NCBI RefSeq assembly: GCF_029873635.1
Contig: NC_080428.1
Location: forward strand, 68,567,601-68,631,600
Direction of reading: 5' to 3'
Source: Malania oleifera
Taxonomy: Eukaryota > Streptophyta > Magnoliopsida > Santalales > Ximeniaceae
DNA length: 64,000 bases
The notes beneath the pieces are model-generated. The model was not told where the DNA came from. It did not search any database and saw nothing but the letters and a program-made list of their open reading frames with translations. The first letter of the stretch is position 1. Each line of letters opens with the position of its first letter. Below, one piece after another: positions 1-64,000 of this stretch. Both the position numbers and the translations under genes were made by a program.

Positions 1-739
1 TGACATGAGTATAAATTTTACTGTAAATAATGGTTTGTCAGTATATTTTATGAATTCACTGTACAAGCATGATTTGACGATAGTTTTTAGAAAAAAATAT
101 AAACAGTACAGAAAATTATATTTTCAATATATTATGATATTCAACCGGCACAGATGTTGTAATTATTCAGTCGGCACAGATGTTCGGTCACCCGAGGGAC
201 ATATGTTCATTACAGGTTCAGTCGCCCGAAACCTGGTCAATCTGCTGACTTCTCAACAGTTCGGGCACCTGAGGTGTTTTGAACACCTGGGGTTCGGTCG
301 CCCAACCTCTCGCATATTTTCAATTAAGTCCAAATTTTGCATTAATTAATTCCTCTGATATTATAAGTGATATTGGGGACTTTGTGCACTTAGTGTTGGG
401 ACCTAAGATCTTTCTAAGGCCTTTTTAAGTTCGCCAAAAAACCTGGCGTCGGTCGACCGAAATCCCTAAGGTCTCTCTAAGGTCTTGAGCATATAGATCC
501 TACATGCATGTAATGCATATTATTACAGACATTTTTTTAAATGAAATTATTATAGATCCAATGATAAAAAATACAACAATAAATGTCTTAGGTCTTCACT
601 TCTCTTCAGGTTGCCACATGTCATTATATGAGTATTTGCCAATAAGAATCTGCACACAAACTTGACAACCATTAAATACCTGAGTATTTGTTATAATCAA
701 AATAGGGTATGACCTATAGGGTCAACACTAAACCATTCA

Positions 740-1290
740 GAAAAATCATACTATAAATATACAACTTTTATACTCGAAACTAACCGGTTCTAAATTATTA
801 AAAACTGGTATAACTTATTCTCCTTACCTATTTTTCCGAAAATGACCTGAAACAAACGGAAAAATTGAAACCCTAGCCGCTCAAATCTGCAGAGGATTGA
901 TGACCTACGCGTGGGGAAGAGGAAGAATGGATTGTGGAGCACCCGAGAGCTACCAGGAGACTTAGAGTAGAGAGAGAAATTCGGAACAAAGAGAGAGAGA
1001 GGACGATTTTCCCAAAAAAAAAAAAACCTAAGATCTATTTATAAGCAAGCTGTCCCTGCAGAAAACCGTCGACGTTTTTTTGGCCACCCTGAAATCGTCG
1101 ACGGAAAACCTAAGTTGGAGAATCCTGAGAGCCTTTTTGGAGGAAACCAATGACGGTTTTGTTTGGGTTCCCCAAATCGTCGACGGTTTTGTCCTGTCCT
1201 TCACCGATTTCTTTTTTTTTCCCTTTCTTTTATTTATTTTCCTTTTCTTTTATTTCTTTTTATTTCATTTTATGAGTTCGGGTTATTACA
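740..1290. mobile_element. LTR-like remnant, right-hand part
   Basis: This stretch resembles the right-hand third of the solo LTR at 15214-17377. Both contain 'ccttacctatttttc', a 'gaaaccctag/a' segment, GA-rich runs, repeated GTCGACG motifs, a T-rich stretch, and a right end reading GGTTATTACA or GGTTACTACA. No convincing left end was found, so the copy may be truncated or diverged. It is a fossil with no coding capacity seen. The family is probably Ty3-gypsy, judged only from long-LTR style. Confidence 0.4.
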
Positions 1291-4200
1291 AATAATGAGC
1301 CTCATGTCATGTAGGTGTCATTTATAGTTTCCACTATATAAAAACATATAGTGAACCTCCTATCATCCAAGTGTCATTTATAGTTTGCATTAACATACTT
1401 TGCCAATTGAAGCTAAATTTCACCATCCACAGAACACAAAATGAATTCTGTAATATCCTTTAAGTTTATGAAAACCTCCTTCAAAACTTGCTAATAGTCC
1501 TCCCTAGATTTGCTATAAATTTACTTATTATACTAAATATATGTGTAAGATTCAAATGAGCACAAATCATAGCATACATTTAACATTTCATAAATTTGGC
1601 ATATGATATACTAAACATTCCCTTCACATATTACTCTTAATAATCGATATCATGCTAAAGAGAACTTTGAAATAATTTGCAAGTAAACACTAGTATGACA
1701 CTATTATGTTAAACCTATCCAACAATATGGTATACATCAAGGTCTCTTGGGCCTGTTGCGCTCCGTATGAAAATTTTTTTCTTACTTAAAAATTTTAAAT
1801 GGACCTCCTATTAATATAAGAAACAACTTAGCAAAAAAGACCTCCTAATATAGAATGATTTGTATGATTTGGCAAGTTGCATCTATCCATGGAGCATTTA
1901 CTCAATTTTCATAGCACCATCAATAAGACCTGACCAGTTTCAATCCAACGCTACAAGCATGTACAGTCATCATGTGAAAATCTAAAAACTCAAATCCCGC
2001 AAAATTTTCTCATGAAACTTCCCACTTATAATAAATTTCAAATGAATAAATCTTTTAAATATAAGTGAGAAGTAGACACCATTAATCATGAGCTGGTGAG
2101 CTAATATATGTATTCTAGGCACTAAAATACAAGTTTCCTAAATAAAAACTACCTAGAGCCTTGAAGATATTACCTAATAATAATAATACCATAAATAAAC
2201 CTGAAAAATTAAAGTAAAATCTTTATCACTTTTTTTTACCCTTTTCAAACTTGCGAGTAGAGAAATGAAATTCTTCCTTACCATATTATGTTAAGAGTTG
2301 AACATCTAAGTAAATGACCAAATTCACCTTCTTCTTTCATCTCTTTATTTAAAAACTCTTTTCTTCCTTATCTTTGAACTTTCGAACATAATTTTCTTTT
2401 ATGTTTTTTATTTACTTGTAATACACTATTTAAACGTTAATAAGATTATAGTTGGCTAGTATAAGGGTTTTGGAGAGTTTGTACTAGCATATCTAATTTT
2501 TTTTTTTCAAATAAATTACAAAATAGTACTAAAAGAAATTTATCATCAGATTGCTCTTTTATTTTTTTTTTAAGTTCACTCGAAAATCCATTGAATAAGG
2601 GCTGCACAAGGAGGTTGCCTCATTCTTATTTTCATTCCAAATCTTTTTTACCTTTATTTTTTTTATGAGATTTGAACTTAAACCTTTCAAGTAAGCATTT
2701 TATACTAAAATAATTGGAGTGTTTCATAAAAATATTTACCACCAAACAAAGTGTTCTTATGAAAAATGTATATTAGAAATAGAAACTCATGTCCAAGCTA
2801 GCCTTGAGCCTACTTTATTGCAGATTTTTTAAAAAAAAAATATTTTGAATAACATATTTTTAGAAGATTTTTTTGAAGCAAATGTTTTTTTTCCTTTTAA
2901 TTATTTCTTGAGTTCATTTGAAAGCAAATAAGCGACCTACATTGCTAATGAATTTGGAATATTATACTGAATTTTTTCATTCCTCTGAATATTATTTGGA
3001 ATAAGCAAGATTTTTTATTTTCATTTGTGAGCTTCGTTTTAATTCTCATTTATTGTGCGCCAAACACAACTAATATCATTCTAGCCTTCATTCCTAATCC
3101 TTGATACTCATTTTGATTAATTGATTCCTGAGATCCAAACAAGGCCTAAGAGTGTCTTACCTCTCATGGTGAGACGTTGCTAAAAAACCTAGTATTTTTT
3201 CGCAACTCGTTAGTTTAACTTGTTAAATACTTATCAACTCATTCATTTGTATAAATAAATAAGATTTTGCAAGTGTATTCAAACTTAGTTTGAGTATTGT
3301 CTAAGCTCAAACTCAAGCTTAATTATACATTTAATAAATATACTGGAGTATAGAAAAATTCAACTCAACTTATATTGACTAGTTTGTGACTCTAACCTTA
3401 AATGCAAAATTATATTGGAGATCTACCCCTCTATATTGTGTATATGATAATTTTTTGATATAAAACATGTGGCAAATGGGCTCCACTCTTTGTATCCCTA
3501 ATGCTAACAAATGTGAGACACGGTTACATATTTTCATGTTAAGAAAAATATATATATATATAGTGAAATCATGCCCTAAAGTTATAAGAACACACATACA
3601 ATAAATATGAATAACAAAGAAAAATCAAATAAGAGAAGAAGAACAATAAATTTATGTTATTGGCAGTGTGCCCACATCCACGGAGCCTTGCGTAATTTCC
3701 ACTATCATCATATAAAAAATTGTCTTAGGATTTCAATTCTCAGCTACAATATGTATATAAAGCTCCAATTGAAAAATCTGAAAATATCTTTATATGATAA
3801 TACAATTATATTATGCAACGACTTAAACGTATTGTATCGTCCTGTAGGAGAACTTTGCCCCCCTACACTCGTATTGGGCTTAATTTAAGTAAATAAGAAG
3901 GTTTCACACATAGTGGGCTCAAGAATCTTGTGAGCCTTTAGCCCTTGTGCAAAATCTTTCACTTGCTTCAAACTTCAAGTGAATAACTATTCTAAATATT
4001 AAAAAAATTATTAAAAAAATTAGGTGTGCACGCAAAATCTAACTTAATTTTATCATATGCATATATTTAATTAAATTAGACAATTTTTTTATAGACATGA
4101 CGAAATTATATTTGATCCAATGTATATGCTTGATATACCTAATAATTTATCCTAAATACGAGCAATACCTAGTTCACTTAATAATGAGAAATAAAAAAAA

Positions 4201-4440
4201 GTACACAATTTATGTGTGTACCGAGATTATTTGAAATCATTTGTTAAAAAGTTCTTTCTTGAAAAAAAATATTTATCTATAATAAGTATTTTTTTCAAAT
4301 AAATACTTTTTAAAAAAAATATTTTCTTAAAAAAATAGTTTTAAAAATATATATTTTAAAAAATACTTATTTATGAACCAAAGATAATTTATTAATATAA
4401 TTCTTAAAATAACTATTTAAAAAAAAAAATTTTTTTTTAA
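1291..4440. other. Intergenic AT-rich stretch, no gene seen
   Basis: No ORF here has a recognisable product. A short imperfect direct repeat of about 37 bp lies at 1295-1331 and 1351-1388 and shares 'gtgtcatttatagttt'. Around 3050-3150, phrases such as 'gccaaacacaac' and 'gatccaaacaaggcc' look like MITE ends, but no matching pair could be placed. Poly-A and poly-T runs are frequent at 4260-4440. The 5' end of the HVA22 transcript probably lies at its right edge. Confidence 0.5.
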
Positions 4441-4792
4441 GACGCTACAATGGAAACCTTTACTGCCCTTGGAGAAGGAGAAACGATTTAAAAAAAATTA
4501 AAGAAGTATTGCCCGCTTCCGTAGGGTACTCACAGTTCAAAAATTTCGCAGCCTTGCCAGTCCAGATTCTTTCCTTCGCTATCTCTTTCGTTATCTCAAT
4601 GCCCTTCACGATTTTATCTTCTTCCTTTTTTAGCTTTTGTTGCAGCATTTTGCTGCGAAGTGGGTGGTGTCATGAAGTCTGGACAAACATTTCTCTTTAT
4701 TCTTCAGTTCTTTCGGTCCTTACCGTTGCTCTGAAAATTCCAGTGCAGAAGACACATTTGAAGTTGATAAAATTACGAACAAGAAGCAAGAT

Positions 4793-7700
4793 ATGGGGCG
4801 TGGATCCGAGAATTTCCTCGCAGTGGTTACTAAAGGCTTCGATGCTCTTTCTGGGTATGTGGGTTTTGCTGCATTAAAGTCTAAAGGGGATAACATGCTT
4901 TCACATTGTGTGTGTTTTGTTGTTTCTAACCAGGGATCTTGTGTCTGTTCTGCAGGCCTGCAGTTGCTCTTGTTTACCCTATGTAAGTATTGGGTTTTTC
5001 TTTTTTCTCTTTTTTCTAGAAAAAAATTAGGGCAAAAGACAAGGTTTGACAAAAAGAAAGATTGAGGTTTTAAAAATATTACGGAGCCCGTTTGCTAAAA
5101 AGACACAGAGGTCTCCTAAAAAAATTTATCTCTTTTGTAAAGTACAATGGGAGGGGTTTGTATTTTTTGATAAATCTCAAGGGAGGTCCCTGAGATTTTT
5201 AAAACCAGCTAAGGGGAAGTGTCTGTAATTTTTAAAACATCAAGAAAAGTTATTGTCTTTTTGCCAAACCTCATGAAGGTTAGTGTCTTTTGTCCAAAAA
5301 ATTAAGAAACTTTGAGTTTTAGGCAATATGGTTTGAATTGTTGCTCGTGAAGTTTCTGTTGTTTTGGGTGGAAAAATTTTGAAGGATTGAAACTTAAGAG
5401 TGGTTTTGTGGTTTGGGTGTTATTGACAGGTATGCTTCAATCAGGGCTATAGAGAGTAGGTCTTTTGCTGATGGTGAAAAATGGCTTAGATACTGGGTTC
5501 TCTATTCTTTGATCACCCTCTTTAATCTCACTCTTGGCAGAGTCCTAGAAGTGTAAGCTTGCGTTTTGCAGTTTAAAACTCACTCTGGCCATATGATTAA
5601 GGTTTTAGTTGTCAGAGATTGTTCATGTTCTGGGTGAAGTTAGTAGCATTGTAATAGAATGCCCAAACTTAAATCTGATTTCTTTTTTCTAATGGAATGC
5701 CTCAAAGTTGAAACTACCCTTCCTATGTCTATTTCCCCAAATTCCTAGAAATCCATAAACTGTTCTGTGTGGAATTGGAATTATGCCCTCTTCACTTTCA
5801 TTGCTCTTCTTACTCTCAGATTAAGTGATTCACTGATGTATACTGGTTATGAATTATCCTTCTAGTTGCCAACTAAAACCTGAAATCCTAATTGTGTTGG
5901 ATGCTTTCAGAACCTCAATTTTGTAACTGCACTTGCTGGCTGGAACTGTTGTTTAAATGTCATCATGAGCTTGTGTTGAGTTGTACCTCATATACAGAAA
6001 GGGTATGCACTTGGAGCCTGTAATAGGTGGGAGGTTTTTAAGTGATTGACCGATGTATACTAGTTATGAATTATCCTTCTAGTTGCCAACTAAAACTTGA
6101 ATCCCGACTTGTGTTGGATGCTTTCAAAACCCCCAATTTTGTCACATCCTTGTTGGAGCTGTTGTTTAAATGTCATCATAAGCTTGTGTTGAGTTGTGTC
6201 TCATATACAGAAAAGTTATCCACTTAAAGCCTATAATAGGTGGGAGGTTTTGTGACGAAGGTGACAAGGCGTGGTACTTGGAGTTATTGTATTGTTATAT
6301 GAGGGCATTTTAGGGTTTTCACAAGGGGCTATAGCGGCTATACACACACATACTTGTTGCCTAGGGTTGAAACCCTAATACTCTTTTCATTAATGATATA
6401 TTGCATAAGCTTTGTGGATGTAGGCACACTACCAAACCATATATATCTTTGTTTTATTGCTTTCTTCTGTTTTTATTTTGATTTTTTGTGAGTATATGCA
6501 TAACTATAGTGTGTGTTTCACATCAATTGGTATTAGAGCACCAACTTCTTACAAAGGTTTTCTAGGGTTTGCATATTGACTGCAGCATGTATGAGTTAGG
6601 TGAAGATAAGGTTTGACAAGTTCAATGGGAAAGGAAAGTAAAGCCTCGAGCAAATGTGGGTAACTTATATATTGGTTGATTTGGTTCAATAGAAGGTTTA
6701 CATACGAGAGAGGAAACAGAGAAGATTTTGTTGTGTTGGCAATGAAAGAGAAATGACAAAGTGTTTATGGGCAAAATTGGAGAGCATGTATATGGTGAAG
6801 AGTAATACCAACAACGGCTCTTGAAGAAATGTTTCTTCATATGCATGAGGGTGGAGATCTGAATCAATATCTGAATTAGTTTAATCAAATTTTTAGCAAT
6901 TTGCTTAAGGTGGATGTGAGAATTGAAAATGAAGATAGGGTGTTGATGTTGTTATTTTCTCCTCCTTCTTCTTTAGAACCTTTGGTTACAACATGGCTTT
7001 TAGAAAGTCAACCCCTAAGCTATAGTGATCTTGAATGAAGCTAGAAGAGAACTTAACAAGGAGGATCATGAACTAGGAAGCTTTGGTTGCCAAGTTCAAG
7101 GATAGGAGATGTAGATGCAAGGGTAATGGTAGGCAAAAGGGCAGATTTCGTTCTAAATCAAGGGCCAAAATGTTGAATGCTTCAAATGCAAACAAAAGGG
7201 GCACTATGCGTGAGATTGCTCCCTTTGGAAGAAAGAGGAATACAAGAAAAGACTAATCATCAAACTCTGCGAGTGTGGTAATAGATAGTTCAAGATAAAG
7301 ATTTTTGGCTCGTTGCTTCAAGTAACAGTTATTTTCTAGATACTTGGGATATGGATTTGAGCTACTCCTTTCATTACCGTTGATGTGTTAGTAGTTATTA
7401 GGGTGATCATCATTGTTATGTGGCTAAGTCAGTAATGTGAAAGTTAGAATATTTAACAATAATTGTTGGAACATTGTAGAATATTAGACATGATTCAAAA
7501 TTGAAGAAGAATATACTTTCTTTTTGTCACTTAGAGGAGGCTTTACATGGACTTTTAACAACTACAAGTGGTGGAATTCTAAATGTTAGACGGTTTTACG
7601 GTCGCCATAAAGGATAAATCAGTTGATAACAATTTGTATGGTACTATATAGTACAACTGTGGGTAGTGGTAGTAGCTGCTTCATTGGATATCGACATATA

Positions 7701-10700
7701 TGGCACTGTGTTTTGACATATGCATCTAGGACATTTAAGTGAGTGGCGTATGATGGAACTCCACCAAAAAGGGTTGAAGAAATGTAGAGTTGTTTTTTTC
7801 TTGTATTATATTTTGGGTAAAGTGGTAAACAATTTAGAGTGAAACTCAAAAAACCTTCTAGAAGAGAAGTGGCATTGTAGACTATGTTGACATGTACTCT
7901 AGGAAGCTTTGGGTTTACTTTACAAAGGAAAATTCACTAGTGTTCTTCAAATTCAAGTGGGCAAGTCAATGAAGTGTCTTAGGTCAAGTAATGGTCTAGA
8001 GTGTAAGTTGGATGAGTTTTTGAATTTCCGCGAGTTTGAGGAAATTGTTATACATTTTACACTAAATCGAACTCCGTAGTAGGGTGGGGCTGGTGAGAGG
8101 ATGAACATTGTTTGATAAGGTTACAAATATGAGACCATGTGTAGGTTGCATATGAGTGTTTGGGTTGATGCAATCACCACAAGTTGTTATATTATTAGTT
8201 CATCTTCTATGAAGTTGGATGGTGAAGTGGCCAAAGAAATTTGGATAGGTTAGGATCAACTACCCTAGCATACACATAGATTCCTAGTGAGCTTCAATCC
8301 TAGCTAGACTGTAAATCCAAGAGGAGAATTTTTTCGTTGGCTATGGAGAAGGATTAAAGGGTTCAACTTGTGGGATAATGATGAGCAAAGTCATGGTGTA
8401 TGAGGTGGAAGATTGTGGAATTGAATCAAATTGGCTCTGACACCAAATTTATATAGGACAGTATTATAACAAAATAGAGAAGGGAAAGAATCGGAAAAGG
8501 AAGAAAGAGAGGAAAGGGAGAGGCTACATGAGAGAGAGGGAAAATTGGTCTAGAAATTTAAATTCCAATTTCATGTTTCTCATACAACTTGGAATCTAAG
8601 TACTTATACCTACATTAAAACGTATAATACATAACCTTAAAAGAAGGAGAAATTCCACAACACAAGCAAAGTCCAATACAAGCACAATTTCCTAAATCTA
8701 TGCTTAAGTATGCTGAATAGGCCGCCTAATTGATGTAGGTGGTCCTCCATCACACTCCCTTGGCTAAAAGGAATTCAGCTTTGGAAAGTGTAACTGTAAG
8801 CATCTTGAATAAGCGAGATAGCATGCAAAGTGACAGGATCTCTTAATAAATGCAGCCGAAGATCACTTTGAGGATAAGTCACAAACTCATCATTTAGAAT
8901 AGACTCCACTATGTCCTGTGGTTAAGAAATGAAAGGAGATTGAGGAATTGATGCCCTTGCATAAGTACATGATGACAAAGTAGGAGGCTTAAAGGTGTCT
9001 TTTTAAGGTGTCCAATCTTCCACATTAAAAGCTAGATTAGTGGTCAAATGAGTAGGCAAATCAAGAGAATTTGCATTAGTTCCAACTTTTGTAAGAGTGG
9101 GGATAGGGTCGTACGGGCATAAAGCTTTTTACAGGAATTTCTAATGTAGCATTTAGGTCTAATGTGAACCATGGCATGACCTTTCAAATTAAGTTCCGTG
9201 GCCTTGCGATGCACACTTGCAGCAAATTTGTATTGACAAGTTTTTGCCTAACATTTGCAACTCATGGATGTGATGAACAAAGGATTTAACTCTAAACTGC
9301 AGGGATTTGGTGGGAAAGGAACAAGATCTAGGTCCATGAACTTACATGGGCCTAACACTTCACATGTTGTGAAGGGCCGACTGATAAAGCGGAAACAATA
9401 AGAAAACGTGTATATAAACATGAGTCACTTGGTAAATTGTAAAGCAATGCAACTAATAAACATGTACAAAAAGTAAAAGTTGCCAAAATGTGAATGTTAA
9501 AGGTGGATGAGTAGTATAACTTAAAAGGATAAATTAAGGAACGAGCATATATGCAAAATAATCTAGGCATAGCACCGGTCGAATATAAGATAAGGGAGGG
9601 GCGGCTTAAATGGTTTGGGCATTTGAAATGTAGGCCTAGTAGCATACTTGTGAGGAGGAATGAGTTGTTGTTTCTGGCATGAAAAGAGGTAGGGGTAGGC
9701 CGGAAATAATTTGGAACGAGGTAGTGAGGAAGGATTTAATAGCTCTTAATCTAGTAAAGGAAAATGCTCTCGATTGGGTAAATTGGCAAAAAAGGATTCA
9801 TCTAGCTGAGCCCAACTAGTGGGATTTAAGGCTTCTTGTTGTTGTTCTTGTTGCACCTTTTAGGGAGTGAATAAGTAGGGTATAACTGTTGAAGAGATAT
9901 CATTCAGTAAGTGCCCCCCAATGGAAGGATATAAATCTTATGGAATGATTAGGTGTGACAAAATTTACCGAAAACTGGACTGAAACATAACCCTTTGACA
10001 ATTCGGTTTGGTGTTTCAGTTTCGGTCCTTGGTTTCGATTTTGGCTTTTATAAAAACTGAATTTTTGATTTTGGTTTCGGTTTTATAAGAAAATCGAATC
10101 GAAAAATCTGAAAAATCAATTAATATGAAAACAATCGTAAATATATAATAATTGGATAACATAAGAATATAAAAACCTTCAGTTGTATTTATAGAGAAGC
10201 CAAGGCACCCTCTCCCCCCCCCCCCTTTAAAAAATGTTCATTCTTTCGATGTGGGACAAGTGATTGAAGAGTGAGAGCGTTGAGAGAGGAACGAAGAGTT
10301 GGCCGCTGACACTGGGTGTTGGGAACCAATTGTCCCACATTGGCCTGGAGGAAGAAGGGAAGACCCTTCCCCCACTTACTGTATACATTCCCTATGTTCA
10401 AGCATAGTGGGCCAGGCTTGTCTATTTAATTGATGAGTTGGGCCAACTTATCAAAGCCCATTTCTTGTGGGTATTAAAGTATAAATCGTTGTAGGTCGTG
10501 CTCATCTATTTAATTGCTGGGTCATGTCAATCAAAGCCCATTTCTTTTGGGCAGAAAACATTTTTGGCCTTCCTTTTGGCCCACCTTTAGTTGGGCCAAT
10601 TAAGTAAGTTTAAAACTTTATATTAATAACCGGAAGAAACTGAACTGAACAGGAAAAGATCGGTCTACGGATAAATTAAACTGTTGGTGTGCCGTTCAAT

Positions 10701-11810
10701 TTCAGTTTGAATAATTTAAGAACTGATTAGTTTGGTTCAGTTATCGGTTTTGTCAAAAACTGAACAGAGAACTGATCACCCCTAGAGGAATGATATAACT
10801 CTTAATTGAAGATCACTTATTGAAGTAGGTACATTTTAGATAGCAAAGATAAAATTTTGGATAATTTTGAGTAGTTTTGGAACTTCTCTAAAGTAAAGGA
10901 AGGAAGAAAAAGAGGAAGAGAGAGGGGAACTTTTCTGTTAAAGTATAAAAACTACACACACACTAGTACTAGTAAAGCTGTGTGTGTGTTGCACATGAGA
11001 ATTTTTTAAACTAATACATTGATGACACGGTTGGATGTAAATTGTTAATTTGCTTTATTTTTTTAGAACTCTTTTGATACTGGAGCAGGTTTGGACAATA
11101 ATAACTCCCCCAAAGAGTAGGCACCTATCCAGCCAACAGCCAAGTCTTCCTTCCATATTCCCCCATGCATGCAATCAAGGAGATTCAAATAATTGCTACA
11201 CCAAGTAACTGCCCGTATTTGCTTATTTACAGGATTATTTTCTCCTTCATGTGTATAACAAAACAAAAAGAGTTTTTAAAATTAAAAGGCAAGAGACAAT
11301 AAACAAAAATGTAAATATAAATGTGCAAATTTGTGTACGTACAGATCATTTTGATCAAACATATATTAGAGAAAGCAACTCCACTTTTTACATGTTGATA
11401 ACTATTCAGTTATGCCCAATTAATAATGCATACATTTAGTATGAATGAAGTGCCATAAAAATTCCATTTACGAAGTCCAAGTATTGAATTTGCTTTTGCT
11501 TCAGCATAAGGGAACAATTGGACACAAAATGTAAATATATTAACATGGAAGTGAGTATTTCTATCTTAGGTCAATTGTAAGGTCCATTCCAAACATAATT
11601 GTTGCTACATGCCCAAGGCGTTCCAACAGAAATGGGCTAGAAAAGAAAATGATGAAGCTCTACCTTGTTTTAAAGGAAAAATAGAGACAACCTTTTTAAG
11701 AAAGACAAAGAAAACGGGTCTAGAACTAAAGTATAGATTCAGGAGTCCTTTGTTCATAGGGAAGGTGATTAATAATTAGCATCCTTTATCATCACTCATT
11801 CAAATGAACA

Positions 11811-11864
<54 letters not shown>

Positions 11865-14800
11865 TCTCATAAAAGAGACATCTCTTAAAAGACATTATTA
11901 TGATTTGGATATCTCTTATGGAAGGAGATAACTCTTAAAAGACACATATTGGAATAGGTACCTTTTAGAGAGTGAACAAGCATCTCTTTTATAGAGGAAA
12001 TAACTCTTAAAAGATACATACTGGAATAGGTGACTTTTGGAGAGTAAGGATAAAATTGTAAGATTAAAATAAGGGTAATTTGGAGAAGTTTTGGGGCTTC
12101 TCTAAAATAGAGGAAGAAGAAAAGAGAGATGGTGTTATTATTTTCTTCTTTTGTAGTGAACACAAACATTATCTCCTTGTATAGAGATAGAGACACCCTT
12201 TCGTGAAAGGATACGCGTCTTAAAAGACATATTATGAACAGGATATCTATTATAGAAGGAGATAACACTTAAAAGACACCTATTGGAATTGATACCCTTT
12301 AGAGAGTGAATAGGTTTCTTTTATAAATGCAACACCTCATTTGATTGTTTAACTTTTTAATTTTAATAAAAATAATTTTTTAAGAAAACATATACATATA
12401 GACATTTTCTCCTTGTATAGAGATAGAGACACTCTTTCATGAAAGGAGACATGTCTTAGAAAGATATATATATTATGAATAGGTATCTCTTATAGAAGGA
12501 GATAGCTCTTAAAAGACACCTATTGATATAGATACCTTTTAGAGAGTGAATAGGTATCTTTTACGAAATGCCACATATCATTTGGTTGTTTAATTTTTTT
12601 CATTTTAATTTTAATAAACATAAATATTTAAGAAGGCATAAACATATGAACATTATTTTTTTGTATAGAGATAGAGTTACCCTGCTGTGAAAGAAGACAT
12701 GTCTCAAAACACACATATTATGAATAGGGTATCTATTATAGAAGGAGATAACTCTTCAAAAACACCTATTGGAATAGATACCTTTTAGAGAGAGGTATCT
12801 TTTCTGAAATGTGACACATCACACATCATTTGGTTGTTCAGTTTTTTCATAAAAAAATATTTTTAAGAAGGCACCCCAATGTGAAAACACACACCTTTTC
12901 CTTGTATTTTGTAAGAAGTATGGATGTCTTTTTATATATAGTATAGATTAGTAGTAGGATTATGTGTATTTGGGGGTTTGTTTGTAATAGCTAGACGTGT
13001 CTTTTAGGGTTTATTTGTAATTTCTTGTAATTTAGGCTCTCTTACAAAAGGGTATGAAATCCATGTGGAACTTAGTTTATTTCCCCCCCTGCTTTTCCCA
13101 CATTGCTCTACCTTTGTGCATGAAAATGCAATGAAAACATGAAGGGATAATTTATTTTTTTTATTTTTTTATTTTTTTCTATAGGATGCTCCACTATGGT
13201 GTTGACATTCTTATAAAAAATTCGTTGAAGTAAATTTTGTGAAATTTTTTTTCCTTTTATATGGCTTGGTGAAGTGTGAGAATTGTTTTTATAAAGGGAA
13301 CGTCTCAGATTGGGAGGAAAGTTTCTTGTTTTTTTATTTGCTGGAAATCATACAAGTGTCCTCTCCTCCCTCAGAAATTTTAAAAAAAAAAGGCAAGCAG
13401 AAATGACAGATGAAAACTTGATGATTGATAAGCAGAATATTTGTGATATTAAGCCTCCTGTTTGAGCAAATTGTCTACCCTTTTGGTGTGTGCATACATC
13501 ATGCATGCATGCTGACATGTGTATATTATCTACATATTAGTATGTCTTCTTAATTTCAGGTTGCCCTTTTGGTCTTATGCCAAGCTGATTGCTGTATGCT
13601 GGTTGGTCCTACCATGCTTCAACGGGGCACCATATGTCTATGAGCACTTCATTAGACCTTTCTACTGGAATGCACAAACTGCTACAATCTGGCATTTCCC
13701 AATGAACAGGGGTCTCTTTCACAAGCAAGATGACTTAATGACTGCTGCTGAGAAATATATGAAAATGCATGGGACAGAAGCATTTGAAAGGCTTATAAAG
13801 AATGTATGCCCAGTCTCCATCACTTCGTATTTTCTTTTTTTCATTTCTAGAAGAGAAAACATGTTTTTTTGCTGTCTATTATTGAAGCTTTATAAGTCCT
13901 TATCTGTATTCATTTCTTTTAAATAAAATTTTGCAACGTGCACAGAAACCAGAGTGTATTAGGGAAAACTGGGCCTTTTTTGCCTCTTGCAATTGTCCGT
14001 CTCCTACACAAACCTTTGTTTGCCACAACCATAGGATAGTTATCTTTGTATCATATCTATACGCCTCCTAAGCCTCCTAAACTAATGTCATGTTTGTTTT
14101 ACAGAATGGAATGGAGTAGGAGCGGAAGGGCATGAAAATTTGAATTGAAAGAAAGAAGAAATCAAGTGAAAAAAAATTTGTTTCCTTTCCTCCCTATTCT
14201 ATTCCATTCCTATGAATCCTATGTACCAAACATGCAATAAGATTTTTACAAGTGGAATGCAACTGAACTTTCTGGTTAATAAAATATGAAAAAGAATAAT
14301 CAAAGGTCTATGTAGAGCAACACATTACTCTGAAGAATTCAAGAAGATAGTGCCAATGGCGCTTGCCTTCTGTTTTAGAGAATGATGTTGCTTTTTCTTG
14401 GACTAACAGTGGCAGGACTTTGCCTTTGCATTTGATCTAGATGTCAGGGTCATGTCCTCACAATGATTGCTCATACGTCTCATTGAGCCAAGGGTTTCTG
14501 CGATAACAGTCAATTTGCTAAAGAGTAGTATCCCAGATATTAAGTTTATTTCCAAAATAAAAAGCATATTCAACATGAGAATGAATTCATAATGTGAAAG
14601 CCCTAATAGTACTTATGATTCCTCATGGTCAAAATCTTTAGAATTGGAACCATAATTTATTATTTCTTCATTACAAGATTAGAATGGGCATAAGCATGGA
14701 CTTGTAGATGGTTAGAGCAAAGAGGTTCAGAAGATATGTTGACTTTGCAATGCAAGTTCGTCATTGGATCATTTAAATGGCCTGTGCCGATCAATTAGCT

Positions 14801-17800
14801 GTCTCTCCTCTAGCCTCATGTGATGCTTTTGCATTACTAATCAATCATGTCTTCATTAAGTTTTCCTGATAGAAAGCATAAGTCATGTAAGATGCATAAT
14901 GATGCAGGGGCAGCATCGAGGATCTGCTGCCATGGGAGAGATTAGAAGAAGTTAAAGAGAGGAAGGGGAAGAGAGGAGAGACAAGATACAAGGGGGAAAC
15001 TCATGGTCATCTCAAATTCAAATTCATCAACAACTGCCCCCAACATGACTTTAACTTACTATTTATAAGAAAGCCTCTAAACACATGAAATTACTCATGT
15101 ATTCCTAACAACATTCAATTACAAACATGCCCCTAAAATACACAATTATTACAAACAAGCCCTCTACATAATCCTAATAAAAGCAAACTAACCACAAATA
15201 ATTAAACTAAGTATGTAACGCCTCGACCCTCTAGGAGGGGCCGGAGTGCTACTAAACATACATAACATACATTTCTCTAATACCATACATATGCAACCCG
15301 CCCAAATAAGAGGAACGGGTGTTCCATACTAATCTGTATAAACATACACAGCGAAAAAAACATATATCCTCTAAAACTTACCGGAGTTTCTAACTATTTC
15401 CCAACATACATACATACATACATACTACATCCATACTCTGCTATTACAACCCCCAAAAGGAACATAGCTACTGTCTATGACTCACCGACTTTGACAAAAC
15501 AAACAACGATCAAAATCCAGCTCGGTGGTACGCTAAACTCGATCCCTCGAAGGACCTGAAACATGAATTGTATGATAGAGTGAGACACCTCTCAGTAAGA
15601 CGGATTATATTATCATCAGTGTGTGGTTAACATGAGATTTCGTGTGTACATATTACTGCTAACTTTTAAATCATTTAACTGGCATTTTAAAACTATACTG
15701 AATTGTATATCTGAAAATACATACTATTGGCTCAATATAGTCCTTTCTATAGTAAATATGTCCATATATGCCTAGAAGATACAACCTGTATTGCTGACTT
15801 AGCGTTGTCACGCTAAACATAACATACAACATGCTTTCCCCCATGACGGGTTGTGCGGCTTGGAGGCTGGAACTAGCATATAGCCGACCGACTATAGCTA
15901 AGTCAAACATAAAGTAGTATGATGGTGCCTACCCTATACCTGAAGGCAGCGTCACTCAGAATTACTGCATCGGATGGAGCTCTGAAATTTCTACATCAAG
16001 GAGTACTTTACCCAGGCCACCAATCGCCTTTCCCATATCCACACTCTATCTAAGACATGTGGTTACACCCCTACAATATATATAGCTACGGTACCGTGCT
16101 CATAACATAACATCATATCAATAGGGTTATATAGTCATATATGGAAATTTACATCATATAAAATTGAAATTATAATTGATTTTCATGAAATTACATAAAA
16201 CAATAGCTGTTCGTAGTTTTGTAAAAATATCTGTTGTATATTGTCTCGGTAAAAACCGGCATATCATATATGTCATAAACTGTCTCAGTAAAAATCGGCA
16301 TATCATAAACTCGGCATCTAGCCGTCATATTACATATCGGCATATAGCCGCTGTATCATATCTCAACATATAACCATCATATCATATTAGTATTACACAA
16401 AACTTGCTCATTTATGCCAATTAAAAACTGTACTTATGCCACACAATTTTTCATTAGGTAATTCAAAAATACACAACTTCTTGAGAGAATAAATACTGTA
16501 CTGAAAATAGGGGTATGAGTATCTTCAAGTTGTTATTTTACTAAAATATAGATATATAACTAAATACAGGAAAACTGGAGATAATCAACCCTACCGCCTT
16601 TGGTTTGTTGTAAAATACCCCTATGATTTCAAATCTTAAATTCCCAACCGATGAAAACGTTCGGAAAGTCGAGTACTTTAATCTAAAAATATCATATTTG
16701 AATTTAATCAGTTGGTTTTGAAAATAAAGTCGATTAACCAAACCTTAGGCTCGGAAACCCTAGAAAAGCCGTAATTTTACACATATAAACATTTTCAACA
16801 TTTTAAATCGGTAAAATCCGCAAGATTAGCTGATATAATATAATCCCCTTACCTATTTTTCTAAAAAACGCTCCAAAAGGCTGAAACCCTAACTTTTTGG
16901 AGTGGGGCCCGAAATGCCGAGATCAAAAATCCACTCCGCTAGACTTGTAGAGAAATATTCCTAGATCTTAGTGATGACTTATGATCGTTGAATTTGGCGA
17001 CGATCGGCGAGAAAATCGAGGAAAGAGAGAGTATAGTTCATAGGTTAGAGAGAGAGAAAGAGAGAAAAGATATTTATTTTCAAAATATCTTATGTTTCTT
17101 CTCCTTTAAGTCTTTGACCCGGCTGCCCTCGTCGATGAAGTGGAGCATTTGTCGACGAGCCGCGGAAGGTCGTTCGTCAACGACCACAAGGCTTTGTCAA
17201 GGAACCTGAAGCCCGAAATTATTCCGGACTCTCGGTATCTCTTCGTCGACGAGGACCTGAACTTCGCCGACGATCCCTAGAAAGGCACTCGTCGAGGCCA
17301 TGCTGTTCCTGTTTCTGAATTTTCCATCCCTCTCTTTTATTTATTTATTTATTTATTTCTTGGGTCGGGTTACTACAAAGTAAGCACATTTGGGGTTAGG
17401 TTCCAATAAACTATTGTCCCTGTTCTTCAACACAGACCTCCAAATTAGGTCGAAATGATCCATCCAAATACCTGCTTCTTGTCCTACATCACGTAATTGT
17501 CAAGTGTGCTAGAGTGGGGAAAGATGAGGCTCTCCTGCTAATGGGACTTTGGCCTGTCGCTTCTGTTTCTTAGGCCTCACTTACCTGGTTTGGACTACCT
17601 GAAAACATTGTTCCTAATTTCAACAGAGTTCAATTTAGAGATGGGCATATTGCTATTTACAGTTTAGCATTCCAATCGCCTGAACTCTGTTGTGTTGTCA
17701 ACATAACTCGTTCAAATACATCTCTTGTTTATTTGAATAAGCTGCAAACTATTTGGTGGGAACTGAAGTTTCTTTCTATTTGCTGTGATATAATCTTTTA

Positions 17801-18412
17801 GCTCCCATTTCTTTCTTGTTATCCTGAATTTAATTACATGCAATAACCTCTCCAAGTGTGGGAGCAAGGTTGGATGCATCATTCCCTCCCCAGACCCCAA
17901 TGTCATGGGAGACGTGTGCATTGTGTCCATATTTTTTTTCTTTAGTATATACTTGGTAAAATTCTAATTTTATTATTGCATTGGAAGAAACTGTTGATTC
18001 CACTAGTGTCACTGCTGTTTATGTACTCCTGCCTTTTTTTAGAAGGGTCATGCTAACACTGCCCAAAGGCAATTGTTAATATTAACATTTTTTTTTCTGG
18101 AAATTTTCATCATTTAGTCAAAATCATCATATTCAAGCTCAACTACTGCATACAATGTGAGAATAGTTCTACAGACAATAAATCCTTCCTAAAATTGGTT
18201 TTATAATGTCATTCTTTATGTTCCTTGGTAACACTTGCAATTCACTAACCTAAATTAGCTGTTGCTTTTTTTTCCTTCATCAGTCATCATAAAATTTGCT
18301 GCATCAGTTTTCTTGTAATTCTTCATGACCAAATCAGTGTGTAAATTTGCAGGCTGAAATGGCAAGAGCAATGAGGAGGGAGAACATGCAATATGATGAG
18401 CATTATAGATAA
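4793..18412 (+). CDS. HVA22: HVA22-like protein (TB2/DP1/HVA22 family), five exons
   Basis: The coding exons are 4793-4854, 4956-4982, 5430-5552, 13560-13803 and 18353-18412, which join to 171 residues plus stop. All introns are GT-AG. Seen: start MGRGSENFLAVVTKGFDAL, then PAVALVYPMYASIRAIES, KWLRYWVLYSLITL, LPFWSYAKLIAVCWLVLP and YVYEHFIRPFYWNA, and a charged tail ending YDEHYR. These are the hydrophobic hairpin segments and signatures of the TB2/DP1/HVA22 domain (REEP/Yop1 relatives). The length and the long tail fit plant HVA22a-type proteins (about 175 residues). Family members sit in the ER membrane, shape tubules, and are often induced by ABA or stress. The usual E-W-L-P is E-V-L-P here. 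Upstream ATGs near 4597 and 4672 would be out-of-frame uORFs if the transcript starts before them. Introns 3 and 4 are 8.0 and 4.5 kb and full of transposons. Confidence 0.93.
5030..5295. mobile_element. MITE of Mutator type, in HVA22 intron 2
   Basis: The ends are inverted: GGGCAAAAGACA at the left and TGTCTTTTGTCC at the right. They are flanked by a perfect 9-bp direct repeat, AAAAAATTA, at 5021-5029 and 5296-5304. A 9-bp duplication with G-starting ends is the mark of Mutator-like elements. A second copy of the family lies at 20184-20418. The element is 266 bp and has no coding capacity. Confidence 0.75.
5823..6254. repeat. 217-bp tandem duplication in HVA22 intron 3
   Basis: Two adjacent copies, 5823-6039 and 6040-6254, share long stretches such as 'tatgaattatccttctagtt' and 'gttgtttaaatgtcatcat'. 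They end in the same 'aataggtgggaggttt'. Differences are scattered substitutions and a few short indels. The second copy runs directly into the copia LTR at 6251. Confidence 0.85.
6251..8400 (+). mobile_element. Ty1-copia fossil, truncated, in HVA22 intron 3
   Basis: A 272-bp LTR (6251-6522) begins TGTGACG and ends TTTCACA. It is followed a few bases later by a primer-binding site, TGGTATTAGAGC, complementary to initiator tRNA-Met. The internal part shows, in order, gag-like sequence, a CCHC knuckle (ECFKCKQKGHY) near 7170-7215, gag-pre-integrase, and integrase sequence up to about 8400. RT, RNase H and the 3' LTR are not seen. It is clearly broken in many places and looks old. Confidence 0.75.
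8448..9345 (-). mobile_element. Ty3-gypsy fossil, 3' part with one LTR, minus orientation
   Basis: The minus strand of about 8764-9345 reads as the C-terminal end of gypsy pol. KGHAMVHIRP, KKLYARTT, LPTHL and FNVEDW match the integrase/chromo-like tail of plant gypsy polyproteins. It is followed by a purine-rich tract (AAGGGAG) and an LTR-like block at about 8448-8754 starting TGTGATGG. A GGTGTCAGAGCC sequence resembling a tRNA-Met primer-binding site lies on the far side of that block. Broken and old. The LTR limits are approximate. Confidence 0.5.
9440..9850 (+). mobile_element. RTE-type LINE, 3' end
   Basis: Translation in mixed frames gives IAPVEYKIREGRLKWFGHLK and a later 'AEPN/SPTSGI' tail. 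This is the C-terminal signature of plant RTE-clade LINEs (R-W-F-G-H-V followed by a G-R-G-R-P motif). The 3' end has the TTG-rich tail typical of RTE elements (cttgttgttgttcttgttg at about 9835-9855). It is strongly 5'-truncated, and stops and frameshifts leave no intact ORF. Confidence 0.7.
9950..10786. mobile_element. hAT-like non-autonomous element in HVA22 intron 3
   Basis: The ends are TAGGTGTGACA at the left and TGATCACCCCTA(GA) at the right, which are inverted with mismatches. The exact 8-bp repeat GGAATGAT flanks it (9942-9949 and 10787-10794), as expected for hAT elements. Both flanks match uninterrupted copies of the local 240-bp repeat (GGAAGGAGATAACTC at about 11930), which supports the insertion site. 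The interior has 'cggttt'-rich ends. It also has a shorter inverted pair, GTGGGACAA at about 10252 and TTGTCCCACAT at about 10329, which may be a further insertion. Confidence 0.7.
11806..11860. repeat. (AT)n-(GA)n microsatellite
   Basis: An AT run passes directly into a GA run and then into the first decayed unit of the 240-bp repeat array. Confidence 0.85.
11860..12905. repeat. Tandem array with about 240-bp unit, HVA22 intron 3
   Basis: The anchor 'ttgtatagagatagag' recurs at 12177, 12413 and 12661, and a decayed start appears near 12902, giving periods of 236-248 bp. Each unit contains 'gaaggagataactctt', 'aaaagacacctattgg' and 'accttttagagagtgaatagg', followed by an AT-rich stretch with 'tttggttgttta'. 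Half-units lie at 11860-12130. Another piece flanks the hAT-like element at 9900-9950 and 10787-10930. No coding potential. Confidence 0.85.
14093..14234. mobile_element. Short foldback MITE
   Basis: CATGTTTG plus 'gaatggaatgga' at the left end is matched in inverse by 'ccattccta' and CAAACATG at the right end. The unit is about 140 bp. The target duplication is unclear. It lies in HVA22 intron 4. Confidence 0.5.
14900..17491 (-). mobile_element. Solo LTR (gypsy-like family), interrupted by another LTR
   Basis: The left part (14900-15213) starts TGATGCAGGGGCAGCATC. The right part (17383-17491) ends CTTCTTGTCCTACATCA. Both match the LTRs of the element at 28364-31305. The interrupting sequence is 15214-17377 plus its target duplication. 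Without it the LTR is about 423 bp, against 384 and 400 bp for the paired copies. Flanking 5-mers are CATAA and CGTAA, a target duplication with one mismatch. No internal region is present, so this is a fossil left by LTR-LTR recombination. Confidence 0.8.
15214..17377. mobile_element. 2.16-kb solo LTR nested in the solo LTR at 14900-17491
   Basis: It begins TGTAACGCCTCGACCC and ends GGGTCGGGTTACTACA, with TG...CA ends and short inverted termini. It is flanked by a perfect 5-bp duplication, AAGTA (15209-15213 and 17378-17382). The interior has tandem phrases ('gtctcggtaaaaaccggcat', 'catatagccg') and, near the right, many TCGTCGACG-type motifs. It carries no coding domains, so it is most likely the solo LTR of a long-LTR Ty3-gypsy family. 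A related, less complete copy lies at 740-1290. Confidence 0.75.
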
Positions 18413-20183
18413 TGAGCCAGAATTCTATGCATAGTTGAGACTCGGGGTTCGCTTTCTTTTCTTGATTTCATAATACATATATATATTGGAGAATGCTAAT
18501 CTAAGTTCACATTTTTGGCATCCGACCATAATACATATTGACTTGCTTCCCTTATCTTTGCTTCTTGAATGGGGGTTGAATTTTTTTCCCCCTCAAGAAC
18601 AAACTAATGGAAGTATTGTTATAGGGGTCATTCTTCTTTGCTTTTTGACCTAGAAAATCCATTATGTTTATTTTTGCTGGATCTGTGCCATCTAATTTTG
18701 AGTTTTGTGGCCATTTTTGGCTCCATTCCTCAGTGCAGTTGCTGCAAAAATGGGAAGTAAAGGACTTGTTTGGTATTATTGTTGGTGATGCGGTTTGCAA
18801 TTGCTGTTATGAATCCATTTACGAGTGTTATGGTTCGAGGTTGTCATTAAAAAAAAAAAAAAAAGCTGTAATTTGAGATTTTGACAACATTTGTGAGCAT
18901 GCATTTTGGGGTTTAAATTTGGTTTTATATAGATTTACATAAAATATAATGCAAGAAAGTGTATCAAGTTTCTTTTCTATCCACATTATAATATAGATTT
19001 AGGTTTGTATGGATTTAGAATTCAAAAACTGTATTTAGTTTTTTTTTCCTTGTCCACACAAACTGAACTTCAAAGCGCCAAAGTCCATGCTTTCAAACTC
19101 TACCTTAAGCATGATTTTTATTTGCCAATTGCAAAGTACTATTACATTTGAACTGAAAAATGATATACTAATTATAATATCCGAAATCTTTTTCAATTGC
19201 TGCACTAAACACTTTAATTTAGCAAGATGCACAAACGTGATAGTTTCTTAGGTACATGCAGTGCGCGAGCGGCCAAACATGGCCTAACAGGCCGATGCTT
19301 GTTTTCCCGCCGCAATAAAATCACTGTTTGGATACTCAGCTACTTTAGGCTGTGTTTGGTATCCCTTGAGAATGGGAATGGAGCTGGGAATCTGGGAATA
19401 TTATCCAGATGAAATTGCATAATTAGACTAGGAGTATGAATTAGTTCGTGTACGAAATCTAAAAGATGGGAACCCTAATTCTAACCATTCCTGTTTTGTA
19501 ATTCAAACATGTTGGGAAGTTTGGTCAGGGAAAAAAAATTCTTATTAGTTTGAGGTTCACCTCGACTATTACCTTTTTGACCATAAAATTATGAACTCTA
19601 CAAGATGAAATAAACAACACTTTTAAAGTCAGTCATGAGACAACATATATGTTAATGCCAAGCATCAGCTTTAGAATGAATAAGCAACTCATAAGGAGTT
19701 ATTTCTTCAGAGTATTTGCTGTCCATTTGTTGTTACAAGCGAAAAAATATAATTTGTTGTGGGATTCATATTCAAATTGGTCTAATCAAGTTCAATCGAA
19801 ATTGGCCATCCAATTGGCTTGATGAATCTCTTCCTAGTTGTTGACTTGGCCAACTCCTAGTCCAAATTGGGGGTCAGAGCAGGTTAACTCAACCTCTTTA
19901 GAAAAATTGATGCTTGGATTTGAACCTAATATTTAGGATAGACTAGAGAGATACAATAGGAGCTTAGTGTTACACCACCTTCAAATGTTAAGTAAAATTT
20001 TTTTTTTTTTTAAATATTCAAAATTTATTTAGATATTTATAAATGATTGTTTTACGTCTTAATTGACTGATATATGTGATTTTAATCAAGATCGTAATAA
20101 TATTCACATGGATTTAACAGTGTCATTTTTTATAAAATATAATTATATATAATATTATGCATACATATAAATGATATATATTA
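18413..20183. other. HVA22 3' region and intergenic DNA
   Basis: The first few hundred bases are probably the HVA22 3' UTR, and the T/A-rich stretch to about 18860 would suit polyadenylation. A 'ggctgtgtttggtatccc' phrase at about 19350 followed by 'gaatgggaatgga' looks like a MITE end whose partner was not found. No gene is seen. Confidence 0.5.
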
Positions 20184-20418
20184 GGGTAAAAGACATTGAA
20201 CTCTCCTGAAGTTTGACGAAAAGATAATCACCTCCCCTGAAGTTTCAAAAAAGTTCATGACCCATAAGATTTCAAGAATTTTAAAGATCTCTCTTGAGAT
20301 ATGCTAAAAAAATACAAATTATTTCTTGTATTTTGTAAAAAGAGAAGTTATTTGAAGAAAGGTTAGTGTTTTTTTGACAAACCTTAGTCGTTTTTATATT
20401 TAAGAACACCTTTTGCCC
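20184..20418. mobile_element. MITE of Mutator type, second copy of the 5030 family
   Basis: The ends are GGGTAAAAGACA and, at the right, CACCTTTTGCCC (inverted). Internal phrases such as 'gaagtttgacgaaaa' and 'gacaaacctta' resemble the copy at 5030-5295. Flanking 9-mers are TATATATTA and TATATAATC, matching at 7 of 9 positions, which is compatible with an old 9-bp duplication. Confidence 0.6.
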
Positions 20419-20960
20419 TATATAATCTTATGGCCTATCTAGTCTAGCAACCTTACCAAATTAGTCGCCAATGAGCCGAACCAAAATGGGCAGACCCCCG
20501 TCCCCCTCGATTTGAAGGGTGCAGGCCACTGCAGTGGGGAGCATTAAATTACACAATTCCTCCTACACCCTTTTCACTATCTCTAGGCCCCATGGGTCAC
20601 AATCCGGCTATTTTCAAAGATGTTGGGCTGTCGGTTTCACTGGATACCCAAAAAAGTGAAAATGGGCCCCGGCGGACCCGGCCCAGGGCTTCCTGAATAT
20701 TGGAATGGAGTTGGAGTCAACTAAAACCGACGCCGTTTCCCGCCAAACAAATCCAAGTACCGAGAAAGAGAAGGGACAAATCGGGGCGGGGGGGAGGGAA
20801 AGGGGAAATCCACATTTTGGCTTTGGCTTTATTTGTCAGCCAAAAAACTCCTGAAAGGACAAATCAACAATTCCCCCGTCATTCCCAGATTCCCTGCCTA
20901 CGTGGCCTTAACGGGACGAAACGAAATCGAGAATGACAGTTAAACTGTAGAGAGAGAAAC

Positions 20961-20996
<36 letters not shown>

Positions 20997-21030
20997 GTCA
21001 CCGACTCGCCAGAAAGGGAGGGAGGGAGAC

Positions 21031-21061
<31 letters not shown>

Positions 21062-21679
21062 AGGGAGAGGGGGAATCGAGGAGTGCAGGTGAAGGCGCAC
21101 GCAATTTTATTCGTTCATCTTCAAAGCATTTATCGAATATGCTCGCATCTCCCTGTATCGAATCGCGGCTTAACGACCTCAGAATCGTTCTGAGTGGCGA
21201 GTATTGGCGGATTCGTGAGCTATTCTCGCAGTGTAGGTAATGCAATGTCTTATTTCGTTGCTGTTTGGACGTACAATGATGCTTCGATGCTTTCGGGCTC
21301 GCGAATTCGCGAATTTTCGGGGTATGCGGGAGTGTTTGAATTTCTAGGGTTTTTGGGAATCTGGAGAAGTTGTTTTAGCTGTTCTGGAGCTGAGCGTTGA
21401 TTAGCGGAGGCTGTGTGCGTGACGGTAGGTTTTTGCTTGTATTACTTTGGATTTTTAGGGCTTTTGAACGGAGTTCTTGAGGTGGAAATTTAGATATTAG
21501 TTTTCTTATCGGAATGGGTTGAACGGAGAGTTTGGATTTTTTGGCAATCTAGTTCAGAAGTGTTGACAAGTTCTTTTATGGAGCGAAGTTGGAGCCCGGC
21601 CTTTGGATTTAAATATATTTTGGGTTGTTCAAATGGGTTTTGGCTCTACTGTTGGGCAGCACATGCTATTGATACTTGA
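20419..21679 (+). promoter_or_regulatory. Upstream and probable 5' UTR region of the PRAF gene, with GA tracts
   Basis: Long GA runs lie at about 20952-20995 and 21030-21070, just upstream of GC-richer DNA (21080-21420). This is typical of plant promoters and 5' UTRs with GAGA-like elements. A probable 5' UTR splice donor, 'gtgacg/gtaggt', occurs near 21425, which would put a 5' UTR intron before the start codon. The transcription start cannot be fixed from sequence. Confidence 0.4.
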
Positions 21680-24600
21680 ATGGCTGATTTGCAGAAAACC
21701 GGTGTGCCCGAGAGGGATATCGAGCAGGTTATTTGCTCTGCTGCCCTTACGCTGTGTTTTGGTTTACGAGTACCTATAATTCTATGACATTAAATGATAC
21801 CCTGTTTAGCTTTAATCTTGATGTTAACACGAAGCACATTGTTGGTGTTTTTTTATTAAAACAAAAAAAACAAAAGCAACTAAGTAAGTAGTTTTTCTAG
21901 TTTGCAGAAATTGCTGAGTGATATTCCCATCCTTGAGTACCTGAAGGCTGAAATCCAAATATTTTCTTGTCTCAATGCATTGTTCTCTGAGTAGCTGCCT
22001 TTATATGTCAATACTTGTGTTCTGTGTGAAATATCTACACTCCATTGTATTTTTCTGTAGTTCATGCATGAGACCAGATGATGCTGCATTCTTTCCTAAT
22101 ATTGTTCACATGGTCTCTGAAATAAACCCAATCGTTGCTTTTAATTATTGAGTTCCTTTGTTTCTTAGTTTAATTTAATTTTATTTATTTATTTATTTTT
22201 GCTTCCTTCTTGCATTTTTTTTTGAAATTCCAAACACATCTATTAATTCTCATTGCTATTGTTTCCCCTTCTGTTGCTATATTTTGATGCACCAATGGTG
22301 CTGGACTGGGAAATGTTATGCACTTGATATGACTCGCTGTTGTTAGATTATGCTTATTTATATACGCTGGTAGATCACATCTACAGATCGTCACTGTCCT
22401 TGTTTTATTTTGCAGGCCATTACAGCACTTAAGAAAGGTGCATATTTGCTGAAGTATGGACGCAGGGGGAAGCCCAAGTTCTGCCCATTTCGACTTTCTA
22501 ATGTAGGTTGCCGTGTGCTTAAAGAAAAGAACTTCAACATTTTATTTCTTACCTTCTCAACTGCAATTCCTTCTAATGGTGAAAATCAAACTGTTTCCAT
22601 GATACTTTTTTTCTATATAGGTTGTGTAGTCTACTCATTTTATCATACAAACAGAGGATTTCAAATTAATATTTCTGTTTCCTGTTAAAGAAAAGAAAAT
22701 CCCGAAGCATTAAAATTTGTAGATCACACTAGACAATCAAACTTTGAAATAAGCAAAATTTTAATTTGTTATAACAAACCGCAGGTTGATCTATATAATT
22801 CATTTAGAAGTGAATATTTCTAAAAGTATATTGATATTTAACATTCAAGTACCACGCAACTATCTAATAGAACAATGCTGAAGTGCATGTGTAAACTTCC
22901 ATTCATATCAGGTCCATAGCTCAGTGGTAGGGCATTTTACTTCTGATCATATATTGGATATGACATACAATTAAATAGCACATTATACTAAGTACACTTC
23001 CAAATTTTTAAGTTTTCATGTATGATGTTTTCTGATACCATATAAATATATATATATATTAAAAGGATACACTTTTCTGATAATATGCTATGAATCAACT
23101 TTGTGTATTATCTGTACCAAAGCAAGCACACTAAAAGACTTTATGGGGAGTCATTTTTGTATCTTTTTTTTTTTGGGATAGCAAAATAAGAATATCATTA
23201 ATAGATTAGGAATGTACAACCAGGAGAATAAGACAGATCCTTAGCGAAGTCTGGAAAAATCCAGACAAAAGCAAAGAAAAAACTGAAAACTAAAAGACCA
23301 ATGAAACCAGCAGAAACTAACAATCCAACACATAACACCATTCACACTAAATATCAGGAAAGCTCACCCCCTTAAATTCCCCTGCTCCACACACCAAAGA
23401 GAAGCCAAATAATATATCTTTCTCAAACCAGAAAATGCAAAGACTTCGTCCCTCAGAAAATTTGTGCGCAATGCACTTCAACCACAGCCCTTAAAATACT
23501 GTAAAGAATGCACATTTCCAGAGTGCTGCTCTTTCCTTTTTCCTGCCAAAACCAACAAAAGAAACTGCCAAAAAGTCCTCCACTGCTTTTGAACTCACCC
23601 AACATTTGCCTAGATAACCAAATAACTTATTCCATACCCTCCAAGCATAATCACAATGTATAAAAAGATGTATGCAGATTTTGAACAGTTAAAAACAAAG
23701 AATACATGTTTGGAAAGAGAGGCTTCAAAGGTCTCTTGACTTGCAGCAAGTTATTGGCATTAATTTTATCAAGTGCAACCAACCAAATGAAAGCCTTAAT
23801 TTTTTAGGGGAATTTGGCCTTTCAAATAGATTTATAAAGAGGAAAAATGGAATTAGAGCTAGTGATAAAATCACATATAGATTTGCAAGAATAAACCCCT
23901 GAATTGTCCAAAGACCAAGACTGACTATCCTCATCTAAAGAAAATTGATAATTATTCAGTAAGAAAAGCAAAGAGGATAGCTCTACTAACTCCCTATCAT
24001 CAACAACCTACGAAAATGAAAATCCCAAGAAGGTAGAGGACCATTTGGATCAACAACAAAGAATGAAATGGAACCATCCTACCTTGAACTCAAGCGAAAG
24101 AGGCAAGGAAAATAGGTGGACAAAACTACATCCCCCAACCAAGGATCTTTCCAAAAATGGATATTACTACCCCTTCCCACCAGAAATTTAATATGGGGAA
24201 TGAAAACAAGGTAAATATGAGAGATAGCTTTCCATGGACTCTCTGAAGAACATCTAAATCTCAAATTAATATCCCACCCATTCTCACCTAATCCATACAT
24301 GCTTTTTACAACTTTCTGCCACAAGGAGGAATTCTCTAGCAGGTATCTCCAAAGATATTTAGCTAGAAGGGTTGTGTTCCTAGACACCATATTTCCAATA
24401 CTTAACCCAATCTCCTGGTTAGACCTTCCCACCACCTTCCAACTTACCAAGTGATCCCTAAAGCCCCTTACCCCAGACCACAAGAAGTCCCTCTTTATCT
24501 TCTCAATCTTGCTAGTAACCCCCATCGGAATCTTAAAGATAGAAAGGAAGTATGAAGGGATACTAGAAAGACAAGCCTGGATGAGAGACGAGAGTAATTC

Positions 24601-27600
24601 TACCATCCAGAAAAGAGCACCTTTCCACTTGTCTAGTCTACCTTTCCATAATAGGATCCCAAAAACTAATAGAACTAGGGTTACCACCCCCCGCCCCACC
24701 CCCCAAAAAAAAAGGAACCCCTAGATAGGACAACAACCAATCCAAAACACTACAACCCACCTCTGCAGGCCACTCCCTAACACTTTTGTCAGGCATATTG
24801 ATAGTCACGATACAGATCTTCCCCATAGTAACCTAAGCCTAGAAACCTTCTTGAAAACATAGGGAAGACTCAAAAAATATTCATAGAGGAGGGTCTATGA
24901 TCCTCTAAAAAGAACATAACATCATCAGCAAACTGGAGGTGCGAGACCCTAACCCCCTCCCTGCCCACCTCCAACCCTTTCACTAAACATCTATCAACAG
25001 CCCTATCCACCATCCTACTCAAAATATCAGCCACTAAGACAAGCAAAAAAATGGGGAAAGAGGGTCATCTTGCCTAATCTGTTTTGTAGCCTTAATCCAA
25101 GATTTAGGCTTACCATTCACTAAAATTGAGTGGCTCACATTATGCAAACAGCCTCTAATCCAACACCTCCATTTCTCACCAAACCCCTTTCTCACAAAAA
25201 TCTTATCTAGAACATTCCAATTCACTCTATTATAAGCTTTGTAAAATTCAACTTAAAAATGAGTCCCTTCTTCTTCCCTCTCCGAATGTCCTCAACAACC
25301 TCATCGACAACCAAAATGGCATCCACAAAATTTGCCTACCCCCCAAACGTACTCTAAGCCTTAGAGATAATCCTATCAAGCACTGCACTCAACCTATTAG
25401 CTAAAACTCTAGTGATGATTTTATAAACAATAAAAACCAAGCTAATAGGTGTATAATCTAACATCTTGATGGAATTACTCTTCTTCTTCACCAAAGTTGT
25501 GAAAGTGGAATTGATACTTTTGCTTAAAATCTATTCCTATAAAATCCATTAAAAGCCTTAAGCAAGTCATCTTTAACCACCTCCTAACAATCTTGAAAGA
25601 AAGCCATATTAAATCCGTTAAGCCCTGGGGCTTTATCCCTTTCCATCCCCACACTTCCTCTCCCTCAAAAGGTCTCTCCAATCATGCTACTTCATTTCCA
25701 AACAAAGGGTCCCAATCTAAACCATCAACCATTTGTCTCCTGTCATCCTCCTCAAAACACAAATTAGAATAAAATTCATTGATCTCAAATGCCATTTGAC
25801 TCTAATCGGAGATAGTATCCCCCCTACCCACACCCAATTGCCTAATCAAATTCTTATTCATTTTCCCATTAGCTATCTTATGAAAAAAAAAATCTAGAAT
25901 TATAGTCACCCTCTTTGATCCATTAGAACTTTGTCTTCTGTCTCCAGCTTCTCATTTCCTTCAAAATCACTTCCTCCAATTCATTCTTCGAAGATACCCT
26001 TTTCGTCTATTCCTCCCCAAATAGAATGCCATCATCTTCCTTCCTATCTAACACAACCAACTCTCTTAAAATACTAGCTTTTCTAAACTTAAGATCCCCG
26101 AACACCTCCCTATTCCATACTTTTAACTTCTCTTTAAGCCTCTTTAATTTTTTCATGAATCTAAAACCTTCCCACCCCCTCTCCACATCCTCATTCCAAG
26201 AATTTCTCACCAAGGGCTGGAAGGAATCATGATCCAACCATATATTTTCAAACCTCAAAGGAGCGAGGCCCCAAGAAACCTTCTTCAATTACAACATAAT
26301 AAGAAAGTGGTCAGAAGTAGGCCTAGGTGCAATAAATTGAAAGAGATTAGGGAACTCATCCTCCCACTCCGTGCAAAACACAAATCTGTCAAGCTTGCTT
26401 GCCGCCGCTCTAGCATCTCGCACTGACCATGTAAAGTTTGCATTTTCTAGGGGATGATCTCTCAAACCACACTCCCTAATAAGTGCATCAAAACTATACA
26501 TAGCAGCAGTAACCCTATCACCCCCCCTCTTTCTCCTTTCGAAGAAACCTTATAGCATAATATCACCTCCCATTATCCAATAGGAGCGCAAAAACCAAAC
26601 ACATAATAACAGCCATCCTAAAAAGAACTCCTAAGGGTTGGTCTAGAAGGACCATACACTGATGGCAACCACCATTAGTCTTGGCTTTTCACTTCTACCA
26701 AGATAGAAAAAGACAAAAAGCCTACTAGACTATCCACTTAGCAATAGAGCGAGTATCCCACAGCACCAAAATACCACCCGCTAACCCCAAAGAAGGTAGA
26801 AAAACCCAATCCTTATTGCATCCTTCCCAAATCCCTCTAACAACCCCCCATCGACATTCGCGAGCATAGTCTCCTATATCAAAACCAGATTAGGAGAATA
26901 TCTAAGTAAGACACCTTTAATTAATCCCCTCTTTCTAAGGTTCCCCAAGCCTCTTAACTTTCCAACTAAAAATTTTTACAATTTCACTCGTTTCCCTCCC
27001 TTTCCAATTCCTTTCCCTCCCCCATAATTGATACAAGAGACCAAATTCTTAAGTTCTTAATGACCCTTCTTTTTTTCCCGCTAATACATTCTAGGACTCA
27101 ATGACAGTTTCACCTCAACCCTAATAGGACTAACTAATTTTAGCCCCAAGTCATCAAGCAGTATATTTGGATCTAAAGAGTCTCTCTCATTACCCCCTAG
27201 GCTAACAGCAGAAGTGCTATTCCCAATAGAACCCTCCTTGTGGCATAAAGTGTCAAAAGAAAAAATGCATTGAATAGGAAGGGGATCCATATTTGGATGA
27301 ATTCAGAACAACCATAGGAATAGCTACATCTTCATCAATAGCCTACATCTTCATCAATAGCCCCCTCATTAACAAAAGGAATATCAACAAAACCACCATA
27401 TCGGAATTAGGCTTAGGGACAAGGGACAAAGACCCCGTATTAATAAATTATTTTGTCTGTGTAAAGTTGTGTTTAATAACATTTATACCCTCTTGCATGG
27501 TTTCAAAAAACAATTAAACACACTCCTCCCCATACTTTTTCAAATTTTATGCGTGATCATCACACTTTCCTAAGACTTCCACTCTTTCTTTAGAAAGTTC

Positions 27601-30238
27601 CTCTATAAGTTGTGCCAAGGCTTCCTCTTCATACAAATCTAAATCTTCTCTCAACTGATCCACCGACAAATCCCTCTTAAAATCACAAAAGATGCTCAAG
27701 TCATCTTCCTTATTAGATACCTCCTCTTCACCACTGCTAGTCAAATAAACTTTTGCTCTCTTCCGATCATCCTCCTTAATTGCTTCACTTTTCCCTTCCC
27801 TTGTGCTCAATGTAAAAACTCCCTCCCCCCTACTATCTGAAATCTCTGAGACCCTTCCTGATTCCTTGCCGACTAAACTAAGAGATAGTCATGCATCAAT
27901 ATTCTGCACCTTAGATTCTCCTCCATCATCTTCGAGCCTCCCGAACACTGTGCTTTTGAGTCCTCTCCCTTCAATTTGAACTTTGCCCAATCTCTCTTTC
28001 TAAATTTCCTCCCAATTCCAGTCCATCAACCTTACCCATCTAGCCACTAGAAAAGGAACCCAAATCTTTTAGTCCCCTTTCCTTAGTGTTAGTAGGTCTA
28101 GGATCCACCTCTTGAATAGTATCTGATGCCAGAACATATTTACCCTTCTCTACCCATTTGCTAACAATCCTTCTTCGTCCATTATAAGTAGGACCAAATC
28201 TTTGATCCCCACTACTAGCGTTAGGAAAGGAGTTGTTTCCAAATCATGGGAGCTCGCTCATTCCTCCTTGAAGTTCTCCATTCCAATTGCGGGAAATTTC
28301 TAACAACTTTGGCTAATGAAAGGTTATCCAGAAGCCTCTGAAATACATTCAGATTTTCCAGCTTGATGCAGGGGCAGCATCAAGGTTCTGCAGCCATGGA
28401 GAAATTAGAAGAGATGAAGGAAGTGGAAGGGAGGATAGAGAAGATACCAGGGGGGAAACTCATGTTTAATTCAATTCAAATTCATCAACAACTGCCTACA
28501 ATCTACATCATGGCTTTCACACACTATTTATAAGAAAGCTTCTTTACATGAAATTACACATAAACCCCTAAAACTACATTACATTATAAACGTACCCTTT
28601 ACACAAATATTACAAAAAATCCCCAAATACACATAATCCTATACTAATTAATACTAAACACACATAATAACTATTAACTTAACCTCAAAATTCATTAACC
28701 CTACTCTTCTTAATTATTCTCCGGCAAGGATCCTCTCAAGGTCTTGCTTCTTGTCCTACATCAATTCTCCCCCATATAGAAAAAAATCGACCTCGGATTT
28801 TGAAATGTTGGAGGATCAAAAGGGAGAAGCAAACTTGGGTTCTTTGAAAGCCAGCACTTGATTGATACAAGAAACCACAATCCTTTGGCAGCATCATAGA
28901 CTTGAATTGAGAGTTGGCATCAATGAGCACATTGGGAATGACAAACTCTACAATAGGAATGTTTGGAGGACTTTGGATGTCTTCAAATACATTCATTTCC
29001 TTCCTTGTATTGTCTTTAAGCTGAGTATTTATGACTGATTCTTTGTCTTGGTTCATTGGTAGAGCAGACTTCAAAATAATTTTCTTCCCGTAATAGTGAA
29101 AGACATGTTCTCATGTCCTTGAGTCACACCTAAACATCAAACCAAGGAGAACTAAGGAGTACATGGCCAATCTTTATAGGTAGGATATCACACCAAACAT
29201 TCGCCAAATATTCATCTATTTGGGTAGGAACCACATCTTTCGTAAACATGTATAATAGATTTATCAACCCAAGATATCACATAAGGCTTTTGGGTGAGGT
29301 TGCGGATGAAGCTGCATTCGAGTGACTCTATTTATGGAAACCACATCATTTGACATCTTCCATCAATAATGATTTTGCAAACCTTTTCTCCACATTTGAG
29401 AAAGGTGTTGTAGAGCTTGAAATTGTGCCCAAGAAATGATAAATGACATTCCTTTGTCCTATAATTTGTCGCCATGTTGCTGAATTTATGCATAAATATA
29501 TGCTGCAGCTATATATCACAACCCTTTAAAACAATTTCCCACAAGTCTTACTCCCAATTTCTTAAAAAAAAACTATCTTTAATTCACCTTGATATTGATT
29601 TGTCCTGCTGAAATGAAACAAATTCATGAAGAAAACTCACAAATTACAGCAACAAAACCTGATTTTTAATGCTGCCAGTGACAATTTCTAGGGTCTCGTG
29701 CCAAATTATCACCCTTGCTTCCAATATGTTGCATCCACAAGCAAAATTATCTCTTGCAAATCAAAATTTCATGGAGAAACCCAAAATATCGTGGCTGGGC
29801 ATCTTTTGTGAGACTGGAAATTACAGAAAACTGTGGAAGTTTCCTAGTCGCAGGTTGCCGGTGCATGGGGCGCATGCACCGCTAGTGACTCAGGCGATGA
29901 AACCTGGGTCGAGGGGAGATCAGGGGATGAGGAGTTTATTGGTGGTGGCGGTGTCATGAGAAAAGCTTAGGAGATGAGAGTTTTCGAGGTGCCGATGGCT
30001 GCATAAGTTTTGACCGATGCGTGGGGGTCCTCTGATGGTGGGACGGCAATAAAATTTTGAGGGGAAGGACTTGGGGGGGTTCTGTTTTTGGTGGCCTGGG
30101 TGGTGTTGCAGGTACTGGAAAGTGATGTTTGAGATTTGGGGACATGACTGGAATTTCTGAGAAGTTCAGAAACTGCAGAACTGATTTTGAGTTTTTTTTA
30201 AAAAAAACTGAAACTCAGAAATATATATATATATATAG

Positions 30239-30296
<58 letters not shown>

Positions 30297-33200
30297 AGAA
30301 GAAGATGGGAGGCTGGAGTTGCTGGATAGAAGCTGCCAAGAAATGGCCACAGAATTCAGAAATGAGAGAGAGTTGAGAGAGTTATGGGCGAGAAAAGAAG
30401 AAGATGCGTGGTTGTAGGTGTTGCTGGACAGAAACTGCCAAGAGACAGTCACAGAATTCAGAAATGAGAGAGAGTTGAGAGAGTTATGGGAGAGAAAGAG
30501 AAGAAGAAGAAGAAGAAGAAGAGAAGGAGAAGAGAAACAGAGAAGAAGCAAGAAGGCAGAAGGCTGCTGGGTAGCAAAGGTTTAGGGACAGAGCAGGAGA
30601 TCAGAACAGAAAACCAGAGAACAAGAAGAGAAGAAAGAAGGAGCAGCAGCAGAGAGGGAGCAGAAGTTACAGAACAAAGGAGAGAAGGAAAGAAGAAGAG
30701 GAGGAGGAGAAGCAGCAGCAGGGAGGAAGGGAAGGAGAAGTTACAGAACAGGGGAAGAGAAGGAAAGAAGAAGTTGCAGCAGAGGGGGATAGAAGTTGCA
30801 GAACAGTGGGGGGGGGGGGGGGGAAGGAAGAAGAGAAGAAGAGGGAGAAGAAGAAGATTGAAAGGAAAAGATGGGGAATTCAAATGGAAGAAAGGGATCG
30901 TGGTTGGGCTCTGATACCAAGTGATGCAGGGGCAGCATCAAGGTTCTGCAGCCTTGGAAAAATTAGAAGAGATGAAGGGAAGGGACGAGAGAGGAGATAC
31001 CAGGGGGGAAACCCATGTTCAATTCAATTCAAATTCATCAACAACTGCCTACATCATGGCTTTCACAAACTATTTATAAGAAGCCTCTTTACATGAAATT
31101 ACACATAAACCCCTAAAACTACATTACATTACAAACATACCCCTACTTTACACAAATTAATACTATAATACTAAACATAATCCTATACTAATTAATACTA
31201 AACACACATAATAAACTAATTTAACCTCAAAATTCCTTAACCCCACTCTTCTTAATTATTCTCCAGCAAGGATCCTCCCTAGGTCTTGCTTCTTGTCCTT
31301 CATCACAGCTTTTGCTCACAAGGAATGATGTTCATGGAGCCACAATCCGCAGAACTCATGCTACGGTATCCTTCAAGGTCGATAGACAACTTCATCAAGG
31401 CTTCCAGAAACTTATGTCTTCCTTCATTCCGATTCCATTCTAGGAGATGGAGGGCTTGCCTATGGCCTCTGGGAGAGAGCTTCTTTGTACATATAAACCT
31501 GCCCTTCTCATTCCTCCTCAAGTCCATTCGAATCTTGCCCCCTTCTCTTATGAAAAGAGCATCCCCCACTGCCCAGCTGTTGCGCCTCAAGGGCCCAAAA
31601 AAATCACCACCAAGGATCTCAGAATTCATAAAACTCCTGCTTCTTCAATCAGATAAATGAGAAGAATTTCCCTGCAAATTATGAAAGTCTGAATGCTTTA
31701 CAATCCAGGCAATTTTCATTAAAAATTTTCCTCTCAATCTTCACAGTAGAATGTCAACTCGTCTCAGTCCTTCTCCCCATACCCTTGGTGCATATGGATC
31801 AAGAAGTTTCAGGTGTCAGTTGACGGGTTAAAACAACTAGACAGCAAGTGAACAACCAGCAAGTAGACGGATAACTAGTAATCGAATAGCGGCAAGTTAT
31901 CGAACCACAGCCAGTGCTCGACTAGCAACAAGTAAACAGTCAGCAAGGTCAGGAACTCTGGTAATAATCGAAAAATATCTGAAGGCCTAGGAAGAATTCT
32001 CAAATCTCTGGTGATAAACAAACAGTCTCAGAAGGCCTGGGAAGAATGCACGAAACTCTGGAGGTAATCAAAGTCTCTGAATGCCTAGGAAGAATTCACG
32101 AAACTCTGGTGATGATCAAGCATTCTCTGAAGGCCTAAGAAAAGTTCTCGAAGAGGTTCGTGAGGCCTTGGGGTAGAACGAAGGTCGTCCAAAAGGCTAT
32201 TGATGGTTGACGGGAAGGAAAGTACGTGCATTGTACTCTGTTGCTGGTAGAGGTCAAATGAACTCTGATGATGGAGAGATTGCTGTATGAAGATGCAAAA
32301 GTCTGGCGATAAAGTTTTCCGGTGGGCAAAAGAGGTTTAAGGTAGATAGGAGAGAGATAGGGCTTGGTTGTTATGCTTTTTTTGGCTCTAGTTTTCGGTT
32401 TCTGGGTTCAGGCAACAATGGAAAGAGACTTCAGGTAAGGAGATTTCGGAGGAAGGTGAAAGGAGAGGCTCTCCATGCTCACAGTCTCGGAGGTGGGAAA
32501 CGATGGGAGGAAAGCATCGCAGGTCCCCTTTTATCCAAAATTTTTTTGTTGCTTTTTTCAGTATTTTAAGTAAAAAATGTGTGAAGTAGCAGTAATGATA
32601 CATTCTTCATGTAATCTGTCTAATTAATGAACAAATGAATTAGTGATGCTGAATTCTCAATGCTAGTCAACAGGAATGTCTCTATGTGTTTTTGGGTTTC
32701 TGAATGTAACAGCAGAATAATGTTATCTTTTTTGGTTGGTTGACACTTGTGATATTTTATCTGATTCATGAATAGTAAAGTTGACTTTCTACTGTGGTGA
32801 TTCAGACTTATGCACTTTCTTTTTGGGTTGAGCTCAACAGCCTCAACGTGGCTACAAGTCCTTTTGTTCTTAAATCTTAAGCATCCAATCATTTGTCTTA
32901 CTGTTTTGTTTACATTCTTAGTAGAACAAAAGAAAGAAAAGATGAAAAGAAAGAAACAATTCATTTCTCGGCTCCGTTGACTAAAATAACCAGTTTATTT
33001 TTCAGGACGAATCCATATTGATATGGTACTCTGGCAAAGAAGAGAAACAGCTCAAACTGTGTCATGTTTCAAAGATTATCCCTGGACAGCGTACTGTAAG
33101 TTTCTGTAATTAACTTTTATTCTTCTCAGTAAGATGTTCATGGATTAGATAGCCCTTGTTTAATATCAGTTGATGAGACAGTGAGGATAAAATGATGTGG

Positions 33201-36200
33201 GGCTATAATAGCAGGAAAATTCATTGTCTAATTCACAACCACTTTGCAGGAACATGTATCATATCAGTATTCCCATCATTTTCTTGGTCCCATAAATTTT
33301 GTTTATCTGGATGTGTTTTTTGAAATCAATTGCCTGTTGTCTAATTACCGTGAAATTAGTGTAAATTCATGGCAATTCAAAGGTATTTTTTGAATTTATG
33401 TTTAAATTAAATCTTGTGCTCATCATTATTCTGTTTGGCTTCTACCAAAACTCATGCGCTCATGTTCACTAGTTCCAACCTTGTCTAATCCCTTTTTGGT
33501 TTAAATAAAGAAATTAGAACTGCAGTTAACTTGATAACAAATCTCCTTATTAGCAAATTGGCATATTTTATGACACGTTTGGTTTACAAGGTGGAATAGC
33601 TATTTGTGTATGAATATAATAGTTCAGAAAATAAAGTTATTTCAATTCTAAGGCAAATGACAATGGCAAAGTTGGTCCCATTCCAATAAACATAAAATAA
33701 TAGCTTAGGAATCAGGTTTCAATTTTGATTTTGGAAAATTTTGGCCGAAATTCCCAAACGGAAATAGGCCAAAATTTCGTGAATTCAAAAATAAAACTGG
33801 AAAAGGAGAAAATTTTATAGACTTTCATTATGTTTCTAATTATTTACAATCATCCATTTTAATATTTCCCAAAGTTTCATAATTTCCATAATTTATTTTA
33901 ATGTTTCAAATGTTATTTAAATCAAGTTTATATTCAAATTTCCACAAGAATTTCCTTAAGTGGAGACACTCATAATTTTATCAAAATTGAAATATTAATC
34001 CTTGTTAGGCACCCATAAGCGATTCTATGTTGGTTGAACTATCACCAGCTTTATGGCCATTTGCTAATTTTTCTTTGAATAGAACCAGCTTTATTCTGTA
34101 ATTGTTGAGTCATGGCTCATATTCAATACACGGTAGAGTATTTTGAGCTAGTGTGTAGTTTCATTATATTGATATGCTGACATTTTGAGGTTTTTAACAT
34201 GGAACATGTATGTACATGGACCCGAGGGTTGAAACCCTTACTTTTTATTGATAGTATAGTGGAGATTTTCACAATGGCTCTGTTGATGTTGGCACAATCC
34301 CAAACCATTTTAATTGTTGTTGCGTTCTTCTCATTTTTCTTTTGTTTCTTTTCCATCTGCCATCTCTGTGTTTGCGCATAACCCTGGGGCATATCGACTA
34401 CTATAAACTGTTATATTCCTACACAATAGCTATTTCATACCAATGATATTACATTCCCGCAAATCAAATGTGACATTAGGGATTTAATGGATTCCTGATT
34501 GAAAGCCATGTGCCTATCAATCTAATTATTTCAAGTGATGGTTGAACTTTCAGTTGTCAAAAGACTCAAAACTAAATGTCAAATTTTTTCTATGAAGAAT
34601 AGCCATCACAATAACAGCCTAGATATAATTGTGAACTAATTGGCCATCATCATCAACCCAAATTATTGAAAAATTTATTAACTGTTTCAATTTATTAGAA
34701 CTTTTTTATTTATCCAATTCATTTAATGGTCACTTGGCAGTAGAAGAAAGCAAGAAATGGTTAGAATGATATTGAACCTGCTAGCAAGTTGGACAATATT
34801 ATCTCATAATTTTTGCATCTGCCACATTGTTAAACTGGGCTTCTTCCCATCCAGTAAAGCAACTTTTTCTTCCTTTTCTCTATGTCCCATATGTTTGAAA
34901 CTTTTTGTGTTTTGCCCTTAGGGATTGAGAGTATTTCATGCATAGGAAAATTTTGAGTTGCAGATTAGTGACCTAGAACATCCTTAAATTTCATTTTTAT
35001 TCTTTCTCAGTGAGGCTCAGAACTAAAGTCACACATGCTGCATGCCTGCACTGTAATAAAAGTGATACTCTAGAGAAACACAAAATGGTCACCGTTTGTT
35101 AAAGTGTTGTGCAAATTAGAAGACCTAAATCACAATGATAGGTCTCTCCCTTTATTTGTAATATTTTCCAAGTACATCACAATGACTGTAATAGCCTCAC
35201 TAACTCTTAGTTACTAACATAGGTAATGATACCAAATAACCAATAACCAGTAACAATTCCCCCTAAGCGGGAGCATAGATATCATAGGCTCCTAACTTGT
35301 CACAAATCAGTTTAACACAAGCACCCCTAAAGCTTTAGTGAACAGTTCATGGAGTTGGTGTTCAGACTTCACGCGAATGGTTTTAATCTTAGTGCTAGAC
35401 TGCTAGTAGACGTAGGAGTTGGCTTTGCTAGTAGATTGTGGTCTTTTTGATTGGCCTCTGTAGTTATCTAGGAGTCCCACTGGGTGGTAATCCTAGGTTG
35501 GTGGGTTTTAGAGATCGAGTGGTGGAAAGGTTGTCCAAGTGTGTGAATGGGTGGAAAGGTGCGTTATGGCGGTTTCCTTTAGAAGAGTCCTCTCTTTGGC
35601 ATAGAGTTATTAGAAGTAAATTCAGCTTGCATTTGAATGGTTGGATTCTAATTTGTGAATTAGATGTTCTTCTTAAAGCCCGTGGAGGTCTATTTCTCAG
35701 ATTTACCCCTCTTCATTCCTCATACTAATTTTGTTTTGGTTAATGGTTCTCGAATTTGGGTGGGCATATGCCGCTTTGTCCTGTTCTTTCCCCGGTCTTT
35801 ATTGGTTGTCTTTTGGGCATAATGATATTGTTTCTTCTTTTTCGATTCTAGAAGGTGACTTTGGGATTTTTGATTTTGTAGAACTTTAAATGATAGGGAG
35901 GTGGAGGAGCTTTCTTCTTTATTGATTTTGTTGGAGAACTGTCATCCTCTAAATGATAGGGAGGTGGAGGAGCTTTCTTCTTTATTGATTTATTTGGAGA
36001 ACTGTCATTCTTCTTTGAAGCGGTATAGTCGTTCTTGTTCTTTGGATGCTTCGGGGTTTTTATTCTTGCAAATATTTTTTTAATCTTCTGAATAATTCTA
36101 ATATCTCCTTTGAGCTCCATATAACTATTTGGAAGGCCAAAGTTCCTTAAAAGTCGAGGCTTTTATTTGGTTGGCTGCTCTTAATAGAGTTAACACCAAT

Positions 36201-39200
36201 GTTTTAAAAGGTGAAGGCAAATAAGGCAAGACATTCTAACCCTTAAGAAGCGAGGCGTAAGCCTTAAGGTGTAGGGGCATAAGCCTTTTGAGAATTTTAT
36301 TTTTAGATAAAAATATGTAAATAAATTACATATATTTAACAAACAAACAAAAATTATAAAAATCACAAATATAATGTTAAAAAAAATCAACTATAATTTG
36401 CAAACTTCTTGTTGGGCATTCAAAAATTGCTAACTTGAATTCATTACATAAATCATGACAAGAGATAGCCTATAACATAACAAAGCTCAAATTACTTTCA
36501 AGATCTAAGATAAAACTCTCAATTATTTTGGGAAGGTTGAGGTTCAAGAGTTTTAGAAATCAACTCATATGGCTATCCTTTTTTATATGCATGGAGTTAG
36601 AATTTTCTACCCATATCTAACTTGAGATTCACACAAAGGTGTGTCTTTTGTACTAATGCATAAGCCTTAGCATGTAATGCGTTAGCCTTTTTGGGATTTG
36701 GCATTTTTTAATGGATCCTCAAGGCTTTTTAGGCCCGCTCTGCCTTGAGGTGAACCTTGATTGAGCCTTTTGAAACATTGGTTAACGCTAACAATCTGGT
36801 GCAGAGTAGGAAATCTTCAAAGGCACTTTCTCCTGATGTGTTTTCTTTATGTCTTGATCCTCAGAAATAGCTTCTCATCTGCTTTTGCATTGCACTTTTT
36901 GTAAGAATATTTGGAATAAGCTTTTTGGTCTCTTGGGAGAGAGTTGTGTTTGTCTGCTGTTGGTGAAAGATTTGTTGGTCATCTCTTTTTCTGATCTTGG
37001 TAGAAGGAAGGAAGCATATGTTTTGTGGAAGTGTGGGGTTTTCTCTATTTTGTGGAGTTTTCGGTTGGAAAGTAATGCTTGAATTTGTACTGGGAAAAAG
37101 CTGAATTCTCTTTTTTATGGGAGAAGACTCATTATTCAGTCTTGCTTGGTTGTGCTGCTGCTGGTTATTTTAGGGGGGAGAGGTTTTCTAATATTTAATT
37201 GGATTGGCTGGCTTCACTAGTCTAATGACTGTTTTTCTTGTTTTTTTTTATTCTATTTTTTCTGAAAAGAAATTTATTTAAGAGGATTTCTTATTCTCCT
37301 CTTTGTATATTCTTTCTATTCTAATGAATTCATCTTCTTTTGTTATTATAAAAAAAAAGAAAAAAATCTTCCTAGACAATATGATAGTCAACTTCAATAT
37401 GTTTTGTTCTCTTATAGAAGCTAGATCGGAGGCAATGTAAATAGTGGATTATCATTTATCACATACCAACTCCACTGGGTGAGTGTGAAAAGAAAGTTCT
37501 ACCAACATGTTGGTAAGCCAAATCAACTCACATGTAGTGTATGCCATGGCCTCACATTCAAACTCAACATTTGATCGAACCACGATAGTTTGTTTCTCAC
37601 TCTTCCAAGACACTAGGTTACTACCAACAAACACATAATACTCAATTGTGAGTCTCTTATTAGAGGGTAACCTATCCCATCTACATTTGTATAACCTTGA
37701 ATGCCAATGACCCCAATTTTGATTCAAGAGGCCTCTCCTATTGCACCAAGTATCGCAAGATACAAATGATACCATCCCAGTGGCTCATTTGGGGAGAATC
37801 TAGGAACTGGCTAACGACTCTTGTTGTGAAAGATATATTTGGTTGTGTGATTGTGAGGTAGTTTAACTTCCCAACAAGTCTCCAATACCGTCTAGGGTCA
37901 GCCAACAAATCACCCATATCTGGTATTAATTTGTTATTCAGGTCCATATTTGCACAAGAGCGGGTTAGATTCCAATGGCCCAGACTCATCTAAAAGATCT
38001 AGAACATACTTCCTTTGTAACAAGACTACCCCTATACGAGATATGGATACTTATATACCCGAGAAATATTTTGCCAGATCCAAATTTGTAGTTTGAAATT
38101 CTTAATGGTTATCTGGTCATTTAGCATTATTAGCATGTGTTAGAGTTATGTTAATAAGGGTATTGTGCTCATTGGTACTGCACTTAACATATTTTATAAT
38201 TAGAGAGAGACCTATCATTGCGTTTGGGTCTTCTATTTTACCCAATTATTCAACTCAGAATAAGATCCAACCTAAACCCTACCACCACCACCAAACCAAA
38301 CCCTAAATCCTACCACCAACAAAACCTACCTAGCCATCCTATGCAAATCAGTCTATATAGGAGGATTAACCACACTCTTACAGCCTAGAAACAAGTCTAG
38401 GGATTGTCAAAAAACGTAGTTGTCACCGAAAAATTCCTTGACGGTCGCTACCCTTCTCAGAACCTTCAAAACCCTTCCTTATTTCACAAAACCAACAATA
38501 TAACCAACAATAGAACCCTCCGATCTGTAGATCTGCAAAACCCCATTGTTATAAACATCGTCATGCGCCCCCATGCATTGGCCAATTGTCGGCACGCATC
38601 GGTGCGTGAGACAAATTCCAACCACATTTTTTTTGCTTTTTTCTTTTGTAGAATGTCTTGATTACTTCCATAGACCATAATATCAAGCTATTGGGCACGC
38701 CTTTTGTTAAAAAATCCAATCTTTTTCAACCATGCACTCATGGTAATCTAGTGTTGTGTTGGGTATAGTTCATTGGTGAGTCTCATGGAACAGTGGTAGT
38801 GCTATGTCCAATTGTTGGTGACTCGTTCGTGGTTGAATCAATGGTTGACTCATTTGTGTTTGTTTTGGTTGGTTCAGAAGTTAACTTGTGGTTGTTTCGG
38901 ATGGTCCAAAAGTTTACTTTTGGAATCCCAAGAGCATTTTGTTCGTTGTGTATTTCTGATTTTCTGCTGTTGTATCGAGGTTGTGTGTGTGTTGGGATAG
39001 CGTCATTAATCCCAAAGTGTGTTTCCTTTGGTAGGCCATTGTTTAGATGAATAATGTACTATAACTGTCTCGAAGGAAGAAGAGTTTTCAAGGTTCCTAC
39101 AGTATCAAGCATCTCAACAACCATCTCATCACATAGCATCTTCTGCTAAGACGAGTAATCCTAGAGTCTATATGTCATCTGGTATCTCTCCTACTAGTCC

Positions 39201-42200
39201 TTGGATTATTGACTATGCTACTAATAACCATATGACATGTGTAACCAACTTCTTTTTTGCCCTTCAGTATTCTAAAAACTTACCTCAAGTTACCTTTGCC
39301 GATGGGTTCACAACTACAGTTAAGGGGATAGGAACAGTAAACCCTACTTCCTCTATCTCTCTTTCTTCTGTCTTGTACATTCCTATGTTCCCTTTCAATC
39401 TTATGTTAGTTAATAAGCCTACAAAGACACTAAATTGTTCTGCAACCTTCTTTCTTGATTCTATGGTTATTTAGGATTTGAAGACAAGGAAAATAATTGG
39501 CACAAGACATGAGGCTTGTGGACTTTACTACTTTGAGTCACTCTCTTCTACCATTGCCTACATAGTCGTTGCTACACCACTTCAAATACATTGTCGCGTT
39601 GGTTATCCGTCCTTGGAAAAATTGAAATAAATAGTTCCTACCTTGAGCTTTGTGTCTAGTCTTGAGTGGAACTCTTGTCAGTTGGGAAAACATCATTGTG
39701 TTCTCTTTGCTTCGCAGGTCAATATATGGGCAAATAGTCCTTTCATGCTTCTTCATTTTGATGTTTGGGGTCCTAGTCATGTCATATTAAAAAAATTGGG
39801 GTTTCAGTACTTGTTACATTTGTTGATGACTACTCCAGGATGACTTGGTTGTGTTTAGTGAAGGATTGTTCTCAATTGTTTAATATCTCTTGTGCCTTCT
39901 ATTCCCAAATAAAGACTCAGTTTGATTTGCCAGTCAGGATACTTCGTAGTGATAATGCTAAGGAGCACTTCAGTACCCGATTCAGTACCTATATGACTAA
40001 TTCTAGTATCACCCATCAATCATCTTGTGCCCACACTCCACAACAAAATGGAGTTGCATAATAGAAAACAGGCATTCTTGAAGTCACTCATACCCTATTG
40101 TATCAGATGAATGTCCCCAAAATTTTTTGAAGCTTTGTTGTGCTCATAACTTGCTCTCTCATGGATAAAATGTCATCCTTTGTCCTTGGTAGTAAAATCC
40201 CATATTCAATTATCTTCTCTAAGACTCCTTTCTTCTCCCTTCCTCCTCTTGTATTTGGTTTTGTGTCTTTTGTCCATCAGTAACTCTAGGAACAGATAAG
40301 TTGGATCCTCGTGCTGTCAAATGTGTTTTTTTGAGGTAGTTGTATACTCAAAAGGGATATCAATGTTATAGCCCTACTTTACGTCGATTCTTTGTCTCTG
40401 TTGATGTCACTTTATTGAGTCTACATCATACTACTTTGATTCCTTGAGTTTTGTTTACCTTAATAAGTCCTTTCCTTTGCCTTGCCTTTCAAATCCTAAC
40501 CTAATAGTTGTGCCTATCCTCTTACATCTTCATCTAGCTTGAGTCCTTCTCGTTGCTTGGATCATCCTAGTTTGCAGGTATACCGCATAGTGACTCGAGG
40601 GAGGAGAGCCTCCTCTAGCTTCCATTTCCATGCTTTTAGTTCCCTCATTAGGTGATCCTATTTCCCAAGATGTTGATCCTACCATTGTTGTTCAAAAAGG
40701 TAAGCTTAGTAGTACCCAACACCTAATCTCTAATTTTGTTTGTTATAATTTCTTTGTCACCATCATATTATTATTTTGATATTTATCTTATGTTGCTCGT
40801 CCAAAATCTATTTTTGAAGTCTTGTCCCATTTAGAGTGGGGGAATGCAATGATTGAAGGGATGCATGTAGTATAGGATAATGATACTTGGGAGTTTGTAC
40901 ATCTACCTTTTGATAAGAGTGTGGTTGTTACTGCTGGGTGTATACCGTGAAGGTCAATCCAGATGGTTTCGTGGCTCAATTGAAGGCCCGAGTTGTTGAT
41001 AAGGTATATACTCAAGTGTATGATTTCGATTATTCGAACACAGTCTCTCTAGTCGCTATACTTGATTCACTATGTTCATTCATCTCCTTAGCCACTAGTT
41101 GTCATTGGCCTTTACGTTAGATGTGAAGAATGTTTTCCTACATGGGATCTTTAGGAGGAGATCTATATGGAGCAATCACTTGGGTTTGTTGCTCAAGGGG
41201 AATTAGGCTTACTGTGTTGGCTTAAGAAATCATTATATGTTTAAAACAATCTTCGAGAGCATGGTTTGGTTGAATTCAGTGTTGTCATACTTGATTTTGG
41301 TCTCCAACAATGTGTAGTAGATCACTCTGTATTTTGTTGTCACGCTCCATTTGGTAGGATTTTGCTTATTGTGTATGTGTACTATGTTGTGATATGTAGA
41401 GATGATGATCAAGGCATCCAAGATCTAAAGCTTTTCCTACATATTAAATTTTAGACCAAGGATTTGGGTCCAATGAAATATTTCTTGAGTATAGAAGTAT
41501 CAAGATCTTGTATAAGAACATCTTGTCACAGGGTAGTGTAATGACAGAGTACAAATTGATCTACTGCACGTCACGATAGGGGTGAGCATAATTCGGGGAA
41601 ACCCGAATTAACCAAATTAACCGACCAATTTCGGTCGGTTCGGTTCGGTCAAGAAATAGGGTCGGTTCGGTTCGGTTACGATTTTACCAATTTTCGGTTA
41701 ATCGGTTATCGGTTTGGTTAATATGAATTATCAATTCGGTTAACCGAATTAACCGAATTGATAATTAATGATTCTAGTGATTCTACTCTTATAGTTTAAT
41801 ACCAAAATATCTTTTTTATTAATAAAATTAATAGATGAGATGCTTAATTAAGCTCGAATTAGTAAAAAAGTTATAATTATATTCTCTTTTTAATAATTAA
41901 TTTCAAATTATTTCGGTTAAATTCGGTTAACCGAATTACCCGAAAAGGTAATTCGGTCGGGTTCGGTTCGGTGAGCTTCCTTTGTTCAGTCGGTTCGGTT
42001 ATCAGAAATCATTAACCGAAAATTTCACTTAATTGGGTTAATTAACCGAATTGGGCCGAACCGACCGTTTGCTCACCCTTACATCACGGAATGCGAAATT
42101 CAAGCACAACTTTATTGAACCTACAAACCAAGCTCTTGGAGTTTGCTTTGGACTATATAAGAATATATTTTAGGCGACACATGTCACACACCAATGTGGA

Positions 42201-45200
42201 CGACTTCCCTAGAACAAATCCAAGTGGTTGCTCCATATATACCTCCTCTTAAAGATCACAATGTAAGAAGGCATTTGTCACATCTTACTAATGTAGTGGC
42301 CAATGATAAGTGGTGGCTAAGGAGATGAATAAATGAAATGAGGGAAGTTTGGCAACTAGGGAGAATGATTCAAAAAAACTCACACCGTAAACCTGAGTAT
42401 ATCCTTTAGCAACAAGGCAGGCCTTCAGATGAGCTACAAAATCATAAGGATTGACCTTCACAGTATATACCAATGACAGCCAACCCCAAATTGGGAGAGG
42501 TACCAATTCCCAAGTATCATTATCCTATTTAGGCTCACATCTTCAACCATTGTTGTCCTCCACCTAGAACGGGATAAAGGCTTTAGAGTTTAGAGACAAA
42601 ATTTGGAAGAGTGACAAGGATAGAGTACTAAGAAAATAGTAATGCGAGGGTGACAAAAAATCATTGAAAATGGAGTTAGAGGCTGGATGTTGGGTATCAA
42701 TGTGTTTATCTTTCTAGGCATAAATAAGATCAACATCTTGGGAAACAGGATCATGCAAGGAAACAATAGGCATATAAAAAGAAGTTTGGAGGGGCCTTTC
42801 CTTCCATGAATCGTGTTGTGTATGCACCTACAAATTAGAATAATCCAATCGACGAGAACAACTCAAACTGGATAAAGATGTAAGAGGACTAGGCAAAGAT
42901 AATATGCTAGAATTTAGTAAGCTAGGTGAAGGAACTCATCAAGATCAACATGGCTCAAGGAATCAGAGTAGTATGGTGTAAACTCAAATAAGGTAACATG
43001 ATAGTGACAAAGAGTAGATAAAATAAGATTATAACATTGAGATCCCTTTTTGAGTATAAAAATAGCCGCAAAAAATACATTTGATAGCATGAGGATCAAA
43101 CTTATCTATTCTTCGACTTAACATAAGGACAAAGGACACTCTCCCAAATATACGGGGAGGAGGTGGGAACAAAGAAGCCTTTGGAAAGAGAACTAAATAG
43201 GGTATTTTATCACCAATGATAAAGGACGACATTCTATTGTTAAGAGAGCAAGTAGTCAGCACAGTTCATTCCAAAAAAATTTGGGGACATTCATTGAATG
43301 CAAAAGGATACGAATGATTTCAAGAATATGTTTGTTTCCTCACTGTGACTGCATTTTTTTGTGTAGTGTGGGCATGAGATGATTGATGAATCATATTATA
43401 GTTAGTCATATGGGTGGTGAATTCGGTACTGAAGTAATTCCTAGTGGTATGACTATGAAGTATCTTGACTAGTTCATTAAACCAAGTCCATATTTTAGAA
43501 CAGAAGGCACAAAAGATATTAAACAACTCATAATGATCTTTCATTAATTAAAGCAAAGAAAAGTCTTAAATTTCATTTTCAACTAAAATTTTGAGGCTTC
43601 AATAGTACAAAATTTTGTTGTAAAATTGTCGATGTCAATTTCAATTTCGATTTTAAAAATGATGGAAATATGCAGCAAAGAATGGAATTCTTTTATAAAA
43701 CTTAAGAAGCTATTGGTAGCCATAATAATACTGGATTTTGAACTAAATTTGTATTAACAAAAGACATCAAGAACAGGTTTTAGTGTATAAGGTGCAATAA
43801 TTGTAATATAATAATGGTATTAAACATATTCAGTTAATGTGGATGAAATTAATATTTAAACTAGATATTTATTAAGTACGGGTAATTTAGACATAAATGG
43901 TCAAATAAAATATTTTAGCTAATACCTGATTTGAAATTTTCACATAATTTCAAAAGTTTAAAAGCTTTTCATATCCTTGTTGTAGTAATAATTAGTTTCA
44001 ACAAGAAAAGAAGATAAATTAAAAGAGAATTTCAATCTAGGTTTTGATTCTCAAATTTGAATTTCAATGAAATTCATTCTATAATTAAATTTCAATAATT
44101 TTTTCTGAAATTTTGATAATTTTTTCAGATGATTTGTGGAAATTACATAGAAATTTTGTAAAAGGGAAATTGACAGCCATTTGATTTCAATGGTGATGGA
44201 AAGTGGAAATTTTGATGGAAATTTCAACAATTTCATGGAAATTTAAGACCATGCAGCCAAGTCATCCTAGGGTATTCATCAACAAACGTAACAAAATATC
44301 GGAGCCCCAACTTTGATGTGACACGAGTAGGACCCCAAGCATCGAAATGATCTAAACATGAACCCATTTATTGATTCGGGAAATGAACAAAACTTGATAG
44401 TGCTTTACCAACTAACAAGACTCCCTCAAGATTGGGCATGGAAGTTAAAGTAGGAACTAGCCGTTTTAACTTGTCCCACAAATGATGACCAAGGCAACAG
44501 TTGACAGTGGATGTGTAGTGTAGCACCAATAGTGTAGGCAATAGAAGGAGAGAGCGACTCAAAGTTGTAAAGTCCACGAGCCTCACATCCTGTTCCAATT
44601 GTCTTCCTTGTCTTTAGATCTTGAAATAACAACACAATCAGGAAAGAAATTTGTAGAACAATATAATGATATGTAATCTTACTAACCAACATGAGATTAA
44701 AGGGGTGTTTAGGAATATACCAAAAACAGAAGAAAGAGAGATGAGGGAGTAGGATTTACTATTCCTATCCCCTTAACTGTAGCAGTGGACCCATCAACAA
44801 AGGTAACTCAAGGTAGGTTTTCAAAATACTCTAGGGCAGAATAAGGTTGGTTATTGCAGTCATGATCCATGGCAGCAGAATCAATGACCCAAGGACTAGT
44901 GGGAGAGATACTAGGTGACATGCAGGCTATAGGATTTCCTTTTTGGGCCAGAGATGCAATGCCATTAGATGCTCACTGGGATGCATGATGCTCTAGGAAC
45001 CTTAAATACTCCTCTGAGACAGATATAGTACTTGCCAATGGCTGAACAAGGGTGGAATTTGTGGTCGCTAATGAGAACATATTTTTGGGGTTCATGAACT
45101 ACATCCCAATGCCCACAAACAAAGCCAATCAAAAAGTTAAACAGCCGAAAACAACGGACACACTGATACAGCCCCAATCACCAGTCACAAACAACCTCTA

Positions 45201-48200
45201 ATAGTACGACATGATCATTCTGGGGGAGCTGCGCTCAAACAACTAAAAGGTGGGATGTTTGAACAAAAAACCATCATCAAAAACTTTCTAATATGGTTTA
45301 TAGATGGATTTCAACAACACAGGACATGTTCAGGCTAAAAACATTGCCATATGAAGCCTCACTTGCTGGCATATGGAGCTGGCGCTGCCAGCCTTTGGCC
45401 GGCACATACGGGAAGCTTGAACAATGAGATTTTAGGGATAGTCAGATCATGGTGTCTCTGGGTGGCTATGGTGTTGGATTTGCAAGGTCTCAAGGGGTTT
45501 TGATGGTTGTGAACGTGCACCATCTTCCAAGAACTTTGCAGTGACTTCTGTCTTCTAGCAGCTGCCGGGCTGTTTTCAGGTCTATGATGGTGCTAGCAGC
45601 TCTCCTAAGGTAGTAGAAATGCAGAGGATTTAGGGTTTTAGGCGGTTTGCAATGACTGTGATACTTAGGGTTTAGGCATTAGAATTTAGAACCTGGCTGT
45701 AATACAATATTAAGGTGTTGTGTAAATTTCCTAACCACAATGTTATGTCTAACCCTCTGTTTATAATATGTTCCAAGTACATCACAATGACCATAATACC
45801 ATCATTAACTCTTTAGTTACGAACATAGGTAATAATACTAAATGACCAATAACAATTTGTCGTTTGTATTACATGTGAGGTTTTAATTAATATTTTCGGG
45901 ATTCTTAAATAAACAAATGATCTCCTAAATAAATTTTAAAATCTTTAGAATATGGACTATACAGATACAAGAACAAAAAACAATTTTACTAGAGAAGATG
46001 GGTTGCTTAGAAATTTTGACATGTGTATGGTTTTCTATTTACTAATATGGTTTATTATGTTTCTGTATAAGACATTTTAGTAACTTTGCTTATATTACCC
46101 AAGCGTTTGTAACATGAAGGATTCATTCAAAAGGGGATGTATTATATCAATTGGCTGTGGAACTTGATTGCCCTTTTATTGTTTACAACACGTGGAGCTC
46201 CCAACTCAGCTTCTCAGGCTGCTGGTGAAATTCTATTTTGTAGCCTTCAAAATATGCTTCTACCAAATCGGGCCATCATGTTTGAAAGAAGTGTCTGAAG
46301 GAAGTTTATATTTTATATTTAGTCTTGTATTGCTAGAATTATTGCATGTTTTCTTTCTTATTATTTTGATTTTTCTATGTATTTTATGTAATATGATTTA
46401 TACGGTACCAATTTCATATTCATGAGATTTCAAAATATGGTCACATCTTTCAGCCAATATTTCATCGGTACCCTCGGCCTGAAAAGGAATATCAATCATT
46501 TTCTCTTATATACAATGACAGATCCTTGGATTTGGTGAGCACATCTCCTCTATTATTTTGTTTTCATTTCAGCCCTAAATACTTACCTTATTTTCAAATT
46601 TTTATTGTACTAAGCTGTGCAAGAAATCCATTTATCCATAGGCAAATACAGTAAATTAATTTTTCTGTGAACTTAAAAATTGTAACCGTCAACCTACCAA
46701 CAGATATGCAAGGACAAGGATGAAGCTGAAGTTTGGTTTGTTGCTCTTAAGGCTTTAATTTCACCTGGTAACTACCGTAAGTGGAAGAGTGACGGAATAG
46801 GTGAGTGTGTTTCATCAGGTAGTCCACTTGCTCGACATATAAGAAGCTCTCCCTCAATTACATCATCTGTGAGTAGCAATAACTTCATTAATTTTCTGAA
46901 AATTAGACGATCATTATTTTTATTATTATCATCTTATTTGTCAACAAATGCAGGATCCAGGAGAGAATCAACGAGTGCATGTTCCTTCTGATAACATTCC
47001 ACAGAATGGACTTGCAAAGGCATTCTCTGACATTGTATCATATACTGCAGTAGCCAGGAGTCACATTCAAGCTGAATCATCCACCAATTCTCTAAACTCA
47101 ATATTATCTGGGGTTGTAGAGAACTCAAATGACCGAAACTCTGCAGCTGAAACATTTCGTGTTAGTCTATCAAGTGCTGTAAGCTCATCAAGCCATAGTT
47201 CTTTTCATGAAGATTTTGATGCCTTGGGAGATGTTTTCATCTGGGGAGAAGGCATTGGTGATGGTATGCTGGGTGGTGGTATACATAGAGTTGGTAGTTC
47301 ATCTAGTAGCAAGATGGACGCACTTCTGCCTAAGGCATTGGAATCAACAGTGGTGCTTGATGTTCATAATATTGCTTGTGGTGTTAGGCATGCAGTACTA
47401 GTCACCAAACAAGGGGAGATCTTTAGTTGGGGGGAGGAGTCGGGGGGCAGGCTTGGGCATGGTGTAGATGCAGATGTTTCCCACCCAAAGCTCATTAACA
47501 CTCTTTGTGGAATGAACATAGAACTTGTAGCATGTGGGCAGTATCACACTTGTGCTGTTACATTTTCTGGGGATCTTTACACATGGGGTGATGGTGCTCT
47601 CAATCCTGGTCTGCTTGGTAATGGAAGTGAGGTGAGTCATTGGATCCCTAAAAAGGTAACTGGCCATATGGAGGGTATACGCATATCATATGTATCTTGC
47701 GGACCATGGCATACAGCTGCTGTGGCATCTTCAGGCCAGTTGTTCACATTTGGAGATGGAACTTTTGGTGCCCTAGGCCATGGAGATCATAGCAGCACAA
47801 GTATACCACGAGAAGTGGAATCTTTAAGAGGATTGAGAACAATAAAGGTCGCCTGTGGTGTGTGGCACACTGCTGCAGTTGTTGAAATTATCATTGAGTC
47901 TTCTATTTCTGGCCATTCTGGTGGCTCTTCATCTGGAAAACTTTTCACTTGGGGAGATGGAGATAAAGGTCGACTTGGACATGGTGATAAAGAAGACAGA
48001 CTTGTTCCTGAGCGTGTTGCTGCAATGGCTGATGAAAATTTTTGCCAAGTAGCCTGCGGGCATGACCTCACGATTGCCCTTACAACCTCAGGCCGAGTAT
48101 ATTCTATGGGAAGTTCTGCTTATGGGCAGCTGGGAAATCCTACAGTTGATGGAAAAACCCCTGCTTGTGTCGAGGGTAAAATTGTAGACAGTTTTGTTGA

Positions 48201-50018
48201 AGAGATTGCCTGTGGTTCTCATCATGTTGCAGTTCTGACTTCAAAAACTGAGGTCTATACTTGGGGAAAGGGTGCAAATGGCCAATTAGGGCATGGAGAC
48301 AGTGATGACAGAAATTTTCCTACAGTTGTTGATTTCCTAAAAGATAAACAAGTGAAGAGTGTTATATGTGGTTCAAATTTTACTGCTGTTATATGCCTTC
48401 ATAAATGGGTATCAAGTGCTGACCATTCTGTGTGCTCTGGTTGTCATAATCCATTTGGTTTCAGAAGAAAACGTCACAATTGTTACAATTGTGGACTAGT
48501 TTATTGCAAAGCATGTAGCAGTAGGAAATCTCTGAAGGCTTCGTTGGCTCCAAATATGAACAAGCCATATCGTGTATGTGATGATTGTTTTACTAAACTG
48601 AAGAAGGCTGTGGAATTTGGATCTGTGAGGCGAATTCCTAAAGTCAGAAGTGGGAATTTTCTGCTGAAGTCCAGTGAGGTGACAGAAAAAGAGGGTCTGG
48701 GTCCTAGATTACAAGGACAACTGTCCAGACTTTCTTCTGCTGATTCATTGAAGCAGGCTGAAAACAGGCATAGTGGGCATGAAACAAAACTTGAACTAAA
48801 TGATAACCGCATCTTCCCCACTATGACAGGAAATTTCCAGTGGGGGAGCTATAGTTCATTTAAAGCATCTACATCTTTGTCTGGGCCCTCAAAGAAAGTT
48901 GCTTCATCTTCTGTTCCTGGTTCCAGGGTGGCCTCTCGTGGAACATCTCCTGTTTCAGGAAAGTCGAGTCCATGTCAGTCTGCAACACAACCAGCATCTT
49001 TTAGTTTTATAATATCTCCCGAAGTAGTACTTGATGATTCGAAGCATACAAATGACAGTCTTAGCCAAGAAATCATAAATTTAAGGACACAAGTAAGTTT
49101 TTGCTTAGCTATTTTTGTGTATCAATCACATTTATTCGTATGCTGGGTTTTTATCTCTAAAATTTAAAGTCAGGCAGTGGCATCATGTGTGCTGCGTGGT
49201 GCATGGCCCACACAATGTTTGAACAGATTAGGGATTTTATGAAAAAAATATATATATACTATCCAGCAGCATTAAAAGCTTAAAATTATTCAAAATGGTC
49301 TGATACCTTCATCAAAAACTTGTCTCGAAGCAAAGATGATGCAATCAAAACACTTCAGTTATGATGTGATGACTGGATCTTAGTGCTGCCTAAACTATTT
49401 CTTTGCTTTGCTTTTCAAACCCTTAGCCCATTGGAAACCTTATTGCGCTATGGGTCCCAAGAATTTCTCATAAGCCTATTATAAATATTTATGCCTATGA
49501 ATTATCATCTGAAGTCCTGCCCATGAGTCCAAAGAGTTTTCCCATAAGCCATAGGTGATCATCTGAAGTTCTTTAGCAACTGATCTAATAACTCGCCTCC
49601 TGAAATATATTCTTTCAAGAACTGGACATTTTTTTAGAAAGTTGCTGGAAATATTTGTAGGTAGAAGATCTTACTTGCAAATCCCAACACCTCGAAGCTG
49701 AACTAGAAAGAACGTCAACGCAATTGGAGGAGGTTACTACAATAGCAGCAGATGAAGCTGAAAAATGCAAAGCTGCTAAAGAAGTAATCAAGTCTCTAAC
49801 TGTACAGGTTAGATATATTTTATGTTCAAGTCGCTTTGTGTTCAAGATGAATTATGAATTCTTTTTTATGTTTAAGTCACTTCTGGTTCAAGATGAATTA
49901 CATTGCACTTTATTTTCCTTTGAGATTTTATAAATTAGGTATGTACTCAATTTCCAAGTTTAAGTTAGAAGTACAATCTTTTTAATGGCATGACCCAAAG
50001 CTGGAGGCCATGGGGGTT

Positions 50019-50059
<41 letters not shown>

Positions 50060-53000
50060 GGGGGAGGGAGGGAGGAAGGGAGAGGAGGGACCTTGTGTCA
50101 GTCTCCAAAGACCCCACTGACACATTGTTGAGATTATTTATAGGGGAGGGCAGAGGGGGTATAGAGATGGCAATTATAACCCGTATTCATTAATCCACCC
50201 ATACCATAAATAAATGGGTTCGGGTACACCTTTATAATGATATGGATTATAAATGAGCGACCCATTTAAGATCAACTTATAGCATAATCAATGAATGCAG
50301 GTTCATTTGAAATTATAATAAATATTATAATTTGGATATCTATGTACATATTATGTAATTATGGAAAGTTCAGTTCGAATATGTACATATTATGTAATTA
50401 TTTATGTACATAATTGGTTTGGTTATCCAAATCAATTAATATGTATGTACGTAAGTGCGTAATTGCTTCAATTCAAATATGTATGTAATTACATATGTAC
50501 ATAATTATGGTATTGATTGCACCTTTCGCTTGAAACTAAACTACATAATTTCATAATTAGTAATATTCATATATCTATATACGTTTATGTACATAATTGG
50601 TTTGATTCAATTATCTGAATCAATTGATATGTATGTGCGTAATTACATAATTGGCTCTCTTTAGATATTAATGTAGTTATATATGTACGTGATTATGGTA
50701 TTGATTGCACCTCTTCGTTGAAATTAAACTACTTAGTTCGTAATTACATAATTAATAATATAATTTATATATTTTTATACCTAGTTACGAAATTATGGAG
50801 AGATCAATTAAATATGTACATAATTATGGTATTGGCACCTCTACGGGGAAACTAAACTATATAATTAGGCAATTTTTTAAACATAATTAATACTATAATT
50901 TGAAAATTTATACGTAATGACGTTATTATGGATGCTTCATTTCAAATTCATACGCAGTTACGTAATTATATATGCATGTAATTGGTTTGTTTTTTGTAAT
51001 CATAACCAATTATTATGTATGTACATGATTATATAATTCTTTCAATTGATGTCATTATATATGTACATAATTATGGTGCTTATTGCACCTCTCATTTGAG
51101 ACTAAAATATATAATTAAGTACATAATTAATTCTATGATATGGATATCTTTGTACCCAATTACATAATTATAGATAGCTTGGTTTGAATATGCTCATAAT
51201 TCCATAATTATTTATATACGTAATTGGTTTGGTTCAATTATTTGTACCAATCAATGTGCGTCTACATAATTACATAGTTGGTTCATTTAGATATATATGT
51301 AATTATGTAGGTACGTAATTATGATATTTACCGCACTTATTTTTGAAATTAAACTATGTAATCACGTACATAATAATATAATCCATATATCTATATACAT
51401 AATTTTGTAATTATGGACAGTTTGGTTTGAATACAGTTAGTTCGGTTTAGATATGCACGTAATTATGTAGGTAGTAATTATAGTATTGACTACACTTATT
51501 ATTTGATATTAAATTGCGTAGTTATGTAAGTAATACTATAATTTAGATATTTTGGACAACAAAACAACCCTCGAGGATGGAGGGAAGATGTGGCAACGGT
51601 TCTATATAATGCTATAAATTTCATGCAGTATCCAGCAATTGGGTTCACATGTCTTAAAATTAAATAGGTAAATGGTTGACCCATGTTTAGATGCATAGGA
51701 TCATAAATGGGTTAAATTATTTTGTATAAATGGGTCAAAAATGAGTAAACGGGTGACTAACCCATGCCCACCCATTTAACATGCCTAGATGGGTATGAGT
51801 TATCATCCTCATAATAGAATGCCACATCATGCCTCAACCAATAAGGTGACAAATTGTTGGCTCAACAACATAGTGACTCATGGTCAAAGTAAGAAAGAGG
51901 AAAAAGGAACACGCATCAAAATGACTTGTATACGTGCTTAAACAGCCTAGGAAAAGGCTAAGGGATCTGGAACTCCCAATTCGAGCCCACTAAGACATGA
52001 CTCTCTAGAACATCCTAGGAGCAAGATTGATGAACTGACCTTGCCATGTTTCCTCATAATTTTATTGTGGGTGCATGCGCTGCGATTTTGACCTCCTGCA
52101 AGCGTGCATACATAAGATAATTAACAATTAATTAAAAATTGTGCACATGAAAGTTCAATGTGGGTCAATTTCACAATCATCATTTTTCCCTTCATGTTCG
52201 ATACATTGTTGGTAATTGGGAGTCTCCTTTTCTATGAAGATCATTGGTTAGGGGAAGCTCCATTGGCTATTATGTACCCCCTTGTCTCTATCTCTGCTTT
52301 TTTTCACTTGCAAGAGAGTGGGCACTTATGGATTTTCATTTTGTGAGGAACCTTAGTGAGAGAGACTTGCTCCTTTGCTCCAATCAGAGAGTGATAGAAG
52401 AGTTTGGGGCTTTGATTCTTTTGGGGACTTTTCTTGTAAATCCTACTTTTCTCATTTGACTCGTGCGCCTAATGCTACTCCTTTTTCTGCTCATTCTTTC
52501 ATTTGGAAATCCAAAGCCCCTTCCAAGGTGCTTTTGTGGACAGAGATCTTGGAAAAATTAACACCAATGACTTGCTTCAAAAAACAGAGACCTTATAAGT
52601 TTTATATATGTTTTCTTTTTTAAGAGCAGTGAGACCTATTCTCATTTGTTCTGACCTCATAATTCTCTTGGACCCTCTAGAGTAATTGTTTGGCATTTTT
52701 AGAGAGCTTCTCTGCGCCCTTCCTCCTTGAAGTTGTTTTATATTTTTTCGGTAAGGGGGAGGAAAGAGAGGCTTTATGTCAGTGTTCATTTTGGCTATCT
52801 GCTGGTGTATTTGGTTGGAGAGGAATGCCAGAATCTTTATGAACTTGGTCACTCATATTGACTTGCTTTTGAATTGGATGATATGTTTCTTGCGTCGCTG
52901 TGGGTTTCAGCAAATGACAAATGGTTTCTTTAGGTATTTACCTCTGTCAGATCTATAGCAGGACTGGGCTGCTTTGCTCTAGTAGACGGGTTTTGTAATC

Positions 53001-56000
53001 TTTTTCTCAGCTTTTCTTCTTTGTTCTTCTTCCTTTTGGTTGTTGTATTCTCCTTCTCTATATCTAATAAAGTTTTTTGTTTATCTGAAAAAAAGAGCTC
53101 TCTTGCACAGGAATTCATTCATGTGCTCTGGAAAAATATCTCATATATCAGAACTTATTAAATGTGGAAGAGAAGACAATGCAAAGTAGGAAATTTTGGC
53201 AAAAGCAAGTTAGTTCAAGTTTCCAAAAAGAGAAGTTATCATAAAAGATGCAATATGGTTAGAAGATATAAAGGCATTTGGAAGGAAGAGGGGAGATCTC
53301 TACAATATTCTATCTTAGCACTCCAACTCAAACTTGCACTCGTAAGTTGAGAGCCTAGGAAGGGTAGTAGAAGGAAAGGAGCAAGAAGCTAAAAGCAGAG
53401 ATCAACCATCCCATCTTCAATCTCTAACTCAGATATGATTGACCAAAAATAATTATTTTAATTCAATTTAAGAAAAAATTTCATTTTTTTTTTCATGTAT
53501 TAAAAAAAATCTCAACAAATCGACTGTGGAGGACCTACCACCAAATCCAGGGGTTGGTTCTCGCAGGGCTGCTCCTTGCAAGGGCTGCTCCTCGTTGGGG
53601 GCTTGCTCCCATGGGGTTTCTTGATGAATGAGGAGAGTTTACATTATGCACAAGTAGTGGATATTCCAAAGAGGGCCTGAAGAAGAGAACGAAGCAGCCC
53701 CTCAGAAGCTGTAGGCTGTAGCATGAACGATGGTAGGTAAAGGATTTCTGATGATTGATGACTAAAGGGATTATGCTGGTGGGATTCGAAAAGTTGAGGG
53801 CATTTGAGAGAGAGAGAGAGAAAGAGAGAAAGAAAGATTGATTGTTTTATGTAAAGACCCCTGCTGAAGCATGGTTGGAGTTATCTACAAGGAAGAGGCA
53901 AATGGATGTGGATTGTTATCCTCCAATAAGAGAATGCCAAGTGAACATGTCACGTCTCAACCAAGGAGAAAGTGACAATTATTGGCCCAACAGAGTGGTG
54001 ATACATCACACATGGTCAAGGTAAGAGAAGAAAATGGATCGCATATCATAAATGACATGTGGAGAAAGTGACAATTGTTGGCCCAACAGAGTGGTGATAC
54101 ATCACACATGGTCAAGGTAAGAGAAGAAAATGGATTGCATCTAACAAATGACATGTGGCGGGCTTCAGCAGCCTAGGAAGAGGCTTAAGGGTCAAGAAAC
54201 CCTTTAACAAACCTAATTTGAGCCCCCTCCAAGACCACACTCTTTAGCACATCTGAGGACTGGGATTTGTACAAACCTCACTAGGTGCATCCATAACCAA
54301 TCCTGGGCATGCATTCTGCCATTTTATTATCTTGCAAGGGTGCAAACATTGAATAGTTTACAATTCATTCATAATTGTGCATTTGTGCACATGAAAGTTC
54401 AATGTCATAATTTAGTACAATATGGTAATTTCACTCATTTACAGGATACGATACAGAATACCAGAAGTAGGTTTAACATTGATATAACAGTTTTAGAACA
54501 GAGGAGCTCCTACGACAAAAAGTGGGAGAAGCAACATTCAAAACTGATGGCTCATGTCTTTTGCGGATTGTGTTTCATGATGTCCTCTCTATGGGTTCAG
54601 ATATTATGCTTTGATACAATCCCAGGGGTTTTATATAGCAAGGTGGGAACAATGCATGCATACAATTCTAAATTACTATGCATATTGACGTGCAATATTC
54701 TCCTCCATTATGCAGAGATTGTACCTTCACTGCCCAGAATTTGACTGTGTTCATTCCAGTTTTCCTGGATTAGCAGTATGACTGTTCACACTAGCAATAC
54801 ACATGCAGACACACATATAAAAGCAATGCTTACATTTTAGCCTTTTCAGATTGCTTAAGCATGTTCTGCTTGTAAGAGCAAACTACTGGGCTGAGAGGCA
54901 GTCATCATATGATCTACATCATTATGTTGTAGTGTTGTACTATCTAGAAAGAAAATTGAGAATGGTTGTAAATGAAATGTGTGGAGTAGATTATCTAACT
55001 GGATTGATTTCAGTGTGAAAATATCATGCCTAGGCATATATGGAAGATATTACATTTGTGCGACTGGTTGACTCTTGTGGTTGCTGAATAAATAGATACT
55101 CGTGCTAGATGTGTATGTGCTTGCAATGGACTTGGAAAGTTCCTCTTCCTGACTTCCACTTTGTGCTCAGACATGAGTTTTCTTTGTCTTAATATTATTC
55201 AATATATTGTTGAAACAAGAATATTTTGGAGGTTAGTTGAATGTTTATTTAGTTGTAAGCTGTCAGAGTCTGTGTTCTAAACTCGGTGGAGTTATATGCA
55301 CCTTAACTCTTATTTTCCTCCTTGTTTAATTCATTTTTTGCCTAAAATTATGGCAAAGGAAGCATTTGCAGTTTATTGCCTACCAATTAAAATGAAAAAG
55401 GAACAGGAAACATGGAATTATAGACCTCAACCAATTTCTTTAGTTAATTTTAGTTTATATTTTATTTCTTCTGGAGATGGGCTTGGATATTGGTTTTTAC
55501 TTCTGTATTTATGTGCCTTAATAGTCAACATTCTGATACTAAGGAAATATCCTTATTTTTTTGCAGTTGAAGGAGATGGCTGAAAGAGCATCTGAAGAAC
55601 ATATTTCCAAACCCAAACTGACATCTGTTGTCACCAGCAGACCAGGCTCTGCAGCCTGTAGCAAATCATGTTCTGCAGCCGGCAGGAAAGCAGGTTCTCT
55701 TGCAAGACACGCCTCCAATATTCTGAATGCACTTTCTGAGGAGAACCATGTGACAGCCCCAATCTCTCCCACAAGTGAGTTGAACAGTATTGCAGTGAAT
55801 TCAGTCTTATCTAATGGAACCAAGGAACAAACTGAGAACTCTAGTGGAACCGAGGAACAAAGTGAGAACTCTAGTAGTACCAAAGAACAAACTGAAAAGG
55901 CAGAGTGGGTGGTACATGATGAACCGGGTGTATACATTACTCTTTCCTCTTCCCCGGGGGGTGGAAATGAACTCAGACGTGTACGCTTCAGGTATCAATG

Positions 56001-56742
56001 CATCATCATTTTTTATTTTGTATTTTTCCCTTCTTGAATGAAACTCAATATGTATAGCATGACTTATCAAAAGTTTTTAGGCCATATTACCTGTTATTTA
56101 TAGGATATCAGTAAACCATATAATTGTTGGCCTTTCTATGTTCTTATAATGTCTTCAACTCACACATAACTAATCAGAGATTGCCCTTCGATGTTCTTGT
56201 GTGAAAACTTCAGTGGATCTGGCTTTTAAGAACAAAGATTGCCACAAAGAAATGTAAATTACATCAACAAATAAGTAAATAAATAAATAAGTACAGTAGC
56301 AACTTCACAATGAGGTTAAGCAGTTTGGTAGCTGGGTTTCTCTTTTATCCTTATTACTGTTTAGGCACTGCCATTGTGCAGAGACAATTGTCTCCATACC
56401 CAGGAGAATTGGTGGCATCTACGAGCATGATCAGTTGCATGCATCTTTTAACATTTTTCCAACATGCACGAACTCTTTGAGCCTTGATAAGTGGCAGAAA
56501 ATTCTTTGGTGTTTGCCAAAAGTCATTTAATATTTATGAAAAAATTATTGTGTTGCAGCATCAATGGTGCTTGTTTTAATATTTCTTTTGAATTATTAAT
56601 TTGGTTTATTCTTCCCATGGAATTGAACGTCTGGATTTTGTTCAACAGTCGGAAACGTTTCACAGAGGGACAAGCTGAGGAATGGTGGGCTGAAAATGGC
56701 ACCAAAGTGTGTGAGCGGCTTAACATACGAAGTTCAGAGTGA
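21680..56742 (+). CDS. PRAF: PRAF-type protein (PH, RCC1 repeats, FYVE finger, BRX), nine coding exons
   Basis: The exons are 21680-21727, 22416-22502, 33006-33095, 46454-46534, 46704-46868, 46954-49092, 49661-49807, 55567-55991 and 56649-56742. They join in frame to 1091 residues, and all introns are GT-AG. Residues 1-16 begin MADLQKTGVPERDIEQ, and a TGA lies directly before the ATG. The PH domain is at about 10-125 (LKKGAYLLKYGRRGKPKFCP, SKIIPGQRT). RCC1 repeats run from about 245 to 640 (WGxGxxGxLGHG blades). The FYVE finger is at about 641-708, with the plant variant core RKRHNCYNCG instead of the usual R-HHCR. A coiled coil lies at about 855-930, and a C-terminal BRX domain ends RKRFTEGQAEEWWAENG. 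The family is known for phosphoinositide binding and for RCC1-type exchange activity on small GTPases. Introns 2, 3 and 7 are 10.5, 13.4 and 5.8 kb and loaded with transposons. Confidence 0.95.
22911..22948 (+). pseudogene. 5' half of a tRNA-Cys-like sequence
   Basis: GGTCCATAGCTCAGTGGTAG followed by 'ggcattttacttctgatc' matches the acceptor, D-arm (A-box) and anticodon-stem start of plant tRNA-Cys(GCA). The anticodon loop is altered. The variable loop, T-arm with B-box and 3' acceptor strand are absent, so it cannot be a working gene. It may be a retro-copied tRNA fragment or the head of a tRNA-derived SINE. It lies in PRAF intron 2. Confidence 0.6.
28364..28763 (-). repeat. 3' LTR of the gypsy-like fossil
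   Basis: Starts TGATGCAGGGGCAGCATC and ends TTGTCCTACATCA on the plus strand. It is adjacent to the polypurine tract and to the CAGCT target duplication. Confidence 0.85.
30228..30905. repeat. Purine-rich leader with (AT)n/(GA)n tracts inside the gypsy-like fossil
   Basis: The plus strand is almost purely A and G for more than 600 bases, including a GA run at 30241-30293 and a G run near 30807-30822. It also contains a duplicated segment of about 110 bp ('cagaattcagaaatgagaga' occurs at about 30351 and 30452). In the element's own direction this is a pyrimidine-rich 5' leader. Open frames across it are low-complexity artefacts. Confidence 0.75.
30922..31305 (-). repeat. 5' LTR of the gypsy-like fossil
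   Basis: Same family as 28364-28763 and the solo copy at 14900-17491. It ends CTTCATCA and is followed by the CAGCT duplication. The primer-binding site lies two bases to its left. Confidence 0.85.
31978..32155 (-). repeat. Four tandem 48-50 bp monomers in the LINE 5' leader
   Basis: The core 'gaaggcctaggaagaattc' with 'cgaaactctggtgata' recurs at 31981, 32031, 32079 and 32129. A partial unit lies just before, and shorter 'cagcaagta/gaacaa' repeats run from about 31840. These lie between ORF1 and the inferred 5' end of the LINE. Confidence 0.75.
33567..34474. mobile_element. TIR element with a copia LTR fragment inside, PRAF intron 3
   Basis: The left end, ATGACACGTTTGGTTTAC with 'tggaatagctattt', is matched in inverse at the right by 'aatagctatttcat' and CAAATGTGACAT. 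Inside, about 34190-34345 resembles the end of the copia LTR at 6360-6490 (shared 'gggttgaaaccct', 'ttgatgttggcaca', 'ccaaaccat'). The target duplication is not resolved. Confidence 0.45.
35105..35255 (-). repeat. Short 3' LTR of copia fossil A
   Basis: About 151 bp. On the minus strand it starts TGTTACTGGTTATTGG right after the polypurine tract TTAGGGGGAAT, and ends CACAACA. It matches 45716-45854, sharing 'ccaagtacatcacaatgac'. Confidence 0.75.
35401..37364 (+). mobile_element. 5'-truncated L1-type LINE inserted in copia fossil A
   Basis: The reading shows the C-terminal part of LINE ORF2: SYLGVPLGGNPR and SKCVNGWKGALWRFP near 35450-35580, then IWNKLFGLLGES near 36900-36940. It ends in an A-rich tail at about 37349-37364. 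The flanks AATCTTAGTGCTAGAC (35385-35400) and AATCTTCCTAGAC (37365-37377) are a target duplication with a small indel. The copia RNase H reading continues across this site. It is a dead copy, itself interrupted by the MITE at 36195-36780. Confidence 0.8.
36195..36780. mobile_element. MITE-like TIR element nested in the LINE
   Basis: The left end ACCAATGTTTTAAAAGG is matched in inverse by the right end CCTTTTGAAACATTG(G). GTTAAC flanks both sides (36189-36194 and 36781-36786). Removing the element restores a plausible LINE reading across 'aatagagttaacgctaac'. The interior is full of 'aaggc/gcctta' phrases, as in a widespread plant MITE type. Confidence 0.7.
38138..41576 (+). mobile_element. 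Ty1-copia fossil B, plus orientation, 3'-truncated
   Basis: It begins with an LTR-like block at 38138-~38260 (TGTTAGAGTTATG start, containing 'gagagacctatcattg' and 'gggtcttcta', as in the LTRs of fossil A). It continues with gag-like sequence, protease (SPTSPWIIDYATNNHM, 39172-39474), integrase (SDNAKEHFSTRFSTYM, HTPQQNGVA, 39840-40061) and reverse transcriptase (about 40790-41560). RNase H and the 3' LTR are not seen. It belongs to the same copia lineage as fossil A and lies tail to tail with it. Broken and old. Confidence 0.75.
41577..42081. mobile_element. hAT-like MITE
   Basis: The ends are TAGGGGTGAGCA and TGCTCACCCTTA (inverted). Flanking 8-mers CGTCACGA (41569-41576) and CATCACGG (42082-42089) match at 6 of 8 positions. 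The interior is rich in 'cggttcggt' and 'ttaaccgaatt' repeats, as in a widespread plant hAT MITE family. The element at 9950-10786 has similar ends and content. It sits at the junction of copia fossils B and A. Confidence 0.75.
43563..44249. mobile_element. TIR element inserted in copia fossil A
   Basis: GTCTTAAATTTC at the left and GAAATTTAAGAC at the right form perfect 12-bp inverted ends. The interior is AT-rich with many 'gaaattt' phrases and interrupts the copia integrase region. No clear target duplication was found. Confidence 0.65.
45716..45854 (-). repeat. 5' LTR of copia fossil A
   Basis: About 139 bp, matching 35105-35255. On the minus strand it starts TGTTATTGGTCATTTAG and ends CACAACA. 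It is followed by a decayed site alignable with the initiator-Met primer site, including GCCAGGTTC. Confidence 0.7.
49990..52205. repeat. Duplicated segment, copy A, interrupted by a TIR element
   Basis: The flanks (about 49990-50165 and 51808-52205) match copy B at about 53800-54452. Shared phrases include a GA tract, 'aagaccccactga/tgctga', 'agcctaggaa(a/g)aggct(t)aag', 'attttatt' followed by 'gcaag(c/g)gtgca', and 'gtgcacatgaaagttcaatg'. The TG/GA microsatellite at 50021-50065 lies here. Confidence 0.6.
50166..51807. mobile_element. 1.6-kb TIR element with an internal degenerate array, PRAF intron 7
   Basis: The left end GATGGCAATTATAACCCG is matched in inverse by the right end 'gggtatgagttatcatc', and subterminal 'cccatttaa/ttaaatggg' phrases add to the pairing. 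The interior repeats the phrase 'tggtattgattgcacctct..gaaactaaactacataatta' six times, at about 50511, 50696, 50826, 51073, 51329 and 51481. Between them are 'gtacataattggtttggtt' phrases. The spacing varies from 130 to 256 bp. No ORF. Confidence 0.6.
52206..53094 (+). mobile_element. 5'-truncated L1-type LINE fragment, PRAF intron 7
   Basis: It carries the C-terminal zinc-binding-like region of plant LINE ORF2. Seen: EDHWLGEAPLAIMYP, ALMDFHFVRNLSERDL, FIWKSKAPSKVLLW and CWCIWLERNARIF, in shifting frames. It ends with a short A run at 53088-53094 after 'aataaagttttttgtttatctg'. Dead copy. It lies right after duplicated segment A. Confidence 0.75.
53800..54452. repeat. Duplicated segment, copy B, with an internal 96-bp tandem repeat
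   Basis: It matches segment A (49990-52205) without the TIR element. Inside, 53965-54060 and 54061-54156 are near-identical direct repeats beginning 'ggagaaagtgacaatt', which implies a recent local duplication. Confidence 0.65.
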
Positions 56743-57787
56743 GAGTCGGCAAATGCCCCTTCAGTTCTTCTGCAAGAGAACGAAGCCTGACTAACTGATG
56801 TAGCTGCCTGTTTCCAATGACCCTTCCCCCCTCTACTGGAAACTGTAAATTCCCCTTTTTCCCATCATTCAGTGGAGATCAACCCAAGGATCCTGGGTCA
56901 GATATTGGCAGGTAGAAATGAGGAATGAGATAAGTAAGGATTTTTTTTTTATTTTTTTTTTTTTTTAAAAAAAAAGTATAAATGAAAAAAAATATCAGGA
57001 ATTTAGGTATTCTGTGGCCAAAATTAAATCTGTGCGGCTGTAAATTTTCTTCTTGTCAAAGCTAACAAAGCTTCATGCGTCTTCATTTGAGGCTTGTATC
57101 CTCACTTTTGTCCCTGAGGATTGTTCGTTCTTTTTTCAGACTTTCTTTTTTCTTTTCTTATTATTTACTGTTAACACATTTACCAAAGAAACATGGGAGC
57201 CCAGCCCCCTTTTCATTTCTTCAGCAAGCATATGTCTAGTCTAATGAAGAACTCAGCCCAATGCTGCATTCGTGCCCCCACCACCCCCCCCTCCCCCTCC
57301 CCGGCGGGATGTGTGGTGACCTATCTCAACTAAATCTCGGTTTCCAACATCTTCCTCGTTCTTAAATTCTTGAAGTTTTGAAAATTAATTTTACGCTTGA
57401 TTCACTGAATGGTTATTTCTTAAAAAGAAGATGGAATACAATTACGAATTTAAGAACAGAAGAAACAACCATTCCTTCTATATTCCATCATAACAAGAAA
57501 TGAAGAAATCTTCCATTGTGAAATTTGAGAACAGTTGTTTCTTGCCTATTCCTCACCATGGATTTATAAGCAACTGCACTTTATTATTTTATAAGAACAG
57601 GCATTTCCATCAAACCAAAAGTAACTTGCAAGGCTGCGGTCGTGACTAGCTTAAGGTTAAAAAGAACAAAGACTACAATAGAAACACCAGATAACACAGG
57701 CGCAAGCACAATCCTGACAGGTGATCCGTGTCAGTTTCAGAATTATGAGCTTCCCTGCAGATCTGGCGGACTGGAGCCTGCAGAAGG
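56743..57787. other. PRAF 3' UTR and intergenic DNA
   Basis: The first few hundred bases are the likely PRAF 3' UTR, with T- and A-runs at 56941-56976 followed by an A-rich stretch. C-rich DNA lies at 57270-57305. No further gene is seen before the Mutator-like element. Confidence 0.5.
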
Positions 57788-57941
57788 CTATTTCCGTGAG
57801 TTTTTTCCCATTTTATTATTAAAAATATATAAAATATTAAATAATACTTTGATTGGGAAAAAATTTCCCAAAGTAATGCTTACGTAATCTCGCAGAGATT
57901 TAAAGTGATGGGCCGCTGGAAACACGACGTGTGGCAAGACC

Positions 57942-58046
57942 AAATCTCGTAGCTTGGAGCTGCGAGATTTAAAGAGAATAGACAATGGGAAGTTAACATG
58001 TGGCGCATAAGGGGAGAAAATCTCGCAGCTTGGAGCTGCGAGATTT
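57942..58046. repeat. Left array of short palindromes in the MULE terminal repeat
   Basis: Two palindromes of 29 bp, at 57942-57970 and 58018-58046, each have arms AAATCTCG(C/T)AGCT and AGCTGCGAGATTT around a TGG loop. A collapsed one lies at 57886-57900. They repeat every 76 bp and are mirrored by the right array. Confidence 0.85.
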
Positions 58047-58246
58047 AAACAGAGAAGCCTCCCACTGATTGAGTTGCAGGGAACTTAACTGGATGCTGCC
58101 GGCAAGGATGGTGAGCGACGACGGCGGCAAGGGGTGTTGGCGACGGTGGCAGCGAGGACTAGTTCTGCTTCAAGAGGTGTTGCAGGGAGGTTGGGCGAGT
58201 GGAGCAGAGAGCGGCAGCGGCGGCTACTGTTGCTACGAGTTGCCGA

Positions 58247-58597
58247 GAGGTTGAGGCCGGGCTCGGCAATGAGGTGGCCGAAGAGGGTGAGGTTGAAGTT
58301 GCCGGGGACGGAGAAGACGTCGTTGACGCCGATTTCGACGAGGTGGCGGCCGAGGGTGGCATCGGAGGACGCAACGACGGAGGTTGAGGCCGACGAGGTT
58401 GAGGCCGGGCTCGGCGATGAGGTGGCCGAAGAGGGTGAGGTTGAAGATGCCGGGGACGGAGAAGACGTCGTTGACGCCGATTTCGACGAGGTCGCGGCCG
58501 AGGGTGGCATCGGAGGACGCAACGACGGAGGGCGACGGAGGACGCAACGACCGACGGTGGGATTGCAGGCGTCCAGCACGCAGATCTTCGAGTCCAT
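58247..58597 (-). pseudogene. PDC: Captured pyruvate decarboxylase N-terminal pieces, duplicated
   Basis: On the minus strand, 58597-58550 reads MDSKICVLDACNPTVG, like the N-terminus of plant pyruvate decarboxylase. The next block, 58526-58389, reads VASSDATLGRDLVEIG then DVFSVPGIFNLTLFGHLI and AEPGLNLVG. A second copy at 58378-58247 reads the same with small differences (GRHL, VPGNF), offset by 148 bp. In the family this segment is the start of the thiamine-diphosphate-binding N-domain. Its catalytic glutamate and the rest of the enzyme are absent, and the two blocks are in different frames. A 180-codon open frame (58627-58085) crosses the region but reads the first block out of frame, so no functional enzyme can result. 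Confidence 0.8.
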
Positions 58598-58630
58598 GGC
58601 CGAGAAGGAATTTTTTCCACGCCTCACCCT

Positions 58631-58802
58631 AAATCTCGCAGCTCGGAGCTGCGAGATTTGCTCCCTGCCACGTGTCAGCTTTTCAGTGGCTATTTTCTTT
58701 AAATCTCGTAGCTCTAAGCTGCGAGATTTGATCTTCTACTTGCCACACATCATCTTCTTAGTGGTCATCAATTTAAATCTCGCAGCATCAAGCTGCGAGA
58801 TT
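58631..58802. repeat. Right array of short palindromes in the MULE terminal repeat
   Basis: Three palindromes at 58631-58659, 58701-58729 and 58775-58802 have arms AAATCTCG(C/T)AGC and GCTGCGAGATT. They repeat every 70-74 bp, with spacers containing 'gccacgtgtcagc' or 'gccacacatcatc'. Confidence 0.85.
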
Positions 58803-58900
58803 ACGTAAGCATTAGTTTGGGAATTTTTTTCCCATTCAGAGTATTATTTAATATTTTATTTATCGTTAATAATAAAATGGGAAAAAACTCCTATTTCCGT

Positions 58901-59457
58901 GGTTATTCTTAAAAAATAAAAAATAAAATCTTCAGTTGAACCTGAATGCAACCCTAGTTGTTGCTGTTCAACAGAGACTGGGAGCCCATTCCTTGCTTTG
59001 CATGGGGGAAAGTCCCCCCTGCAGAAAAAACTGGCCTACTTGGGCTCAGTTTCTCTTAATGCTTTCACAGTATGAATATTAACCTAATTTCCCAACCATT
59101 GGGGTAAATACAGAACATTACCCGGCAAGTTACCAAACTTCTTGGAATCTAAATTTAATTATATTTGCTTTGTTTGTGGCCTCTCTAGCCAAATTCTCTC
59201 CACATGCTTGTTTTCTTTGAAAATTAAATTCTGACTTGCTATTTTCATCTGAGCAAAAGGGAACTTTGGAGTTGAAAAATTTTGCAGGATCAATCCTTGG
59301 ACATTGTTCAGATCAATGAACATGTAGGTTCCTCGCTGGGTGAATTTGTTGAGCTATAAAATTTAAACAGATGTGGGTTGTGAGTTCCACCCACAAAGAT
59401 TCTTGAATTTATTGGTGCTCCCAGTAAAATAGATGACTAATCTGAAAAAGAATTTAC
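58901..59457. other. Intergenic DNA and PPR 3' region
   Basis: No gene is seen. The part next to 59457 is the likely 3' UTR of the minus-strand PPR gene. Confidence 0.5.
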
Positions 59458-61278
59458 CTAGTTAACCAGGCCCCGAACTGTACTCAGATCTTCCCAACGT
59501 TCACTATCCATCTCAATTATGCTACATCCAGGTTCCTTCGACATTTTGTCCTTCCTGTTTTCAATTGACCAGTGGTCAACCTCCATTGTCTTCTCTTCCT
59601 TCATCTCCTGCATTTTTGTATGATCAGGCAGCCTTCCTGCAATGGCATAAGTGCTAGTAAGAAGTAATGAATCAGTGGGGTGTTCATTGTGGGTTCCTAT
59701 CAACTCTCTCCTCACACGTTCCCCCAAATCAACATTTCCATGCACCCTGCAAGCAGCGAGTAATGCACGCCATGCTGTAGTGTCACTCTTGGTGGGTAAT
59801 CTTTTAATTAGTTTATATGCTTCCTCTATCAACCCTGCACGACCCAAGAGATCGATCATGCATCCGTAGTGTTCAACCCCAGGTGAAAATCCATATTTTT
59901 TAACCATCCTCTCATAACAGTTCATTGCCTCAACGACCAACCCTCCATGGCTACATGCATTCAGAACTGTCAAGAAAGTGATTTCATTGGGTATAAACCC
60001 CTCCTCCTCCATCTTGTAGAAGAGTTCAACGGCATTTTTCGCATGCCCATGAACCCCATAGCCTGAAATCATGGCAGTCCAAGATTTCACATCTTTGGTA
60101 CCCATCTTGTAGAAAACTTCAATGGCCTCATCGAGAAACCCACATTTACAGTACATATCTACCAAAGCTGTGCCAAGAACTGCATCCATTACCACTTGTT
60201 CCTCCTCCACATAGTCATAGATGCATTGGCCTACACTCGCGGCCCCTGAGGCTGCACAAGATGAAAGCAATTGTGCCAAGGTAGAGGAATTTGGTTTCAC
60301 TTGTTCGATTTTCATAAGCCATAGTAAAGCTAATGATTCTTCCAGCTGACCACTTTTGGCATACCCATCTATCAAACAATTCCACGAAATAACATCCCTC
60401 CTAGGGGCTCCGTCGAAAACTCTACGCCCCAAATCAACACGCCGAGTCTTTGCATACATACTAATCAAAGCAGTAGACAGGCTCACATCAGAACAAAAGC
60501 CAATCTTGATGCAGTATCCATGAATGCATTCCCCTCCAGTATGATTTCCTGATTCACCAGCAGCAGAAAGAACAGTCAAAATTGTGGATATGCCAAATTC
60601 CAAACCACTTCTACCCATTTGCCTGAACAACTCAATAACCATAGTAGGCTGAGCCACATGAAGATATCCGCCCAACAAAGTGCTCCATGAAACCAAATCT
60701 ATTTTCTGAGGACATTCATCAAACAACTGATGGGCATCTCTAATGCTGCCGCACAAACAATAAAGGCTTAAGAGGGTGTTCATGACATTGATGAACAGTC
60801 CATGCCCAGATCTTAGAATTAACCCATGAATCCCTCGGCCGCAATGTATGACCAACAGACGAGCACAAGCTTTGAGGGTGGTAATGAAGCAGAACTGGTC
60901 AAGCACAATTCCCAAAGTCCTAACATGATTGAAGAGAGAGAGAGCTTGTTTTGGGTCTTCACTACCTGAAAAGCCTCTGAGCATGGTAGTGAACATAAAG
61001 AGATTTGGGTCTTGAACATGTTTGAAGATTGATGCTGCATAGTCTATGTCTACAATGGCAGATGCAAGAAGCTTGCTCAATGTGAAAGGAATGCGGTCAA
61101 GGCCTGTCTTGACCATGAGGCCATGGATTTGAGAGATTTCACGGGCATCCGCGCAAGAGTTCAACAGAGAAATAAGCTTTTGATCTTGTGAAAATGTAGA
61201 GTAGTGGTGTTTTGGAAAGAGCTCTGTGGGTCTGATTTTGAGTTTTTGCCTCAAGCATGAAATTCGGGTCTGGATCAT
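59458..61278 (-). CDS. PLS-class pentatricopeptide repeat protein with E-type C-terminus
   Basis: A single uninterrupted frame of 606 residues plus stop, intronless as is usual for plant PPR genes. The N-terminus (MIQTRISCLRQKLKIRPTEL) is basic and poor in acid residues, which fits a mitochondrial or plastid targeting peptide. Repeats run from about 40 to 490, with typical units such as DVISWNCLIDGYAKSGQLEE, DVKSWTAMISGYGVHGHAKN and VEHYGCMIDLLGRAGLIEEA. They are followed by an E-type region (TTAWRALLAACRVHGNVDLG, then KEPGCSIIEMD). There is no DYW deaminase domain. Family members bind organellar RNA, and E-class members help C-to-U editing with a partner deaminase. About 15 extra residues (around EVDHWSIENRKDK) interrupt the E motif. 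The arrangement resembles the Arabidopsis At1g26900 type, but the orthologue is not certain. Confidence 0.93.
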   Translation of the reverse strand: MIQTRISCLRQKLKIRPTELFPKHHYSTFSQDQKLISLLNSCADAREISQIHGLMVKTGLDRIPFTLSKLLASAIVDIDYAASIFKHVQDPNLFMFTTMLRGFSGSEDPKQALSLFNHVRTLGIVLDQFCFITTLKACARLLVIHCGRGIHGLILRSGHGLFINVMNTLLSLYCLCGSIRDAHQLFDECPQKIDLVSWSTLLGGYLHVAQPTMVIELFRQMGRSGLEFGISTILTVLSAAGESGNHTGGECIHGYCIKIGFCSDVSLSTALISMYAKTRRVDLGRRVFDGAPRRDVISWNCLIDGYAKSGQLEESLALLWLMKIEQVKPNSSTLAQLLSSCAASGAASVGQCIYDYVEEEQVVMDAVLGTALVDMYCKCGFLDEAIEVFYKMGTKDVKSWTAMISGYGVHGHAKNAVELFYKMEEEGFIPNEITFLTVLNACSHGGLVVEAMNCYERMVKKYGFSPGVEHYGCMIDLLGRAGLIEEAYKLIKRLPTKSDTTAWRALLAACRVHGNVDLGERVRRELIGTHNEHPTDSLLLTSTYAIAGRLPDHTKMQEMKEEKTMEVDHWSIENRKDKMSKEPGCSIIEMDSERWEDLSTVRGLVN

Positions 61279-63000
61279 CAGCTAGAAAAGAACGTTTCGC
61301 AGCAATTCGGAGCTATTGGCATGAGCCTTCACTCTTCAGTCATTGTATCCTAAAGACTTGATCTTTTGATTCAAAGCAAAAAGACTACAATAAACAATCG
61401 AAGAACTCCCTTGAAAAAAGGTTACATGTAATGTGATGAGGCGTAACAAGAGAGACCAATTTCGGTGATATCAAATCTTGTTTTAGCTCAATTATGAATT
61501 GAGACTTGTAGATCACAAAAATATGGATATGACTAATTTAAGGTTCAAGAAAATGTTTGAATTCTTCTTGTCCAACTTCAACAAGGAAACATATGTAGCA
61601 AAAGACAAAAAAAAAACACTTCAAATAAGGATACATACTTGATCGAAAAGAAGCTGAATACAGTTCTCAAAGTCCTCAAGGAAATGAAAATTAAGACGGG
61701 AAAGTATTAGAAAGGTAATTTCCAAGAGTAACTTCACTTTTAAAAGGAATTCAAGCCTAAATATACTATTTAAGACTCAAATTATGAGATCCAAAATTGT
61801 TGAATAACAAATGTTATCACGCATTTACTACTAAAAAATTATCTTTTTTATCTTTTATTTTCCTTAAAAAAAAAAAAAAACACTAAACTTTGGGTTTGAA
61901 GTGATTTTGAACCATCACTTATCACTCTACTCTATTTTGAAAACTAGAGAAAAATCAATTTGATTTTAAAAAGATAATCCACAAACAGGAAAAAAAAATT
62001 AGCTAGTTGTGTATAATGAATGTATCTTAATAAATTAACACTATTAACTTTATTCTTACAAGTCAAGCTTATTAGGATATTATGTTTGCTTATAACCATT
62101 TGTCTTGTGTATATGACATGGGTAAGTATCATAGAAATAGTAGTGTAAATTTATTCCTCAAGTAGGATAATAATGTCGGAGTGTAAAATAAGAGTATGAC
62201 TCCCCTGTCAATTTAATGTTTCCTAATACCAAGGTTAGCATAAAAAGCTCTCTAGGAGAGATTAAATGTTCAACAATCATAGTAAAATTCACTAGTTATT
62301 ATAACACTCATTGCCTACAAAAAAATGTGAACAATAAATTACATTGCTTTTTAGTTTACCATGTGACCCACCTTTATATATATATGCTTACTCACTGCTA
62401 ACGCTTAGCATAGCATTATATTTGATCGTGATAATCATATCATGTTGTGAAATCACAAAATGTTTTGAGTTAACTAGTTAAGCTAGAGTATTATAATTAG
62501 TGTCCCTCAATCCTTCACAAAGTGTGAAGTGTTTGGCCATTACACTGAACAATTTAAGGAACAGCACATATTTGGATTGCTTTCTCAGAAGAACAATTTA
62601 ATTTGGAGAAAAATGATATGTGAAAAGTATTTCATTTATACCCATGTAATAAAAGAAAGAATTAATTCTTTTCCAGGTCTATTACATGCATTTTCAGCAT
62701 CCAAATTGAGATACCAATAAGCAAAAGGTCATGTTTTAACGGGAAATAAAAAAGGAGGGGGTTTTGAAATTGAATTTCAAACGATGTGTGATAATAATAA
62801 TTATATTTCTTTGGGCCTAATTCTGTTGTTTAAAGTCTCCATCATTCTCGACTAACCAATCAAGATCGAGATCATGCCTAAGGAGAAAGGAAAGAAAGAA
62901 GATCCAATCTAACCCAAATCCGTCTCAAGTCAATTTGGCGGTAACAATTGCTAGAATAATATTTATCTAACCTCTCTCTCTCTCCCTCTCCCTCTCTCAA
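61279..63000. other. Intergenic AT-rich stretch upstream of the PPR gene
   Basis: It holds the promoter of the PPR gene near its left edge. No TATA box can be assigned with confidence. A-rich runs lie at 61607-61617 and 61866-61880. A CT tract lies at 62973-62998. No ORF with a recognisable product was found. Confidence 0.5.
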
Positions 63001-63358
63001 AAGCAAAGACATTATATATTCTTACATCAATTGATAATCATGCACATCATGATTCATCTCATCGTTCCCTACCAAATTTGATGTTGTTCCATTCTTCCAA
63101 CATCTCCACACCCTTGTGAACTCCTCACAAGACTTCCATCTCTCCCGTTTTATGGAGACACATTTTGGATTAACATTCTAAATTCCAATCTGAGCGTGCA
63201 ACTTTCAAAAACCACTTAAGAAATAGAAACAAGTGGCCCTTCACAAATAAGCTCCATTTGTTTCTCTCCCAGAGAAGAGAAAGCATATCCTGATCCAAGA
63301 AACTTTCCCCTTGGATAACCATTTTTTACTATAGCGACTGAAGACATAATTCACAGTA

Positions 63359-63571
63359 CTACCTCCCCATCCCCATAAAGGATGTGGGACTACTACCGGT
63401 GAGTGTCTTCTCCTCCTTGAAAGGCTGAGTTGATGCATCAGACAAACTGGGTAACCTTGAAACACTGCCTTTCCCTTTTCTGGCATTTGGCCCCAGCTCC
63501 TCTATCATGTATTTCCACCCATCAATTGGTCTCCTCCGGCTAAATATGTGGGTCTTGATAAAACTAGCAAT
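63359..63571 (-). CDS. 3'-terminal coding exon of an unidentified gene, partial
   Basis: The exon follows a good acceptor (minus strand TTTATGTGCAG, ending at 63572) and stays open to a TAG at 63359-63361, giving 70 residues. It reads IASFIKTHIFSRRRP, then DGWKYMIEELGPNARKGKG and SVSRLPSLSDASTQPFKEEK, and ends SFMGMGR. The composition (balanced, non-repetitive, Ser/Pro/Lys-rich tail) looks like real plant coding DNA. I do not recognise the family. The upstream exons lie beyond 63600, probably outside the window. The sequence to about 63000 is the likely 3' UTR. The PPR gene lies downstream in the same orientation. Confidence 0.5.
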   Translation of the reverse strand: MASFIKTHIFSRRRPIDGWKYMIEELGPNARKGKGSVSRLPSLSDASTQPFKEEKTLTGSSPTSFMGMGR

Positions 63572-64000
63572 CTGCACATAAATCCCAGACAATTAAATAA
63601 AATTAGAGACGATATCAGCAGCTAAAAAAAAAAAAAAAACCAACATAACAGTTTTGTCAGTTTTTGCAGACTCAAAAAAGTTTGCATTGGTTCCAGCATA
63701 ACCATCTCGCATTTCAATATATGTACGCAAATGAACAGTTTTTAAGTTTTGTTCTAAGATGCAGCAAGGGCAGGGTCTGTAACAAACAATCTTCCAGAGA
63801 ATAGAAAACTTAACAGAATTATTATCATCAAGAAAGCATAAGGAAGACCTACGGGTCTGCGAGAACTGACATAAACAGCCAAGGCACTGCGCAATACTAA
63901 TAACAGCCTATTTTCAAAAATTACCTATTAAAATAGAAAAACTGGGACATTTTTACAACATATAATATTTTTCACCAAATTTCTTGAATCTGTTCCAGAC
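63572..64000 (-). other. Probable intron of the right-edge gene
   Basis: AT-rich, with an A run near 63625-63640. No further exon could be recognised on the minus strand within the window. Confidence 0.35.

Follow-up and report, generated by a model that had tools for sequence, protein, structure and literature searches.

The segment at positions 57798–58890 of the window (the whole stretch of 64,000 nucleotides analysed here) is a Pack-MULE, a Mutator-like element that does not transpose autonomously, and has pieces of a host pyruvate decarboxylase (PDC) gene inside it. One joint account very probably covers its origin: a family of Pack-MULEs mobilised in trans would have given rise to a hybrid of two parent elements, in which the PDC fragment was later duplicated and has been carried along as passive cargo.

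A Pack-MULE with mapped ends, cargo and target site

The element is flanked by an RCC1-like repeat frame on the plus strand (46900–49167) and a PPR-type frame on the minus strand (59458–61281), both names having been assigned by eye. Its features are listed in Table 1. The 10-bp flanking repeat noticed in the original prediction, CTATTTCCGT, is perfect, and beyond both flanks the window contains no further plus-strand site of this sequence and one minus-strand site (33758). The 98-nt outer inverted ends (57798–57895 and 58793–58890) were also correctly recognized, with a complementarity of 93%, but they form only the outermost gap-free block of much longer arms, whose homology extends inward to approximately 58053 and from approximately 58629. 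Over 243 aligned columns, the two arms of the window element are 86.8% identical. Each arm carries three palindromes with the pattern AAATCTCGCAGCT...AGCTGCGAGATTT, 29 bp long when whole and spaced 70–76 bp apart where whole; the gap-free inverted block ends at 98 bp because the outermost left palindrome has lost 12 nt. Three palindromes per arm (57888–58046 and 58631–58802 in the window) also recur in other copies, and they are candidate transposase binding sites or hairpins.

Table 1 Features of the Pack-MULE, in window coordinates
Feature	Position	Strand	Remarks
Target site duplication, left copy	57788..57797		CTATTTCCGT; perfect 10 bp
Left terminal inverted arm	57798..58053	+	~256 bp; groups with LTR-carrying MULE lineage
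Outermost left-arm palindrome	57888..57903		minus 12 nt relative to right arm; read from sequence
Left-arm palindrome	57942..57970		29 bp
Left-arm palindrome	58018..58046		29 bp
LTR-MULE fragments (58100–58187, 58201–58250)	58100..58250	+	L050 95.5% and 92%; L056 81% and 84%
PDC exon 1 fragment, copy A	58242..58383	-	donor L020:5229-5383, 12-bp in-frame deletion; 88.4% over 155 bp
PDC exon 1 fragment, copy B	58389..58603	-	donor L020:5120-5383, 12-bp deletion and further ~40-55 bp deletion
Right terminal inverted arm	58629..58890	-	~262 bp; groups with PDC-carrying MULE lineage
Right-arm palindromes	at 58631, 58701, 58775		inside right terminal inverted arm
Target site duplication, right copy	58891..58900		CTATTTCCGT; perfect 10 bp

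Passages of PMC3310237 give a target site duplication of 9–11 bp and terminal inverted repeats of 100–500 bp as the ranges for MULEs, and the window element agrees with them in the size of its target duplication and in its long inverted ends. A Pfam scan of eight open reading frames (ORFs; 61–224 codons) detected no transposase inside the element, returning only weak TPP_enzyme_N matches in two of them. As expected of a Pack-MULE, it holds a fragment of a host gene, the parental gene (L020) lies elsewhere with none of the family ends in its 9.9 kb, and there is no internal transposase. The Pack-MULE reading first proposed from the sequence alone is thus supported by the ends, by the target duplications and by the match to the host gene, and the core (58054–58628) is as GC-rich as had been claimed (63.5%, compared to 37.5% and 37.8% in the arms). 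A PDC gene or pseudogene in place was considered and rejected, as the core holds exon 1 pieces only and is bounded by transposon ends. Elsewhere in the window, frames at 24079–24720 (-), 37452–37784 (-) and 39055–39474 (+) resemble, by eye, remains of non-LTR reverse transcriptase and of Copia-type polyprotein.

Family copies and their possible link to MULE transposases

Searching the window's own genome (G000; 1.49 Gb, 510 contigs) with the element recovered a multi-copy family with the same ends: at least 191 matches with 40 of 1985 candidates scored, all copy counts from this search being lower bounds. Allowing three bases of slack at each end, we found that 26 of the 33 fetched copies with both ends are flanked by perfect target duplications of 10 bp or more, and two more by a duplication with one mismatch; a convincing one is absent from the other five (L024, L025, L030, L043, L044). 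For this set of 33, L018 was treated as a repeat of L024, one pairing of ends in L026 was discarded as spurious, and the single-ended L028, L029, L031 and L045 as well as L057 and L058, which were fetched later, were left out. The target repeats differ from copy to copy, which speaks against the 10-mers belonging to a larger duplicated block, an outcome named in the original prediction as one that would overturn it.

Two members deserve separate mention. One (L019:7791-9813; G000:C12:52330000-52339900) looks young, with arms 98.6% identical, a perfect target duplication and other cargo, and it adjoins a different PDC gene, lying ~0.65 kb upstream of the gene start. The second (L030:4828-8191; G000:C6:45762500-45772400) is an AT-rich family element of 3.4 kb (31% GC) without PDC or LTR cargo. 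A Pfam scan of one of six frames from each of the two yielded no domain.

A search of the genome with PF10551 located at least 150 MULE-domain loci (150 of 1008 candidates scored). Three long relatives of the element, L028, L029 and L031, have ~4 kb in common together with the family right end, and a companion ORF taken from L028 is present in at least 150 places (150 of 1291 scored). This ORF lies 3′ of 39 of the 150 PF10551 loci, on the same strand and within 8 kb (32 of the 39 at a distance of 3.1–3.3 kb); it was found upstream or on the opposite strand within 8 kb of none of them. Family ends, taken from 40 scored places, occur in the proper orientation downstream of the MULE domain at two of the 150 PF10551 loci (8.3 and 6.2 kb; 0.08 expected by chance) and downstream of the companion ORF at four of its 150 places (0.08 expected by chance), although the four are not independent, the ORF having been chosen for its position next to a family end, and the two and the 39 are the fairer counts. 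No family left end was found in C3:3540500-3543500, no complete two-ended autonomous element was read, and Pfam recognized no domain either in the companion ORF or at the start of the transposase frame near C3:3542563. Judging from ends and target duplications, membership among the MULEs is well supported, and related ends beside MULE transposase genes suggest that transposase may be supplied in trans.

Capture, trimming and duplication of PDC

The PDC-like peptides described on the minus strand are present. At the protein level, their two matches to TPP_enzyme_N are weak and do not reach the curated cut-off (Pfam E 0.0054 and 0.013); 11 PDB sequences are matched with E 0.0056–0.087, seven bearing the name pyruvate decarboxylase and the other four being related keto-acid decarboxylases. 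The identity of the peptides is settled by their similarity to a host PDC gene in nucleotide sequence (Table 1). Using PF00205, we obtained 11 matches in the genome (13 of 13 candidates scored), two of them inside the family elements L024 and L025. When four PDC genes (L019, L020, L021, L022) were compared as donors, L020 on contig C11 came top for 28 of 28 PDC-bearing copies, and none of the remaining PF00205 loci that were fetched matched the core. L020 is the best match for the donor that the original prediction proposed to look for, and a host genome devoid of any PDC gene with nucleotide similarity to the core, which would have spoken against capture, is not what we found. L020 starts with MDSKICALDACNPTNGDVGSPPNG; its 9.9 kb revealed no ends of the family.

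The fullest versions of the cargo are those of L024 and L027, which retain L020:5115-6265 and 5117-6261 at 93.6% and 93.8% identity, comprising exon 1 with 9–11 bp in front of the ATG, a stretch read as an intron and a portion of the exon that encodes PF00205 (L020:6104-6460 in the donor). The ~1.15 kb retained with its intron in these two copies indicates that PDC was captured as genomic DNA, which was then trimmed stepwise to exon 1 and subsequently duplicated. L025, L032 and L045 are internal deletion derivatives, and the 23 other PDC-bearing copies retain L020:5115-5395 or less. The 12-bp in-frame deletion is shared by 26 of the 28 PDC-bearing copies; L024 keeps those bases. In L035 (G000:C3:57823800-57828300), the same 12 bp are absent and an insert of ~392 bp is located exactly there (element ~704–1095).

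The internal duplication of about 148 bp proposed earlier takes the form of a direct repeat of 137 nt, 98% identical and with a spacing of 148. Including the window element, eight copies contain two units, and the donor limits of copy A are 5229-5383 in all eight. Copy B, whose PDC ATG is located at 58597–58595 in the window, is nearly whole in L006, which looks like the least derived two-unit copy. Because a unit tree calculated without L035 had 0 starred branches of 36 and did not resolve a single duplication, the case for one duplication event rests on the shared unit boundaries.

A second cargo related to a putative LTR

Part of the core matches L050, a family member without PDC (Table 1). 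The interior of PDC-less members in turn matches some paired places in the genome, ~10.2–10.5 kb apart and in the same orientation. In one pair, L053 and L054 share 99.9% identity across 1093 bp, and their match to L050:539-825 (positions in the L050 element) is at 89.5%. In another, L056 matches L050:322-827 at 80.9% and L055 matches L050:418-827 at 87.6%; both matches are without the arms, and the two loci, although read as an LTR pair, are only 87–93% alike, in two blocks. Among the paired places, one on C6 turned out to hold an ordinary MULE of the family (L057). We read the paired repeats L053/L054 and L055/L056 as the LTRs of an LTR retrotransposon, and ~140 bp of the window core as coming from this putative LTR repeat instead of PDC. 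PDC capture as originally predicted is upheld in substance and amended in two respects, namely that the core has this second putative source and that the original capture, at ~1.15 kb with an intron, was far longer than what the window element retains. Our literature search found no paper pairing a Pack-MULE with pyruvate decarboxylase, and none joining the terms Pack-MULE, retrotransposon LTR, chimeric and capture; a single paper that turned up for PDC in combination with Mutator-like transposable elements was unrelated, and PMC8903248 contributed no decisive point.

Conflicting ancestries of the two arms

LTR-MULE sequence is found in 23 of the 28 PDC-bearing copies and in none of the five with the long capture. 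The arms divide in a corresponding manner: in the two-unit class, left arms have a mean distance of 0.105 to LTR-only copies and 0.183 to long-PDC copies, and right arms have mean distances of 0.189 and 0.116, respectively. We compared arm trees of 35 copies, 22 of them hybrids (L038 was omitted for its aberrant left arm). Hybrid and LTR-only copies fall on one side of a branch in the left-arm tree (support 97/96.9). AU tests, whose p values are optimistic because the arm groups were named after the distances had been seen, rejected a grouping of hybrids with long-PDC copies for the left arm (p 0.005) and a grouping of hybrids with LTR-only copies for the right arm (p 0.0007); a right-arm grouping of hybrids with long-PDC copies is absent from the best tree and was not rejected (p 0.215). 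In addition, L035, L036, L037 and L040–L042 contain sequence resembling the inner arm of the LTR-MULE (L050:902-960) that is immediately adjacent to PDC at donor position 5395, and this junction is followed by the right half of a PDC-MULE.

Taken together, it is probable that two MULEs with different cargo recombined into a hybrid, bounded on the left by an end of one parent and on the right by an end of its partner, and that this hybrid was still transposable and accounts for 23 of the 28 PDC-bearing copies fetched. An alternative without any hybrid would have the arms differ through unequal divergence or gene conversion in one lineage, and would treat the LTR piece as a later capture or as one that the long-PDC copies have lost. 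Gene conversion between repeats is plausible, and an arm-to-arm identity of 83–91% in 33 of 34 elements of any class indicates that arms diverge in the parents too, but we consider this alternative unlikely, given that the arm conflict in the 22 hybrid copies is concordant with the cargo split and that inner-arm sequence of the LTR-MULE joins PDC directly in the six copies named above.

If two parents were involved, the history probably ran as follows. The window element belongs to a multi-copy family, for which a MULE transposase would act in trans. A PDC-carrying MULE with ~1.15 kb of genomic PDC would have contributed the right end and PDC exon 1, and an LTR-carrying MULE the left end and the LTR piece. 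The parents may have been joined by recombination, gap repair or template switching, a route that we infer. The hybrid would have kept transposing and amplified; slippage or template switching would then have duplicated part of PDC exon 1 in tandem, with a 148-bp period, in one branch of the hybrids. If this is true, end-swapping is a route by which Pack-MULEs assemble chimeric genes from several sources.

Coding potential of the PDC cargo

The chimeric open frame of 180 codons announced in the original prediction exists; it starts at a GTG and comprises 170 codons when counted from the PDC ATG. Its chimeric content is more limited than was thought: a shift of 148 bp is not divisible by three, so that only one PDC block is read correctly in the 180 codons, while the other is displaced by one position and is in frame within a separate ORF of 104 codons. 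Nor is the frame generally conserved in sister copies, as PDC-ATG frames in the two-unit copies measure 170 (window), 58, 137, 121, 169 and 136 codons and L007 and L008 have no such start. Changes among the units, counted per copy against the majority letter with shared changes counted repeatedly and L035 omitted, amount to 113 nonsynonymous (one a stop) and 54 synonymous. The N/S ratio per site is 0.78 without correction for transition bias; with this bias weighted in, the nonsynonymous:synonymous ratio of 2.09 compares to 2.22 expected without selection, and we see no clear signal of selection on the frame among units. The best reading is that the PDC piece is passive, decaying cargo; a functional protein is not indicated.

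It is improbable that the cargo acts via RNA, a reading in which transcription through the arms, or antisense to PDC, would lead to small RNAs directed at the parental gene. The core does closely resemble a host PDC gene, the arms are long inverted repeats, and small RNAs from Pack-MULEs are mentioned in a section of PMC8277862, but the sequence contains nothing that requires RNA action. A domesticated chimeric gene encoding a selected protein from the PDC-derived frame is highly improbable, since the open 180-codon frame, the in-frame 12-bp deletion, the few frameshifts among units, the similar frame of 169 codons kept in L005 and the uncorrected N/S ratio are set against a transition-weighted ratio close to that expected without selection, a PDC-ATG frame that varies in length in the seven other two-unit copies or lacks its start, and a duplicated PDC block that is out of frame.

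Comparison with known systems

As passive cargo between Mutator-like ends, the PDC pieces invite comparison with Pack-MULEs at large, which were reportedly described by Jiang et al. in 2004. The window element shares with them Mutator-like ends, a target duplication of the right size, a fragment of a host gene, GC-rich cargo, the presence of several copies and the lack of an internal transposase; it differs in its duplicated PDC exon 1 piece accompanied by an LTR scrap, and in ends that apparently stem from two parents. Pack-MULEs with gene fragments, GC-rich cargo and 9–11-bp duplications are already known, as stated in portions of PMC3310237, PMC8277862 and PMC4858842. How they acquire and combine fragments is presented as unsettled in parts of PMC3310237 and PMC8277862, with gap filling, template switching and recombination under consideration.

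The tomato PM-ZIBP elements, according to excerpts of PMC3310237, are likewise a multi-copy Pack-MULE family of ~1–1.4 kb with repeated arm sequence, and inter-element recombination is discussed for them, its role in building MULEs with extra ends being left open in that text. There, whole TIRs are doubled (tandem TIRs), whereas here each arm contains three palindromes and the ancestries of the arms conflict. FoSTeST, a model of animal Pack-TIR formation, resembles our case in that template switching is proposed for multicopy chimeric TIR elements in the relevant passages of PMC8277862; the window element is a plant MULE, and the likeness is a tentative one. The conflicting arm ancestry makes inter-element recombination testable, and the family is a good test case. 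In kind, the element is an ordinary Pack-MULE with an unusually legible history, one genome preserving the series from a long capture with an intron through the 12-bp deletion, the trimming to exon 1, the fusion with an LTR-carrying element and the tandem duplication to further deletion.
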